Position numbers and translations under genes: made by a program
Notes under the pieces: generated by a model
Databases searched by the model: none
What the model saw: only the letters and a program-made list of their open reading frames with translations
Told to the model about the DNA's origin: nothing
Part shown: positions 1 through 38,919 of the stretch, piece after piece
Layout of the letters: every line of letters starts with the position of its first letter
How positions within the stretch are numbered: the stretch's first letter is position 1
From: Vulcanimicrobiota bacterium
GTDB lineage: Bacteria > Vulcanimicrobiota > Vulcanimicrobiia > Vulcanimicrobiales > Vulcanimicrobiaceae
Direction: 5' to 3'
DNA length: 38,919 bases
Assembly: GCA_019235995.1 (NCBI GenBank)
Contig: JAFAJV010000138.1
Coordinates: forward strand, 1-38,919

Positions 1-1955
1 TCGATCGCTGCAGAAAGGCGCGATTCGATCTCGCCCACCCTGGCTCGCATGAGCTGCGGATCGCGCAGCGCCAGCCGCACGACGGCGCGCTCGTCGACCA
101 CGCGCACGTCGCGCACGGTCCGCGTGCGTCCGAACCTTCCTCGCTCCGTGGCGGTGCGCGCGTAGCAGCTTAGGGCGTCCGTCAGCATGAGCGGTTCAAG
201 CTCGGCCGAGTCACAATCCAACGACTGCGCCGCGGCGGAACGGCGTTCGGCATCGCTCGCAGCCGCGCCCGCCGCGGACTCCGTCAGCGCGGTGGCGCCG
301 GAAGCCGCCGCACTCACGCGGTTGCGCTGCGCGTCGATCTCGACCTCGACCTCGACCGACTCCGGCGCCGCGCCCGCCGCGATCACACGGTCCGCGGCCT
401 CGCGCCGAATGGCCGCGATCTCGCGCGGCGTGGGCGAGAAGATCGTGCGTTCGACGACGTCCCGCACGAGCGCCAGCGCGACGCCGATAGGGGCGATCAC
501 TTCCGCGTCGCGCGCGATCCGATACGGTAGCCGCATCGCTGCGGCCAGCGCCGGGACGAGCGCTCCAGCGCCGCCGCCCCCGCCGACGATCGTGATCCGG
601 TGCGGTTCGAACTCGTAGTCGGCGATCAGCTGGTCGATCGCGCGGCGCAGCTTGTCGACGGCGATCGCGAGGGCGTCGCGCGCGAGCGCCGCGCCGTCGC
701 CGCCCACCTGTCGCGCGAGCAGACCGAACGCGAGCCGCGCGCTCTCCGCATTCCCCGTCGCGAACGACCCCTCCGGAACGCAGCCTAGGAGGTTTGCAGC
801 GCAGGTCGCCGTCGGCGCGACGCGCACACCGCCGCGCGTCACGAGCACGGCGTAGTCGGCGCGGTCCCGCGGCGAGGGTGCGATGCACTCGACGCGCGCG
901 CCGTCGAGCTCCTCGGGCCCGGTAAAGGATGCGTACGCGCAGCCGGCGATGTGCGCGCTGCGCGGACCGACGTCGACGACGCGGTTGCCGTCGATGCGGA
1001 GCATGCTGCCGCCGCCGATTCCCAGCGTGCGGACGTCGAGCGTGCGCAGCATCGTGCGATGGCCGCCGATACGGGCCGGGCGCATCTGCGGCCTGCCCGC
1101 GCGAATCGCCGAGCAGTCGGAGCTCGTGCCTCCTACCTCGACGAACACGCCCTCGCTCAATCGTTCGTAGAGCAGCGCACCGGCGATGCCGGCGGCGGGG
1201 CCGGAGAGCAGCGTCAGGATGGGGCGCCGCTCGATCTCGCGCACGTCCATCACGCCGCCGTCGCTGCGCATCACCATCAGCGGCGCGGGAATCGCCGCGC
1301 GCGAAACGGCGTCTGCCGTCATCCGCGCCGTGCGGACCATCTTCGGCAGTATCGCCGCGTTGAGCGCCGCAGTGCGCGTGCGCGCGCGCAGCCCGTATGC
1401 CGCGCTCACGTCGTGGCCGCTCGTCGCGTCGACGCCGCGCGCTCGCGCCATGGACACGACGCGCGTCTCGTCCTCCGGCCGGTCGACGCCGAAGCTTTCG
1501 CTGGCGGCGATCGCCTGCGCGCCCCCGGAGATCAGCCGCTCGACGCCGTCGCGCATCGTCGGCTCGTCGCCGGCCCGCGCGAACGCGAACGCCGGCGCGA
1601 AGCGCGCGCCCGACCCGAGCGCCAGCGCGGGGAAACGCATCAGCCTTCGCGATAGCCACGCCGCGCCGTCGAGGAGTCCGAGCACGCCGACGGACGCGAG
1701 GTCGCCCTCGAGCAGCGCGTTCGTCGCCTGGGTGGTCGAATGGGCGATGAAGGCGACGCGGGCCGCGTCGACGCCGGAGTCTCGCAGCAGCCGCCGGATG
1801 CCCGCGACGATCCCCGCTGCGACCCCTTCGGGCGCAGCGTGGCTCGTGGGCACCTTGACGGTTGCGACGAGCTCGCGGGTCATCGCGTCGATGGCGACGA
1901 CGTCAGTGAACGTTCCGCCCACGTCGATTCCGACGCGAAGGCTCGGCGCATTCAC
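1..1955 (-). CDS. hyuA: Hydantoinase/oxoprolinase HyuA-type subunit, 3' end off the window
   Basis: The minus-strand frame beginning with GTG at 1955 stays open to the window edge (about 651 codons), so the C-terminus is missing by an unknown, probably small amount. Residues 9-19 read GIDVGGTFTDV, the ASKHA-fold phosphate-binding loop that opens HyuA and 5-oxoprolinase A subunits; further in are the family's HSTTQATNALLEG, SGHDVSAAYGLRAR, RSDGGVM and a GGTSSDCSA segment. Family members hydrolyse 5-oxoproline, N-methylhydantoin or related cyclic amides with ATP, usually with a HyuB subunit; a hyuB gene would lie beyond position 1 and cannot be seen. The GTG overlaps the upstream methyltransferase stop (GTGA, 1952-1955), so the two are probably translationally coupled. 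Substrate is unknown; acetone carboxylase-like relatives share the fold. Confidence 0.85.
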   Translation of the reverse strand, partial: MNAPSLRVGIDVGGTFTDVVAIDAMTRELVATVKVPTSHAAPEGVAAGIVAGIRRLLRDSGVDAARVAFIAHSTTQATNALLEGDLASVGVLGLLDGAAWLSRRLMRFPALALGSGARFAPAFAFARAGDEPTMRDGVERLISGGAQAIAASESFGVDRPEDETRVVSMARARGVDATSGHDVSAAYGLRARTRTAALNAAILPKMVRTARMTADAVSRAAIPAPLMVMRSDGGVMDVREIERRPILTLLSGPAAGIAGALLYERLSEGVFVEVGGTSSDCSAIRAGRPQMRPARIGGHRTMLRTLDVRTLGIGGGSMLRIDGNRVVDVGPRSAHIAGCAYASFTGPEELDGARVECIAPSPRDRADYAVLVTRGGVRVAPTATCAANLLGCVPEGSFATGNAESARLAFGLLARQVGGDGAALARDALAIAVDKLRRAIDQLIADYEFEPHRITIVGGGGGAGALVPALAAAMRLPYRIARDAEVIAPIGVALALVRDVVERTIFSPTPREIAAIRREAADRVIAAGAAPESVEVEVEIDAQRNRVSAAASGATALTESAAGAAASDAERRSAAAQSLDCDSAELEPLMLTDALSCYARTATERGRFGRTRTVRDVRVVDERAVVRLALRDPQLMRARVGEIESRLSAAI

Positions 1956-2683
1956 GGCGACCACTCCGCGACGAGCACGTGCGTGACCATTGCGAGCTCT
2001 ACGTGACCGCCGCGCTGGAAGCGCTCGAAGAGCACGAGCAGATCGGCGCGCAACGCGTCGCCCTTCTCTCCCGAGCTGGGGAGATACGACGACGACGATG
2101 CACGCCCGAGCAGCGCGGTGCGATCGAGCCGCTGCCGTGAATGGACGTGGCGCGGCGTTACGATAGCGCCGGGGAACGCCGCGAACGTCGCCAGCGCTCG
2201 CTCGCGCAGCGCCTCGGTGTCGTCGGTCGCGTAGGCGCGGACGACGTCGCCATACGCGGCCGTAAACCGATCGCGCTCGTGGCGTTCGTACTGCAGCAAG
2301 GCGGCGCGCCGGCGCGCCACGCGCTGGAACTCACGCATGGCCGCGGCCGTCGCGAACCAGTGGAAGGCCTGGCACGCGACGACGGCGTCGACGCTCGCGT
2401 CGGCCAAGTGGGTGCTCTCCGCCGTGCCGTCGCGCCATGCCACGCCGGGATGCGGATCGGCTTTCGCGCGCATATCCGGGTTCGGCTCGATCGCGATGAC
2501 CGCCGCGCCGCGCTCCGCGAAGAGCCTCGCGGAGATGCCGGTGCCGGCGCCCACGTCGGCAATGGTCAGCCTTTGCGGATCTCCCAAGCCCGCGAGCGCG
2601 GCGTCGATCGCCTCGGGCGGATACGACGGTCGAAACGCGGCGTACGCGCTCGCGCGCGAGCCAAAGCGCGCCGTGGAGTCCAT
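1952..2683 (-). CDS. Class I SAM-dependent methyltransferase
   Basis: This 243-aa cytoplasmic protein is a small Rossmann-fold methyltransferase. Motif I is ADVGAGTGISARLF (about residues 42-55), followed by an acidic residue after the second strand in IAIEPNPDMRA and by VVACQAFHWF, the usual motif IV region of the UbiE/Methyltransf_11 type. The opening MDSTARFGSRASAYAAFRPSYP is typical of the group that begins with a D..F...A..Y...RP.YP element. The ATG shares one base with the stop of the transporter gene upstream (TGATG), and the stop overlaps the hydantoinase start. This places it inside the operon, but its substrate cannot be read from sequence. Confidence 0.88.
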   Translation of the reverse strand: MDSTARFGSRASAYAAFRPSYPPEAIDAALAGLGDPQRLTIADVGAGTGISARLFAERGAAVIAIEPNPDMRAKADPHPGVAWRDGTAESTHLADASVDAVVACQAFHWFATAAAMREFQRVARRRAALLQYERHERDRFTAAYGDVVRAYATDDTEALRERALATFAAFPGAIVTPRHVHSRQRLDRTALLGRASSSSYLPSSGEKGDALRADLLVLFERFQRGGHVELAMVTHVLVAEWSP

Positions 2684-4689
2684 CAGCCCTGTGCCGGCAG
2701 CACGAACGGCGAAGCGAGACGAATCTCGAGGTATCGTCCGCCGCGCTCGATTTCGAACGAGTGCGGCTTGCCGTCATACGCGCGCTGTTGTGCTTGATAC
2801 GTGCCGTAGCGCCACCAGTCCAGGCCGTCGATCTTCTCGACGACGTCGCCGGAGCGCAGCCCGGCTGCATAGGCGGGGCCGCCGGCGCGCACGTACGCGC
2901 GCATGTTCCCGTCGCTGCTCGTGAAGAGCGCGTAGAAATACGTCGGGGACGCGCCGGGTTGCGCCGCGACGCCCGTCTCGAACAGATTCTTGCTTCGTAC
3001 CGGCTCGGCAAGCGCCCACGCCCGCAAGCGCGACGCGCCTTGCAGCGCAAGGTCGCGCGCAGTGCTGACCGAGGACGGCGGCGCGACGACCTCGTGGTCG
3101 TGCCACTCGTTCACGATCCATCCGCCGCAGTCTTCGAGCCGCAAGCCGACGTCCACGTCGTCGCCCTCGATGAGCGTAAAGGTCGCCGCCGCGACGCGTA
3201 CGTATGCCGCGTAGCGCTTGTGCGCACAGTCGCTCGCGTCCGGATCCTCGCGGAGCCGGAGCGTGCGCCACGGGCCGGACGCGAGTGCTTCGGCTGCGGC
3301 ATCGGCGGCTGCGCGCCCGAGCTGCGATCCGTCGTCGTCGACCGCGACCACGCCGCGCGCCGGCGCCGGCGCGTAGAGGCCCGCCGTCAGCTCCTGCGCG
3401 CTCGCCGCTTGCAGCGCCGGCGCGAACGCGCGCACGCTAAAGAGCATCGGCGCACCGAGCACGACGGCTAGCGTCCCCCCGATCGCCACCGCCGTCTGAT
3501 ACGGCAGCGTGCGCTTCGTGATCGTGTCAATCGGCACGCCCGTGAAGTTTGCGATCCAGACGTTCGCGGTGTTGGTCGGGTCGCACACGTTTTGTACCTG
3601 CACTACGGCCATGATCGCGGCGACGAGCACGACCGGCGGCAGCACGTGCGCCGTCAGCAGCACGGTGAAGATCGCGATGCCGACGCCGAACGGGTTGAGC
3701 GGCCCGCGATAGAGCACGAGCGGACTCGCGACGCCGAACAGCGCGACGTACGCGACGGGGTTGCGAAGCCATCCTCCCGCGACGAGGGGGCGCAACGCCT
3801 CGACGAACTGTGGGCGCTGCGTCGCGGCCAGCAGCATGCCGATCCCCATGAACAGGAGCACGGCGGGCGCGACGTCTTCGAGGCCGCGAATCGCCGCGGC
3901 GACCAGTCGCCGCACGGCGCGGCCCGGCCCCGTCACGACGGCGCCGAAGACGGCGGCGACGATGAACGCCGGCGTGGCCTCGAAGTACAAGGCATAGTAC
4001 AGCAGCAGCGGCAGCACCGGCGTGACGAGCGCGATCGCCGGCACGCGCGGCGTCTCGGCCGGCTCCCCGGCGAGCGACCAGGTCGCATAGCCGCGCTCGT
4101 GCCGGAATGAGACCGCGGCATAGACGACGAGCGCCGCGGCATCCAACACAGCCAGCACGATCGCGTAGCGGACGAGCTGCTCCTGTGCGACGCCGAAGTA
4201 TTTCGTGTAGAACGTCCAGTTGGCGATATTGAAGATGAAGCCGAGCGCGAAGCCCATGAGGAACGTCGTCGCGGCGATCGCGCGGGGCACGCCCGCCGTC
4301 ATCATGATCGGCAACACAATCGACCCGACCATGATGATGCCGCCGAGACCCGAGAGCGACGTGAAGAGTAGCGCGACGATTGCGCAAAGCCCGAGCGTCA
4401 GCGCGAACGGCTGCTCCCCGCCGTATTCCGCGGCGAGGTTCACGATCGCCCGCGCGATGCCGGTGTCGATCGTCACTCGGCCGAGCAGCGCGCCGAAGAC
4501 GACGGCGACATAGACGGGCGCCAGCGCCACGGCCCCGCCGGTCACGATGCCGCCGAGCTCGCCCGGCGGCACGCGAGCCGCCAGCGCCATCGCAAGCGCC
4601 ATGCACGGCACCGCCACGATTGCCGGCATCCAGCGCAGATACATCGCGAGCGCAAAGAACGCGAAGACGAGCAAAATAAGGATGCTCAT
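2683..4689 (-). CDS. Polytopic membrane transporter fused to a C-terminal PDZ domain
   Basis: The protein is 668 aa. About the first 440 residues form ten or more hydrophobic segments with conserved-looking loops SGLGGIIMVGSIVLPIM, FNIANWTFYTKY, YRGPLNPFGVG and CDPTNTANVWIANFTGV, reminiscent of the ion-transporter superfamily of organic-anion carriers (CitMHS/DcuC/GntP-like); the exact family is not certain. The soluble tail ends in a PDZ-like segment, AYVRAGGPAYAAGLRSGDVV then EKIDGLDWW, around residues 590-630. The start was set at the ATG at 4689, where the first membrane segment begins; the longer open frame upstream is Arg/Ser-rich and antisense-like. It begins one base after the stop of the GH20 gene, so it is probably the uptake system of this operon. 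A PDZ tail on a secondary carrier is unusual. Confidence 0.75.
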   Translation of the reverse strand: MSILILLVFAFFALAMYLRWMPAIVAVPCMALAMALAARVPPGELGGIVTGGAVALAPVYVAVVFGALLGRVTIDTGIARAIVNLAAEYGGEQPFALTLGLCAIVALLFTSLSGLGGIIMVGSIVLPIMMTAGVPRAIAATTFLMGFALGFIFNIANWTFYTKYFGVAQEQLVRYAIVLAVLDAAALVVYAAVSFRHERGYATWSLAGEPAETPRVPAIALVTPVLPLLLYYALYFEATPAFIVAAVFGAVVTGPGRAVRRLVAAAIRGLEDVAPAVLLFMGIGMLLAATQRPQFVEALRPLVAGGWLRNPVAYVALFGVASPLVLYRGPLNPFGVGIAIFTVLLTAHVLPPVVLVAAIMAVVQVQNVCDPTNTANVWIANFTGVPIDTITKRTLPYQTAVAIGGTLAVVLGAPMLFSVRAFAPALQAASAQELTAGLYAPAPARGVVAVDDDGSQLGRAAADAAAEALASGPWRTLRLREDPDASDCAHKRYAAYVRVAAATFTLIEGDDVDVGLRLEDCGGWIVNEWHDHEVVAPPSSVSTARDLALQGASRLRAWALAEPVRSKNLFETGVAAQPGASPTYFYALFTSSDGNMRAYVRAGGPAYAAGLRSGDVVEKIDGLDWWRYGTYQAQQRAYDGKPHSFEIERGGRYLEIRLASPFVLPAQG

Positions 4690-4690
4690 C

Positions 4691-6637
4691 TTAGGGTGAC
4701 ACAGGGAAGGGTGGCAGAGTCTTGGTGCGCTGGTACTGCAGGCTCGCGCGATAGAACGCGTCTGCGAGATCGATCGCCTTCTGCGCGGCGAGATGATACC
4801 GCTCGAGGTTACTCGGCAGGTGCCCGTCGCGGCTCTCGTATTGCCAGGCCCGTGCGTAGAGCGGAGCCAGGCCTTCGTATGCGTCGCGCAGCTCCCACAT
4901 CCAGTACTTACACCAGAGCAGGTCGCGCTCGGTCGCGTCGGGATCGGTCGCCGCGCGCGCGACCGCATCGGCGTACATCGCGCGCACCTCGCGGCCGATC
5001 TGGGCCTTGCGCCCGAGCGCGTCGTAGCGGCGCGCCGCGAGGAACATCACGAACGCGGCATCGGCATGCAGCGGCGGCGCCGTGAAGTACAGCGACTGCT
5101 CGACGGTCTCGGCGCTCAGCCGCGCCGCGCGCGCGTTGGCGGGCGAGACCTGCGCCGCGAGTCCCGGATCGAACGGACCGCTCCAGAACAGCGCGTCGGT
5201 CTGCGCGGATGGCGGCGTTGCGGCCGGCTCGAGCAGCGCGAGCGCGCCGGCCAGCTCGGCGATACCTCGAGAATAGCGCGAGTCGTCCACGCCGAAGAAC
5301 GCGCCCGGAAAGTCCGCCGCGAACCGTTCCGGCGTGACGTCGCCGGCTTGCCAGCCCGCGGCGGCGGCGTACAGCACGGGATACCAGGTCGCCTCATAGA
5401 GCGTTTCCCCATCGTCGTGCCACACCGTCTGGAACAGGCCGAGCACGCGCGCCGCTTTCCCCTCCTCGATGAAGATCCGCTCGTTGGCGATCGCACGGTC
5501 GACGTTGGGAAAGAGCTCGTTCCAGTTGCTCGTGCCCGGAGCGACCATCTGCTCGAAGCCGCCTGCGGCGATCGTTTGTATGTAGCGCGCGAAGCTGGCC
5601 TCGGCGCCGTAGTGCCAGTTCACGACGACCGCTGTCGACGGGATCAGCTTCAAGATCCCGGGATCGGACTCGATGCCGTCATCCCACAGCATCAGCCGTG
5701 CGCCGGACGGCGCGATCAGGCGGTTCATCGCGACGATATGCTCGGCATAGACCTGCGAGCGTCCGCGCGCCGCTACGTACGCCTGAGTCCGGCCCAGGCC
5801 CAGCGTCGCCGTCTCGTCGGAGCCGATGTGGAAGAACGGCGGCCTGCCGACCGCCGCGAGCTCCTGCGGCACGATCCTCGTCAGATACTGGATCGACAGC
5901 GCTGCATTGGGCGACAGCAGGAACGCGTGCGGCAATTCCGCCGCTTCCGCGTATTGCTCGACGCGCAGCGTATTGTGCATGTGCGCGAAGGTCTGCTGCT
6001 CCGGAATCAGCGCCACGTGAAAATGTCGCGCGTAGCCCGCGAGCGTCCGCAGCTGCGCCGGGCTGATCCCGTCGAGCGGAGCGGGCAGTGGATCCGTCGG
6101 GCTGACGAAGACGTGCTCCATATACGGCGAGTAGCCGTTCATCTTGAAGGCGGCGATCGTCCGTATTCGTTCTTTGAAGTAACGCATCGTCGGCAGCGGC
6201 CCACGCGAGACGTCGTCGGAGAGAACCCGCCACTGCAGAGCCGGGCGGTCCTCGATCCGCACGCAAGGCATGCCCCACGCGTTCTGCGTTCGCACCGGCA
6301 GCTGCGCCAGCGTCATCGCGGCGTAGAAGGCACCCGCCGCGTCCGCGCTTTGGATCGTCGCGCGCCCCGATTGCACCGTGAGGCGATAGGCTTGCGGCGC
6401 GAGCGTCGCGTCGCGCAGCACGGAAATGGCCGCGCCGTGCGCGCCGACCGTACGAAGTCGCCCGATTCCGAGCGCGCCCCAGCGTTCGTCGATTTCGCTA
6501 CGAGCGGCGTCGTCGAAACTCGACGAGACGGCGAGCGGAACGGCGGAGCCGTTCGGCGGGCACGACCGGATTTCGATGTGAGCTGGTCGAGGCAGGAGGT
6601 GCAGCAGCGCCGCTGCGACCGCGAGCTCTACCGCCAA
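4691..6637 (-). CDS. GH20-like beta-N-acetylhexosaminidase, exported
   Basis: The product is 648 aa. A short hydrophobic N-terminus (LAVAAALLHLLPRP) suggests a signal peptide. Residues of roughly 30-130 match a GH20b-type domain ending in AFYAAMTLAQL, and the catalytic barrel follows with RPALQWRVLSDDVSRG, FKMNGYSPYMEH, and HIGSDET, which carries the Asp-Glu pair used in substrate-assisted catalysis. Such enzymes remove terminal GlcNAc or GalNAc from chitin, glycans or peptidoglycan fragments. The start is a TTG at 6637; two in-frame TAG codons lie just upstream, so the gene cannot begin earlier. The C-terminal 200 residues are helical and not recognised. It sits six bases after the 137-aa gene and one base before the transporter gene. 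The loop is SDET rather than the usual GDE, so activity should not be taken for granted. Confidence 0.82.
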   Translation of the reverse strand: MAVELAVAAALLHLLPRPAHIEIRSCPPNGSAVPLAVSSSFDDAARSEIDERWGALGIGRLRTVGAHGAAISVLRDATLAPQAYRLTVQSGRATIQSADAAGAFYAAMTLAQLPVRTQNAWGMPCVRIEDRPALQWRVLSDDVSRGPLPTMRYFKERIRTIAAFKMNGYSPYMEHVFVSPTDPLPAPLDGISPAQLRTLAGYARHFHVALIPEQQTFAHMHNTLRVEQYAEAAELPHAFLLSPNAALSIQYLTRIVPQELAAVGRPPFFHIGSDETATLGLGRTQAYVAARGRSQVYAEHIVAMNRLIAPSGARLMLWDDGIESDPGILKLIPSTAVVVNWHYGAEASFARYIQTIAAGGFEQMVAPGTSNWNELFPNVDRAIANERIFIEEGKAARVLGLFQTVWHDDGETLYEATWYPVLYAAAAGWQAGDVTPERFAADFPGAFFGVDDSRYSRGIAELAGALALLEPAATPPSAQTDALFWSGPFDPGLAAQVSPANARAARLSAETVEQSLYFTAPPLHADAAFVMFLAARRYDALGRKAQIGREVRAMYADAVARAATDPDATERDLLWCKYWMWELRDAYEGLAPLYARAWQYESRDGHLPSNLERYHLAAQKAIDLADAFYRASLQYQRTKTLPPFPVSP

Positions 6638-6643
6638 GGGCTA

Positions 6644-7057
6644 CTACGCGTTGGACGCGGCGGCGCGCATCGCCACATCGCGACGATCCAGCGTCTCGGC
6701 GACCTCGTCGAGGTAACGCCCGACGGCATCCGCCGCGACGGTCCGAGCGCGATCGGCGACCTCGATGACGGCGATGTCCTCGACGGCGACCGAGCTGTCC
6801 GCGCCCGCCAAGACGTGCGTTGCCGCGGTACCGTGATGGACCGAGAACGACTGCTGATCCGCGAATCCGACGCGCAGCAGCAATGCGTCGATACGCTGCT
6901 TGGTGTCCGGTGAGAGCGAGTCGCAGCGCACGTCGAGGTCGGCCAACGCCTCGCCGAGGTACGATCGAACGAACTCGTCGGAACGCCTCCGTTCGAGATC
7001 GCCGTCGTAGCCGGGGAATCCCGCTATCCGCGCCCGCAGCTGCTCCAACGGATCCAT
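6644..7057 (-). CDS. Unknown 137-aa soluble protein heading the GH20 operon
   Basis: The ATG at 7057 begins MDPLEQLRARIAGFPGYDGD, and the protein runs 137 residues to TAG at 6646-6644. It is rich in Asp, Glu, Arg and Ala, has no signal peptide or membrane segment, and looks largely helical. A much longer open frame exists upstream in the same phase, but it is antisense to two clear plus-strand genes and has their mirrored codon bias, so the short form was chosen. It is the first gene of the operon and is separated from the GH20 gene by six bases. It faces the RskA-like gene across a 63-bp divergent gap (7058-7120), where the promoters must lie. No family is recognised. Confidence 0.7.
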   Translation of the reverse strand: MDPLEQLRARIAGFPGYDGDLERRRSDEFVRSYLGEALADLDVRCDSLSPDTKQRIDALLLRVGFADQQSFSVHHGTAATHVLAGADSSVAVEDIAVIEVADRARTVAADAVGRYLDEVAETLDRRDVAMRAAASNA

Positions 7058-7120
7058 TGCGGCAGAGGTACGACGTGTGCGTTCGAAGGGCCTCGAAGCG
7101 CCCATGGGAACATATCGCCG

Positions 7121-7630
7121 GTGAAGCAGACTCCAGCGTGGCCCGCGTATCTCGTCGCGGCCGCCTGTTTCGCGATCGCGCTGATCTCGTCGATCGTGAA
7201 CATCTCGCTCATGGGTCAGATCAAGGCGCAGCAGCAGGAGCTCGCGCACCTCTCCGCGCGCTCGTACGCGCTGGCACGCAGCCTCACGGTCGAGCGCACC
7301 GCGCTCTTCGATTCGTTCGACGTCCACGCTCGGCGTTACGACACGGCGAACGGAGAGGTGATCGCCCATGGAAGCCGCCTCTACCTCGCCGTCCACGCGC
7401 TGCCACAGCCGCCGCGCGGGAAGGTTTACGAGGCGTGGACGCTCGCACGCGGTGCGGATCGTTTCGCCGCGTCGCCGACGTTCTTGCCTGACGCGCGCGG
7501 TGTCGCGTTCGTCGTGCTGCCTGCGGACGGCCGCACGACCGGACAGGTGGCCGTAACGCTCGAACCGGAAGGCGGCAGCCGCGAGCTCACCGGAAAGCCG
7601 CTGATGAATGTATCGCTCGGTTCGCCCTGA
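7121..7630 (+). CDS. Membrane-anchored RskA-like (anti-sigma-K C-terminal domain) protein
   Basis: The 169-aa protein starts at GTG 7121. Residues 8-32 form one membrane segment, residues 33-60 a short coiled-coil-like linker (KAQQQELAHLSARSYALARS), and residues 75-165 an extracytoplasmic domain with the RskA pattern: LAVHALPQPPRGKVYEAWTL, then AFVVLPADG and VTLEPEGGS. RskA proteins normally carry an N-terminal cytoplasmic zinc-finger/ASD helix bundle that binds an ECF sigma factor, and they sit beside its gene. Here there are only about seven residues before the membrane and no sigma gene nearby, so anti-sigma activity is doubtful. It lies nine bases before the GNAT gene and is probably co-transcribed with it. 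Confidence 0.75.
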   Translation: MKQTPAWPAYLVAAACFAIALISSIVNISLMGQIKAQQQELAHLSARSYALARSLTVERTALFDSFDVHARRYDTANGEVIAHGSRLYLAVHALPQPPRGKVYEAWTLARGADRFAASPTFLPDARGVAFVVLPADGRTTGQVAVTLEPEGGSRELTGKPLMNVSLGSP

Positions 7631-7639
7631 GGGGCGCTG

Positions 7640-8455
7640 ATGCGCACCGAACCGCTGTCCTCCGCAAACGAACGCGCGGCGCTGCAATATCTCACCCGCT
7701 CGCCCTACTTGAACGTCTTCATCACGCACGTAGTGCTGCACGATCCGCCGTCGCGCGCGCGCAAGGACCTCGTGATCGCCGTGGACGAAAACGCGGTCCG
7801 CGGCGTCGCGTATTGCGGCCGTCAGCTCGCAATCGCCGCAGATCCGCCCGCGCTGCCGTCGTTCGCCGAGTACGCGCGGCGCCGTCGCGGAGAACGCATG
7901 ATCGTCGGGCCGCGCGAGACCGTCCGCGCATTTTGGGCGCTCGTGGCGGGGTGGCATCCGCGCCCGCGCCTCGTGCGCGATCGGCAGCTGGTGATGATGC
8001 TCGATCGAGCGCACTTCCGTGCCTGCGAGCCAAGCGTAACGGTCCGCCACGCGCGCGCGGAGGAGGCAGCCGCCGTGGCCGATGGTTCGGCCCAGATGGT
8101 GCGCCAGGAACTCGATTACGACCCGCGCCGCGCTTCGCCGGAATTCCCAGCGGCGGTCCGCCGCATGGTCGATCGTCAGTTGTGGTGGGTCGGCCTCGAC
8201 GGCGACGCGATCTGCTTTTTTTGCAACATCGGCCCGTGGTGCGAAAAGACGGTCCAGCTGCAAGGAATCTGGACGCCACCCTCGCTGCGCGGCCGCGGCC
8301 TCGCGACCGCGTCGCTGGCCGCAATCTGCGATCGGCTGCTCGAAGTCTCGCCGACGGTCTCCCTCTATGTCAACGACTTCAACGAGCGCGCCGTCGCCCT
8401 CTATCGCCGCGTCGGTTTCGAACACGTCGGGGACTTTCAAACGATCTTGTTCTAG
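7640..8455 (+). CDS. GNAT N-acetyltransferase with a DUF4081-like N-terminal half
   Basis: This 271-aa protein has two halves. The N-terminal part (residues 1-125) contains LTRSPYLNVFITHVVL and MIVGPRETVRAFW, as in DUF4081-type GNAT proteins. The C-terminal half is a standard GNAT domain: VTVRHARAEEA, acetyl-CoA-binding loop LRGRGLATASLAAICDRLL, and SLYVNDFNERAVALYRRVGF. It transfers an acetyl group to an unknown amine. The ATG at 7640 follows the RskA-like gene closely. The TAG stop overlaps the TAG stop of the convergent receptor gene through the self-complementary CTAG at 8452-8455. The gene is intact. Confidence 0.87.
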   Translation: MRTEPLSSANERAALQYLTRSPYLNVFITHVVLHDPPSRARKDLVIAVDENAVRGVAYCGRQLAIAADPPALPSFAEYARRRRGERMIVGPRETVRAFWALVAGWHPRPRLVRDRQLVMMLDRAHFRACEPSVTVRHARAEEAAAVADGSAQMVRQELDYDPRRASPEFPAAVRRMVDRQLWWVGLDGDAICFFCNIGPWCEKTVQLQGIWTPPSLRGRGLATASLAAICDRLLEVSPTVSLYVNDFNERAVALYRRVGFEHVGDFQTILF

Positions 8456-10932
8456 ATCATTCGGGTCAACACGAAGAGCACCTGAGCGCCTTGCAGTACA
8501 TAGGCATTCGGCAGGATGACCGGCTGGCCCGGAAGCGCTCCGTACGGCACGCCTCCACCCACGATCGTAAAGGGATTGCTGTAGACGTTCGTCAGGTTCG
8601 TCCCATATAAGCCGTATTCGAAGCCCCCGTGCCGATACGCGACGTGCGCGTCGAGGGTGGCGAAGCGCGAGCGATTGAGCTCGTTATACGCGCCCTCATA
8701 GTTGAGCCGCGCGCCGTACGAGATTCCCGCCGGCGCCGCTCGATCGACGGCCAGATACGCCTTGTGCAGCGGCTGTCCAAGGGCCTGTTGCCCCGCCACG
8801 AAGGTACCGTCTTGAATCGAGGGCGGGATGACGGTAAGGAAGGAACTGTCGACGTCCCAGCCGGCAAGGACGTGCAGGTTGTTGCCGAGTTCCTGGTCGG
8901 CGGTGAGCTCGACGCCGCGATAGACACCGTTACCGGCGTTCACCGGATAGCTCAGAGGACACGGAACGGGATTGCGTTTCGTCTGGCAGTTGGGAATCGG
9001 CGTGACGTTGAGCTGACTCGAAGGTGAGCGAAGGTTCGTCTGATACCAGTCCATCGCGACGTGCAGCGGGCGGCGACCCCGCGCAAGGATCTGTTCCATT
9101 CCGAGATCGTAATCGGTCGCATGATCGGGCCGCAGATTCGGGTTTCCGACGTAGACGATGCCGCCGACCGGCACGCGATCGACCGGCGGCGGAACGACGA
9201 GCTCGGTAAGCTGCGGGGTCTGAAAGGTGGTGCCGACGGATGCGCGCACGGCCGTGTTGCCGGTCGGCGTCCAAACGAAACCGGCGCGCGGATCGAAGCT
9301 CGAGCCGAAGGTGCTGAAATCGCTGTCGTAGAGCGCGAGCGAATAGTGGACGTGGCTGGTCGGATCGGCCTGATAGCGCAGCACTCCGGAACGCTGCGTT
9401 TGCGACAGCGCGAACGCTTGCACGGGCGGCGTCTTATCGGCGCCGACCGGCTTGGCCTGCGCGACGACCTGGCCCTGGACGTAGTTCGTGTCGAGCGTCT
9501 CCGTGCCGAGGTCGTATTTGAACGACAGCAGCCCGGTTCGGAAGTGATGGTCGATTTCGAACCAATCGTCGCCCAGCAGGTCGCGCTGATTGTAGAGGTA
9601 GGGCAGCGTCGCCTCTCCCGGGCCGGAAACCGACTGCGACGAGAGGGTGGTCTGGTGGCTGAAGAGCGCGATGGTCGCCGGTGCGCCGTCGATGCTTTCC
9701 TTTCCGAGCGGCAGCTGTGCGTCGAGGCCGTACTCGGCCTGATGCGCGCCGAGCGTCGTGCCGGCGAAGCTCTGATAGCCGCCGGAGCCCATAAAGCCCG
9801 GCGGCGTGTATGTCGTCAGGAGTGCCGAGTCGTCCTTGACGACGGTCTGATCGCGGAAGTTCAATTGGACGTAGCCGTAACCGTTCGCTCCGCCGAGCTG
9901 GTAGCGCAGCTTCGTGAGAATCGAGTTCCCGTTCGAAGAGCTGCCGACGCTCTGCGGCGACTCGTTCGGCGCGGGCGGTGCTACCGGCGGAGGCGGAGCG
10001 AGGACCGTCTGATTGACGGATCCCGACGAGGTCGCGTTGTGGAGCGAGACGGCATATCCGAGGCGGTCGTCGGTGCCCGTCGTCTGGAGCGTCTCGCCGA
10101 ACGTGCCGTAGGATCCGCCGAAGATGCGCAGCAGCGAGTGCGGCGTGGCCGTCGGCTGCAGCGTCACGATGTTCAGGCCGCCGCCGATCGTGTTCGGCCC
10201 GATCAGCGAGGACGGCGAGATGCCGTAGATGACCTGGACGTCTTGCAGGGCGGCCGGATCGAGCAGCGAGAGATCGACGGCGCCCGTGTTGCCGTTGTTG
10301 ACGGGATGTCCGTCGATGTCGACGAGCGTCTCCGTTGGGTCGGGACCCCGGACGGCGTACACGACCGTCGCGTTGCTGCCTCCGCCGAGCGGCAAGACCG
10401 GGGTCGTCGAAAGTTGCTTCCAGACCATCGACGAGACCGCGGTCACGCCCTCGGCCGCCGCCGCCTGCGCGTTGAGCGCGATCGTCGGCGCGGACGAAGT
10501 CGAGACCGTCTCGCCCGCCGACGCCCGCACCTGTCCGATGACGGTGAGCGAGTTGGTGGTTGCAGGCCAGAGCACGAGCGCGAGTGTTTTGTTCGCAGCA
10601 TCGAGCGTCACGGTTCGCTGCGAGAGAGCCTGATAGCCCGGAGCCGCGGCCTGGACAGAATACGTCCCCGGACGGATGTCGCGGAACTTGAACTCCCCGC
10701 GCGCGTCGCTGTGCTCGCGCTTGAGGTACGTCTGCGACGAGAGCACGATGGATGCGCCGGCGATCGGGCTTCCGTCGTTTGCGGTGACGGTGCCCTTCAC
10801 GTCAACCTTGTTCTGGTGGCCGTGATCGCGATCGTGGTCGTCGTGCGCGCGCGCGAAAGCGGCCGGCGCGAGGACGGCGACGATGACGAACAGCGCGGAC
10901 GCTGCGCGCGCGCATGCTATGAGGCTTCTCAT
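8452..10932 (-). CDS. TonB-dependent outer-membrane receptor with His-rich N-terminus
   Basis: The protein is 826 aa. Residues 1-27 are a signal peptide ending AAFARA; the mature protein opens with HDDHDRDHGHQNK, a probable metal-binding stretch. A carboxypeptidase-regulatory-like beta domain follows (about 42-125: VKGTVTANDGSPIAGASIVL, FKFRDIRPGTYSVQA), then the plug (about 150-280: VDIDGHPVNN, LDPAALQDVQVIYG, NTIGGGLNIVT), then a beta barrel to the C-terminus (LRPDHATDYDLGMEQ). It should import a scarce ligand with TonB energy; the histidines suggest a metal or metal chelate. The ATG at 10932 was chosen because it begins the signal peptide; the open frame extends 54 codons further into the upstream gene. 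It follows the membrane-protein gene by 34 bases and converges on the GNAT gene with overlapping stops. Confidence 0.88.
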   Translation of the reverse strand: MRSLIACARAASALFVIVAVLAPAAFARAHDDHDRDHGHQNKVDVKGTVTANDGSPIAGASIVLSSQTYLKREHSDARGEFKFRDIRPGTYSVQAAAPGYQALSQRTVTLDAANKTLALVLWPATTNSLTVIGQVRASAGETVSTSSAPTIALNAQAAAAEGVTAVSSMVWKQLSTTPVLPLGGGSNATVVYAVRGPDPTETLVDIDGHPVNNGNTGAVDLSLLDPAALQDVQVIYGISPSSLIGPNTIGGGLNIVTLQPTATPHSLLRIFGGSYGTFGETLQTTGTDDRLGYAVSLHNATSSGSVNQTVLAPPPPVAPPAPNESPQSVGSSSNGNSILTKLRYQLGGANGYGYVQLNFRDQTVVKDDSALLTTYTPPGFMGSGGYQSFAGTTLGAHQAEYGLDAQLPLGKESIDGAPATIALFSHQTTLSSQSVSGPGEATLPYLYNQRDLLGDDWFEIDHHFRTGLLSFKYDLGTETLDTNYVQGQVVAQAKPVGADKTPPVQAFALSQTQRSGVLRYQADPTSHVHYSLALYDSDFSTFGSSFDPRAGFVWTPTGNTAVRASVGTTFQTPQLTELVVPPPVDRVPVGGIVYVGNPNLRPDHATDYDLGMEQILARGRRPLHVAMDWYQTNLRSPSSQLNVTPIPNCQTKRNPVPCPLSYPVNAGNGVYRGVELTADQELGNNLHVLAGWDVDSSFLTVIPPSIQDGTFVAGQQALGQPLHKAYLAVDRAAPAGISYGARLNYEGAYNELNRSRFATLDAHVAYRHGGFEYGLYGTNLTNVYSNPFTIVGGGVPYGALPGQPVILPNAYVLQGAQVLFVLTRMI

Positions 10933-10966
10933 GAGGCTCCTGGGGCGGTGTCGAGTTAGGGGGAAA

Positions 10967-11614
10967 CTACGCGAACAGGAGCCGGGGCGGGCCGCGCTTG
11001 CACAGGCGCAGCGCGTTTGGGGCACGACGGCGGCGCGGCGTGAAGCCGCGCGACGTGACGCTGTAGCTCGAACCGCGAACCGGTTCGACCACACGTCGCA
11101 GCAGCGTGACGATGATCGTAGCGATCGAGTCGCGGTGCGAGATGAGCCAACAAACGACTGCGTAGATCATCAGCGCGACGGCGACGGCACATACGACCGT
11201 CGTGGCGAGGCCGAGGAGGAGCGAGCCCCCGAACGCGTCGTCGAGCGCCCGGACCGGCGCGCCGGCGAGCCGGCCGTCGAGCCACTCCATCGCCGGCACA
11301 AGCGCGACGCTGCCGGCAACCGCGGCCGCCACGAAAGCGAGTGCCTTCGGCAGGCGCAGCGCCGAAACGAGGAGGCGCCACCGATTCGCGGACGCGATTT
11401 CGCAGCAGGCTCGCAGGCCGCGCCCTGCTAGAATGACGGCGAGGATCAATGCCGCGCTGCTGAGGAGCTCGCGCGAGCCGTGAGCGACATGATCGTAACT
11501 ATCGCGGGCGAGCGCGTAGTCGCCGACGACGTCGATGGCGACGTGCGCCAGCGCCGCGCCGGCGGCAGCGGCACATAAGACTAACGAGAGGAGGGTCCGA
11601 AACCCAACGGGCAC
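10967..11614 (-). CDS. Four-helix membrane protein upstream of the receptor gene
   Basis: The 215-aa product starts at GTG 11614 with a hydrophobic segment (LLSLVLCAAAAGAALAHVAI). It has about three further membrane segments: LLSSAALILAVILAG, ALAFVAAAVAGSVALVPAM, and LLLGLATTVVCAVAVALMI. The basic cytoplasmic tail has scattered Arg, one Cys and a terminal GPPRLLFA. Two histidines with aspartates lie in the first periplasmic loop (SYDHVAHGS). The family is not recognised. It is 34 bases upstream of the TonB-dependent receptor gene in the same direction, so a role in the same uptake system is plausible but unproven. Confidence 0.7.
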   Translation of the reverse strand: MPVGFRTLLSLVLCAAAAGAALAHVAIDVVGDYALARDSYDHVAHGSRELLSSAALILAVILAGRGLRACCEIASANRWRLLVSALRLPKALAFVAAAVAGSVALVPAMEWLDGRLAGAPVRALDDAFGGSLLLGLATTVVCAVAVALMIYAVVCWLISHRDSIATIIVTLLRRVVEPVRGSSYSVTSRGFTPRRRRAPNALRLCKRGPPRLLFA

Positions 11615-11676
11615 GGCTCGCGCTTCGACGCGCTTCGTGCCCGTCCTACGAACGTTGTTGAGCTAGATTGCTTTTA

Positions 11677-12078
11677 TCAGTGCGACGGAGCAATCCAAAC
11701 GGTGCCGCCCGCCCACTTCACTTGGACCGGGACGCAGCTCGACGTTTGAGCGCCGGCGTAGGTCACGTCGTTGTACAGGCTGAGCACGTGGTCGATCGTC
11801 GCCCCGGGCGAGAATGAACCGACGTCCTGCACGCGGCGCAGATAGTGCTGCGACGCGTTGCGGTATCCCACGACGAACGTGATCTCGGAGGCCGTCTTCT
11901 TGCCGAGGTTGACATAGACGATGTGCGTGCCGGCCGCCATATGGCTGAGCGGCTTCGGCTTTTCGATCGTGCAGCTCTTGATCAGGATCGGAGCCGCGGC
12001 CGCAGCCGGGAGGGTCGCGGCAATCGCCGCGGCGATGCCCACCGCCGTCACTGCGACGATGCTACGTAGAGAAGTCAT
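11677..12078 (-). CDS. Small secreted protein of unknown function
   Basis: This is a 133-aa protein with a clear Sec signal peptide (SIVAVTAVGIAAAIAATLPAAAAA, residues 5-28). The mature part has two cysteines (SCTIEKPKPLS and SSCVPVQVKW) that may form one disulfide, and a beta-rich pattern such as THIVYVNLGKKTASEITFVV. The ATG at 12078 is preceded by a good ribosome binding site (AGGAG about nine bases away on the minus strand), which decides the start against a longer frame. It is divergent from the metallopeptidase gene across 136 bp. No domain is recognised. Confidence 0.8.
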   Translation of the reverse strand: MTSLRSIVAVTAVGIAAAIAATLPAAAAAPILIKSCTIEKPKPLSHMAAGTHIVYVNLGKKTASEITFVVGYRNASQHYLRRVQDVGSFSPGATIDHVLSLYNDVTYAGAQTSSCVPVQVKWAGGTVWIAPSH

Positions 12079-12214
12079 GCGATTTATTACTCTCCTAAAG
12101 GCTAAAGAATTAAGCGGGGGGTGGCTTCCCGCGTCTCCAAGCCTTCTCCTGGCAAAGAGCGAGCCTTCCTCCCGTAGAAGGTGCTCAAACGCCCCCGGCA
12201 GCAGAATCGCTACG

Positions 12215-12580
12215 GTGACCGGCGGGAATCTGTCGCGGGACGAATTCGAACGCGTCGTCGACGAGGCCATCGAGTCGCTGCCGCGACGATTCGCCGATCT
12301 CGTCGAGAATGTCGCCATCGCCGTCGAGGAGGAGCCATCCGCGGAGGATCTCGGGAGCGTCGACGACGATCCCGACGTCGAGCTGCTCGGCATCTACCGC
12401 GGCGTGGCCCTCACCGAGCGGTCACACGACGCGCCGCTGATGCCCGACGAGATCGCCGTCTTCCGCGGCCCGATCAATCGCGTCACTCACTCCTGGCACG
12501 AGGCTGTCGAGGAGGTGCGCGAGACCGTCATGCACGAGCTCGGACACTATTTCGGCCTCGGCGACGACGAGATGCCCTAA
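12215..12580 (+). CDS. Zincin-like metallopeptidase (DUF1025/PF06262 type)
   Basis: The protein is 121 aa from GTG 12215. It opens SRDEFERVVDEAIESLPRRF and ends with RETVMHELGHYFGLGDDEM, the HExxHxxGxxD zinc-binding and catalytic motif of minimal zincins. Length and the PRRFADLVENVAIAVEEEPS segment agree with the short cytoplasmic family annotated as metallopeptidase family protein. No signal peptide is present. The frame is open further upstream, but that part is antisense to the secreted-protein gene, so the shorter start is preferred. No strong Shine-Dalgarno sequence is seen. Natural substrates of this family are not known. Confidence 0.85.
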   Translation: MTGGNLSRDEFERVVDEAIESLPRRFADLVENVAIAVEEEPSAEDLGSVDDDPDVELLGIYRGVALTERSHDAPLMPDEIAVFRGPINRVTHSWHEAVEEVRETVMHELGHYFGLGDDEMP

Positions 12581-12648
12581 CCGCACAGCCTGCGCCGAGT
12601 TTCGTCGGCAGGTAGGGCTTTGCCGGGGTGGTAATACGGGCGTATCTC

Positions 12649-12666
12649 GCTAGGCGTCTGCCTAGC
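12649..12666 (+). terminator. Perfect palindrome hairpin before the EXORDIUM-like lipoprotein gene
   Basis: GCTAGGC (12649-12655), loop GTCT, GCCTAGC (12660-12666), then TTTATT. It can act as a short factor-independent terminator for the metallopeptidase gene 69 bases earlier. It is also a symmetric site immediately upstream of the GAGGAG ribosome binding site (12675-12680) of the next gene, so a regulatory role is possible. A loose promoter-like pair, TTGCCG at 12620 and TATCTC at 12643 with a 17-base spacer, lies just before it. Confidence 0.45.
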
Positions 12667-12690
12667 TTTATTATGAGGAGTGTGCGATCT

Positions 12691-13641
12691 ATGCGTACCT
12701 GTTCCCGTTTCGCAGCGATCCTCGCATGCGTGACGGCGCTCGCCGTGGCGGGTTGCTCCGGTTACGGCGTCGCGCCAACCATCGGTTCGGCGACTCAGAC
12801 GTCCGGGAGCGGCGGGCCGTCGTTTTCGGCCGGATGGATTCATAAGGACGGTATCGTCTACCACGTGCCGCATTACATGGGAATTCGCGGGTCGACGCCG
12901 CAGGTCAGGCCCGACATCGTTCTCACGTATTACGGCGGCCCCGTGCAGGTCACGCCGCTGGTCTTCATCACGTTTTGGGGCTACACGAAGTACGGCGACG
13001 CGCACGGCGTGAAGCCGCTGCTCGAAAGCTACATCTCAAGCATGGGCGGCAGCAAGCACAACAACATCTACACGCAGTATTCCGAGGTCGTCGGCGGCAA
13101 GACGACCTTCATCACCAACCCGTCGCAGCAGTACGGCGGCGCCTGGGAAGATGACGTCGACGCGGTGCCGAGGCGACCGACCGACGCGCAAGTCGCTGCC
13201 GAGGCCCTCAAAGCGGTTGCGCACTTCGGCTACAACGCGAACGCGTCGTACGTCGTCGCGACGCCGCACGGGCACAGCACCTCCGGGTTCGCGACGCAGT
13301 GGTGCGCCTATCATAGCGCCACATCGAGCCAGGGCAGCCTCGTGTCGTACACGAATTTGCCGTACATGCCCGACGGCGGGGCGAGCTGCGGGTCCAACAT
13401 CATTTCCCCGCCCTCCGACGAGAGCGGCGCCGACGAGGGCGTGACGATCGTGGAGGGTCACGAGCAGGGCGAGTCCGTGACGGATCCCAATCCGCCCTAC
13501 GGCTGGTACAACTACCAGGACGGCGAGATCGGCGATATCTGCGCGTGGCAGAACATCCAAAACGACCCGTTCGGCTCCAACTCGTACACGATGCAACCGA
13601 TGTTCAGCAACGCAACTCAGTCCTGCGTGCACTCCTACTAG
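12691..13641 (+). CDS. Lipoprotein resembling EXORDIUM/phosphate-induced protein family
   Basis: The ATG at 12691 lies ten bases after GAGGAG, which decides the start; the protein is 316 aa. Residues 1-22 are a lipoprotein signal with lipobox AVAGC (Cys22). The mature protein contains PDIVLTYYGGPVQVTPLVFI, a region around NIYTQYSEVVGG, two cysteine-containing segments, and GVTIVEGHEQGESVTDPNPP followed by YNYQDGEIGDICAWQN. The last block resembles the conserved HE-(L/Q)xE-xVT(N/D)P ... EI(A/G)D(L/I)C block of plant EXORDIUM/PHI-1 proteins and bacterial relatives, and also recalls a metallopeptidase-like HE motif. Biochemical function is unknown in the family. It is followed by a hairpin and is probably monocistronic. 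Confidence 0.7.
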   Translation: MRTCSRFAAILACVTALAVAGCSGYGVAPTIGSATQTSGSGGPSFSAGWIHKDGIVYHVPHYMGIRGSTPQVRPDIVLTYYGGPVQVTPLVFITFWGYTKYGDAHGVKPLLESYISSMGGSKHNNIYTQYSEVVGGKTTFITNPSQQYGGAWEDDVDAVPRRPTDAQVAAEALKAVAHFGYNANASYVVATPHGHSTSGFATQWCAYHSATSSQGSLVSYTNLPYMPDGGASCGSNIISPPSDESGADEGVTIVEGHEQGESVTDPNPPYGWYNYQDGEIGDICAWQNIQNDPFGSNSYTMQPMFSNATQSCVHSY

Positions 13642-13664
13642 CGCGCCGAACCCAGCACACATCG

Positions 13665-13693
13665 GAAGGGCCGCTCTAAACCAGCGGGCCTTC
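13665..13693 (+). terminator. Stem-loop after the lipoprotein gene
   Basis: GAAGGGCCGCT (13665-13675), a seven-base loop, and AGCGGGCCTTC (13683-13693) pair at ten of eleven positions. It lies 23 bases after the stop at 13641 in a gap of about 115 bp. The U-tract is missing, so termination may be weak or factor-assisted. Confidence 0.5.
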
Positions 13694-13756
13694 ACACAGG
13701 GATCGAGCAAGATTCGGATGGTTTTCTGAGCGGTCGCCGTGCGAAAATCGTCCTCG

Positions 13757-14227
13757 ATGACGCATTTTCGTATCAGCGGGCTTGCGCCCGCACAATTCAC
13801 GCACCTCTACGGCCTCGGTGACGGCGCGCTGGGGGCTCTCGGCGTCGTTCCTTACGTCGTCGACGCCAAGCCGGGCTTTCCGGATCGCATCGAGATGCGC
13901 GACCTCGAGGTTGGCGAGAGGGCGCTGTTGTTGAATTATACGCACCTCGACGCACGCTCTCCCTATCGGTCGAGTCACGCGATCTTCGTCCGCGAGGCTG
14001 CGACGGAGCCCTACGATCGCGTCAACGAGGTGCCCGAGGTCATGCGCACGCGAGCGTTGAGCCTTCGCGCATTCGATGCGGATCACATGATGGTGGATTC
14101 GGACCTCACCGACGGCGGCGCGATCGAGGCGCTCATCGAGCGCTTCTTTTCGGACCCCAGGGTGGCGTATATTCACGTGCACAATGCGAAGCCCGGATGC
14201 TATTCCGGCCGCATCACGAGGGAGTGA
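13757..14227 (+). CDS. DUF1203 protein
   Basis: This 156-aa protein begins MTHFRISGLAPAQFTHLYGL. It has the DUF1203 hallmarks: VVDAKPGFPDRIEMRDLEVG, then ERALLLNYTHLDARSPYRSS, HAIFVREA, and the C-terminal VAYIHVHNAKPGCYSGRI. It has no signal peptide and is of usual family length. The internal ATG at 13757 is preferred to a GTG at 13739 because family members start at this FRISGL element; neither start has a good ribosome binding site. The function of DUF1203 is unknown, although conserved His, Tyr and Cys residues suggest an enzyme or ligand-binding protein. Confidence 0.88.
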   Translation: MTHFRISGLAPAQFTHLYGLGDGALGALGVVPYVVDAKPGFPDRIEMRDLEVGERALLLNYTHLDARSPYRSSHAIFVREAATEPYDRVNEVPEVMRTRALSLRAFDADHMMVDSDLTDGGAIEALIERFFSDPRVAYIHVHNAKPGCYSGRITRE

Positions 14228-14281
14228 CGGCCAGCGGCCCTAAGAGCAGCCTTGCGGGTGCTCCCATGAGGCGTGCTAACA

Positions 14282-15826
14282 ATGAAAACACCGTCATTTC
14301 TAAGACCGATTGACTGTATATGTTTGCTGGTGCTTTGCGGCGTTTCCGGCTGTGCCGGTGCCGGGCTCGAACCGGTTCCGGGCGTCCCCGGCGGAACGAC
14401 GCCGGGAGCGACGGTATTCGACCAAAGTTCGACGACGTGCAGCGTTTCGTACGAGGGGATTATCTGGTACCGGCTACCCGCCGGGCAGTTCTCGCCGATC
14501 GACGTGAAACACGCGCAGTGTTCGAATAGTCTTTCTACGAACAACGCGCCTCCTCGCCCCCGTTGGGCTATTCCGCGCGGACCGACGCAGACGCGCTTCG
14601 TTGCCACCTCCTTGCAGCAAGCGCATTTTGTTTCCGGCGGAATGCAAAGCATCGAGGCGGATGCTCGACAAAACGGCCTGCCCGTCTCGTGGATGGCCGC
14701 GGCGATAGACTTCGTCAGTGAGGCCGGCGAGCTCTACGACCTCTACCATCAAAAAAATGGCGACGACATCGAGGGAGCGAGTTATCCGCTGCTCATTCAT
14801 TACCTCAAGAGCAAGTTCGCCTGGTACGTACCGACGGTGAGCGTCGAAGGCGCCGGCCACGAGCGCAACATCGGCGGGCTGCTGGCCTTGCACGAGCACG
14901 CTTTTTGGGGGATCACCTGGAACAGCCACGGCACCGATGGGACCTATGATTACGGGGCGCCGTGGGGCAGTTACTGCGCCGATCCAACCTCGTATAAGCG
15001 CCCGCAGCCGAATGGGCAGTGCTCGCTGCTCGCGCTGGAGTGGACGGCGAGAGACCTCACTCGCGCGTATTTGAGCGGATACGAGGACTATTTTTCGACG
15101 GACCCGGACGATCTGCAGCAACGCGCCGGCTTTTCGACGAGCGGCGCAGAGCAGTATATTCGTGAGTTAGCCGACGCGTACGCAGCCGCCGGCGAGACGC
15201 AACCGATCGTCATGATGTCCCAACAAGAGAGCAACTACAACAACACTACCCCGGGTGATCCGGAGGTTCTGGCGGCGTTATACAATCAAGCGAAGAATGA
15301 CGGCATGAAGGTCGAGACCTTACGAGACGTTGCCGCCGACGCGGCGACGTTTTCGGCGGCGCCACGCGCGGCTGCGTTCCCGTTCATCCCTGGAGGCGAT
15401 GCGATCCCGTCGCCGATCGTTAACGGACAAACGGTCTACCCCGCGACGATCGACTATCACGACACGAAAATCGGCATGAGCTTCTTGGCCGGGCACACTT
15501 TGCCGACTCGCGCGTTTCGCTATTCGGATGATCCGGTATCGAGGTACGACGTTCCGCTCGTGTCTCTCCCCCGCGCGGACTACCCGACGCTCGAGAAGGC
15601 CGTCGTGAGCAAGAAGCGGCTGGTGCTCGAGCTCGTGTCCCCTGTTGCGTTGCATTTTGGAATAGCCTTATGGGCCTCACCGGAGATATTGCGGATACGC
15701 CAGCCCAACGCGATTCCGGCCGGTCGCGCGGGCGAGGTCGTTACGTTCGATCTGCAGCAAGGCGAGAATGACATCGTCATCGACTGCCCGGGCTGCACCG
15801 CGACCACGCTGCCCTATTCGACCTAA
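14282..15826 (+). CDS. Large lipoprotein of unknown function, possible NodB-like fold
   Basis: The protein is 514 aa from ATG 14282 (GAGG eleven bases before). A lipoprotein signal ends in VSGC (Cys24). The middle part contains ARQNGLPVSWMAAAIDFVSE, KFAWYVPTVSVEGAGHERN, and FWGITWNSHGTDGTYDYGAP, a His/Asp-rich pattern at the ends of predicted strands that loosely recalls polysaccharide deacetylases (NodB-like), and later QPIVMMSQQESNYNNTTPGD. The last 100 residues look like a beta sandwich (KKRLVLELVSPVALHFGIAL, FDLQQGENDIVIDCPGC). I do not recognise a specific family, and the deacetylase comparison is weak. Base composition is slightly less GC-rich than the neighbours. Confidence 0.72.
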   Translation: MKTPSFLRPIDCICLLVLCGVSGCAGAGLEPVPGVPGGTTPGATVFDQSSTTCSVSYEGIIWYRLPAGQFSPIDVKHAQCSNSLSTNNAPPRPRWAIPRGPTQTRFVATSLQQAHFVSGGMQSIEADARQNGLPVSWMAAAIDFVSEAGELYDLYHQKNGDDIEGASYPLLIHYLKSKFAWYVPTVSVEGAGHERNIGGLLALHEHAFWGITWNSHGTDGTYDYGAPWGSYCADPTSYKRPQPNGQCSLLALEWTARDLTRAYLSGYEDYFSTDPDDLQQRAGFSTSGAEQYIRELADAYAAAGETQPIVMMSQQESNYNNTTPGDPEVLAALYNQAKNDGMKVETLRDVAADAATFSAAPRAAAFPFIPGGDAIPSPIVNGQTVYPATIDYHDTKIGMSFLAGHTLPTRAFRYSDDPVSRYDVPLVSLPRADYPTLEKAVVSKKRLVLELVSPVALHFGIALWASPEILRIRQPNAIPAGRAGEVVTFDLQQGENDIVIDCPGCTATTLPYST

Positions 15827-15870
15827 GGCGCCCGCGCGTCACAAATCTCGCGCTCGGCTGTTAGAGGCGT

Positions 15871-16560
15871 ATGAGCTCGTCACGCACGGCCGTCCTTTTC
15901 GCGCTTTCGCTCGGATTGGGCGTGGCGCCGTACGCGGAGATGGCTCCGCTGAGCCGCTACCTCATCGCGGACCGTCGGGCCGAGATCGCGCTCGCGCGCA
16001 GCGCCGCGCCCGCGGTACTTTCGGCGCACGCCACCGTGCTCGTGCTCACGCAGCGCGGCTACGACACGGCGGTGCAGGGCACGAACGGCTTCAAGTGTCT
16101 GGTCGAGCGCTCGTGGGAGAGCCCGTTCGATAACGCCGACTTCTGGAACTGGAAGCTCCGCGGACCCGTGTGCTACAACCCGCCGGCTTCGCGGACCGTC
16201 TTGCGGTACACGATCTTTCGGACCAAGATGGCGCTGGCAGGCGTCGGTAAGGCGCAGATGCTCGATCGTTTTCAGGCCGCCATTACGAATAGGCAGTTGC
16301 CGCCGGCGGCGCAGGGCTCCATGGCGTACATGATGTCCAAGCAGCAGTATCTCGGCGATTCCCCAAAGGCGTGGCACCCGCACCTGATGTTTTACGCCCC
16401 GCAGGCCGACGGTGACGGCTCCGGCGCCAGCTGGGGCGCCGACCGGCGCGGATCGCCGGTCCTCTTCGATTCCTCGGATCACATCATGCCCGAGCCGTGG
16501 GCGCTCTTCTTCGTGCCCGTGGCCCACTGGTCTGACGGATCGCCGGCGCCCAGCATGTAA
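15871..16560 (+). CDS. Secreted protein of unknown function
   Basis: This 229-aa protein has a short signal-like N-terminus (VLFALSLGLGVAPYAEM). The mature part includes ATVLVLTQRGYDTAVQGTNG, FKCLVERSWESPFDN, a second cysteine in GPVCYNP (likely disulfide with the first), and SMAYMMSKQQYLGDSPKAWH before HPHLMFYAPQ. It looks like a globular periplasmic protein. The ATG at 15871 follows TTAGAGGCGT, an acceptable ribosome binding site. No family is assigned. It lies 44 bases after the lipoprotein gene and could share its transcript. Confidence 0.75.
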   Translation: MSSSRTAVLFALSLGLGVAPYAEMAPLSRYLIADRRAEIALARSAAPAVLSAHATVLVLTQRGYDTAVQGTNGFKCLVERSWESPFDNADFWNWKLRGPVCYNPPASRTVLRYTIFRTKMALAGVGKAQMLDRFQAAITNRQLPPAAQGSMAYMMSKQQYLGDSPKAWHPHLMFYAPQADGDGSGASWGADRRGSPVLFDSSDHIMPEPWALFFVPVAHWSDGSPAPSM

Positions 16561-16582
16561 CGTCGGTAACGTTTCCGTACGC

Positions 16583-16604
16583 GTGGGCCGCTACACTGGC
16601 CCAC
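16583..16604 (+). promoter_or_regulatory. Perfect 7-bp hairpin abutting the 37-aa ORF
   Basis: GTGGGCC (16583-16589), an eight-base loop, and GGCCCAC (16598-16604) end exactly at the ATG at 16605. It lies 22 bases after the preceding stop. Without a U-tract it is a poor terminator; in an mRNA it would occlude the region where a ribosome binding site should be. Confidence 0.4.
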
Positions 16605-16718
16605 ATGACAAGAGAAATGAAGGATCTGTGGGTGTTGGCCGGCTGTGCCATGTTCGCGATGGGCACCACGTTCCTCGCGGCCACCTGGCACATCCAAACC
16701 TACGTAGTGGCGCACTAG
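16605..16718 (+). CDS. 37-aa single-pass membrane peptide
   Basis: ATG 16605 to TAG 16718 encodes 37 residues: a charged start (MTREMKD), one hydrophobic segment of about 20 residues (LWVLAGCAMFAMGTTFLAAT) and a short polar tail ending in VVAH. The composition is that of a genuine small membrane protein rather than of random high-GC sequence. No clear ribosome binding site is present; an inner ATG at 16617 follows AGAGAA. A perfect hairpin ends at the first base. It lies between the secreted-protein gene and the propeller gene on the same strand. Function is unknown. Confidence 0.5.
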   Translation: MTREMKDLWVLAGCAMFAMGTTFLAATWHIQTYVVAH

Positions 16719-16757
16719 CCAGGGAATCCTCGCGCGCAGCGGAGCATTCGCCCATTG

Positions 16758-18320
16758 ATGAAGCCGTCGGCAGCGCTTGGCGCCCTCGCGATCCTGTTGG
16801 GAGCGGCCCGACCTGCGTCCTCCGTGCTGATCGTTCCATACTTCACGGTCGTTGGCGACGTCCGAGGAGCGACCGGCGTCTCGGCCTACAAGGTCGATCC
16901 GGCCACCGGGGACCTGACGTTAGTCGCAGGTTCGCCCTTTGCAGCAGGCTCGGACCCAACGTCGGCTGCGCTCGCGCCGGACGGCCGCTTCGCATACGTG
17001 ATCAACAAGACCTCCGGAAACGTTTCCGCCTACGGGATTGATGCCACGACCGGGGCATTGCGGCGCGTGGCGGGTTCGCCCTTCGCATTGGACTACAGCT
17101 CTTACGGCCCGAGAGGCGTCGTGGTCGAACCGACCGGTAGATTTGCATACGTCGTTTCCGACGCCGGCGTTTCCGCTTTCTCGATCAGTTCGGCGACCGG
17201 CGCGCTAAAACGGATTCCGGGATCGCCTTTCGCAACAGAACACTCGGGCGCATTTGGAACCGACGGTTTCGGGACCGCTTCGATTGCAGTCGACCCATCC
17301 GGCAAGCACGCGTACGTTCTTAATTACTACCGCAACACGATCTCCCCATACGCTATCAACGGGACCGGCGCGCTCGAGCCCGCCGGCTCCCCTCTCGAGG
17401 CGGGCCAGAACAGCAACGCGGACGGTGCCGGCGCGGCCGTAACGATCAGCCCAAACGGTAAATTCGCCTATGTGACGGCGAGCTGCTGCGCCTACGTCTA
17501 CGCAATCGACGCGACGACCGGCAGGTTGACGCCTTCCGCTCACTTGAGCTTCGGGGAACCCGGTGTCTTCGCGCTCGGAGGGTTCGCAATCGATCCGAAC
17601 GGCCGGTTCGCCTATATCGTAGACGACAGTCGCGTTTACGCGTACAAAATCGACGGCGGCACGGGAAGGTTGAAACTGGAGGGCCGCCCCGCCAATGCCG
17701 GCGCCAGTCCTCACAGCATTGTGCTGGACGGGACCGGCACGTTTGCGTATGTGCTCAGCCTCAACCCCGCGGCGCCAGCCGTCTACGCGTACCGGATCGA
17801 CGCCGCAAGCGGCGAGCTAACGCCGCTGAAGCGTTCGCGCTTTGCGGTCGCCGCAAATACGATCGATCCTGTCGCGCATTGGTTCAATGCCGGAAGGTGC
17901 GCGGCGTTCACGGATGTGCTGTGGAGCGACGCACATCCCCCGCCCGTCGCCAAGCACGATGCGGACCTGACATACAATCACGCTCCGACGCCCGGTTACT
18001 TCTACGACCCGGCGCGACACGTTGCGCTTCACTATCCGCGCGGCGACAGCGGCGGGACGATCACGGTGCGGGTGAGCGGCGAGCCGCCGGCAGGCGTACC
18101 GCGGCGCGACCTGGGCGGGCTGCAGACGACGTCGGGAATCAAGCTCGGCTCGAGCGCCGAGACAGTCATAGCCGCACTCGGTAAGCCTCAGATCATCACG
18201 GGATGCAATCAACAGCGCTACGTCTATCTGATGAGTAGTGTGGGCGGCGAGCCGCTTGGACTAGCGTTCACGATAACTCGCGGCCGCGTCACCGAGATCT
18301 CGGAGGAGCGTGGGGGCTAA
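16758..18320 (+). CDS. Secreted YncE/lactonase-type beta-propeller with a SmpA-like tail
   Basis: This 520-aa protein has a signal peptide (ALGALAILLGAARPASS). About seven repeats of 45-55 residues share the pattern VSAYKVDPATGDLTLVAGSP ... DPTSAALAPDGRFAYVIN, characteristic of 6-phosphogluconolactonase/YncE-like propellers. Residues from about 400 onward form a separate domain ending in GIKLGSSAETVIAALGKPQI and GLAFTITRGRVTEI, similar in pattern to SmpA/OmlA- or BLIP-like modules. Secreted propellers of this type are mostly of unknown function; no lactonase active-site assignment is attempted. ATG 16758 is preferred to the TTG one codon earlier. Its stop lies five bases from the stop of the convergent gene. 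Confidence 0.82.
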   Translation: MKPSAALGALAILLGAARPASSVLIVPYFTVVGDVRGATGVSAYKVDPATGDLTLVAGSPFAAGSDPTSAALAPDGRFAYVINKTSGNVSAYGIDATTGALRRVAGSPFALDYSSYGPRGVVVEPTGRFAYVVSDAGVSAFSISSATGALKRIPGSPFATEHSGAFGTDGFGTASIAVDPSGKHAYVLNYYRNTISPYAINGTGALEPAGSPLEAGQNSNADGAGAAVTISPNGKFAYVTASCCAYVYAIDATTGRLTPSAHLSFGEPGVFALGGFAIDPNGRFAYIVDDSRVYAYKIDGGTGRLKLEGRPANAGASPHSIVLDGTGTFAYVLSLNPAAPAVYAYRIDAASGELTPLKRSRFAVAANTIDPVAHWFNAGRCAAFTDVLWSDAHPPPVAKHDADLTYNHAPTPGYFYDPARHVALHYPRGDSGGTITVRVSGEPPAGVPRRDLGGLQTTSGIKLGSSAETVIAALGKPQIITGCNQQRYVYLMSSVGGEPLGLAFTITRGRVTEISEERGG

Positions 18321-18324
18321 AGAT

Positions 18325-18951
18325 TCAGGTCGCCCCTTTTCGCGGGTCATCGTCGGCGAGAATCTTTAGGGCGGCGTGCTTCAGAGCGCCCACGAATTCG
18401 GCTACGCTGTATCGTCGCTCCGCGACTAGGTCGGATCGAACCGGGGGGACGGGGACCAGGATGTCCGGCGACACCGCCGTCGGATCGTGCAGCCAAACGG
18501 CCCGCACGCCCAAGGCGGGAATCTGCAGCAACGACGCTTCATACGAGGCGTCGGCGATCTTGCGGTCCTGCTCGAGCGCCTCGATGGTACTCGGCACGGC
18601 TGCCGCCGCCGGGTTGAGGTTGAGCGCGGCGAACCTGTGATGCGCGCCCGTCCGATCGATCGACGTGTCGGCCGTGATCGCTTCTCCGTCGGAGACCAGC
18701 ACGTGCCTCCAGAGTGACGGTTTTGCCGCCGCCTTCAGATCGTTACCGTTGGCCGCAGCGAGATCCGACAGCCCCAAGGTGTAAACCTGGTACGAGAGGG
18801 CCGGGGCCATCGAGGCGGCTTTCCCGGCGGTCAATGAGGCTGCGAGCCGCGGCGCGACACGCGCTAGCGCGGCCCGAGTCGCCACCGAGGGAAGCGCCGC
18901 GCGCAGCGCGGCGATCGATCGCGCCGGCGCCGCCGGAATCCTAATAGCCAT
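18325..18951 (-). CDS. Unknown 208-aa partner of the propeller-protease
   Basis: The N-terminal 50 residues are Ala/Arg-rich and probably helical (PARSIAALRAALPSVATRAA), without a convincing signal peptide. The rest is globular, with LSYQVYTLGLSDLAAANGND, KPSLWRHVLVSDGEAITADT, and AVWLHDPTAVSPDILVPVPP. It is 24 bases downstream of the propeller-protease gene in the same direction, so it is very likely co-transcribed. It could be a chaperone, inhibitor or substrate of that protease. No family is recognised, and the role is inferred from position alone. Confidence 0.68.
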   Translation of the reverse strand: MAIRIPAAPARSIAALRAALPSVATRAALARVAPRLAASLTAGKAASMAPALSYQVYTLGLSDLAAANGNDLKAAAKPSLWRHVLVSDGEAITADTSIDRTGAHHRFAALNLNPAAAAVPSTIEALEQDRKIADASYEASLLQIPALGVRAVWLHDPTAVSPDILVPVPPVRSDLVAERRYSVAEFVGALKHAALKILADDDPRKGAT

Positions 18952-18975
18952 GCGTGTTTCCCCCTAGCCCTGTGC

Positions 18976-20511
18976 TCAAGACTTCGTGTAATACGTGTCC
19001 GTCCACGTTCCGCTGCCCTCGTAGGTGCCGCCCGTCAGAGTGCTCACGGCGACGATCGAGTCGCCGTAAATGGGGTCGGTCACCATGACCAGATCGTTGC
19101 CCTGGCAACCGTATACGCCGATGAAGTGCCCTCCGCCGCCGGACCAGGCGATGCGGATGCAGGGCGGCGTCCCTGCGGCGACCTGGCCGAACAAGTTTCC
19201 GTAATCACCTTGACCTGTTTCGAAAGCGAGGTTCCCGAGATACTGAAGGGCTTTGTCAAGATAGCCGGACTGATTGCAGTTGCTCGAGCTGGGATTCGTG
19301 CAGCAGTCCGTTCGCCCAAGCTGCTCGTTCACGACTTCACACTGGGTAACGGTACTGGCCGGAGCATAGTAATGCGCGACGCTCGTTGACACGGCCGCCC
19401 AGCACCACTCCGATTCCTTTTGGGACGCAACCTCGAAAGAAAGGACGCATCCCCCCGGCCACCAGAGCTCGTGTATCTGAAAGTCGCTTCCCAGATAGTT
19501 GATGTGCTGCGTCCCCTGGGCGGCGAACATGTAACCTACCGGAGCCCCTTGAGCGGTCTCCGCCGGTATCTCCGCGGTCAGATCGTTGTGCTGCCACCCG
19601 TTCGTATCCCACCAAAGCTCATGAACGTGGCCATCCGCATCGCAGTAGTTGACGTGTTGAGTATTTTGGGCAACGAAGACGTAGCCGCGCGGATTGCTCG
19701 CCGACGCCGGCGCACCGGTGGCGGCCGTCAAGTCGTTATGATGCCAACCGTTGATATCCCACCATAACTCGTGGACGTGGCCATCCGTTCCCAGGTAGTC
19801 GACGTGCTGGGTTCCCTGCGAATCGAACATGTAGCCGAACGGGTCGCCGGCGGCGTCGGGAGATCCCGCCGCAGCGGTCAGGTCGTTGTGGTGCCATCCG
19901 GCCGCGTCCCAATGGAGCTCGTGTACGTGACCGTCGGTCCCGAGGTAGTTCACGTGCTGCGTTCCTCGGGCGTCGAACATATAGCCGAAGGGATCGCCGG
20001 CGGCGTTGGGAGCGCCCGCCGCAACGGTCAGGTCGTTGTGATGCCAGCCGCGCGCGTCCCACCACAGCTCGTGCACGTGGCCGTCGCCGCCAAGGTAATT
20101 GACGTGCTGCGTCCCTTGGGAGTCAAACACGTAGCCACCGGGATTCCCGACGCCAGTGGGAGCTCCGGCCGTGGCGGTCAAGTCATTGTGATGCCACCCG
20201 TTTACATCCCACCAGAGCTCGTGCACGTGCCCGTCGGGTCCCAAATAGTTCACGTGCCGCGTTCCCTGCGCCGCGAACACATAGCCGCGGGGGTTGCTGG
20301 CGGTGGAGGGTGCGCCGGCGGCGTCAGCCGTCAAATCGGCGAAATGCCACCCGTTCGTATCCCACCAAAGCTCGCACACGTGATTATTCGGGCCACAATA
20401 GTTCACGTGCTGTGTGCCCTGAGCGTCAAACGTGTAGCCCCACGGATCTCCCGCGCCGGCCGGCGCGCTCGACGCGGTGCTGAGGTCACCCTGAGCCCAT
20501 GTGAAAGACAC
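18976..20511 (-). CDS. Lectin-like seven-repeat beta-propeller fused to papain-like (C70-type) cysteine protease
   Basis: The protein is 511 aa from GTG 20511, directly behind a strong AAGGAGGAGG. Residues 24-351 are seven copies of a 50-residue unit (GTQHVNYLGTDGHVHELWWD, GWHHNDLT). The N-terminal TWAQGDLS supplies the strand missing from the last unit, as in velcro-closed propellers. Residues 355-511 form a protease domain: VASQKESEWCWAAVSTSVAH with oxyanion Gln364 and nucleophile Cys370, TQCEVV and CC further on, then GGGGHFIGVYG with His462 and VMVTDP with Asp479. This is the Cys-His-Asp layout of AvrRpt2/staphopain-like C70 peptidases. There is no signal peptide, so it acts inside the cell or leaves by a non-Sec route. 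It is co-transcribed with the 208-aa gene. Confidence 0.85.
   Translation of the reverse strand: MSFTWAQGDLSTASSAPAGAGDPWGYTFDAQGTQHVNYCGPNNHVCELWWDTNGWHFADLTADAAGAPSTASNPRGYVFAAQGTRHVNYLGPDGHVHELWWDVNGWHHNDLTATAGAPTGVGNPGGYVFDSQGTQHVNYLGGDGHVHELWWDARGWHHNDLTVAAGAPNAAGDPFGYMFDARGTQHVNYLGTDGHVHELHWDAAGWHHNDLTAAAGSPDAAGDPFGYMFDSQGTQHVDYLGTDGHVHELWWDINGWHHNDLTAATGAPASASNPRGYVFVAQNTQHVNYCDADGHVHELWWDTNGWQHNDLTAEIPAETAQGAPVGYMFAAQGTQHINYLGSDFQIHELWWPGGCVLSFEVASQKESEWCWAAVSTSVAHYYAPASTVTQCEVVNEQLGRTDCCTNPSSSNCNQSGYLDKALQYLGNLAFETGQGDYGNLFGQVAAGTPPCIRIAWSGGGGHFIGVYGCQGNDLVMVTDPIYGDSIVAVSTLTGGTYEGSGTWTDTYYTKS
19459..20442 (-). repeat. Seven tandem 150-bp coding repeats (propeller blades)
   Basis: The DNA behind residues 24-351 of the propeller-protease consists of imperfect tandem units of 150 bp (the first 153 bp, the last cut to about 81 bp by the protease domain). 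Units 3, 4 and 5 are the most alike, sharing runs such as those coding for GWHHNDLT and DGHVHELWWD. This suggests recent duplication or homogenisation, and the array could vary in copy number between strains. Confidence 0.85.
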
Positions 20512-20658
20512 GGCCTCCTCCTTTGACGCGGCGCCACTTACGTAGCCGTTGGGGTTAAAAGGCTACCACTCTAGGCCGCGGTCGACAAGCCCGCCGGTCG
20601 GCAGCGTGCCAGGTACGAATACCGACGGACGCCAACCCCGTCAGTCCCAGGAGGACAC

Positions 20659-21126
20659 ATGAAACTACGCGCGATTGCCGCCGGCATGGCCCTTGCGCTC
20701 GCGCCGGGCTTCGCCGCCGCTACCTCGAACGCACCGCCGGCGCCGGTTCTAAAGCTCGCGAACGCCGCCATGCACGCTGCGAACACCAACGATGCTTCGG
20801 CATTTGCCGGGCTTTATACGGAAGACGCGGTCGTCGTCGATGAAGTCCCGCCGTTCATTTGGCGAGGAGCCGGAGCCGGGACCGCGTGGTGGCACGCCGT
20901 GGCCTCGTTCGCGCAAAAGATGAAGATGACGCACCTGCGGGCGACCGACATTCGCGTCGGCGAGTTCAAGGAGTCGGTTACCGATGCATATTTGGTCGAG
21001 CCGATGACGGTTACGGGGATCGCGAACGGCAAACCGTTCGCCGAAGCGGGAACTACGACGTATACGTTCCACAATTCCGGCGGCACTTGGCTGATCTCTA
21101 GTCAGGTGTGGACGACCAAACCCTAA
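20659..21126 (+). CDS. Secreted NTF2-like (SnoaL-type) protein
   Basis: The protein is 155 aa with a signal peptide (LRAIAAGMALALAPGFAAA). The mature part has the NTF2-like cone fold pattern: helix LKLANAAMHAANTNDASAFA, GLYTEDAVVVDEVPPFIW, and final strands TTYTFHNSGGTWLISSQVW. AGGAGG lies four bases before the ATG. It is clearly related to the cytoplasmic protein at 24338-24739. Members bind small ligands or act as enzymes such as isomerases or dehydratases; the role here cannot be read. Confidence 0.82.
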   Translation: MKLRAIAAGMALALAPGFAAATSNAPPAPVLKLANAAMHAANTNDASAFAGLYTEDAVVVDEVPPFIWRGAGAGTAWWHAVASFAQKMKMTHLRATDIRVGEFKESVTDAYLVEPMTVTGIANGKPFAEAGTTTYTFHNSGGTWLISSQVWTTKP

Positions 21127-21186
21127 ATGGTTCCGAAAACTTAGCGCGCACGCCGGCGTTTAGTTCGTGTGCGTCGCTGGCGACGG

Positions 21187-21591
21187 TCACTCATTGTCCA
21201 TGCCGACAATGCTCCGCCAGCCGTCCCGCCCGCGCCGCCACACTTCCAGAAAGCGCTGCCGGATGTAAGATGCTTCTCCTCCGCCGCGCGGGCTTATTGT
21301 AACAATGAGCTCGCCGCGCTGGTACGCTAGGTCGCCGGAGACTTCGATCTTATGGACGTTGATCTCGAGTCTTGGAGCCGCTTCTGCATGAGCCTGTGCC
21401 GCGCGCATTAACATCAATCCAATCGCCGCTTCTCCCTGGCGAGTCGGCTCGCCGGCCGACATATCGACGAAATCCGGCGCAAATAGAGATCGCATGCTTG
21501 GCTCGTCGTTGTTTTCGTAGGCTACGATAAACTTCTCAAGTGCAGTCCTAATCTCAAGCTCGTCTTTGCTCACGTCGCTGGAACTCTCCAT
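21187..21591 (-). CDS. Cytoplasmic NTF2-like (DUF4440/SnoaL) protein
   Basis: The product is 134 aa, with IRTALEKFIVAYENNDEPSM, LFAPDFVDMSAGEPTRQG and FLEVWRRGRDGWRSIVGMDN, the usual DUF4440/SnoaL arrangement. No signal peptide is present. ATG 21591 has no good ribosome binding site; a GTG six codons later (SKDELEIRTALEKF) is an alternative start with GAGAG upstream. It converges on the secreted NTF2-like gene. It is more distant in sequence from the other two NTF2-like proteins of this region. The ligand is unknown. Confidence 0.8.
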   Translation of the reverse strand: MESSSDVSKDELEIRTALEKFIVAYENNDEPSMRSLFAPDFVDMSAGEPTRQGEAAIGLMLMRAAQAHAEAAPRLEINVHKIEVSGDLAYQRGELIVTISPRGGGEASYIRQRFLEVWRRGRDGWRSIVGMDNE

Positions 21592-21703
21592 CGAACGTGG
21601 CTTCAGCGATACCGTGGGGAAACCCGTTATAAAATAAAATCAATGCGGCAAAGCTATCGCCTGCGCCATCAAGCATCGGCGGCGGTGCCTGCGGTGCATA
21701 CTC

Positions 21704-23308
21704 TCATAATGCCGACAATCGTGCTGCAGCTATGGCGTCACGTGGGTCGATTCTTAACGCGGTGCGGTACGCGCGCTTAGCGCGCTCGGAGTCTTTGAGC
21801 GCTTCTTCTAGGCTGCCCTGCGTGTCGTAGGAGGCCGCCGTCGCGTAGTGGCGCAGGTTCAGGTCGCAGAGAACTGCGCCAGAACTGTAACGCTTCTTAT
21901 CGATCAGGTCGTAGATCAGGTCCTCGGTTGCGGATTCGATCTGAGCGAATCGATGGACGGGGTCGCGCACATATTGCAGGTAGGCGTTGCGAACCCCGTC
22001 CGGCCCCCGACCTAGCGCGCTTTTCACGACCTCTGTGAATGCCGGGGCGAGTGGGCGCGCGATTGCGTTCATCGCCGGATCCGTCCCCGCTTCGAAATCA
22101 CGTTCCGTGAGCTCCGCGGCCAGTTCGGGGCCAGTCGTATCGCGATTGTCTCGCGGCCCCATGTCTTGCCAGTAGAGAGAGGCGATGTTAACGGTTATCT
22201 TGCTTTGGGGCAAGACGAAAGGCTGGGGATCACCGTACATATTCGGACGTTCGCCGGTTGGCTCGCCGACAAAGATCGCTTCCGTATCTCGCTGCAGGCG
22301 GTCGACCAGATTCTCAGCGGCCGATTGCGTAGACCGGCCGATTATCACGAACAGGTGGCCGCGGCGATTCAATTTCGGCCGCTGAAGGATGCGCTGAGTG
22401 ACGGCCGGCGTCAGAGTGTTATCCCCGCCGCCATTCATTCGCAGGTCGAGAATGACTTTGCTAACAGCGTTCTGATCGATATAGGCAAATGCTCGTTCGA
22501 AAAACGCATCGAATGTCTCGTCGTGCGAGTCTTCTACGATGCTGCAGCGAATATATAACGCTCCGTTCCCTGCGGGCGCAAACCACAAGCGATGTTCCAC
22601 GTGCTGAAGATACAGCGGCGTGGCTGGCGAGCGCGCGTCCACCCAATCAGAATCCGGCGGCGCTCCGAGATTGTCGCCGACAGAAAATGGTTTTCGAAGA
22701 ACCCGAAGATTGACGACTTGGGTGCGCCCCGATCTTTCGAGGACGAAACGCGCGCGATCGGCATAGCTCGAAAGACCAAGCGCCTTAAAGACCTCTCCGC
22801 GAAAGGTAAACGGAAGCCACCACCGCTTGGTCCAGGCGTTTGAGGCGTCAGCCACCGTATCGAGCCGGCGCTCGGCCTCGCTCATCCCGACGCCGCCAAT
22901 GGATATAATCCGCGCACCAATCAGATTGCGAAAGGCCGGTGCAGCAGCCTGAACGTAGACGCCATCAGGATACCGATATGCCTTGATAGGAAACAAGAAA
23001 AAATTCATCGGCGGCTCGGACGAAAACCCAAACCCGGTGTGCGCGTCGCCAATCGCGGACACCAGTTGCTTAAACGCTACGAGGGTTGCCGCGTCGCTCA
23101 TCTGCGGTATCCGGTCGGCGACAGCTCGAACGCGTCGTTGGAAATCCGCCCGGGAGATCGCGTGAAAGGGATTGGGGTGGTAGCGTGCCAACGCGCGGGA
23201 CAGGAAAGCGAGATCGAGTAGCCATCGCGAGTCCCTTGCTTCCGAGCGAAAAGGACAGCCGATGCATAGAAGTGCTAGGATAGTGGCGCCCGTGCGCTGC
23301 AGTCTCAT
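21704..23308 (-). CDS. Exported S41-family peptidase
   Basis: The protein is 534 aa with an N-terminal export signal (TGATILALLCIGCPF; not a clean lipobox). A helical segment (DLAFLSRALARYHPNPFHAI) and a PDZ-like region (LIGARIISIGGVGMSEAERR) precede the catalytic domain. There, VILDLRMNGGGDN is followed by FVIIGRSTQSAAENLVD with the presumed nucleophile Ser in QSAAE, and FVGEPTGERPNMYGDPQPFV. The lysine of the classic CtpA dyad is not evident, as in many S41 proteins of the GEPTG.RPN type. The C-terminal 60 residues (EEALKDSERAKRAYRTALRI) look like a single TPR-like helix pair. Substrate is unknown. Confidence 0.83.
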   Translation of the reverse strand: MRLQRTGATILALLCIGCPFRSEARDSRWLLDLAFLSRALARYHPNPFHAISRADFQRRVRAVADRIPQMSDAATLVAFKQLVSAIGDAHTGFGFSSEPPMNFFLFPIKAYRYPDGVYVQAAAPAFRNLIGARIISIGGVGMSEAERRLDTVADASNAWTKRWWLPFTFRGEVFKALGLSSYADRARFVLERSGRTQVVNLRVLRKPFSVGDNLGAPPDSDWVDARSPATPLYLQHVEHRLWFAPAGNGALYIRCSIVEDSHDETFDAFFERAFAYIDQNAVSKVILDLRMNGGGDNTLTPAVTQRILQRPKLNRRGHLFVIIGRSTQSAAENLVDRLQRDTEAIFVGEPTGERPNMYGDPQPFVLPQSKITVNIASLYWQDMGPRDNRDTTGPELAAELTERDFEAGTDPAMNAIARPLAPAFTEVVKSALGRGPDGVRNAYLQYVRDPVHRFAQIESATEDLIYDLIDKKRYSSGAVLCDLNLRHYATAASYDTQGSLEEALKDSERAKRAYRTALRIDPRDAIAAARLSAL

Positions 23309-23422
23309 ACGCTGAACTTCGCAGCGGTTAGATACCCAGCCCCCCCTTCCGCTGTCAAGGAGCAGGGCCCGTGCCGTTTCAGCGTAGTTCGTGAGGATTC
23401 TTGATATTGCTTGACATTTCGA

Positions 23423-23536
23423 ATGAACCGACTGCTCGAGCTTCCTATCCTATTTGCACACTGCGGGCAAGATTTGGTCTCTATCGCAAAGATGTACAGC
23501 AAGCTGCGACCTGAGCGCAAAAAGTCGCTTCTCTAA
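23423..23536 (+). CDS. Possible 37-aa leader ORF abutting the GNAT gene
   Basis: ATG 23423 to TAA 23536 encodes 37 residues (MNRLLELPILFAHCGQDLVS, then a basic end RPERKKSLL). The stop touches the GNAT start (TAAATG), the geometry of translational coupling, and the GNAT gene has no ribosome binding site of its own in the preceding 20 bases. A TTGACA at 23411 lies just before the ORF. It may be a leader peptide or a chance open frame; there is no homology evidence. Confidence 0.35.
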   Translation: MNRLLELPILFAHCGQDLVSIAKMYSKLRPERKKSLL

Positions 23537-24127
23537 ATGCCCGTCGCTTCTCGGAAGCCGTCTCTCGCCGTTCGCCCGTTCGAGGAAAGCGACTACGGGC
23601 CGATGGTCGACTACTTCCTCGACTCCGAGCCCTTGGTTCTGACGGGGATGGGCATCGACACGCGTAAAATGCTTGGCCGGGAAGAATGGCTGCGTCACTT
23701 GTTGATGGATCACCAAAAACCCGATGCGCAGCGCGATCGCTTCTATCTCGCCTGGATCCGCGACGACGATCTTGTGGGCCACTCGAGCATCAACCAGATC
23801 GAATTGGGGAAAGAGGCGCACTTTCACCTCCACCTGTGGAAAGCGGACATGCGTGGCGCCGGTGTCGGGGCAGAGCTCGTCCGCCTCTCCGCAGCCTTTT
23901 ATATCGAGCGTTTTGGGTTCAAACGACTCGTCTGCGAACCGTACGCGAACAACCCGGCGCCCAACCGCGTGCTGCCGAAGGCCGGTTTCCGCTTCGTGAA
24001 GCGCTACCGCACGGTGCCGACGACCCTGAGCTTCGAACAGGACGTCAATCGCTTCGAACTGGACGCCGATGACTGCACCGGATCGACTCTAAGTGTGGAC
24101 CATTCCATTATGCCGACCTCCTCCTGA
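23537..24127 (+). CDS. GNAT N-acetyltransferase (RimJ/RimL-like)
   Basis: This 196-aa protein begins with the GNAT first strand LAVRPFEESDYGPMVDYFLD. It continues with FYLAWIRDDDLVGHSSINQI, the acetyl-CoA loop MRGAGVGAELVRLSAAFYIE, and LVCEPYANNPAPNRVLPKAG, the last typical of the RimJ/RimL subgroup. The final 30 residues (DDCTGSTLSVDHSIMPTSS) are probably disordered. It follows the small ORF without a gap. Substrate is unknown. Confidence 0.85.
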   Translation: MPVASRKPSLAVRPFEESDYGPMVDYFLDSEPLVLTGMGIDTRKMLGREEWLRHLLMDHQKPDAQRDRFYLAWIRDDDLVGHSSINQIELGKEAHFHLHLWKADMRGAGVGAELVRLSAAFYIERFGFKRLVCEPYANNPAPNRVLPKAGFRFVKRYRTVPTTLSFEQDVNRFELDADDCTGSTLSVDHSIMPTSS

Positions 24128-24337
24128 ATGCGCGCATTGGCGTTCCGATCTGACGGCTGACGCTTCCTAAGAGAAAAACATCCGCACCCATTCTCGCGCC
24201 GATGTCTGATGGACGTTTCAACGTGAGCATGCACATGAAGTACGCGCCACGCGTTGGCCGATGACAAGAAACCTCGGCTCTAGCGCAGAAGGTCGCGCAT
24301 TGATTCTTTTAATGAGCGAGACTCTGGAGGCACTGTT

Positions 24338-24739
24338 ATGAGTAAAAACCCGCCGATGGAAATCCAGACCCTAATCGAGAATCACGTCAACGCGTTTAAC
24401 ACGCAAGACGTCGATCTCTTCCTGACGGTTTTTGGAGATACCGCGATCATCATCGACGGTATCGCGCCCTACCGGTGGTTGAGCCCGAACGCCCCGGCCA
24501 ATTGGCTCGCCGACGTAGAGAAGTGGCGCAAAGATCTCGGCGTCACGCACGAACAGCTGACATTCGAGATGGGATTCTGGAATGTGGAGGGCTCGCACGC
24601 GTACGCCGTCATATTGGGAAGTCTTGCGGTAACGATCAAGGGCCAGTCCGTCGTTCGTAAAGGCACTCTCGCATACACCTTTTCAAAGCATGACGACCTG
24701 TGGAAAATAGACGCCCAAGCGTGGGGGCGCACGTCATAG
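24338..24739 (+). CDS. Cytoplasmic NTF2-like protein, paralogue of the secreted one
   Basis: The protein is 133 aa; GGAGG at 24326-24330 lies seven bases before the ATG. It has IENHVNAFNTQDVDLFLTVF, GDTAIIIDGIAPYRW and LAYTFSKHDDLWKIDAQAW. These align block by block with AVVVDEVPPFIW and TTYTFHNSGGTWLISSQVW in the protein at 20659-21126, but this copy has no signal peptide. The stop overlaps that of the convergent flavoprotein gene by six bases (24734-24739). Its ligand or reaction is unknown. Confidence 0.82.
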   Translation: MSKNPPMEIQTLIENHVNAFNTQDVDLFLTVFGDTAIIIDGIAPYRWLSPNAPANWLADVEKWRKDLGVTHEQLTFEMGFWNVEGSHAYAVILGSLAVTIKGQSVVRKGTLAYTFSKHDDLWKIDAQAWGRTS

Positions 24740-26143
24740 CGCGCTTTCTGTTCGGCGCGCCGCGCGGACCGCACGCAGCGCGGCGCGACCGAGGACATTA
24801 GCGTAGGTCGGGAAAGAGAGCGAGATTGCGGCGAGGGTATCTACGGTCATCCCGGCGGTCATAGCGATGGCCGCCATCTGTGTGATTTCGACTGCCTGCT
24901 CACCGATAACGTGACAGCCTAAAATTGTCCCGGTCGGTGGATCGACGATCAGCTTGCAGAATCCGCGGGTTCGCCCGTCAATGATTGGCCGCGTCGTTTC
25001 ATCGTACCGCCCAACCGAAACCAGAACGTCATGATGCATCTTCCGCGCTGTTACTTCGGTGAGGCCGACTTGGGCATACTCGGGGTCGGTGAAGCTCCCG
25101 ATCGGATTGATCGAGCCGGACCGTGGAATCCGCGTATCGCTTACCGCATTTGTGCTCGCGACGAATCCATCTTGCACCGCTTGCGGCACGAGCATGAGGC
25201 GTCCCGTGACGTCTCCAGCGGCGAATACGTGCGGCGCAGACGTTTGAAGAAAGTCGTCAACCCGTACCGAACCACGCTCGTTCGTCACGACGCCGGCACG
25301 CGAAAGTTGCAGACCGGCAACGTCAGCGACCCACCCGACAGCAGCCACGGCCAGCTCCGCCTCAACGGAGTTTTCAACGCCGCTCTTGTTAAAAACCATC
25401 CTGACGCCCGAAGGTGACCGTTCGAAGCGTTCGATCCAGCCGAAATCCTCGCGCACGGTGATACCGTGCTCGCGAAACGCCGTCGCAACCTCGCGTGAAA
25501 CGTCCTCGTCCTCCGTCGGTATAATGCGCGGACCCGCTTGAAAGAGCTCGACATGAGTCCCGAAAGCGTTGAAGATCGAAGCGACTTGCACGCCGGTCGC
25601 GCCGGCGCCGACGACAATCATCGATTTGGGAGCTGCCGTCAGCCCGAACGCATCGGCGGGCGTCGCGGTCAGCTCAAAACCCGGCACGTCCAGAGTGCGG
25701 CTCATGCCCCCCGCGCAAATGACGATCTTCTTCGCACGCAGGGTGGGACAGCGCTCGCCGCCGATCGTGCGCGCATCGATGAAGCGCGCCGCTCCCGCGT
25801 GCTCGTACACCTCGACGCCCGCGGCGTCGATCTGGGGGCGCAGCGTCGAATGCGCGGCCGCCTCGGCGACGACTTCGCGCGCGCGTGACAGCAAGACCTG
25901 GTAGTCGACCTTAATTGTCCCGGTCGCGATTCCGTAGCGAGGAAGCTGCCGCGCCTCGCGCAAAAGCCTCGCCGCGTGCGCGAGGGTGCGAACCGGTATC
26001 GGGCCATCGTTCGCAGCCATGCCGCCGAATGCTCCTCGCGTTACGAGGGCCGTCTTCGCTCCCAGATCGGCCGCACGAAGCGCAGCGGCCGTTCCTGCCG
26101 GGCCGGCTCCGATTACGACAACGCCCACGTCGCGCGGCGTCAT
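24734..26143 (-). CDS. FAD/NAD(P) oxidoreductase of the disulfide-reductase fold lacking redox cysteines
   Basis: The protein is 469 aa. FAD loop VVVIGAGPAGTAAALRAADL (8-27), NAD(P) loop SMIVVGAGATGVQVASIFNA (about 174-193), second FAD motif VFAAGDVTG, and a dimerisation domain with GSFTDPEYAQVGLTEVTARK are all present. However, the CxxxxC site is replaced by GGMAANDGPIPVRTLAHA (40-57), and the C-terminal HPTxxE base by SFPTYANV. It therefore cannot be a normal dithiol reductase; a transhydrogenase-, diaphorase- or quinone-reductase-like activity is possible. The ATG at 26143 overlaps the stop of the upstream gene (ATGA), and the frame upstream is antisense-like. Confidence 0.85.
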   Translation of the reverse strand: MTPRDVGVVVIGAGPAGTAAALRAADLGAKTALVTRGAFGGMAANDGPIPVRTLAHAARLLREARQLPRYGIATGTIKVDYQVLLSRAREVVAEAAAHSTLRPQIDAAGVEVYEHAGAARFIDARTIGGERCPTLRAKKIVICAGGMSRTLDVPGFELTATPADAFGLTAAPKSMIVVGAGATGVQVASIFNAFGTHVELFQAGPRIIPTEDEDVSREVATAFREHGITVREDFGWIERFERSPSGVRMVFNKSGVENSVEAELAVAAVGWVADVAGLQLSRAGVVTNERGSVRVDDFLQTSAPHVFAAGDVTGRLMLVPQAVQDGFVASTNAVSDTRIPRSGSINPIGSFTDPEYAQVGLTEVTARKMHHDVLVSVGRYDETTRPIIDGRTRGFCKLIVDPPTGTILGCHVIGEQAVEITQMAAIAMTAGMTVDTLAAISLSFPTYANVLGRAALRAVRAARRTESAL

Positions 26144-27081
26144 TCGCTCGTCTCTCCAAGGAGGACGCTGCCGCCGACCGTCAGAGTGCGCGAATAGGTT
26201 GTGCCCTGGGCGCGAACGACGCCTTCGAGCGGATTCGCGAGATCGACGGAACCGTCGACGCCGCCATACGTCGCCTGAATTTGAAATCGCCGCGAGATCA
26301 ACTGGGCAGTATTCAACAGCAGCGGCGTCGCGTTCGTGGTGAAGTTGTGCGAGACGACCAGTGCCAGCAGCGTCCCGCCTGGCGATCGCCAAAAGGGAAC
26401 GGCTTGTGGGACGAAAACCCACGCCCGCTCGACGCCTGAGGCCGTGCTCGTAGCGAGGTTCGAAATCGGAAAGGCCAGGCTGACGCCCATCGTTCGAGAC
26501 TTGTTCGTGGCGATGTTCAAAAGCGGATTAACGGTATAAGCCGGACCCGGCGCCGCAAGCCCCGGAGATCCGCTCGGCGCCTCATAGGTTAGCAGCAGAC
26601 CTCCGAGGATGCCGCGAGCGCCGTCGACGTAAACCAGCTGTTTGTACCAGAACTGCATATCGGTCGCCCCGGCCACGAGTATACCTCGGGGCGCACTTTG
26701 GATCTGTGAGAACGACGGCGGCAGGATTGTTATCTGCGCGTTATGGGATACGCCGATATTGAGCATCGCACCGGGGTAGCCGAACGCCGACCGGTTCGTG
26801 CTGACGTTAGCGCTCGAATGGCCCAAGTCGAGCCTCACGTTCGCCGGGATGTACGTGCTCGCATATGTCGCCTGAACGCTCGCCTGACCGGCGACGAAGA
26901 CGCACGGCGAAGCCGCCAAATATTTCTTCAGCAGTTCGTGCGAGCCGCCACACGGGTCTCGCGAGGGGCTCGTCGCGGCCGGCGGGGCCGCGCTCGCCGT
27001 AGGCGTCGGAGAAGCTTCCGCCAGACTCATGAAAAACGACAAGGCGAGGGCTACCACGGTACCGTAAGTATCCACGATCAC
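26140..27081 (-). CDS. Secreted protein upstream of the flavoprotein, possibly beta-barrel
   Basis: This 313-aa protein has a signal peptide (VVALALSFFMSLAEA) followed by a Pro/Ala/Ser/Thr-rich linker (about 24-40). Two cysteines bracket a helix (DPCGGSHELLKKYLAASPC). The remainder is rich in alternating hydrophobic strands (RLDLGHSSANVSTNRSAFGY, RFQIQATYGGVDGSVDLANP) and Asn/Ser/Thr, consistent with an outer-membrane or periplasmic beta protein. The start is GTG 27081 (a second GTG lies two codons later); no strong ribosome binding site is seen. It overlaps the flavoprotein start by four bases and is divergent from the DyP operon with 48 bp between starts. The family is not recognised. Confidence 0.7.
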   Translation of the reverse strand: MIVDTYGTVVALALSFFMSLAEASPTPTASAAPPAATSPSRDPCGGSHELLKKYLAASPCVFVAGQASVQATYASTYIPANVRLDLGHSSANVSTNRSAFGYPGAMLNIGVSHNAQITILPPSFSQIQSAPRGILVAGATDMQFWYKQLVYVDGARGILGGLLLTYEAPSGSPGLAAPGPAYTVNPLLNIATNKSRTMGVSLAFPISNLATSTASGVERAWVFVPQAVPFWRSPGGTLLALVVSHNFTTNATPLLLNTAQLISRRFQIQATYGGVDGSVDLANPLEGVVRAQGTTYSRTLTVGGSVLLGETSE

Positions 27082-27129
27082 GTCGAATTTTGCCTGCGCG
27101 GTTTACTTCATAACAGAGGAGTTGCGAAC

Positions 27130-27690
27130 ATGAGTTCAGCTGGAGGCGACTGGACTAAACCGGCCGCCATGGCCATCCCAAAAGAAGGATATGTTGAGTA
27201 TCAAAAGGGCGATTACGGTCCGGTTTTTCCGCGGACGCCCGCCTGTTACGGCTTTACGATAATCGCGAAGGCGAAGCCGGGTCGCGAAGCGGTCTTCTAT
27301 GAGTATGGTAAGCGCATTGAAGCGGCCCTACGCGACAATCCAAACTATTTGGCTCCGCTCAAACTACACTACCTGAAATGGGTGCTCTTTGATATCGGCA
27401 ACGACAAGTACTTTATGTATCAGGGCATCTTCGATACCGACTTCGACAAATATACCGACGATGCCGTAGCGCTTTTCAAGAAAATCGGCGTCGACACGGT
27501 TTTCGAGAATTTGGAAGGGTTTCCAGAGGACTGGAAGACGAACGTGCCGGCGTTCGTCAAATTCGTTCGCGAGCATCATCGGCCCAGCTTCATGGAATAC
27601 GGCGAATACCCGTATGTCAGCGCCGACGAGATCAAGAAGGCGCTGCACGTCAAGCAGGCCCTGGGCGATATGCTCGATCAAATGCAGTAG
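27130..27690 (+). CDS. Dimeric alpha/beta-barrel protein, possible heme-binding partner of DyP
   Basis: The product is 186 aa, with AGAGGAG about seven bases before ATG 27130. The core reads ACYGFTIIAKAKPGREAVFY, then LKLHYLKWVLFDIGNDKYFM, FDTDFDKYTDDAVALFKKIG, and VFENLEGFPEDW, a ferredoxin-like alpha/beta repeat of the type shared by DyP peroxidases and chlorite dismutases. The C-terminus, FVREHHRPSFMEYGEYPYVS, has a His pair. There is no signal peptide. It is nine bases upstream of the 335-aa gene and heads the DyP operon. Fold assignment is by pattern only. Confidence 0.72.
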   Translation: MSSAGGDWTKPAAMAIPKEGYVEYQKGDYGPVFPRTPACYGFTIIAKAKPGREAVFYEYGKRIEAALRDNPNYLAPLKLHYLKWVLFDIGNDKYFMYQGIFDTDFDKYTDDAVALFKKIGVDTVFENLEGFPEDWKTNVPAFVKFVREHHRPSFMEYGEYPYVSADEIKKALHVKQALGDMLDQMQ

Positions 27691-27699
27691 GGAGGTCAT

Positions 27700-28707
27700 A
27701 TGGCCACGCTCGGACGCACTTACAACCAGAGTCACCTGCCCCGCAAATACGAGCGTGGAAAGCGCCGGTTCAGCGTGTACTGGACGTGGAGCTATCCGTG
27801 GGAATCGAATGCCGACGTTACCGAGCTCGACAACCGCTTCTCGACGATGACCGAGGTGCGGCGTGTCGGGTGGCCCACGTACGAAACCGAAGACTATTCA
27901 CGCCGGATGTTCCTGCAGGGGATCGAGGGAACTCTCGAGCTTTTCCACCTCTCCCTCTTGAACTTCCAGCGCGTCGTCGGCGAGGTAACGGGCCAGCCCG
28001 TAGCGGTCTACCAACGCGTCGACCAGGCCGGCCAGAAATTGCCGATCGACCAGCGGATACTCGACGACACCGATACGATGATGATCTTCGGGCTCGACCA
28101 TATCGTGACCGAGCAAGAGGCCGCACCCGAAGAGATCGCCGCGCTCAAGGCTTTCGTCGCGCGCGAAGGCACGTGTCTGCTGCTGGCTCCCCATCATGAC
28201 GTCGGCGTCTCCGACGATCCGAACGTGCGGAACATGGAGTACTTTCACCACGGCGATCCCCTCGTGCCACGCCAGCAGCGGTTTGCCAAGTACGTTCGTT
28301 CGCTGATGCGCGGGCTAGGCGTGCCCGTGGAAAATCGTTGGGGTCTTCGGCCCGCCACGCTGCCAGGCACGACGAAGACCGTGCCGCTGGCGATTAACGG
28401 CGACTTGGATAAGCGCGGCTGGCTCACGAACGTCAAGACGTTCGTCTTTCACATGCATCTGCCACATTATGCCGTCACGAAGGAGGACGCAAAGGACATC
28501 CACGTTTTGGCGCGCCAGCCGATCGATCTGTGGAAACCGCATCCGTTCACCGAGGCGGGAAACCGGGAGTTCAACATGTTTTTGTGGATGCCGCCGTCCG
28601 GAGATCGCGCCGGCGATATCCTGCTCGCGGACTCCACGATCTTTACGACGCTCTTCGGCGGTGACGAAAGCCTCGAGAATTTCTGGAAGAATCTCGCGAC
28701 CAAATGA
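27700..28707 (+). CDS. Unknown 335-aa protein of the DyP operon, possible GATase-like fold
   Basis: GGAGG at 27691-27695 precedes ATG 27700. The N-terminal third is rich in Trp and Tyr (FSVYWTWSYPWESNADVTEL). The middle, TMMIFGLDHIVTEQEAAPEE then IAALKAFVAREGTCLLLAPH, resembles the strand-helix-strand core of class I GATase/DUF4350-like proteins, in which a flexible region follows FVxxGG. His residues are frequent in HHDVGVSDD, EYFHHGD and FVFHMHLPHYAV. No signal peptide is seen. The stop overlaps the DyP start (ATGA, 28704-28707), so the two are translationally coupled. I do not recognise a named family. Confidence 0.7.
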   Translation: MATLGRTYNQSHLPRKYERGKRRFSVYWTWSYPWESNADVTELDNRFSTMTEVRRVGWPTYETEDYSRRMFLQGIEGTLELFHLSLLNFQRVVGEVTGQPVAVYQRVDQAGQKLPIDQRILDDTDTMMIFGLDHIVTEQEAAPEEIAALKAFVAREGTCLLLAPHHDVGVSDDPNVRNMEYFHHGDPLVPRQQRFAKYVRSLMRGLGVPVENRWGLRPATLPGTTKTVPLAINGDLDKRGWLTNVKTFVFHMHLPHYAVTKEDAKDIHVLARQPIDLWKPHPFTEAGNREFNMFLWMPPSGDRAGDILLADSTIFTTLFGGDESLENFWKNLATK

Positions 28708-30044
28708 CCGTGGCGCGGTTGCAACTCGACGACATCCAAAGCGGCGTGCTGCGCCCGCGTCCCACCCCGTTTGTGGCAACCTACATCATTCTGCGCATCG
28801 ACGACCGCGAAGCAGGGCGCAAGCTGATGGGCCGGCTGAGCGAAGTCGTCGCCTCGGCCGCGAATCCCGAAAGCGCGGCGCGCGACACCTGGGTGAGCGC
28901 TTCCCTGAGCTACGCAGGGCTCGAGGCGCTTGGCCTTCCGCAGGCATCGCTCGAGAGCTTTTCGGAGCCGTTCAAGCAGGGGATGGCAGTCCGTGCAAAC
29001 CGATTGGGTGACGTCGGCGAGAGCAGCCCCGAGCACTGGGAGAAGCCGCTCGGCTCAGCCGAGATCCACGTAGTACTCACAGCGATCTCACCGGATGCGC
29101 CGAATCTCGAACGGGCCCTCGATCGCGCTCGCAAAGCTTACGCGGAGTTTACCGGCATCAGCGCGATTTGGCGGCAAGACTGCCACGTGCTTCCGGGGGA
29201 GCGCGAGCCGTTCGGCTTCAAGGATGGCATCAGCCATCCGGCCATCGAGGGCAGCGGCATTCCCGGCACCAATCCCCATGAAACGCCGTCCAAGCCCGGT
29301 GAATTCGTACTAGGTTACCCGGACGAGATGAGTGACGCTCCCGCGATGCCGCACCCGAGCGTCCTTGGGAGAAACGGCAGCTACATCGTGTTCCGTAAAC
29401 TCTATCAGCGCGTGGCGTCGTTTCGCCAATACTTGCGCGCAAACGCAACGGATTCCGTGCCCGAAGAGCTCCTGGCGGCAAAGATGATGGGCCGATGGCG
29501 AAGCGGCACACCTCTCGCGCTCAGTCCGAGCACAGACGATACAAACATCGGCGACGACCCGCGACGCAACAACGCCTTTCTTTTCAAGGACGATGATGCG
29601 CTGGGCTACAAAACGCCGCTCGGATCGCACATCCGCCGCGTGAACGCTCGCGATGCCGACATCGCAGGAGTCACCCGGATCCACCGCATGATCCGTCGAG
29701 GGACCGCGTACGGGCCGCCCTTGCCCGACGGCATGATGGAAGACGACGGGGTAGATCGCGGGCTGATGTTCGCCTTTGTCGGCGCGAACCTGGCCAGGCA
29801 GTTTGAGTTCGTGCAATCCGAATGGATCAATAACAGTGCCTTCTTCGCCGGACCCGCCACCGAGCGGGATCCGATCGCCGGCGCGGGCGATGGAAGCGGA
29901 ACGTTCGGCATCCCGCGCCGACCGATTCGGATGAAGTTGGAGGCTTTGCCGCGCTTCGTCGTCACGCGCGGCGGCGAATATTGTTTCCTTCCGAGCTTAA
30001 GCGCACTGCGCTGGCTCGCAGACGGCAAAAATTACGCGACTTGA
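28704..30044 (+). CDS. DyP-type heme peroxidase
   Basis: This 446-aa protein carries the DyP signature GFKDGISHP (171-179) with distal Asp174. The proximal heme ligand is probably His309 in PLGSHIRRVNARD, and the distal Arg lies in HRMIRRGTAYGP (327-338). The C-terminal domain contains GLMFAFVGANLARQFEFVQS. DyPs oxidise dyes, phenolics or metals with H2O2. There is no Tat or Sec signal and no obvious encapsulin-targeting tail, so a cytoplasmic enzyme is expected. It is coupled to the 335-aa gene by ATGA and ends 11 bases before the stop of the convergent DUF1345-like gene. Confidence 0.93.
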   Translation: MTVARLQLDDIQSGVLRPRPTPFVATYIILRIDDREAGRKLMGRLSEVVASAANPESAARDTWVSASLSYAGLEALGLPQASLESFSEPFKQGMAVRANRLGDVGESSPEHWEKPLGSAEIHVVLTAISPDAPNLERALDRARKAYAEFTGISAIWRQDCHVLPGEREPFGFKDGISHPAIEGSGIPGTNPHETPSKPGEFVLGYPDEMSDAPAMPHPSVLGRNGSYIVFRKLYQRVASFRQYLRANATDSVPEELLAAKMMGRWRSGTPLALSPSTDDTNIGDDPRRNNAFLFKDDDALGYKTPLGSHIRRVNARDADIAGVTRIHRMIRRGTAYGPPLPDGMMEDDGVDRGLMFAFVGANLARQFEFVQSEWINNSAFFAGPATERDPIAGAGDGSGTFGIPRRPIRMKLEALPRFVVTRGGEYCFLPSLSALRWLADGKNYAT

Positions 30045-30055
30045 ATGCGCTGGCT

Positions 30056-30655
30056 TTAACCGAGAATGTTTACGGCGCGAGCGGCGGCGATCGCGATGGT
30101 CGTCAGTGAGATTGCGGATTCGAGCATCATCAACATTCGCGCCCTCGTGGTCACGGGCGGCGTGTCCGTTGGACTGAATGCGGTCGCGGTCGTAAACGAG
30201 AGAAAGAGGTAATCCAAGAAAACGAGCGGGCGCGCAGCGATTCCCGCCTTCTCGGGAAAGATGAAGTCCTCCTGACCGATCCACCGGTAGAAGACGCCAA
30301 AAAGGACGACATTCGAGATCCAGATCACAAACGCCGACCCCAGCAGCTTGACGCCGTCGATCTTGCTGGCGTGAAAGATGACCCGGTAGACGATATTCGA
30401 AAGACTTCCAAAAAGGATTAGCGTTAACACGGCCGCCACCGAGATCATCGCGATTCGCGCGCCTCTTCTCGTGCCGCTAATGGTCAGCACGATGGACAGA
30501 ACACAGGCCATGGCCAGCAGAATGCCTAGCACCAGCGTCACGCCGGGACCACCTACCGTATACCGGTTTGGTATGCCGACGTAGAGAGCGAGCACGAACA
30601 CAAATGCGCAACTTTCGCCCCAGTCGCGGTGAAAAGAGCGCCGCCTGTGTTCCAT
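30056..30655 (-). CDS. DUF1345-like membrane protein
   Basis: The 199-aa protein has five or so membrane segments (CAFVFVLALYVGI, TLVLGILLAMACVLSIVLTI, IAMISVAAVLTLILFGSL, FVIWISNVVLFGVFYRWI). A C-terminal re-entrant-like stretch reads FLDYLFLSFTTATAFSPTDT, followed by RARMLMMLESAISLTTIAIA. This last part resembles DUF1345 and two-pore channel-like pore regions. It starts one base after the DUF2252 gene stop, so the two form an operon. The transported species, if any, is unknown. Confidence 0.75.
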   Translation of the reverse strand: MEHRRRSFHRDWGESCAFVFVLALYVGIPNRYTVGGPGVTLVLGILLAMACVLSIVLTISGTRRGARIAMISVAAVLTLILFGSLSNIVYRVIFHASKIDGVKLLGSAFVIWISNVVLFGVFYRWIGQEDFIFPEKAGIAARPLVFLDYLFLSFTTATAFSPTDTPPVTTRARMLMMLESAISLTTIAIAAARAVNILG

Positions 30656-30656
30656 C

Positions 30657-32027
30657 CTACTCGGTGTGCGCCTCGATCGTGCCGGCCCCTACGGCCTCTC
30701 TCAACGCATGGTGATCTCGTTCGGTTTGATCGGCGTACGCGAATGCAAACCTCGTTACCGCTTCTTCGAATGCATCGCTCTTTCCAAGGTAGCCGCTCAT
30801 CATCTGCGGATTCCCGGACTTGGCGTGAGCGCGAGCGAGGTTCCACCCGCACGCACGCGCATACGCGTCGAAAAGAGGCTCGTCAAAGCTCTCGACATTT
30901 GCGCTGATCTTTGCGTCACGGAGCTGCCGGACGTAGAACTCTCCGTTCGGTCCGGAAGTCCACCCCAAGAAGATGTCGGAAGCCGCCTGCATCAGGCGCT
31001 GGCCCGCTACCACTCGCTGGCCGTGATGCGGGTACGTGCTCTTGCCCGCAAAAGGCTCCAAAACCGAAGGATGGGCCTGTTTGAACTGCAGAAAAAGCGG
31101 CTCGTTCGCCGATGACATGAACAGAGCGATCCAGCAGCGCGTACCGACGCTTCCGATGCCGACGACCTTGATGGCAGCGTCGACGAACCGAAAATGGTCG
31201 AAAAGAGAGCGCCGATCGTCGGGAAGTGTTTCTCGGTACTCGATTAGGATTTTCTCTACCCGCCGTGAAAATTTCGCGGCACCTGGAATCTCGGGATGAA
31301 ATATGAGGGGAGGGCTGTCGTGAATACGGAGCACTCCGTTAACCGCTTCGGCGAGCTTTGGGTAATCGACGTCGGAACCGCGGCGCGCGCCCGCCTTCGC
31401 GATTCGTCGCGCGATCCTGTCTCGAGCTGCCGTGGGAACGTAGGCCAAAAAATCCTCTGAAGACACTTTTGCGTACCAGACTCCAAGTGGATCCATCTTG
31501 GAGAAAGCGCGAATCCCTTTGCGGTACGAGCGAACGCACGTGATCGCGACGGCGCGCGCAACAGCTTTTGGCAGACCGTTCTCGCGAACGGCTAGGACGA
31601 AAGAGACTGCGAGGCGCTTGACATCCCACTCCCATGGAGCGGGGAGTGTCTCATCAAAATCGTTGATGTCGAAGATGATGGCCCTCTCCGGCGATGCGAA
31701 ACCGCCGAAGTTCTTCAAATGACAATCGCCGCACGCCTGAACCGTGAGACCAGTCGAGGGCGTGCGGGCGAGATCGGCGGCCATGACCGCAGCCGATCCC
31801 CGAAAGAAGGCGAACGGAGACTGCAGCATACGACCGTATCGGATCGGAACCAGCTCGGGAAGGCGGTCGGCATCGGCATTGCGCAGGACACCGAGTGGAT
31901 CGCGTCGCGACGCGAACCTCGGATCGGCTTGGCTTGAGGGTGGAACGGCGTCTCGCAAGGCCTTCCCCGCGGCAACAAGGTCCTGCGGCGACATTCGGCG
32001 CGCTTCAGCCGCGTCGATCCTCCTCAT
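30657..32027 (-). CDS. DUF2252 protein (kinase-like fold)
   Basis: This 456-aa protein has the DUF2252 signature: RLPELVPIRYGRMLQSPFAF, FRGSAAVMAADLA, VQACGDCHLKNFGGF and AIIFDINDFDETLPAPWEWD, the last two corresponding to the catalytic-loop and metal-binding Asp regions of aminoglycoside-phosphotransferase-like kinases. The C-terminal part contains ACGWNLARAHAKSGN. The substrate is unknown. The ATG at 32027 was chosen; a TTG three codons earlier is also possible. It is the first gene of a two-gene operon with the membrane protein. Confidence 0.9.
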   Translation of the reverse strand: MRRIDAAEARRMSPQDLVAAGKALRDAVPPSSQADPRFASRRDPLGVLRNADADRLPELVPIRYGRMLQSPFAFFRGSAAVMAADLARTPSTGLTVQACGDCHLKNFGGFASPERAIIFDINDFDETLPAPWEWDVKRLAVSFVLAVRENGLPKAVARAVAITCVRSYRKGIRAFSKMDPLGVWYAKVSSEDFLAYVPTAARDRIARRIAKAGARRGSDVDYPKLAEAVNGVLRIHDSPPLIFHPEIPGAAKFSRRVEKILIEYRETLPDDRRSLFDHFRFVDAAIKVVGIGSVGTRCWIALFMSSANEPLFLQFKQAHPSVLEPFAGKSTYPHHGQRVVAGQRLMQAASDIFLGWTSGPNGEFYVRQLRDAKISANVESFDEPLFDAYARACGWNLARAHAKSGNPQMMSGYLGKSDAFEEAVTRFAFAYADQTERDHHALREAVGAGTIEAHTE

Positions 32028-32081
32028 GAGCGTCAACTTCTCAAAAAATTAAGGAATATCCCGTAGATTTGACCATCGGGA

Positions 32082-32460
32082 CACGCCCTAGTAACGTCCG
32101 GCTACGTTAAGTCCGTTCGCAACACCTTGACCACCATCTTGAACAGGGCCAAGCGGCTACGGCTTATTACTACGAACCCCACCGAATTCGTCGACCACTT
32201 GCGCGTGCGGCGAGCCGAAATGCGATCGCTCGATCCAGCGGCGGCGAGCCAATACCTCGCGGTTTTCGATGGGAGCGAACTTGGCTGTGCCGTCGCGGTT
32301 GCGATCGGCAGCGGCTGCCGGCGAGGCGAACTCCTCGCGCTGCGGTGATGCGACGTAAACCTGGACGACAGAACGTTACGCGTGGCCCAGTCGCTGGAGC
32401 GGGTGACGGTCAGGACTACTAAGCGCGTGCGCTATTATGTAGGCGTCAGCGCCGCGCTGG
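32082..32460 (+). pseudogene. Remnant of a tyrosine recombinase/phage integrase
   Basis: One frame reads through this 0.4-kb gap between genes. It gives SVRNTLTTILNRAKRLRLIT then TNP, typical of the core-binding helices, and AVAIGSGCRRGELLALR, which contains the first catalytic Arg. An in-frame TGA at 32346-32348 stands where integrases have Trp, and the reading continues CDVNLDDRTLRVAQSLERV, as expected of L-R-W-x-D-V-x-L. After about TKRVRYYVGVSAALVLGF it stops, so the HxxR and Tyr parts are lost. The N-terminus is also missing, since a stop lies at 32070. It is a dead fragment; no intact att site was identified. Confidence 0.75.
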
Positions 32461-32462
32461 TT

Positions 32463-33497
32463 CTAGGCTTTAGCGACCAGCGCCGCCGTATGGCGCGCGA
32501 TCATCGCATCTTCATCCGTGGCCACGACCTCGACCACGGCGCCAAGGTAGCCCAAGCCCCCGCAAATCGCCGCCCGAACGTCGGCGGCGTTTTCCCCGAT
32601 TCCACCGGTGAAGACGAGCCGATCCAGACCGCCGAGCGCCGCCGCGAGCGCGCCGACCGCCTTCCTTGCAATGTAGGCGAACAACTCGAGCGCTTCGGCG
32701 GCAGCAGCATCGGTGCTCCTTCGGGCCAGCAGCTCCCGAACATCTTCCGTTTCTCCTGAAACCCCGAAGAGGCCGCAACGATTCGTGAGCAGATCGGTCA
32801 CCTCTCCGAGCGTTCGACCGTCCTGAAACAAGCGCAGGACGACTCCCGGATCGAGATCGCCGCTCCGCGTTCCCATCATGATCCCGCCGAGCACCGTTAG
32901 TCCCATCGTGGTGTCGACCGGCTTTCCGTCGCGTAACGCCGCCATGCTCGCGCCGCTACCGAGATGAGCGATTACGACGCGACCATTGGCCCGCTCGCCG
33001 AGCTGCGAACGGACGTACTCGTAGGATAAACCGTGAAAGCCGTAGCGCTGAATTTCGGGATAGAGCTCCCGTGCGATCGGCAACCTTCGGGTCACAAGCG
33101 GAAGCGATGCATGAAAGGCCGTGTCGTAACAGGCGATCTGGGGTATTCCGGGGTAGGCGCGAGAGGCCGCTTCAACGGCGTCAAGTGCTATGGGCAGATG
33201 CAACGGGTCGTAGATCGCCTCCGCGCGCAGGTCGGCGATAACGCTCGGGGTGATGATTTCGTGCGCGAGGTGCCGCGGGCCACCAAAGACGATCCGATGC
33301 CCAATACCCTGTGGCTCGAAAGCGGATTCGTGCAGGCGCCGTAGGACTTCGGAGACGGCCAAAGCTTGAGCTTGCGAATCCGACGAATCGACTGTTATCG
33401 CGTCGCTTAAGAGCTCTCGCTCGTCCTCGCTGGTCGCTTCGAAAAAGCCGTACTTCAGCGTCGACGAGCCGGCGTTCAGTGCGAGAACGCGAATCAT
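32463..33497 (-). CDS. ackA: Acetate/propionate kinase
   Basis: The protein is 344 aa, shorter than the roughly 400 of E. coli AckA but complete at both ends. It shows LALNAGSSTLKYGF (phosphate loop), GIGHRIVFGGPRH, PLHLPIALDAVEAA, YDTAFHASLP, RYGFHGLSYEYVRSQL, HLGSGASMAALRDGKPVDTT, MMGTRSGDLDPGV and FTGGIGENAADVRAAI. FHGLSYEYV in place of the classic FHGTSH marks a subgroup I associate with phosphoketolase. It converts acetyl phosphate plus ADP to acetate plus ATP. The gene follows the P-type ATPase gene by 94 bases on the same strand, so it is probably the last gene of this operon; the integrase remnant lies just beyond its stop. Confidence 0.92.
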   Translation of the reverse strand: MIRVLALNAGSSTLKYGFFEATSEDERELLSDAITVDSSDSQAQALAVSEVLRRLHESAFEPQGIGHRIVFGGPRHLAHEIITPSVIADLRAEAIYDPLHLPIALDAVEAASRAYPGIPQIACYDTAFHASLPLVTRRLPIARELYPEIQRYGFHGLSYEYVRSQLGERANGRVVIAHLGSGASMAALRDGKPVDTTMGLTVLGGIMMGTRSGDLDPGVVLRLFQDGRTLGEVTDLLTNRCGLFGVSGETEDVRELLARRSTDAAAAEALELFAYIARKAVGALAAALGGLDRLVFTGGIGENAADVRAAICGGLGYLGAVVEVVATDEDAMIARHTAALVAKA

Positions 33498-33591
33498 GCG
33501 GCGCTAAAGGGTCGCTCGCGCCGCTGTCCGGCCTGCGGCCACTTCACCGCGCTCCCGGCCTCGTCGGCGACCGCCGTCAAGCCTTTCTGAT

Positions 33592-36144
33592 TCATCGTTG
33601 AGCCGACGCCGTCGCTTTCGCCGAAAACTGCTCAGTAGGGCTTTTGTAAAACAACAGCTTGGCCAGCTCGATCAAGCCGAGATAAGCCACGATCATTAGC
33701 CCGAGCACGATGAAAAAGAACGGCGGCAGCGGGACGAAACCGAGCGTATGGGCGAGCGGCGTGAACGGTAGCGCAATCCCGATTGCGACGACGGCGAGCG
33801 TCGTTGCCGTGAGCTGCCAGCTGGCGTGGCTGGTGAAAAACGGAACCCGGCGCGTGCGGATCAAGAAAATCACTAGCGATTGCGTCGAGAGCGACTCGAC
33901 GAACCAACCGGTATGGAAGAGCTCCTGGCCGGCGTGGAATATGTTCAGCATAACCCAGAAAGTGAGAAAATCGAAGATCGAGGAGATCGGCCCGAACACG
34001 AGCATGAAGCGCTGAATGAACTGCATGTCCCAGTGTGCGGGGCGCTCTAGCTGGCCCTCATCGACGTTGTCGGTGGGGATCGTCATCTCGCTCGTATCGT
34101 AAAGCAGGTTGTTAAGCAAGATTTGCGACGGCAACATCGGCAAAAAGGGAAGGATCAGCGACGCGCCCGCGGCACTGAACATGTTGCCGAAGTTCGACGA
34201 AACGCCCATCAGCACGTACTTCGTCGTATTAGCAAAGATACGACGGCCTTCGACGACACCGTCGGCGAGTATGTTGAGGTCCTTCTCGAGCAAGACGATG
34301 TCGGCGGCGTCCTTTGCGACGTCGGTTGCCGAATCGACGGAGATGCCGACGTCGGCATCGTGGATCGCCTCCGCGTCATTGACACCGTCCCCCAAAAAGC
34401 CGACGTCCTTCTTGGCGGCGCGCTGTAACTTGATGATACGCGACTTTTGGTCGGGCGTGACGCGCGCGAAGATCGTCGTCCGATCGAGAGCGCCGCTGAG
34501 GGCGGTGTCGCTCATCGCGGCGACCTCCTTGCCGGTGAGCACGCCGGCAACAGATAAACCGAGTTCGCGGCAGACGACCTGCGCGGTGAGATCGCTGTCC
34601 CCGGTGACGACCTTGAGCTGCACGCCGAGCGCCGACAGCTTCCGCAGGCTATCGGCGGCGCCGGGCTTCGGCTCGTCGGCGAACATCAGGAGACCGACCG
34701 GTGTTAGGTCGCGTTCGTCCTGGGGGGAGATCTTCGTCAGCGAACTCGCTTCCCGCTGCGCGACAGCGATCGTGCGGCTTCCGCTCTCGAGCTCGCGATC
34801 GCTCAGCGCCTTGAACTGGGAGTTCACCTCCCGGCAGCGCGCTTCGATTGCCTCGGGCGCGCCTTTGGTTACGAGCAGCCGGCGTCCATCGGGCGCCTGG
34901 ACGAGGACCGACATCATCTGGCGCTCATAGTCGAACGGCGCACGATCGAGCTCGTGATACTCTCCGGCGCCCTGTCGTTGCGCCGGTGTCGCAGCCTCCC
35001 AGAGCGCTACGTCTAGGGCACTTCCACTGACGATGCTCCCGTCTTGGAAGACGACGTCGCTGCAAGATAAGCCAAGAACGATGCAATCCTGCGAGGTCGT
35101 TCCGCTCGCGTCGATTCCGTTGCGGAACGAAATCTTCCCTTGAGTTAGCGTTCCGGTCTTGTCGGTGAAGAGGATTTCGACGTTGCCGAGATCCTCGATG
35201 CTCACCAGCCGCTTGACGATGACCGACTTCTTGGCGAGCTGGCGCGCTCCGGCCGACAGGCTGATCGTGACGATTGCCGGCAATAACTGCGGCGTTATGC
35301 CGATGGCGATAGCGAGTGCGAACATCAGCGATTCGATCAACGGATGGTGGAGCAGCGCGTTGCCGGCGAAAATGACGATTACCAGAATCACCGTGATTCG
35401 GACGAGGAGCATCGAAAAGTCTTGCAACCCGCGCTCGAACGCCGTTTGTGGAGGGCGTTCGGAAAGTTTGTGCGCGATCGAGCCAATCGCCGCGGAGCGT
35501 CCAGTCGCCACCACGACCCCGGTCGCTACGCCGTTCGTTACGACCGTACCGGAGTACGCGCAGCATTCGAAGTCCGAGTCGCCGCGGCTTTGGGCCGCGA
35601 TCGATTTTTCCGCCGGCATCGCCTCTCCGGTCAATGCGGCTTCGTTGCACGCCAACTCGCGAACGTCGACCAGCCGCAGATCGGCCGGAACGATGTCGCC
35701 GACAGCAAGTTCGACGATGTCGCCGGGAACGAGCTCGGCAACGTTCACGCTCTCGCGCTTGCCGCCGCGCACGACCAGCGCCTTGCGCTGCACGCGTGCG
35801 CGCAGATCGGCAACCGCTTTCTCGGAGTTGAACTCGTTGGCGAAGCTCAATCCGACGCTGAGCACGACGATCGCCAGGATGATTAGCGCATCGGAACGGT
35901 CGTGGAGCCAGAGCGAGAGCAGCGCGGTCGCGATCAAGAGCAGAAGGAATGGATTATTGAACTGCCGCGCTAGAGTCGCTAGCGGATTGGGCCGGCTCTC
36001 TTCGATCTCGTTTCGTCCGACGTTTCGAAGACGCACTTGCGCCTCCGCAAGCGAAAGGCCGGCGGAGGAGGTACCCAGCCTGCTCAGCACCTCTTCGGGG
36101 GTGAGCGTCGACGCGGTTTTTAGATCGAGAGGCTCCGTTGCCAC
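33592..36144 (-). CDS. mgtA: MgtA-type P-type ATPase (Mg2+-importing)
   Basis: About 850 aa from GTG 36144. Order: cation ATPase N-domain (LTPEEVLSRLGTSSAGLSLA), actuator TGEAMPAEKS, phosphorylation site ILFTDKTGTLTQGKISF (Asp at about 328), GFLGDGVNDAEAIHDADVGI, and C-terminal membrane helices with ILLNNLLYDTSEMTIPTDNV and VFGPISSIFDFLTFW, the latter two typical of MgtA/MgtB rather than SERCA- or H+-ATPases. It uses ATP to move Mg2+ inward. The start is uncertain: an ATG at 36210 would overlap the phosphoketolase gene by 59 bases, whereas GTG 36144 lies seven bases past its stop. It is the third of four operon genes. Confidence 0.9.
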   Translation of the reverse strand: MATEPLDLKTASTLTPEEVLSRLGTSSAGLSLAEAQVRLRNVGRNEIEESRPNPLATLARQFNNPFLLLLIATALLSLWLHDRSDALIILAIVVLSVGLSFANEFNSEKAVADLRARVQRKALVVRGGKRESVNVAELVPGDIVELAVGDIVPADLRLVDVRELACNEAALTGEAMPAEKSIAAQSRGDSDFECCAYSGTVVTNGVATGVVVATGRSAAIGSIAHKLSERPPQTAFERGLQDFSMLLVRITVILVIVIFAGNALLHHPLIESLMFALAIAIGITPQLLPAIVTISLSAGARQLAKKSVIVKRLVSIEDLGNVEILFTDKTGTLTQGKISFRNGIDASGTTSQDCIVLGLSCSDVVFQDGSIVSGSALDVALWEAATPAQRQGAGEYHELDRAPFDYERQMMSVLVQAPDGRRLLVTKGAPEAIEARCREVNSQFKALSDRELESGSRTIAVAQREASSLTKISPQDERDLTPVGLLMFADEPKPGAADSLRKLSALGVQLKVVTGDSDLTAQVVCRELGLSVAGVLTGKEVAAMSDTALSGALDRTTIFARVTPDQKSRIIKLQRAAKKDVGFLGDGVNDAEAIHDADVGISVDSATDVAKDAADIVLLEKDLNILADGVVEGRRIFANTTKYVLMGVSSNFGNMFSAAGASLILPFLPMLPSQILLNNLLYDTSEMTIPTDNVDEGQLERPAHWDMQFIQRFMLVFGPISSIFDFLTFWVMLNIFHAGQELFHTGWFVESLSTQSLVIFLIRTRRVPFFTSHASWQLTATTLAVVAIGIALPFTPLAHTLGFVPLPPFFFIVLGLMIVAYLGLIELAKLLFYKSPTEQFSAKATASAQR

Positions 36145-36151
36145 CTTGGAA

Positions 36152-38680
36152 TTAGGCGTCGCTGAATAGCCCTGCACGAGGTTGGCCCTTTGCCGGCGGC
36201 GGAGGAACATCCGACTCGCTAAAATCGGCCGTCCATCGCCAGTTCGTGATCTCCGGCATATCGTCCAGATGCTGGCGAATGTAATCGTGGTGTTCGTAGA
36301 GCTTTCGTTCGAACATTTCGACTACATCCGAACTCACTGAACGCAACCTCGGGACGTATTTCAGGGCGGCGATGGCAAGGTGAAACCGGCTCATCTCGTT
36401 CACGACCACCATGTCGAAAGGCGTCGTGGTCGTTCCGCGATCGATGTAGCCGCGCACGTGAAAACGCTCCTCGCTGGAACGCCCGTGAACCAACGAGTGA
36501 ATGAGCCAGCGGTTGTTGTGGAAGGCGAAGATAACGGGCGCGTCTTTCATAAAAAGCGCGTCAAAGGACATGTTGTCCAATCCATGCGGATGATCGTCGG
36601 GCATCATCAGGGCGCTCAGATCCACCACGTTGACGACGCGCACCTTGATGCCCGGGACGTGCTTCTGCAGAAGCCACGAGGCCGCACACGTTTCGATGGT
36701 CGGCACGTCGCCCGCGCACGCCAGTACGACATCGGGCGCTCCGCCCCCATCGTTGGTCGCAAAGTCCCAAATCGACGCACCCCGCGAGCAATGCTCGAGG
36801 GCCTCGGTCATGTTCAGCCATTGAAGCTGCGGCGCCTTGCCACAGGTTACGATGTTGACGTAATTACGGCTTCGCAGGCAATGGTTGAAAACGCTCAGCA
36901 GACAATTGCTGTCCGGAGGATAGTACACGCGTATGACGTCTTTTCTGCGGCCAAATGCATTGTCGACGAATCCCGTCGCCTGATGGCTGAAGCCATTATG
37001 ATCCTGTCGAAATGCATGGCTTGTGAGCAGAACGTTCAGCGACCCCAACGGTCGGCGCCACGGATACTCGCGGCACTGCTCGAGCCACTTGGCGTGCTGC
37101 GTCAGCATCGAATCGACGACTTGCGCGAAAGCTTCGTATGAAGACCACAGTCCGTGCCGCCCGGTCAGTAAATATCCCTCGAGCCAGCCCTGGCAGCAGT
37201 GCTCGCTCAATACCTCCATGACGCGCCCATCGGCGGCGAGATCGTCGTCGATCGAAACGATCTCCGCAGCGAAACGGCGCTTAGTGACCTCGAAGACTGA
37301 GCCTAAGCGGTTGGAGTTCGTTTCGTCGGGGCAAAAAAATCGGAAGTTCGCCGGGTTTAGTTTGAAAATATCTCTGAAGAAGTCGCCCAGCTTTCGCGGG
37401 GCTTCGGCAATCACCTGACCCGGTCCGGGAATCTCGAGCGCATAGTTTGTAAAGTCGGGGAGGTCGAGCTCGATCAATAAGCGGCCGCCGTTGACGTGCG
37501 GATTGCCACCCATGCGGCGGTTGCCCGAAGGCGCGAGCTCCGCCAATTCGTCGATGAACCTGCCGCGCTCGTCGAAGAGCCGCTCAGGTTCGTAACTTCG
37601 CATCCAGGCTTCGAGAATCGCCAGATGCTCGGGGTTTTCGCGAACCATGGTGAGCGGAACTTGGTGGGCGCGGAACGTTCCTTCGATCGGGATTCCGTCG
37701 ACTTCTTTCGGACCGGTCCATCCTTTAGGCGTGCGCAGGACAATCATCGGCCAGACGGGCTGCCTCCGAAACCCGGTCCGGCGGGCTTCGTCCTGAATCG
37801 CGCGAATCTCCGCGTAGCAATCGTCGAGCGCTCCGGCAAGGAGTTGGTGAACGATCTCGGGATCGTCACCCTCGACAAAATACGGCTTGTAGCCACGACC
37901 GATATAGAGCGCCTTCAAGTCTTCGTCGCTCGTCCGGGCCTCCACGGTGGGCGCGGAAATCTTATAGCCGTTCAGGTGCAGAATCGGCAGAACCGCGCCA
38001 TCGCACACCGGGTTGAGAAAGTTCACCGACTTCCAGCTTCCTTCGAGCGGGCACGTTTCGGATTCTCCGTCACCGATCACGCAAACGACGATCAGATCGG
38101 GATTGTCGAACGCCGCGCCGAACGCATGCACGAGCGAGTAGCCGAGTTCTCCGCCTTCGTGCATGGAGTTCGGGACGTGCGGTCCGCAATGGCTCGCGAA
38201 GCCGCCCGGCGTCGAGAATTTCCTAAAAAGCAGCCTCAGGCCATTCTCGTCCGGCGTCATTTCCGGGTGGACTTCGGTAAACGTCCCTTCCAGGTAGGAG
38301 TTTGCGTTGAGCGACGGGCCGCCGTGTCCGGGACCAGCTATGTAAATGATATTTGCGTCATGTTCCTTGATCAGGCGGTTCAGGTGAACGTAAATGAGGT
38401 TCTGTCCCGGTGAAGTTCCCCAGTGCCCGAGCAGCCGCGGTTTGATCTGCTCGGCTCTGAGCGGCTTGCGCAATAAGGGATTCTCGAAAAGATAGATCTG
38501 ACCGACGCACAGATAGTTAGCGGCGCGCCAGTACCGGTCCATCTTGTCCAGCATCTCCGGCGCGAGCGGTCCTTTGGGGACCGGGACCGAGACTTGCGGT
38601 TGCCCATTCGCCTCAACAGCAGTAGACAACGCCGCATCGAAGACAAATCGGCGGGTGCCCGCATCGTTCTTAAGCGTCAT
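36152..38680 (-). CDS. xfp: Phosphoketolase (xylulose-5-P/fructose-6-P)
   Basis: The protein is 842 aa, full length for the family. The N-terminal TPP domain has [40 protein letters not shown] and [16 protein letters not shown] (TPP-Mg site). The central part contains [20 protein letters not shown] and [20 protein letters not shown]. The C-terminal domain has [14 protein letters not shown] and [17 protein letters not shown]. It cleaves xylulose-5-P and/or fructose-6-P to acetyl phosphate plus glyceraldehyde-3-P or erythrose-4-P. It lies 24 bases behind the Cys/His-rich small gene. Acetate kinase is encoded in the same run, completing a short ATP-yielding route. Confidence 0.95.
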
Positions 38681-38704
38681 ATTTGAAGTAGGTTGCAGCG
38701 GGTG

Positions 38705-38893
38705 TCAGCCCGGTTGCAATTCGTGGACGCACTCGTAGACGTCGTGATGTCCTACTTTAGGTTCGCAGCGTACCTCGGTGTGGCGTGAAACGTGATGGTC
38801 GTGGACACACGCCGCCTCCTGGCAGATCTTACCTTCGTCGGAAGGCTTGCACTGAGGGCTCTTATGTTCGTGGCGTTCCGTGTGGGAAGTCAT
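38705..38893 (-). CDS. 62-aa Cys/His-rich small protein
   Basis: The protein has five Cys (15, 24, 29, 43, 55) and ten His in 62 residues, with clusters KICQEAACVHDHHVSRH and VRCEPKVGHHDVYECVHEL. It is acidic and soluble, without a signal peptide. This composition suggests zinc or other metal binding, or a redox switch. The ATG at 38893 follows GAGGATAATTCAAA, a moderate ribosome binding site. It heads the phosphoketolase operon, 24 bases upstream of xfp; the promoter would lie at or beyond the window end. No known family is recognised. Confidence 0.7.
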   Translation of the reverse strand: MTSHTERHEHKSPQCKPSDEGKICQEAACVHDHHVSRHTEVRCEPKVGHHDVYECVHELQPG

Positions 38894-38919
38894 TTTGAAT
38901 TATCCTCGTTTTTGAGCTC

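What the first reader, a model, noticed from the sequence alone, without database searches (positions are those of the whole stretch)
18325..20511. Lectin-like propeller fused to a C70-type cysteine protease, with a co-encoded partner and no signal peptide
Seven 50-residue repeats end directly in a complete Cys-His-Asp papain-like domain. The N-terminal strand closes the propeller, so the recognition module is self-contained. There is no Sec or Tat signal, a very strong ribosome binding site, and a 208-aa gene 24 bases downstream. C70 proteases known from established work include secreted effectors (AvrRpt2, staphopains). A glycan-reading intracellular or non-classically exported protease with a cognate chaperone, inhibitor or substrate is a plausible new two-gene system.
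Basis: partly seen in the sequence, partly recalled or inferred. Interest (0 to 1): 0.78.

Follow-up and report, generated by a model that had tools for sequence, protein, structure and literature searches.

The report
Bacterial protease with a conserved partner
A papain-like protease joined to a propeller-shaped head has relatives in very different bacteria, and nearly all the close ones examined come with the same undescribed second protein, which probably keeps the enzyme in check.

Summary
A 511-aa protein (seven propeller repeats, then a Cys370-His462-Asp479 papain-like domain, no signal peptide by eye) is followed after 24 nt by a 208-aa gene. The head is exchangeable: the closest pair (64% and 62% identical, same 24-nt gap) has BTRD1 repeats instead of a propeller. 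The partner has no credible Pfam, NCBIfam or PADLOC match; its confident model (pLDDT 92.9) has no clear PDB match. Its C-terminus ends in a GG/GA/GS-type tail in 53 of 68 relatives, against 24 of 572 other ORFs. A fused relative's protease is closest to staphopains, which are co-encoded with inhibitors. Best explanation: a dedicated inhibitor or C-terminal pro-domain, perhaps acting through the tail. Inhibition, glycan binding and export are inferred. Against a simple cognate inhibitor: in an actinomycete sample 22 of 24 partner homologues have no protease beside them, and 17 of 22 such genomes have none detected.

The parts
18976..20511 (-). protease gene, 511 aa, GTG start, no signal peptide seen
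19450..20511 (-). N-terminal seven-repeat lectin-like propeller head (aa 1-354)
   Evidence: repeats at 50-51 aa; Fungal_lectin; 6htn E=3.2e-6
18976..19449 (-). papain-like protease domain (aa 355-511) with stop; Peptidase_C70 profile
   Evidence: staphopain-like fold from the model of a fused relative
19402..19404 (-). codon of catalytic Cys370
19126..19128 (-). codon of catalytic His462
19075..19077 (-). codon of catalytic Asp479
20514..20522 (-). ribosome binding site AGGAGGAGG of the protease gene
18952..18975 (-). 24-nt spacer; AGGGGG ribosome binding site at 18960-18965
18325..18951 (-). partner gene, 208 aa, undescribed family, helix/strand fold
18328..18354 (-). C-terminal acidic/glycine tail of the partner (DDDPRKGAT)

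Best explanation
A two-protein protease module. The enzyme is a papain-like cysteine protease, probably of staphopain-like fold, with an exchangeable recognition head, here a lectin-like propeller. The downstream protein is its dedicated control partner: an inhibitor in trans when encoded separately, and a C-terminal pro-domain when fused. It most likely binds the protease and keeps it inactive in the cytoplasm until release. The conserved C-terminal acid-plus-GG/GA/GS tail would then lie in the substrate cleft like a cleavage product. Shown: conserved linkage, fusion, triad residues, tail, module swap. Inferred: binding, inhibition, tail insertion, export, target.
For: The partner profile matches in 76 of 80 protease loci: 26 in the same ORF, 50 in the next gene. 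In 149 genomes of the window's phylum all 4 partner places touch a protease. On plasmids two partner queries found 2 and 3 records, each beside a protease. Window against L026: protease 64%, partner 62%, heads without significant match. Catalytic Cys 78 (gaps in 2), His 80, Asp 80 of 80. The protease part of a fused relative's model is closest to staphopain 1cv8, Z 12.7, rmsd 3.2, 152 aligned; staphopains and SpeB are co-transcribed with inhibitors (passages of PMC3462683, and PMC8443034). Tail in 53 of 68 partners against 24 of 572 other ORFs; [quoted passage not shown] The top two weak fold matches of the partner are YpmB, and several others are inhibitor- or cystatin-like (BLIP-like, monellin; the PepSY and cystatin labels are recalled).
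Against: No fold match of the partner reaches Z 5 or E 0.001, and rows of like Z are unrelated proteins such as SAS-6 domains and nucleoporins. The tail is the lowest block of the partner model (71), is low in the fused model (58), and is absent from 15 of 68 partners; a stricter D-to-G pattern fits 37 of 68, and of four plasmid partners outside the set one has it. In an actinomycete sample 22 of 24 partner places have no protease within about 1.5 kb, and 17 of 22 such genomes have none detected. The fused model is weak at the catalytic helix (residues 41-60, means 53 and 59). No complex was modelled and no activity is known.
Confidence: 0.5

Rival explanations
1. Folding chaperone or export adaptor: the partner holds the protease folded or escorts it out of the cell by a route that needs no signal peptide.
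For: Both proteins usually lack visible signal peptides (by eye). Four further cysteines are conserved in 77-79 of 80 proteases, which fits a disulphide-bonded enzyme that works outside the cytosol. In L096 and L104 the protease and a partner-like neighbour both appear to carry signals (by eye).
Against: Permanent fusion in 26 of 80 is less natural for a reusable chaperone. No Pfam family of secretion recurs among 90 nearest-neighbour ORFs.
Confidence: 0.2
2. Toxin and immunity pair for competition between bacteria: the protease is a toxin and the partner its antidote; the Streptomyces-type homologues without a protease are orphan antidotes.
For: Sporadic spread over phyla and plasmids, exchangeable heads, protease-less homologues, a Burkholderia plasmid copy beside DUF2169 and polymorphic-toxin genes; the Cpe1/Cpi1 papain-like toxin/immunity pair is a precedent (passages of PMC12136450).
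Against: Fusion of antidote and toxin in one chain is unusual (inference). No T6SS or CDI family recurs among 90 nearest neighbours. In the one closest pair the partner has not diverged faster than the protease (62% against 64%).
Confidence: 0.2
3. The partner is the substrate: the protease trims or processes its C-terminal tail.
For: The tail resembles a double-glycine-type cleavage site; C39-type peptidases are among the fold neighbours.
Against: In the 53 with the tail the protein already ends at, or one residue after, the motif, so there is almost nothing to remove.
Confidence: 0.07
4. An AvrRpt2-like injected effector with an unrelated neighbour gene.
For: Peptidase_C70 profile match.
Against: Partner linkage in 76 of 80 loci; the fold of a fused relative is closer to staphopain (Z 12.7) than to AvrRpt2 6hqz (Z 9.1).
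Confidence: 0.02

Closest known systems
Staphopain/staphostatin operons (C47, Staphylococcus)
   Same: Closest protease fold (model of a fused relative); protease and a dedicated small protein encoded side by side (passages).
   Different: Here no signal peptide is seen, there is an N-terminal recognition head, the partner is a 208-aa helix/strand protein, and C-terminal fusion is frequent. That staphostatins are lipocalin-like is from a reference title.
SpeB/Spi and Bacteroides C10 proteases with staphostatin-like inhibitors
   Same: Papain-like protease co-transcribed with an inhibitor; in Bacteroides inhibitors may be exported too (passages of PMC3462683).
   Different: Different protease family and domain plan; partner kinship was not tested directly.
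AvrRpt2/EvpQ, peptidase family C70
   Same: Same Pfam profile for the protease (EvpQ's family from PMC7991086 passages).
   Different: AvrRpt2 is T3SS- and EvpQ T6SS-delivered; no such partner or propeller was mentioned in the passages read, and their genomes were not examined.
Cpe1/Cpi1 papain-like toxin and immunity protein
   Same: Papain-like protease with an adjacent neutralising protein (passages of PMC12136450).
   Different: Cpe1 belongs to T6SS/CDI loci. Cpi1 was not compared directly with the partner; the partner profile has no PDB sequence hit below E 0.7.
Polyglycine-hydrolase-like BTRD1 proteins (PF17660)
   Same: The nearest relative pair carries BTRD1 repeats (five stretches) as head.
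   Different: The window has a propeller in that place.

Membership tests
Peptidase_C70 (PF12385) | profile score above Pfam cut-off | tested here: met
   19.9 bits against 19; 20 of 20 proteases, the window included, match the profile at E<=0.01
Peptidase_C70 (PF12385) | Cys-His-Asp triad in order | tested here: met
   residues present and conserved; geometry not modelled for the window
Peptidase_C70 (PF12385) | fold nearest to AvrRpt2 | tested here: inconclusive
   fused relative's model: AvrRpt2 Z 9.1, staphopain 12.7, C39 up to 9.4; the window protease itself was not modelled
Staphopain (C47) | signal peptide and N-terminal propeptide (recalled) | tested here: not met
   the N-terminus is a propeller without visible signal
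Staphostatin | small lipocalin-like inhibitor next to the protease | tested here: inconclusive
   adjacent, but 208 aa with long helices; inhibition untested; the lipocalin description comes from a reference title seen
PepSY/cystatin-like fold (partner) | tandem helix plus four-stranded sheet (recalled) | tested here: inconclusive
   YpmB (9a5z) Z 4.9 rmsd 5.3 115 aligned; DUF2874 proteins 4k61, 4ipb Z 3.9, 3.8 over 54-58 residues; unrelated rows at like Z
Fungal_lectin / AAL-type fucose lectin (head) | profile score above cut-off | tested here: met
   27.2 against 25.3
Fungal_lectin / AAL-type fucose lectin (head) | Arg of the H-I-R strand (fucose ligand, recalled) | tested here: not met
   Asn or Asp in all seven repeats
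Fungal_lectin / AAL-type fucose lectin (head) | sugar binding | not testable with these tools
   needs a glycan array
T6SS/CDI papain-like toxin | delivery genes beside it | tested here: inconclusive
   no Pfam family in more than 2 of 90 nearest-neighbour ORFs of relatives at E<=1e-5, genes further away not examined; one Burkholderia plasmid copy lies by DUF2169/toxin-15 genes
known anti-phage defence protein | PADLOC model match | tested here: not met
   0 matches for 6 proteins at E<=0.1 and for 68 partners at E<=0.01

The most novel reading that the evidence does not exclude
A protease control system without a name, spread over many phyla: the partner's double-glycine-type C-terminus is a built-in ligand of the active site. 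In the boldest form the cysteine protease forms a thioester with that tail and passes the partner on to a target found by the exchangeable head, a protein-tagging system built on a papain-like enzyme. The milder form is product-like inhibition by the tail with a swappable targeting head. The probability given is for the boldest form.
Probability: 0.05. Interest if true: 0.92.

Novelty: new variant of a known kind. Interest (0 to 1): 0.62.

Why it matters
The partner is a protein family without a Pfam, NCBIfam or PADLOC model that follows one protease type through at least nine phyla, as neighbour or as fused domain. That makes it a good candidate for a general way in which bacteria keep a papain-like protease safe at home. 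The natural fusions and the head swap make the mechanism directly testable. In the annotated plasmid records seen the two proteins are only called 'papain-like cysteine protease family protein' and 'hypothetical protein'.

Tried and rejected
Rejected or not supported: an AvrRpt2-like effector with a chance neighbour (76 of 80 loci linked). A canonical fucose lectin head (Arg replaced). A defence-system label (PADLOC empty). A staphostatin label for the partner (size and secondary structure look different; staphostatins did not appear in the fold lists, which proves nothing). A phage origin: one weak viral contig (22% identity) among 58 pattern matches; PHROGs gave only weak matches, best E 0.008.

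Led nowhere: partner against PDB by sequence, against PDB and viral folds by Foldseek (none at E<=0.001); fused-protein profile against PDB sequences (none at E<=0.1); promoter and terminator scan (nothing above shuffles). Exported proteins beside signal-bearing proteases of Streptomyces/Bacillus (A5) show no detectable kinship with the partner (E 0.38). The L096/L104/L005 set (A6) is only a lead (E 3.2e-4, probability 38.6).

Limits and rows dropped. One search kept the best 80 of 258 confirmed relatives, and its query came from the window and four plasmid proteases that all have partners, so 76 of 80 holds for close relatives, not for all C70-like proteases. Of 13 plasmid records with a protease-domain match I looked at four, all with a partner; two of those four partners (Azospirillum, Burkholderia) entered the profile because of their place. 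In the window's class 14 protease-like places were found: 4 have a partner by profile (window, L004, L014, L015), L005 has a possible diverged one, and in the other 9 I saw none when reading the next ORFs, though L007 runs off its contig. A3 holds the window and 67 of the 76 partners. The tree has 83 of 85 rows (L042, L100 left out), and its long-head label rests on ORF length, which may be wrong in a few. Neighbour scan: 90 of 193 ORFs by a crude ORF choice, from 50 of 80 loci. The 572 control ORFs are also crude calls. In one search at most 13 candidates a genome were scored, at most 21, so matches may be missing.

Full report
What is there. On the minus strand, 18976-20511 codes for 511 aa and 18325-18951 for 208 aa, 24 nt apart. 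The first protein has seven repeats with a period of 50-51 residues, and repeat 7 runs straight into a papain-like domain with Cys370, His462 and Asp479. Pfam gives Fungal_lectin (27.2 bits, cut-off 25.3) and Peptidase_C70 (19.9, cut-off 19); the one PDB sequence match at E<=1 is a fucose-binding lectin, 6htn, E 3.2e-6. No signal peptide is visible, and a strong ribosome binding site precedes the GTG. Each protein has one match in its own genome at E<=0.001, and the partner was not found in any of the 98 other genomes of the family by a single-sequence search, so the pair looks like a sporadic possession.

The pair is real. A scan of 84,980 species genomes with a five-sequence protease alignment gave 258 confirmed relatives, of which the best 80 were kept. 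A partner profile built from the window and four plasmid copies matched in 76 of 80 loci at E<=0.01: 26 times inside the protease ORF, at its C-terminus, and 50 times in the next gene. Raw gaps between ORF calls run from -1120 to +46 nt; the large negative ones come from over-long ORF calls, as hand arithmetic on the domain positions shows for L043, L064, L069, L071 and L091. In L056 the contig ends inside the partner. The other four loci: L034 is a fused gene whose partner part is split over two frames; L096 and L104 have a neighbouring protein with an apparent signal peptide and distant similarity (profile comparison of a three-sequence set, E 3.2e-4, probability 38.6); L101 has an exported neighbour without detectable similarity. 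The 76 fall in at least nine named phyla: Nitrospirota, Pseudomonadota, Acidobacteriota, Verrucomicrobiota, Actinomycetota, Bacteroidota, Ignavibacteriota, Gemmatimonadota and Poribacteria.

Tests that start from the partner. In 149 genomes of the window's phylum the partner profile has 4 places in 3 genomes, all beside or fused to a protease. In 36 whole genomes of the relatives it matched in 35, with 41 rows. The 30 places fetched as loci all hold a protease match. One search fetched six stretches, one of them already among the 30: three are pairs and three are Streptomyces copies without a protease. Six rows were not fetched. On plasmids the window partner matched 2 records and a Pseudomonas partner 3, each beside a protease. 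Result against a strict pair: in 246 genomes drawn from the class of a Streptomyces there were 24 partner places in 23 genomes, and 22 of these places have no protease within about 1.5 kb; of 22 genomes with such a copy, 17 have no protease match anywhere. These copies look like one conserved chromosomal gene; they may be orphan antidotes or a descendant with a new task.

The unit and the head. The closest relatives are two Nitrospirota metagenome contigs (L025, L026) with the same 24-nt gap. Against L026 the protease domain is 64% identical and the partner 62%, while the heads give no significant match (best E 1.8): the relative has BTRD1 repeats. Among 20 proteases examined, the window included, all match C70; BTRD1 occurs in 3, Fungal_lectin in 3 and FG-GAP repeats in 2; many relatives have no head. 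On a quick tree of 83 protease domains the fused label needs 2 changes and the long-head label 7, with many weak branches. No Pfam family occurs in more than 2 of 90 nearest-neighbour ORFs, so no third gene was seen to travel with the pair. The head is an exchangeable part; the protease with its partner is the constant one.

The enzyme. Over 80 loci the catalytic Cys is kept in 78 (gaps in 2), His and Asp in 80 each, and four further cysteines in 77-79. Conserved cysteines in proteins without signal peptides, shared with L096 and L104 that seem to have one (by eye), suggest a disulphide-bonded enzyme working outside the cytosol; this is inference. The AlphaFold model of a natural fusion (L030, 26 rows) is fair (pLDDT 80.0, pTM 0.69, weak around the catalytic helix). 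Its protease part matches staphopain 1cv8 best (Z 12.7, rmsd 3.2, 152 aligned), then C39 peptidases (Z up to 9.4) and AvrRpt2 6hqz (Z 9.1, rmsd 3.6, 131 aligned). The window's own protease was not modelled.

The partner. None of 68 members has a credible match in Pfam (2 with DUF5419, best E 0.0012), NCBIfam (1, E 0.0086) or PADLOC (0), and a profile search of PDB sequences found nothing below E 0.7. The window partner models well (68 sequences, pLDDT 92.9, pTM 0.88). No PDB chain reaches E 0.001 or Z 5; the weak matches are led by YpmB (Z 4.9, rmsd 5.3, 115 aligned) and include a BLIP-like protein, DUF2874 proteins and monellin, but also SAS-6 domains and nucleoporins at like Z. That is a hint of a PepSY/cystatin-like arrangement (labels recalled) and no more. 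The C-terminus is distinctive: 53 of 68 end in G followed by G, A, S, T or N and at most one more residue, against 24 of 572 other ORFs in the same loci and 0 of 22 protease-less actinomycete copies. The second residue is G 21, A 20, S 9, N 3. Fused proteins have it in 20 of 20, separate partners in 33 of 48. A stricter pattern (D, no G, then G near the end) fits 37 of 68, and of four plasmid partners outside the set only the Nocardia one has the tail. Sequences are related, so these are not independent counts, and many protease-less copies end in LLGSPA, that is, with two residues added behind a similar motif. GG, GA and GS are the motifs after which RiPP leader-peptide cysteine proteases cleave (passage of PMC10885120).

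How it most likely works. Several bacterial papain-like proteases are co-transcribed with small inhibitors thought to guard the cytoplasm or envelope (SpeB/Spi, staphopain/staphostatin, Bacteroides C10; passages of PMC3462683, and PMC8443034). The conserved neighbour or C-terminal domain here fits that role: an inhibitor in trans or a pro-domain in cis, perhaps with its glycine tail in the cleft as a product-like plug. The head would then bring the released enzyme to its target. Binding, inhibition, the place of the tail, the export route, sugar binding and the target are all unshown. Chaperone and toxin/immunity readings remain open.

What is known. Nine answered searches of the held papers listed no paper whose title or abstract start describes this pair; I read passages only of six papers (PMC7991086, PMC10318531, PMC12136450, PMC3462683, PMC8443034, PMC10885120) and for the rest saw listings. 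The classification of papain-like enzymes describes C70 through plant-pathogen interactions in the passage read. The protease is a known kind; the partner family and the modular pair appear undescribed as far as those searches reach.

Noticed in passing
   Followed up: no
L171, L173, L101: Signal-bearing C70-like proteases of two Streptomyces-type genomes and a Bacillus are followed by an exported protein that seems, by eye, to have a C-terminal membrane anchor; no detectable kinship with the partner.
   Followed up: partly
L135, L136, L145-L166: A partner homologue without protease in many genomes of the sampled actinomycete class; in L135 and L136 it lies beside a glycine-dehydrogenase-like gene and a gene that looks like a glutamate-cysteine ligase (by eye).
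   Followed up: partly
L017 1771-2520: The Nocardia plasmid pair lies near a gene annotated as Pycsar system effector.
   Followed up: no
L020 662-4358: The Burkholderia contaminans plasmid pair lies near DUF2169, polymorphic toxin type 15 and GAD-like genes.
   Followed up: no
window 16755-18320: Gene converging on the pair: a lactonase-like seven-bladed propeller protein (PF10282), unrelated to the pair as far as seen.
   Followed up: no

Follow-up and report, generated by a model that had tools for sequence, protein, structure and literature searches.

Introduction

What role DyP-type peroxidases have in physiology, and which substrates they use, is a standing question (PMC8197335, PMC10820274). 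DrDyP from Deinococcus radiodurans, which its authors assigned to class C/V, was characterised alone and reported to be inactive at physiological pH (PMC10820274). SaDyP1 and SaDyP2 of Streptomyces avermitilis, both of class V, were characterised alone and had low activity, and SaDyP1 was partly apo if expressed alone; anthraquinone dyes are oxidised by class V DyPs (PMC8395514). The words operon, neighbour and cluster are absent from the text of that study (PMC8395514). In the openly accessible literature on DyP operons, P450s, oxylipins and catalase-related enzymes, we found no description of the gene trio, or of the companion genes, that we present here.

The DNA analysed is a stretch of 38,919 nucleotides from a Vulcanimicrobiota bacterium (hereafter the window), in which a class V DyP gene lies directly downstream of two genes without a protein family, A186 and B335. 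An earlier note, made from the sequence alone, had proposed that the three encode a multi-component heme-dependent oxidation system rather than a lone peroxidase. Because of conservation across phyla, repeated adjacency and natural gene fusions, this multi-component reading is now strongly supported. The reading that we consider likely (probability about 0.7) is that of a heme-dependent oxidation module with several components, which has spread horizontally and has a cytoplasmic class V DyP at its centre, with A186 as the dedicated partner of this peroxidase. The basis of this reading is linkage, conservation, predicted folds, domain fusions and an A-B pair that stays stable while the DyP type changes.

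Results and discussion

The trio lies on the forward strand. A186 (27130-27690, 186 aa) is predicted to be a small ferredoxin-like alpha+beta protein, B335 (27700-28707, 335 aa) is predicted by AF2 and structure comparison to have a GATase1/ThuA-like (GIFT) fold, and the DyP-type heme peroxidase of class V/C occupies 28704-30044 (446 aa). The tight joining that the earlier note described is readily seen: the A/B junction reads TAG-GGAGGTCAT-ATG, a 9-base gap with GGAGG inside, and the B/DyP junction, AATGACC, is a 4-base ATGA overlap. Ribosome-binding sequences precede A186 and B335. That three genes make up the system held for the trio itself but not for the number of genes, as the conserved cassette reaches left to 24338 and uses both strands. 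On the reverse strand lie a 313-aa protein, encoded divergently from A186, with a signal-peptide-like start and no Pfam match (26140-27081) and an FAD/NAD(P) pyridine-nucleotide oxidoreductase with Pyr_redox_2 and Pyr_redox_dim domains (24734-26422); a SnoaL-like 133-aa protein (24338-24739, forward strand) closes the cassette. The real start of the flavoprotein is probably at about 26146.

The third gene had been read as a DyP, and its product indeed scores 112.5 bits (E 2.4e-32) with the NCBIfam model TIGR01413, above the curated cut-off of 100.5, with DrDyP (8re2/8re3) as the closest PDB entry (best match 8re3, E 8e-128). It carries the motif GFKDG with D174 (29214-29228; GxxDG type) and, in the alignment with DrDyP, keeps the distal D174, the proximal H309 and the distal arginine R331/R332. 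We found no Tat-type signal at its start. By sequence, then, the product of 28704-30044 is a DyP-type peroxidase of class V/C, and peroxidase activity is predicted. No encapsulin (PF04454) was matched anywhere in the genome to which the window belongs, with control genomes positive, which extends the same statement in the earlier note to the whole genome and rejects an encapsulin cargo system. An anti-phage defence system has no support either, the PADLOC anti-phage models giving no match to A186, B335 or the DyP.

The trio is widely conserved. A search for B335 in 84,980 species genomes gave 234 relatives, and among the best 80 of these, which are the closest B335 relatives and not a random sample, A186 and the DyP were both present in 75 loci from 11 phyla, mostly adjacent. 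Once loci from the window's own phylum were added, the count was 78 of 86. The exceptions are mostly at contig ends (L015, L023, L032, L051), and in another (L039) the DyP is present as fragments only. Median gaps within the trio are 16-44 bp, and annotated records name both A and B 'hypothetical protein'. Since the trio recurs in 11 phyla, its association is far beyond chance, and this survey of neighbourhoods found no general lack of the two partners beside related DyPs. In the phylum to which the window belongs, the cassette has a patchy distribution: among 149 genomes A was found in 5-6, B in 7 and a class V DyP in 17.

Clustering of the genes around these loci revealed recurring neighbours, namely a pyridine-nucleotide flavoprotein, SnoaL-like proteins, outer-membrane channels and an SBF transporter. 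The SnoaL-like gene of the window (24338) shares 74-77% identity with its counterparts in three other cassettes, and its flavoprotein is 60-75% identical to cassette flavoproteins from several phyla. The 313-aa protein has relatives of 55% and 43% identity in two other Eremiobacterota cassettes, and its gene occupies the position held in other cassettes by the outer-membrane channel. Both redox cysteines are missing from every aligned cassette flavoprotein, and a disulfide-type reductase mechanism is therefore unlikely; we infer that NAD(P)H-to-acceptor or oxidase chemistry may be the alternative.

Such neighbours could also be taken to mean that the cassette is a cluster for aromatic or phenolic degradation or detoxification, in which the DyP is an ordinary peroxidase and the remaining genes provide transport and downstream catabolism. 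The oxidation of anthraquinone dyes by class V DyPs (PMC8395514) would fit this, as would the recurrence of Phenol_MetA_deg, OprB and DcaP channels and of an SBF-type transporter beside the cassettes. However, the three channel families are unrelated to each other and no channels are seen on the maps from Actinomycetota, genes for ring cleavage or aromatic acids do not recur among the identified cassette neighbour families, and the strict linkage and fusion of A-like proteins and DyPs (below) would be left unexplained. We regard a plain degradation cluster as possible and rather unlikely.

Looking beyond B335, we found distant A-like domains, often of ~30% identity or less, adjoining other class V DyPs. 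With a wider profile, an A-like locus was detected in 11 of 147 Eremiobacterota genomes, each adjoining a class V DyP except in G004, where the contig ends within the cassette. The A-like matches in 246 Actinomycetota genomes, with the exception of one partial match, all adjoin, or lie near, a class V DyP. Seen from the peroxidase, an A-like gene or domain precedes the DyP on the same strand, within ~1.5 kb, in 29 of the 36 DyP loci examined. The only DyPs above 320 bits without one are L113, cut by its contig, and L119, where A186 sits further upstream in the cassette; four distant DyPs (L097, L114-L116) have no A-like neighbour. Some of the earlier loci had gone into the training of the wider profile, but most of them are also matched by a strict A186-only profile. 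Twelve independent plasmid DyP loci, left out of profile building, all carry an A-like gene upstream or fused (12/12), including that of DrDyP in D. radiodurans. In Pararhizobium qamdonense and Novosphingobium aromaticivorans a P450, two A-like domains and a DyP form a single polypeptide. A186 thus belongs to a wider, unmodelled family that lies directly upstream of, or is fused to, class V DyPs.

In lineages that have A and DyP but not B335, other genes stand beside the pair. Among 13 loci sampled, five have a P450 (adjoining in L153, L154, L160 and L162, fused in L156). Class 3 lipases (L153, L154) and GMC oxidases (L157, L163) also occur, together with acyl-CoA genes (3-hydroxyacyl-CoA or acyl-CoA dehydrogenases, a thioesterase) and, in Deinococcus, Rhodococcus, Agrobacterium, Novosphingobium, Acinetobacter and Paracoccus, a catalase-family protein identified by a sub-threshold Pfam match only. 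By analogy, these third partners may point to hydrophobic or lipid substrates, and the gene position that they hold elsewhere suggests that B335 could fill the slot of a product-processing enzyme. They also invite a more specific proposal, that the module oxidises lipids in an oxylipin-type pathway, in which A and DyP would make or use (hydro)peroxides of fatty acids and the third partner would convert these. The P450s, one of them fused, the lipases, the GMC oxidases, the catalase-family proteins and the acyl-CoA genes would all suit such a pathway, as would those A-like proteins that have two domains with a hydrophobic stretch in between. Yet these neighbours are not part of the B335 cassettes, the match of the catalase-family protein is sub-threshold, and the P450s resemble ordinary bacterial monooxygenases, their best PDB matches, so that we do not claim a CYP74-type identity for them. 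We put an oxylipin-type role forward tentatively.

Neither A186 nor B335 matched any family or entry in Pfam, NCBIfam, PADLOC or PDB sequences, whether searched as a single sequence or as a profile, and weak matches (MepB-like, 4q34) were judged to be due to chance. The AF2 model of A186, made from 41 sequences, contains one ferredoxin-like alpha+beta domain at moderate confidence (mean pLDDT 79). Its structural matches include mutarotases (Z 7.6), a polyketide cyclase (7.5) and the heme-degrading MhuD (6.3); MhuD and IsdG, at Z 5-6.3, score below the mutarotases. With Z at or below 7.6, these matches indicate a common arrangement in the predicted structure, which is a statement at the level of the fold only. 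The description of A186 as a stand-alone DyP/chlorite-dismutase-like unit therefore survives in part: a single ferredoxin-like domain is predicted, so the fold that had been expected of it stands, but A186 is not a chlorite dismutase or HemQ, because it has one such domain (186 aa, AF2) and two fused ones are needed. Chlorite dismutases are absent among the structural matches listed for A186, an absence that we do not count as evidence.

A186 is ~70% identical across phyla, and H80 (27367-27369), D102 and Y108 are invariant. Of 31 distant A-like domains, 27-28 retain these residues and also P132; the conserved His, Asp and Tyr are best explained as marking a functional site of the protein. One reading of this site is that A186 handles heme in the manner of HemQ, IsdG or MhuD, and loads, stores or removes the heme of the DyP instead of acting as a catalytic or substrate-binding subunit. 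The fold, the weak matches to MhuD and IsdG, the conserved His80, the strict linkage to a single heme-enzyme class and the partly apo state of SaDyP1 when expressed alone (PMC8395514) are all consistent with it. On the other hand, H80 is placed on the second strand of the model, whereas the heme ligand of Cld/DyP-type proteins sits on a helix (PMC4835899), and in 4 of the 31 distant domains it is replaced by Q or E; moreover, the two A domains of the P450-A-A-DyP fusions would be unusual for a chaperone. We consider a pure heme-handling role doubtful.

For B335, the earlier note had suggested a possible GATase-like core, and the predicted fold agrees. The AF2 model (39 sequences; pLDDT 78, moderate; pTM 0.83; residues 35-81 poorly modelled) matches IFT52 5fms (Z 14.2, rmsd 3.0, 201 aligned), ThuA-like 1t0b (Z 13.0, rmsd 3.4, 206 aligned) and STM3548 (Z 12.6), so that, as modelled, B335 has a GATase1-like, ThuA-like/GIFT fold. 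When 39 members were compared with the ThuA and DUF4350 Pfam families, the outcome was a single sub-threshold DUF4350 match (E 0.12). Eleven residues are invariant down to 40% identity (H165, H166, D167, H183, H184, D186, H251, H253, H256, H281 and D311), in the motifs PHHDVG (28189-28206), HHxD, HxHLPH and HPF; this cluster of His and Asp suggests a putative metal or acid-base site. The alignment has no invariant Cys, C159 being Thr or Arg in some members and the strand being followed by P-H-H-D, and a GATase1 glutaminase is rejected for want of a conserved catalytic Cys nucleophile. Remote relatives (35-40% identity; Rhizobium, Caballeronia and G031) adjoin neither A186 nor a class V DyP, and B335-fold proteins as a whole are therefore not tied to DyPs.

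Two types of cassette can be distinguished. The order A-B-DyP pairs with a GxxDG motif in 26 of 26 loci, plus L067 with GYLDG, and the order A-DyP-B with GxxDR in 43 of 44, plus L024 with GYLDR; in the only exception to this pairing (L083) the DyP is on the opposite strand. Between the types, identity is 67% for A and 65% for B, but only 44% for the DyP. The distance matrices of the three proteins are correlated (r 0.62-0.89, 0/2000 permutations). DyP type changes five times on the A tree and five times on the B tree, but once on the DyP tree, and a B tree on which all G-type rows form a single clade is rejected (p-AU 1.3e-68). By this pattern A and B form the stable core, around which either the peroxidase was swapped or two ancestral copies were differentially lost, with gene order following. 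In L037 an intact R-type cassette lies next to a decayed, G-type-looking remnant (fragments of B335 and of the DyP C-terminus), and both types therefore seem to have met in one genome. That the genes merely hitch-hike together without functional coupling would fit the patchy distribution (seven of the phylum's 149 genomes have B335) and the scatter of phylum labels on the B335 tree, but is very improbable because of the two gene orders in 11 phyla, the short gaps, the correlated divergence, the DyP type that changed repeatedly while A and B were kept, and the gene fusions.

How might the proposed oxidation module work? The flavoprotein, which lacks the redox disulfide, is the probable source of electrons or H2O2; from this NAD(P)H or H2O2 supply, compound I of the DyP would oxidise a hydrophobic substrate. 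A186 may present or gate that substrate, and probably either binds to the DyP or has substrate or heme in common with it. B335, probably through a metal site, would most likely transform the product of the DyP step, taking the third-partner slot that is held elsewhere by a catalase-family protein or a P450. SnoaL-like, outer-membrane/channel and secreted proteins may handle or import the hydrophobic substrate. We infer, at this level, a physical complex, heme or metal in A186 or B335, the order of reactions and a lipid or hydrophobic aromatic substrate. A bolder version, which we offer as speculative, would make A-like proteins an essential subunit or activator of class V DyPs generally. In the native reaction several enzymes together would oxidise lipids or other hydrophobic compounds, and B335 would be a new metal-dependent enzyme of ThuA fold whose substrate is what the DyP produces. 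If this is true, the class V enzymes so far characterised, such as DrDyP, were studied without their A-like partner; as the A-like family lies beside, or is fused to, nearly all close class V relatives, the DyPs studied may have lacked a partner in assays. A constant, unannotated companion, present even beside DrDyP, offers a direct test of the role of DyPs. Our analysis indicates that the A-like proteins and B335 each represent an undescribed family, and that the cassette, present in 11 phyla, is mobile and has the peroxidase, not the partners, as its exchangeable part.

Comparison with known systems

Known systems share single features with the locus. Encapsulin-DyP systems likewise combine a DyP with a dedicated partner, but there the partner is a shell protein, and none is encoded here. 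The iron-uptake operon efeUOB is also a multi-gene system with a DyP; its EfeB, however, is an exported class I enzyme that works with EfeU and EfeO (PMC8197335), and the window has none of these genes. The predicted ferredoxin-like alpha+beta fold of A186 may resemble that of IsdG, MhuD, HemQ and chlorite dismutase, but A186 has no detected sequence relation to them, a single domain and an unmatched heme-ligand position. Similarly, B335 has the predicted fold of ThuA-like, GATase1-like and GIFT proteins, yet differs from them in having no detectable sequence family, no glutaminase-type nucleophile and a distinctive invariant His/Asp cluster. SaDyP1 and SaDyP2 resemble the window DyP in their GxxDG motif and in not being secreted (PMC8395514). 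The closest solved structure is that of DrDyP, 48% identical to the window DyP and alike in keeping the proximal His, the distal Asp and the Arg, although its motif is GxxDM rather than GxxDG. As in the window, the gene upstream of DrDyP (L165) encodes an A-like protein; the third partner there is a catalase-family protein with no B335, whereas the window has B335. The DyP itself is of a known kind, and it is the A-like companion family, B335 and the exchangeable cassette that appear to be undescribed.

Fusions and sequence variation of DyP and its partners

In plasmid loci of Pararhizobium qamdonense and Novosphingobium aromaticivorans, a P450, two A-like domains (the wider family of the small predicted ferredoxin-like companion A186) and DyP are joined in one polypeptide (L171:717-4988, 1423 aa; L176:714-5045, 1443 aa). 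An Acidobacteriota genome encodes a DyP-P450 fusion (L156:6105-8975, 957 aa), directly upstream of which lies a gene for a two-domain A-like protein; the same fusion gene also appears in L124.

Class V DyPs accompanied by A-like proteins carry G, R, M, S or A as the fifth residue of the GxxDG motif (L165:3429-4802, the Deinococcus radiodurans DrDyP locus; L168:3450-4850; L169:3450-4817; L173:3453-4832). In the cassette of a close relative, DyP is broken into two frames (L092:2597-3915, minus strand; genome G005), reflecting either a frameshift or an assembly error.

Decayed and remote relatives

In a Beijerinckiaceae MAG, what looks like a decayed A-B-DyP cassette (L037:2132-2300, minus strand), comprising fragments of B335, the predicted GATase1/ThuA-like protein, and of the DyP C-terminus, adjoins an intact A-DyP-B cassette. 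Remote relatives of the B335 fold (35-40%) occur outside class V DyP cassettes (L088:8025-8978, L090:8001-8957, L094:5883-6881), one of the three adjoining a PLP-dependent decarboxylase.

Right flank of the cassette

The window cassette is adjoined by a minus-strand gene for a DUF2252 protein (30657-32036, E = 8e-147). A DUF1345-like membrane protein, a weak match, is encoded convergently to DyP (30056-30655, minus strand); a DUF1345 gene likewise lies near DyP in Rhodococcus koreensis (L166:7196-7897).
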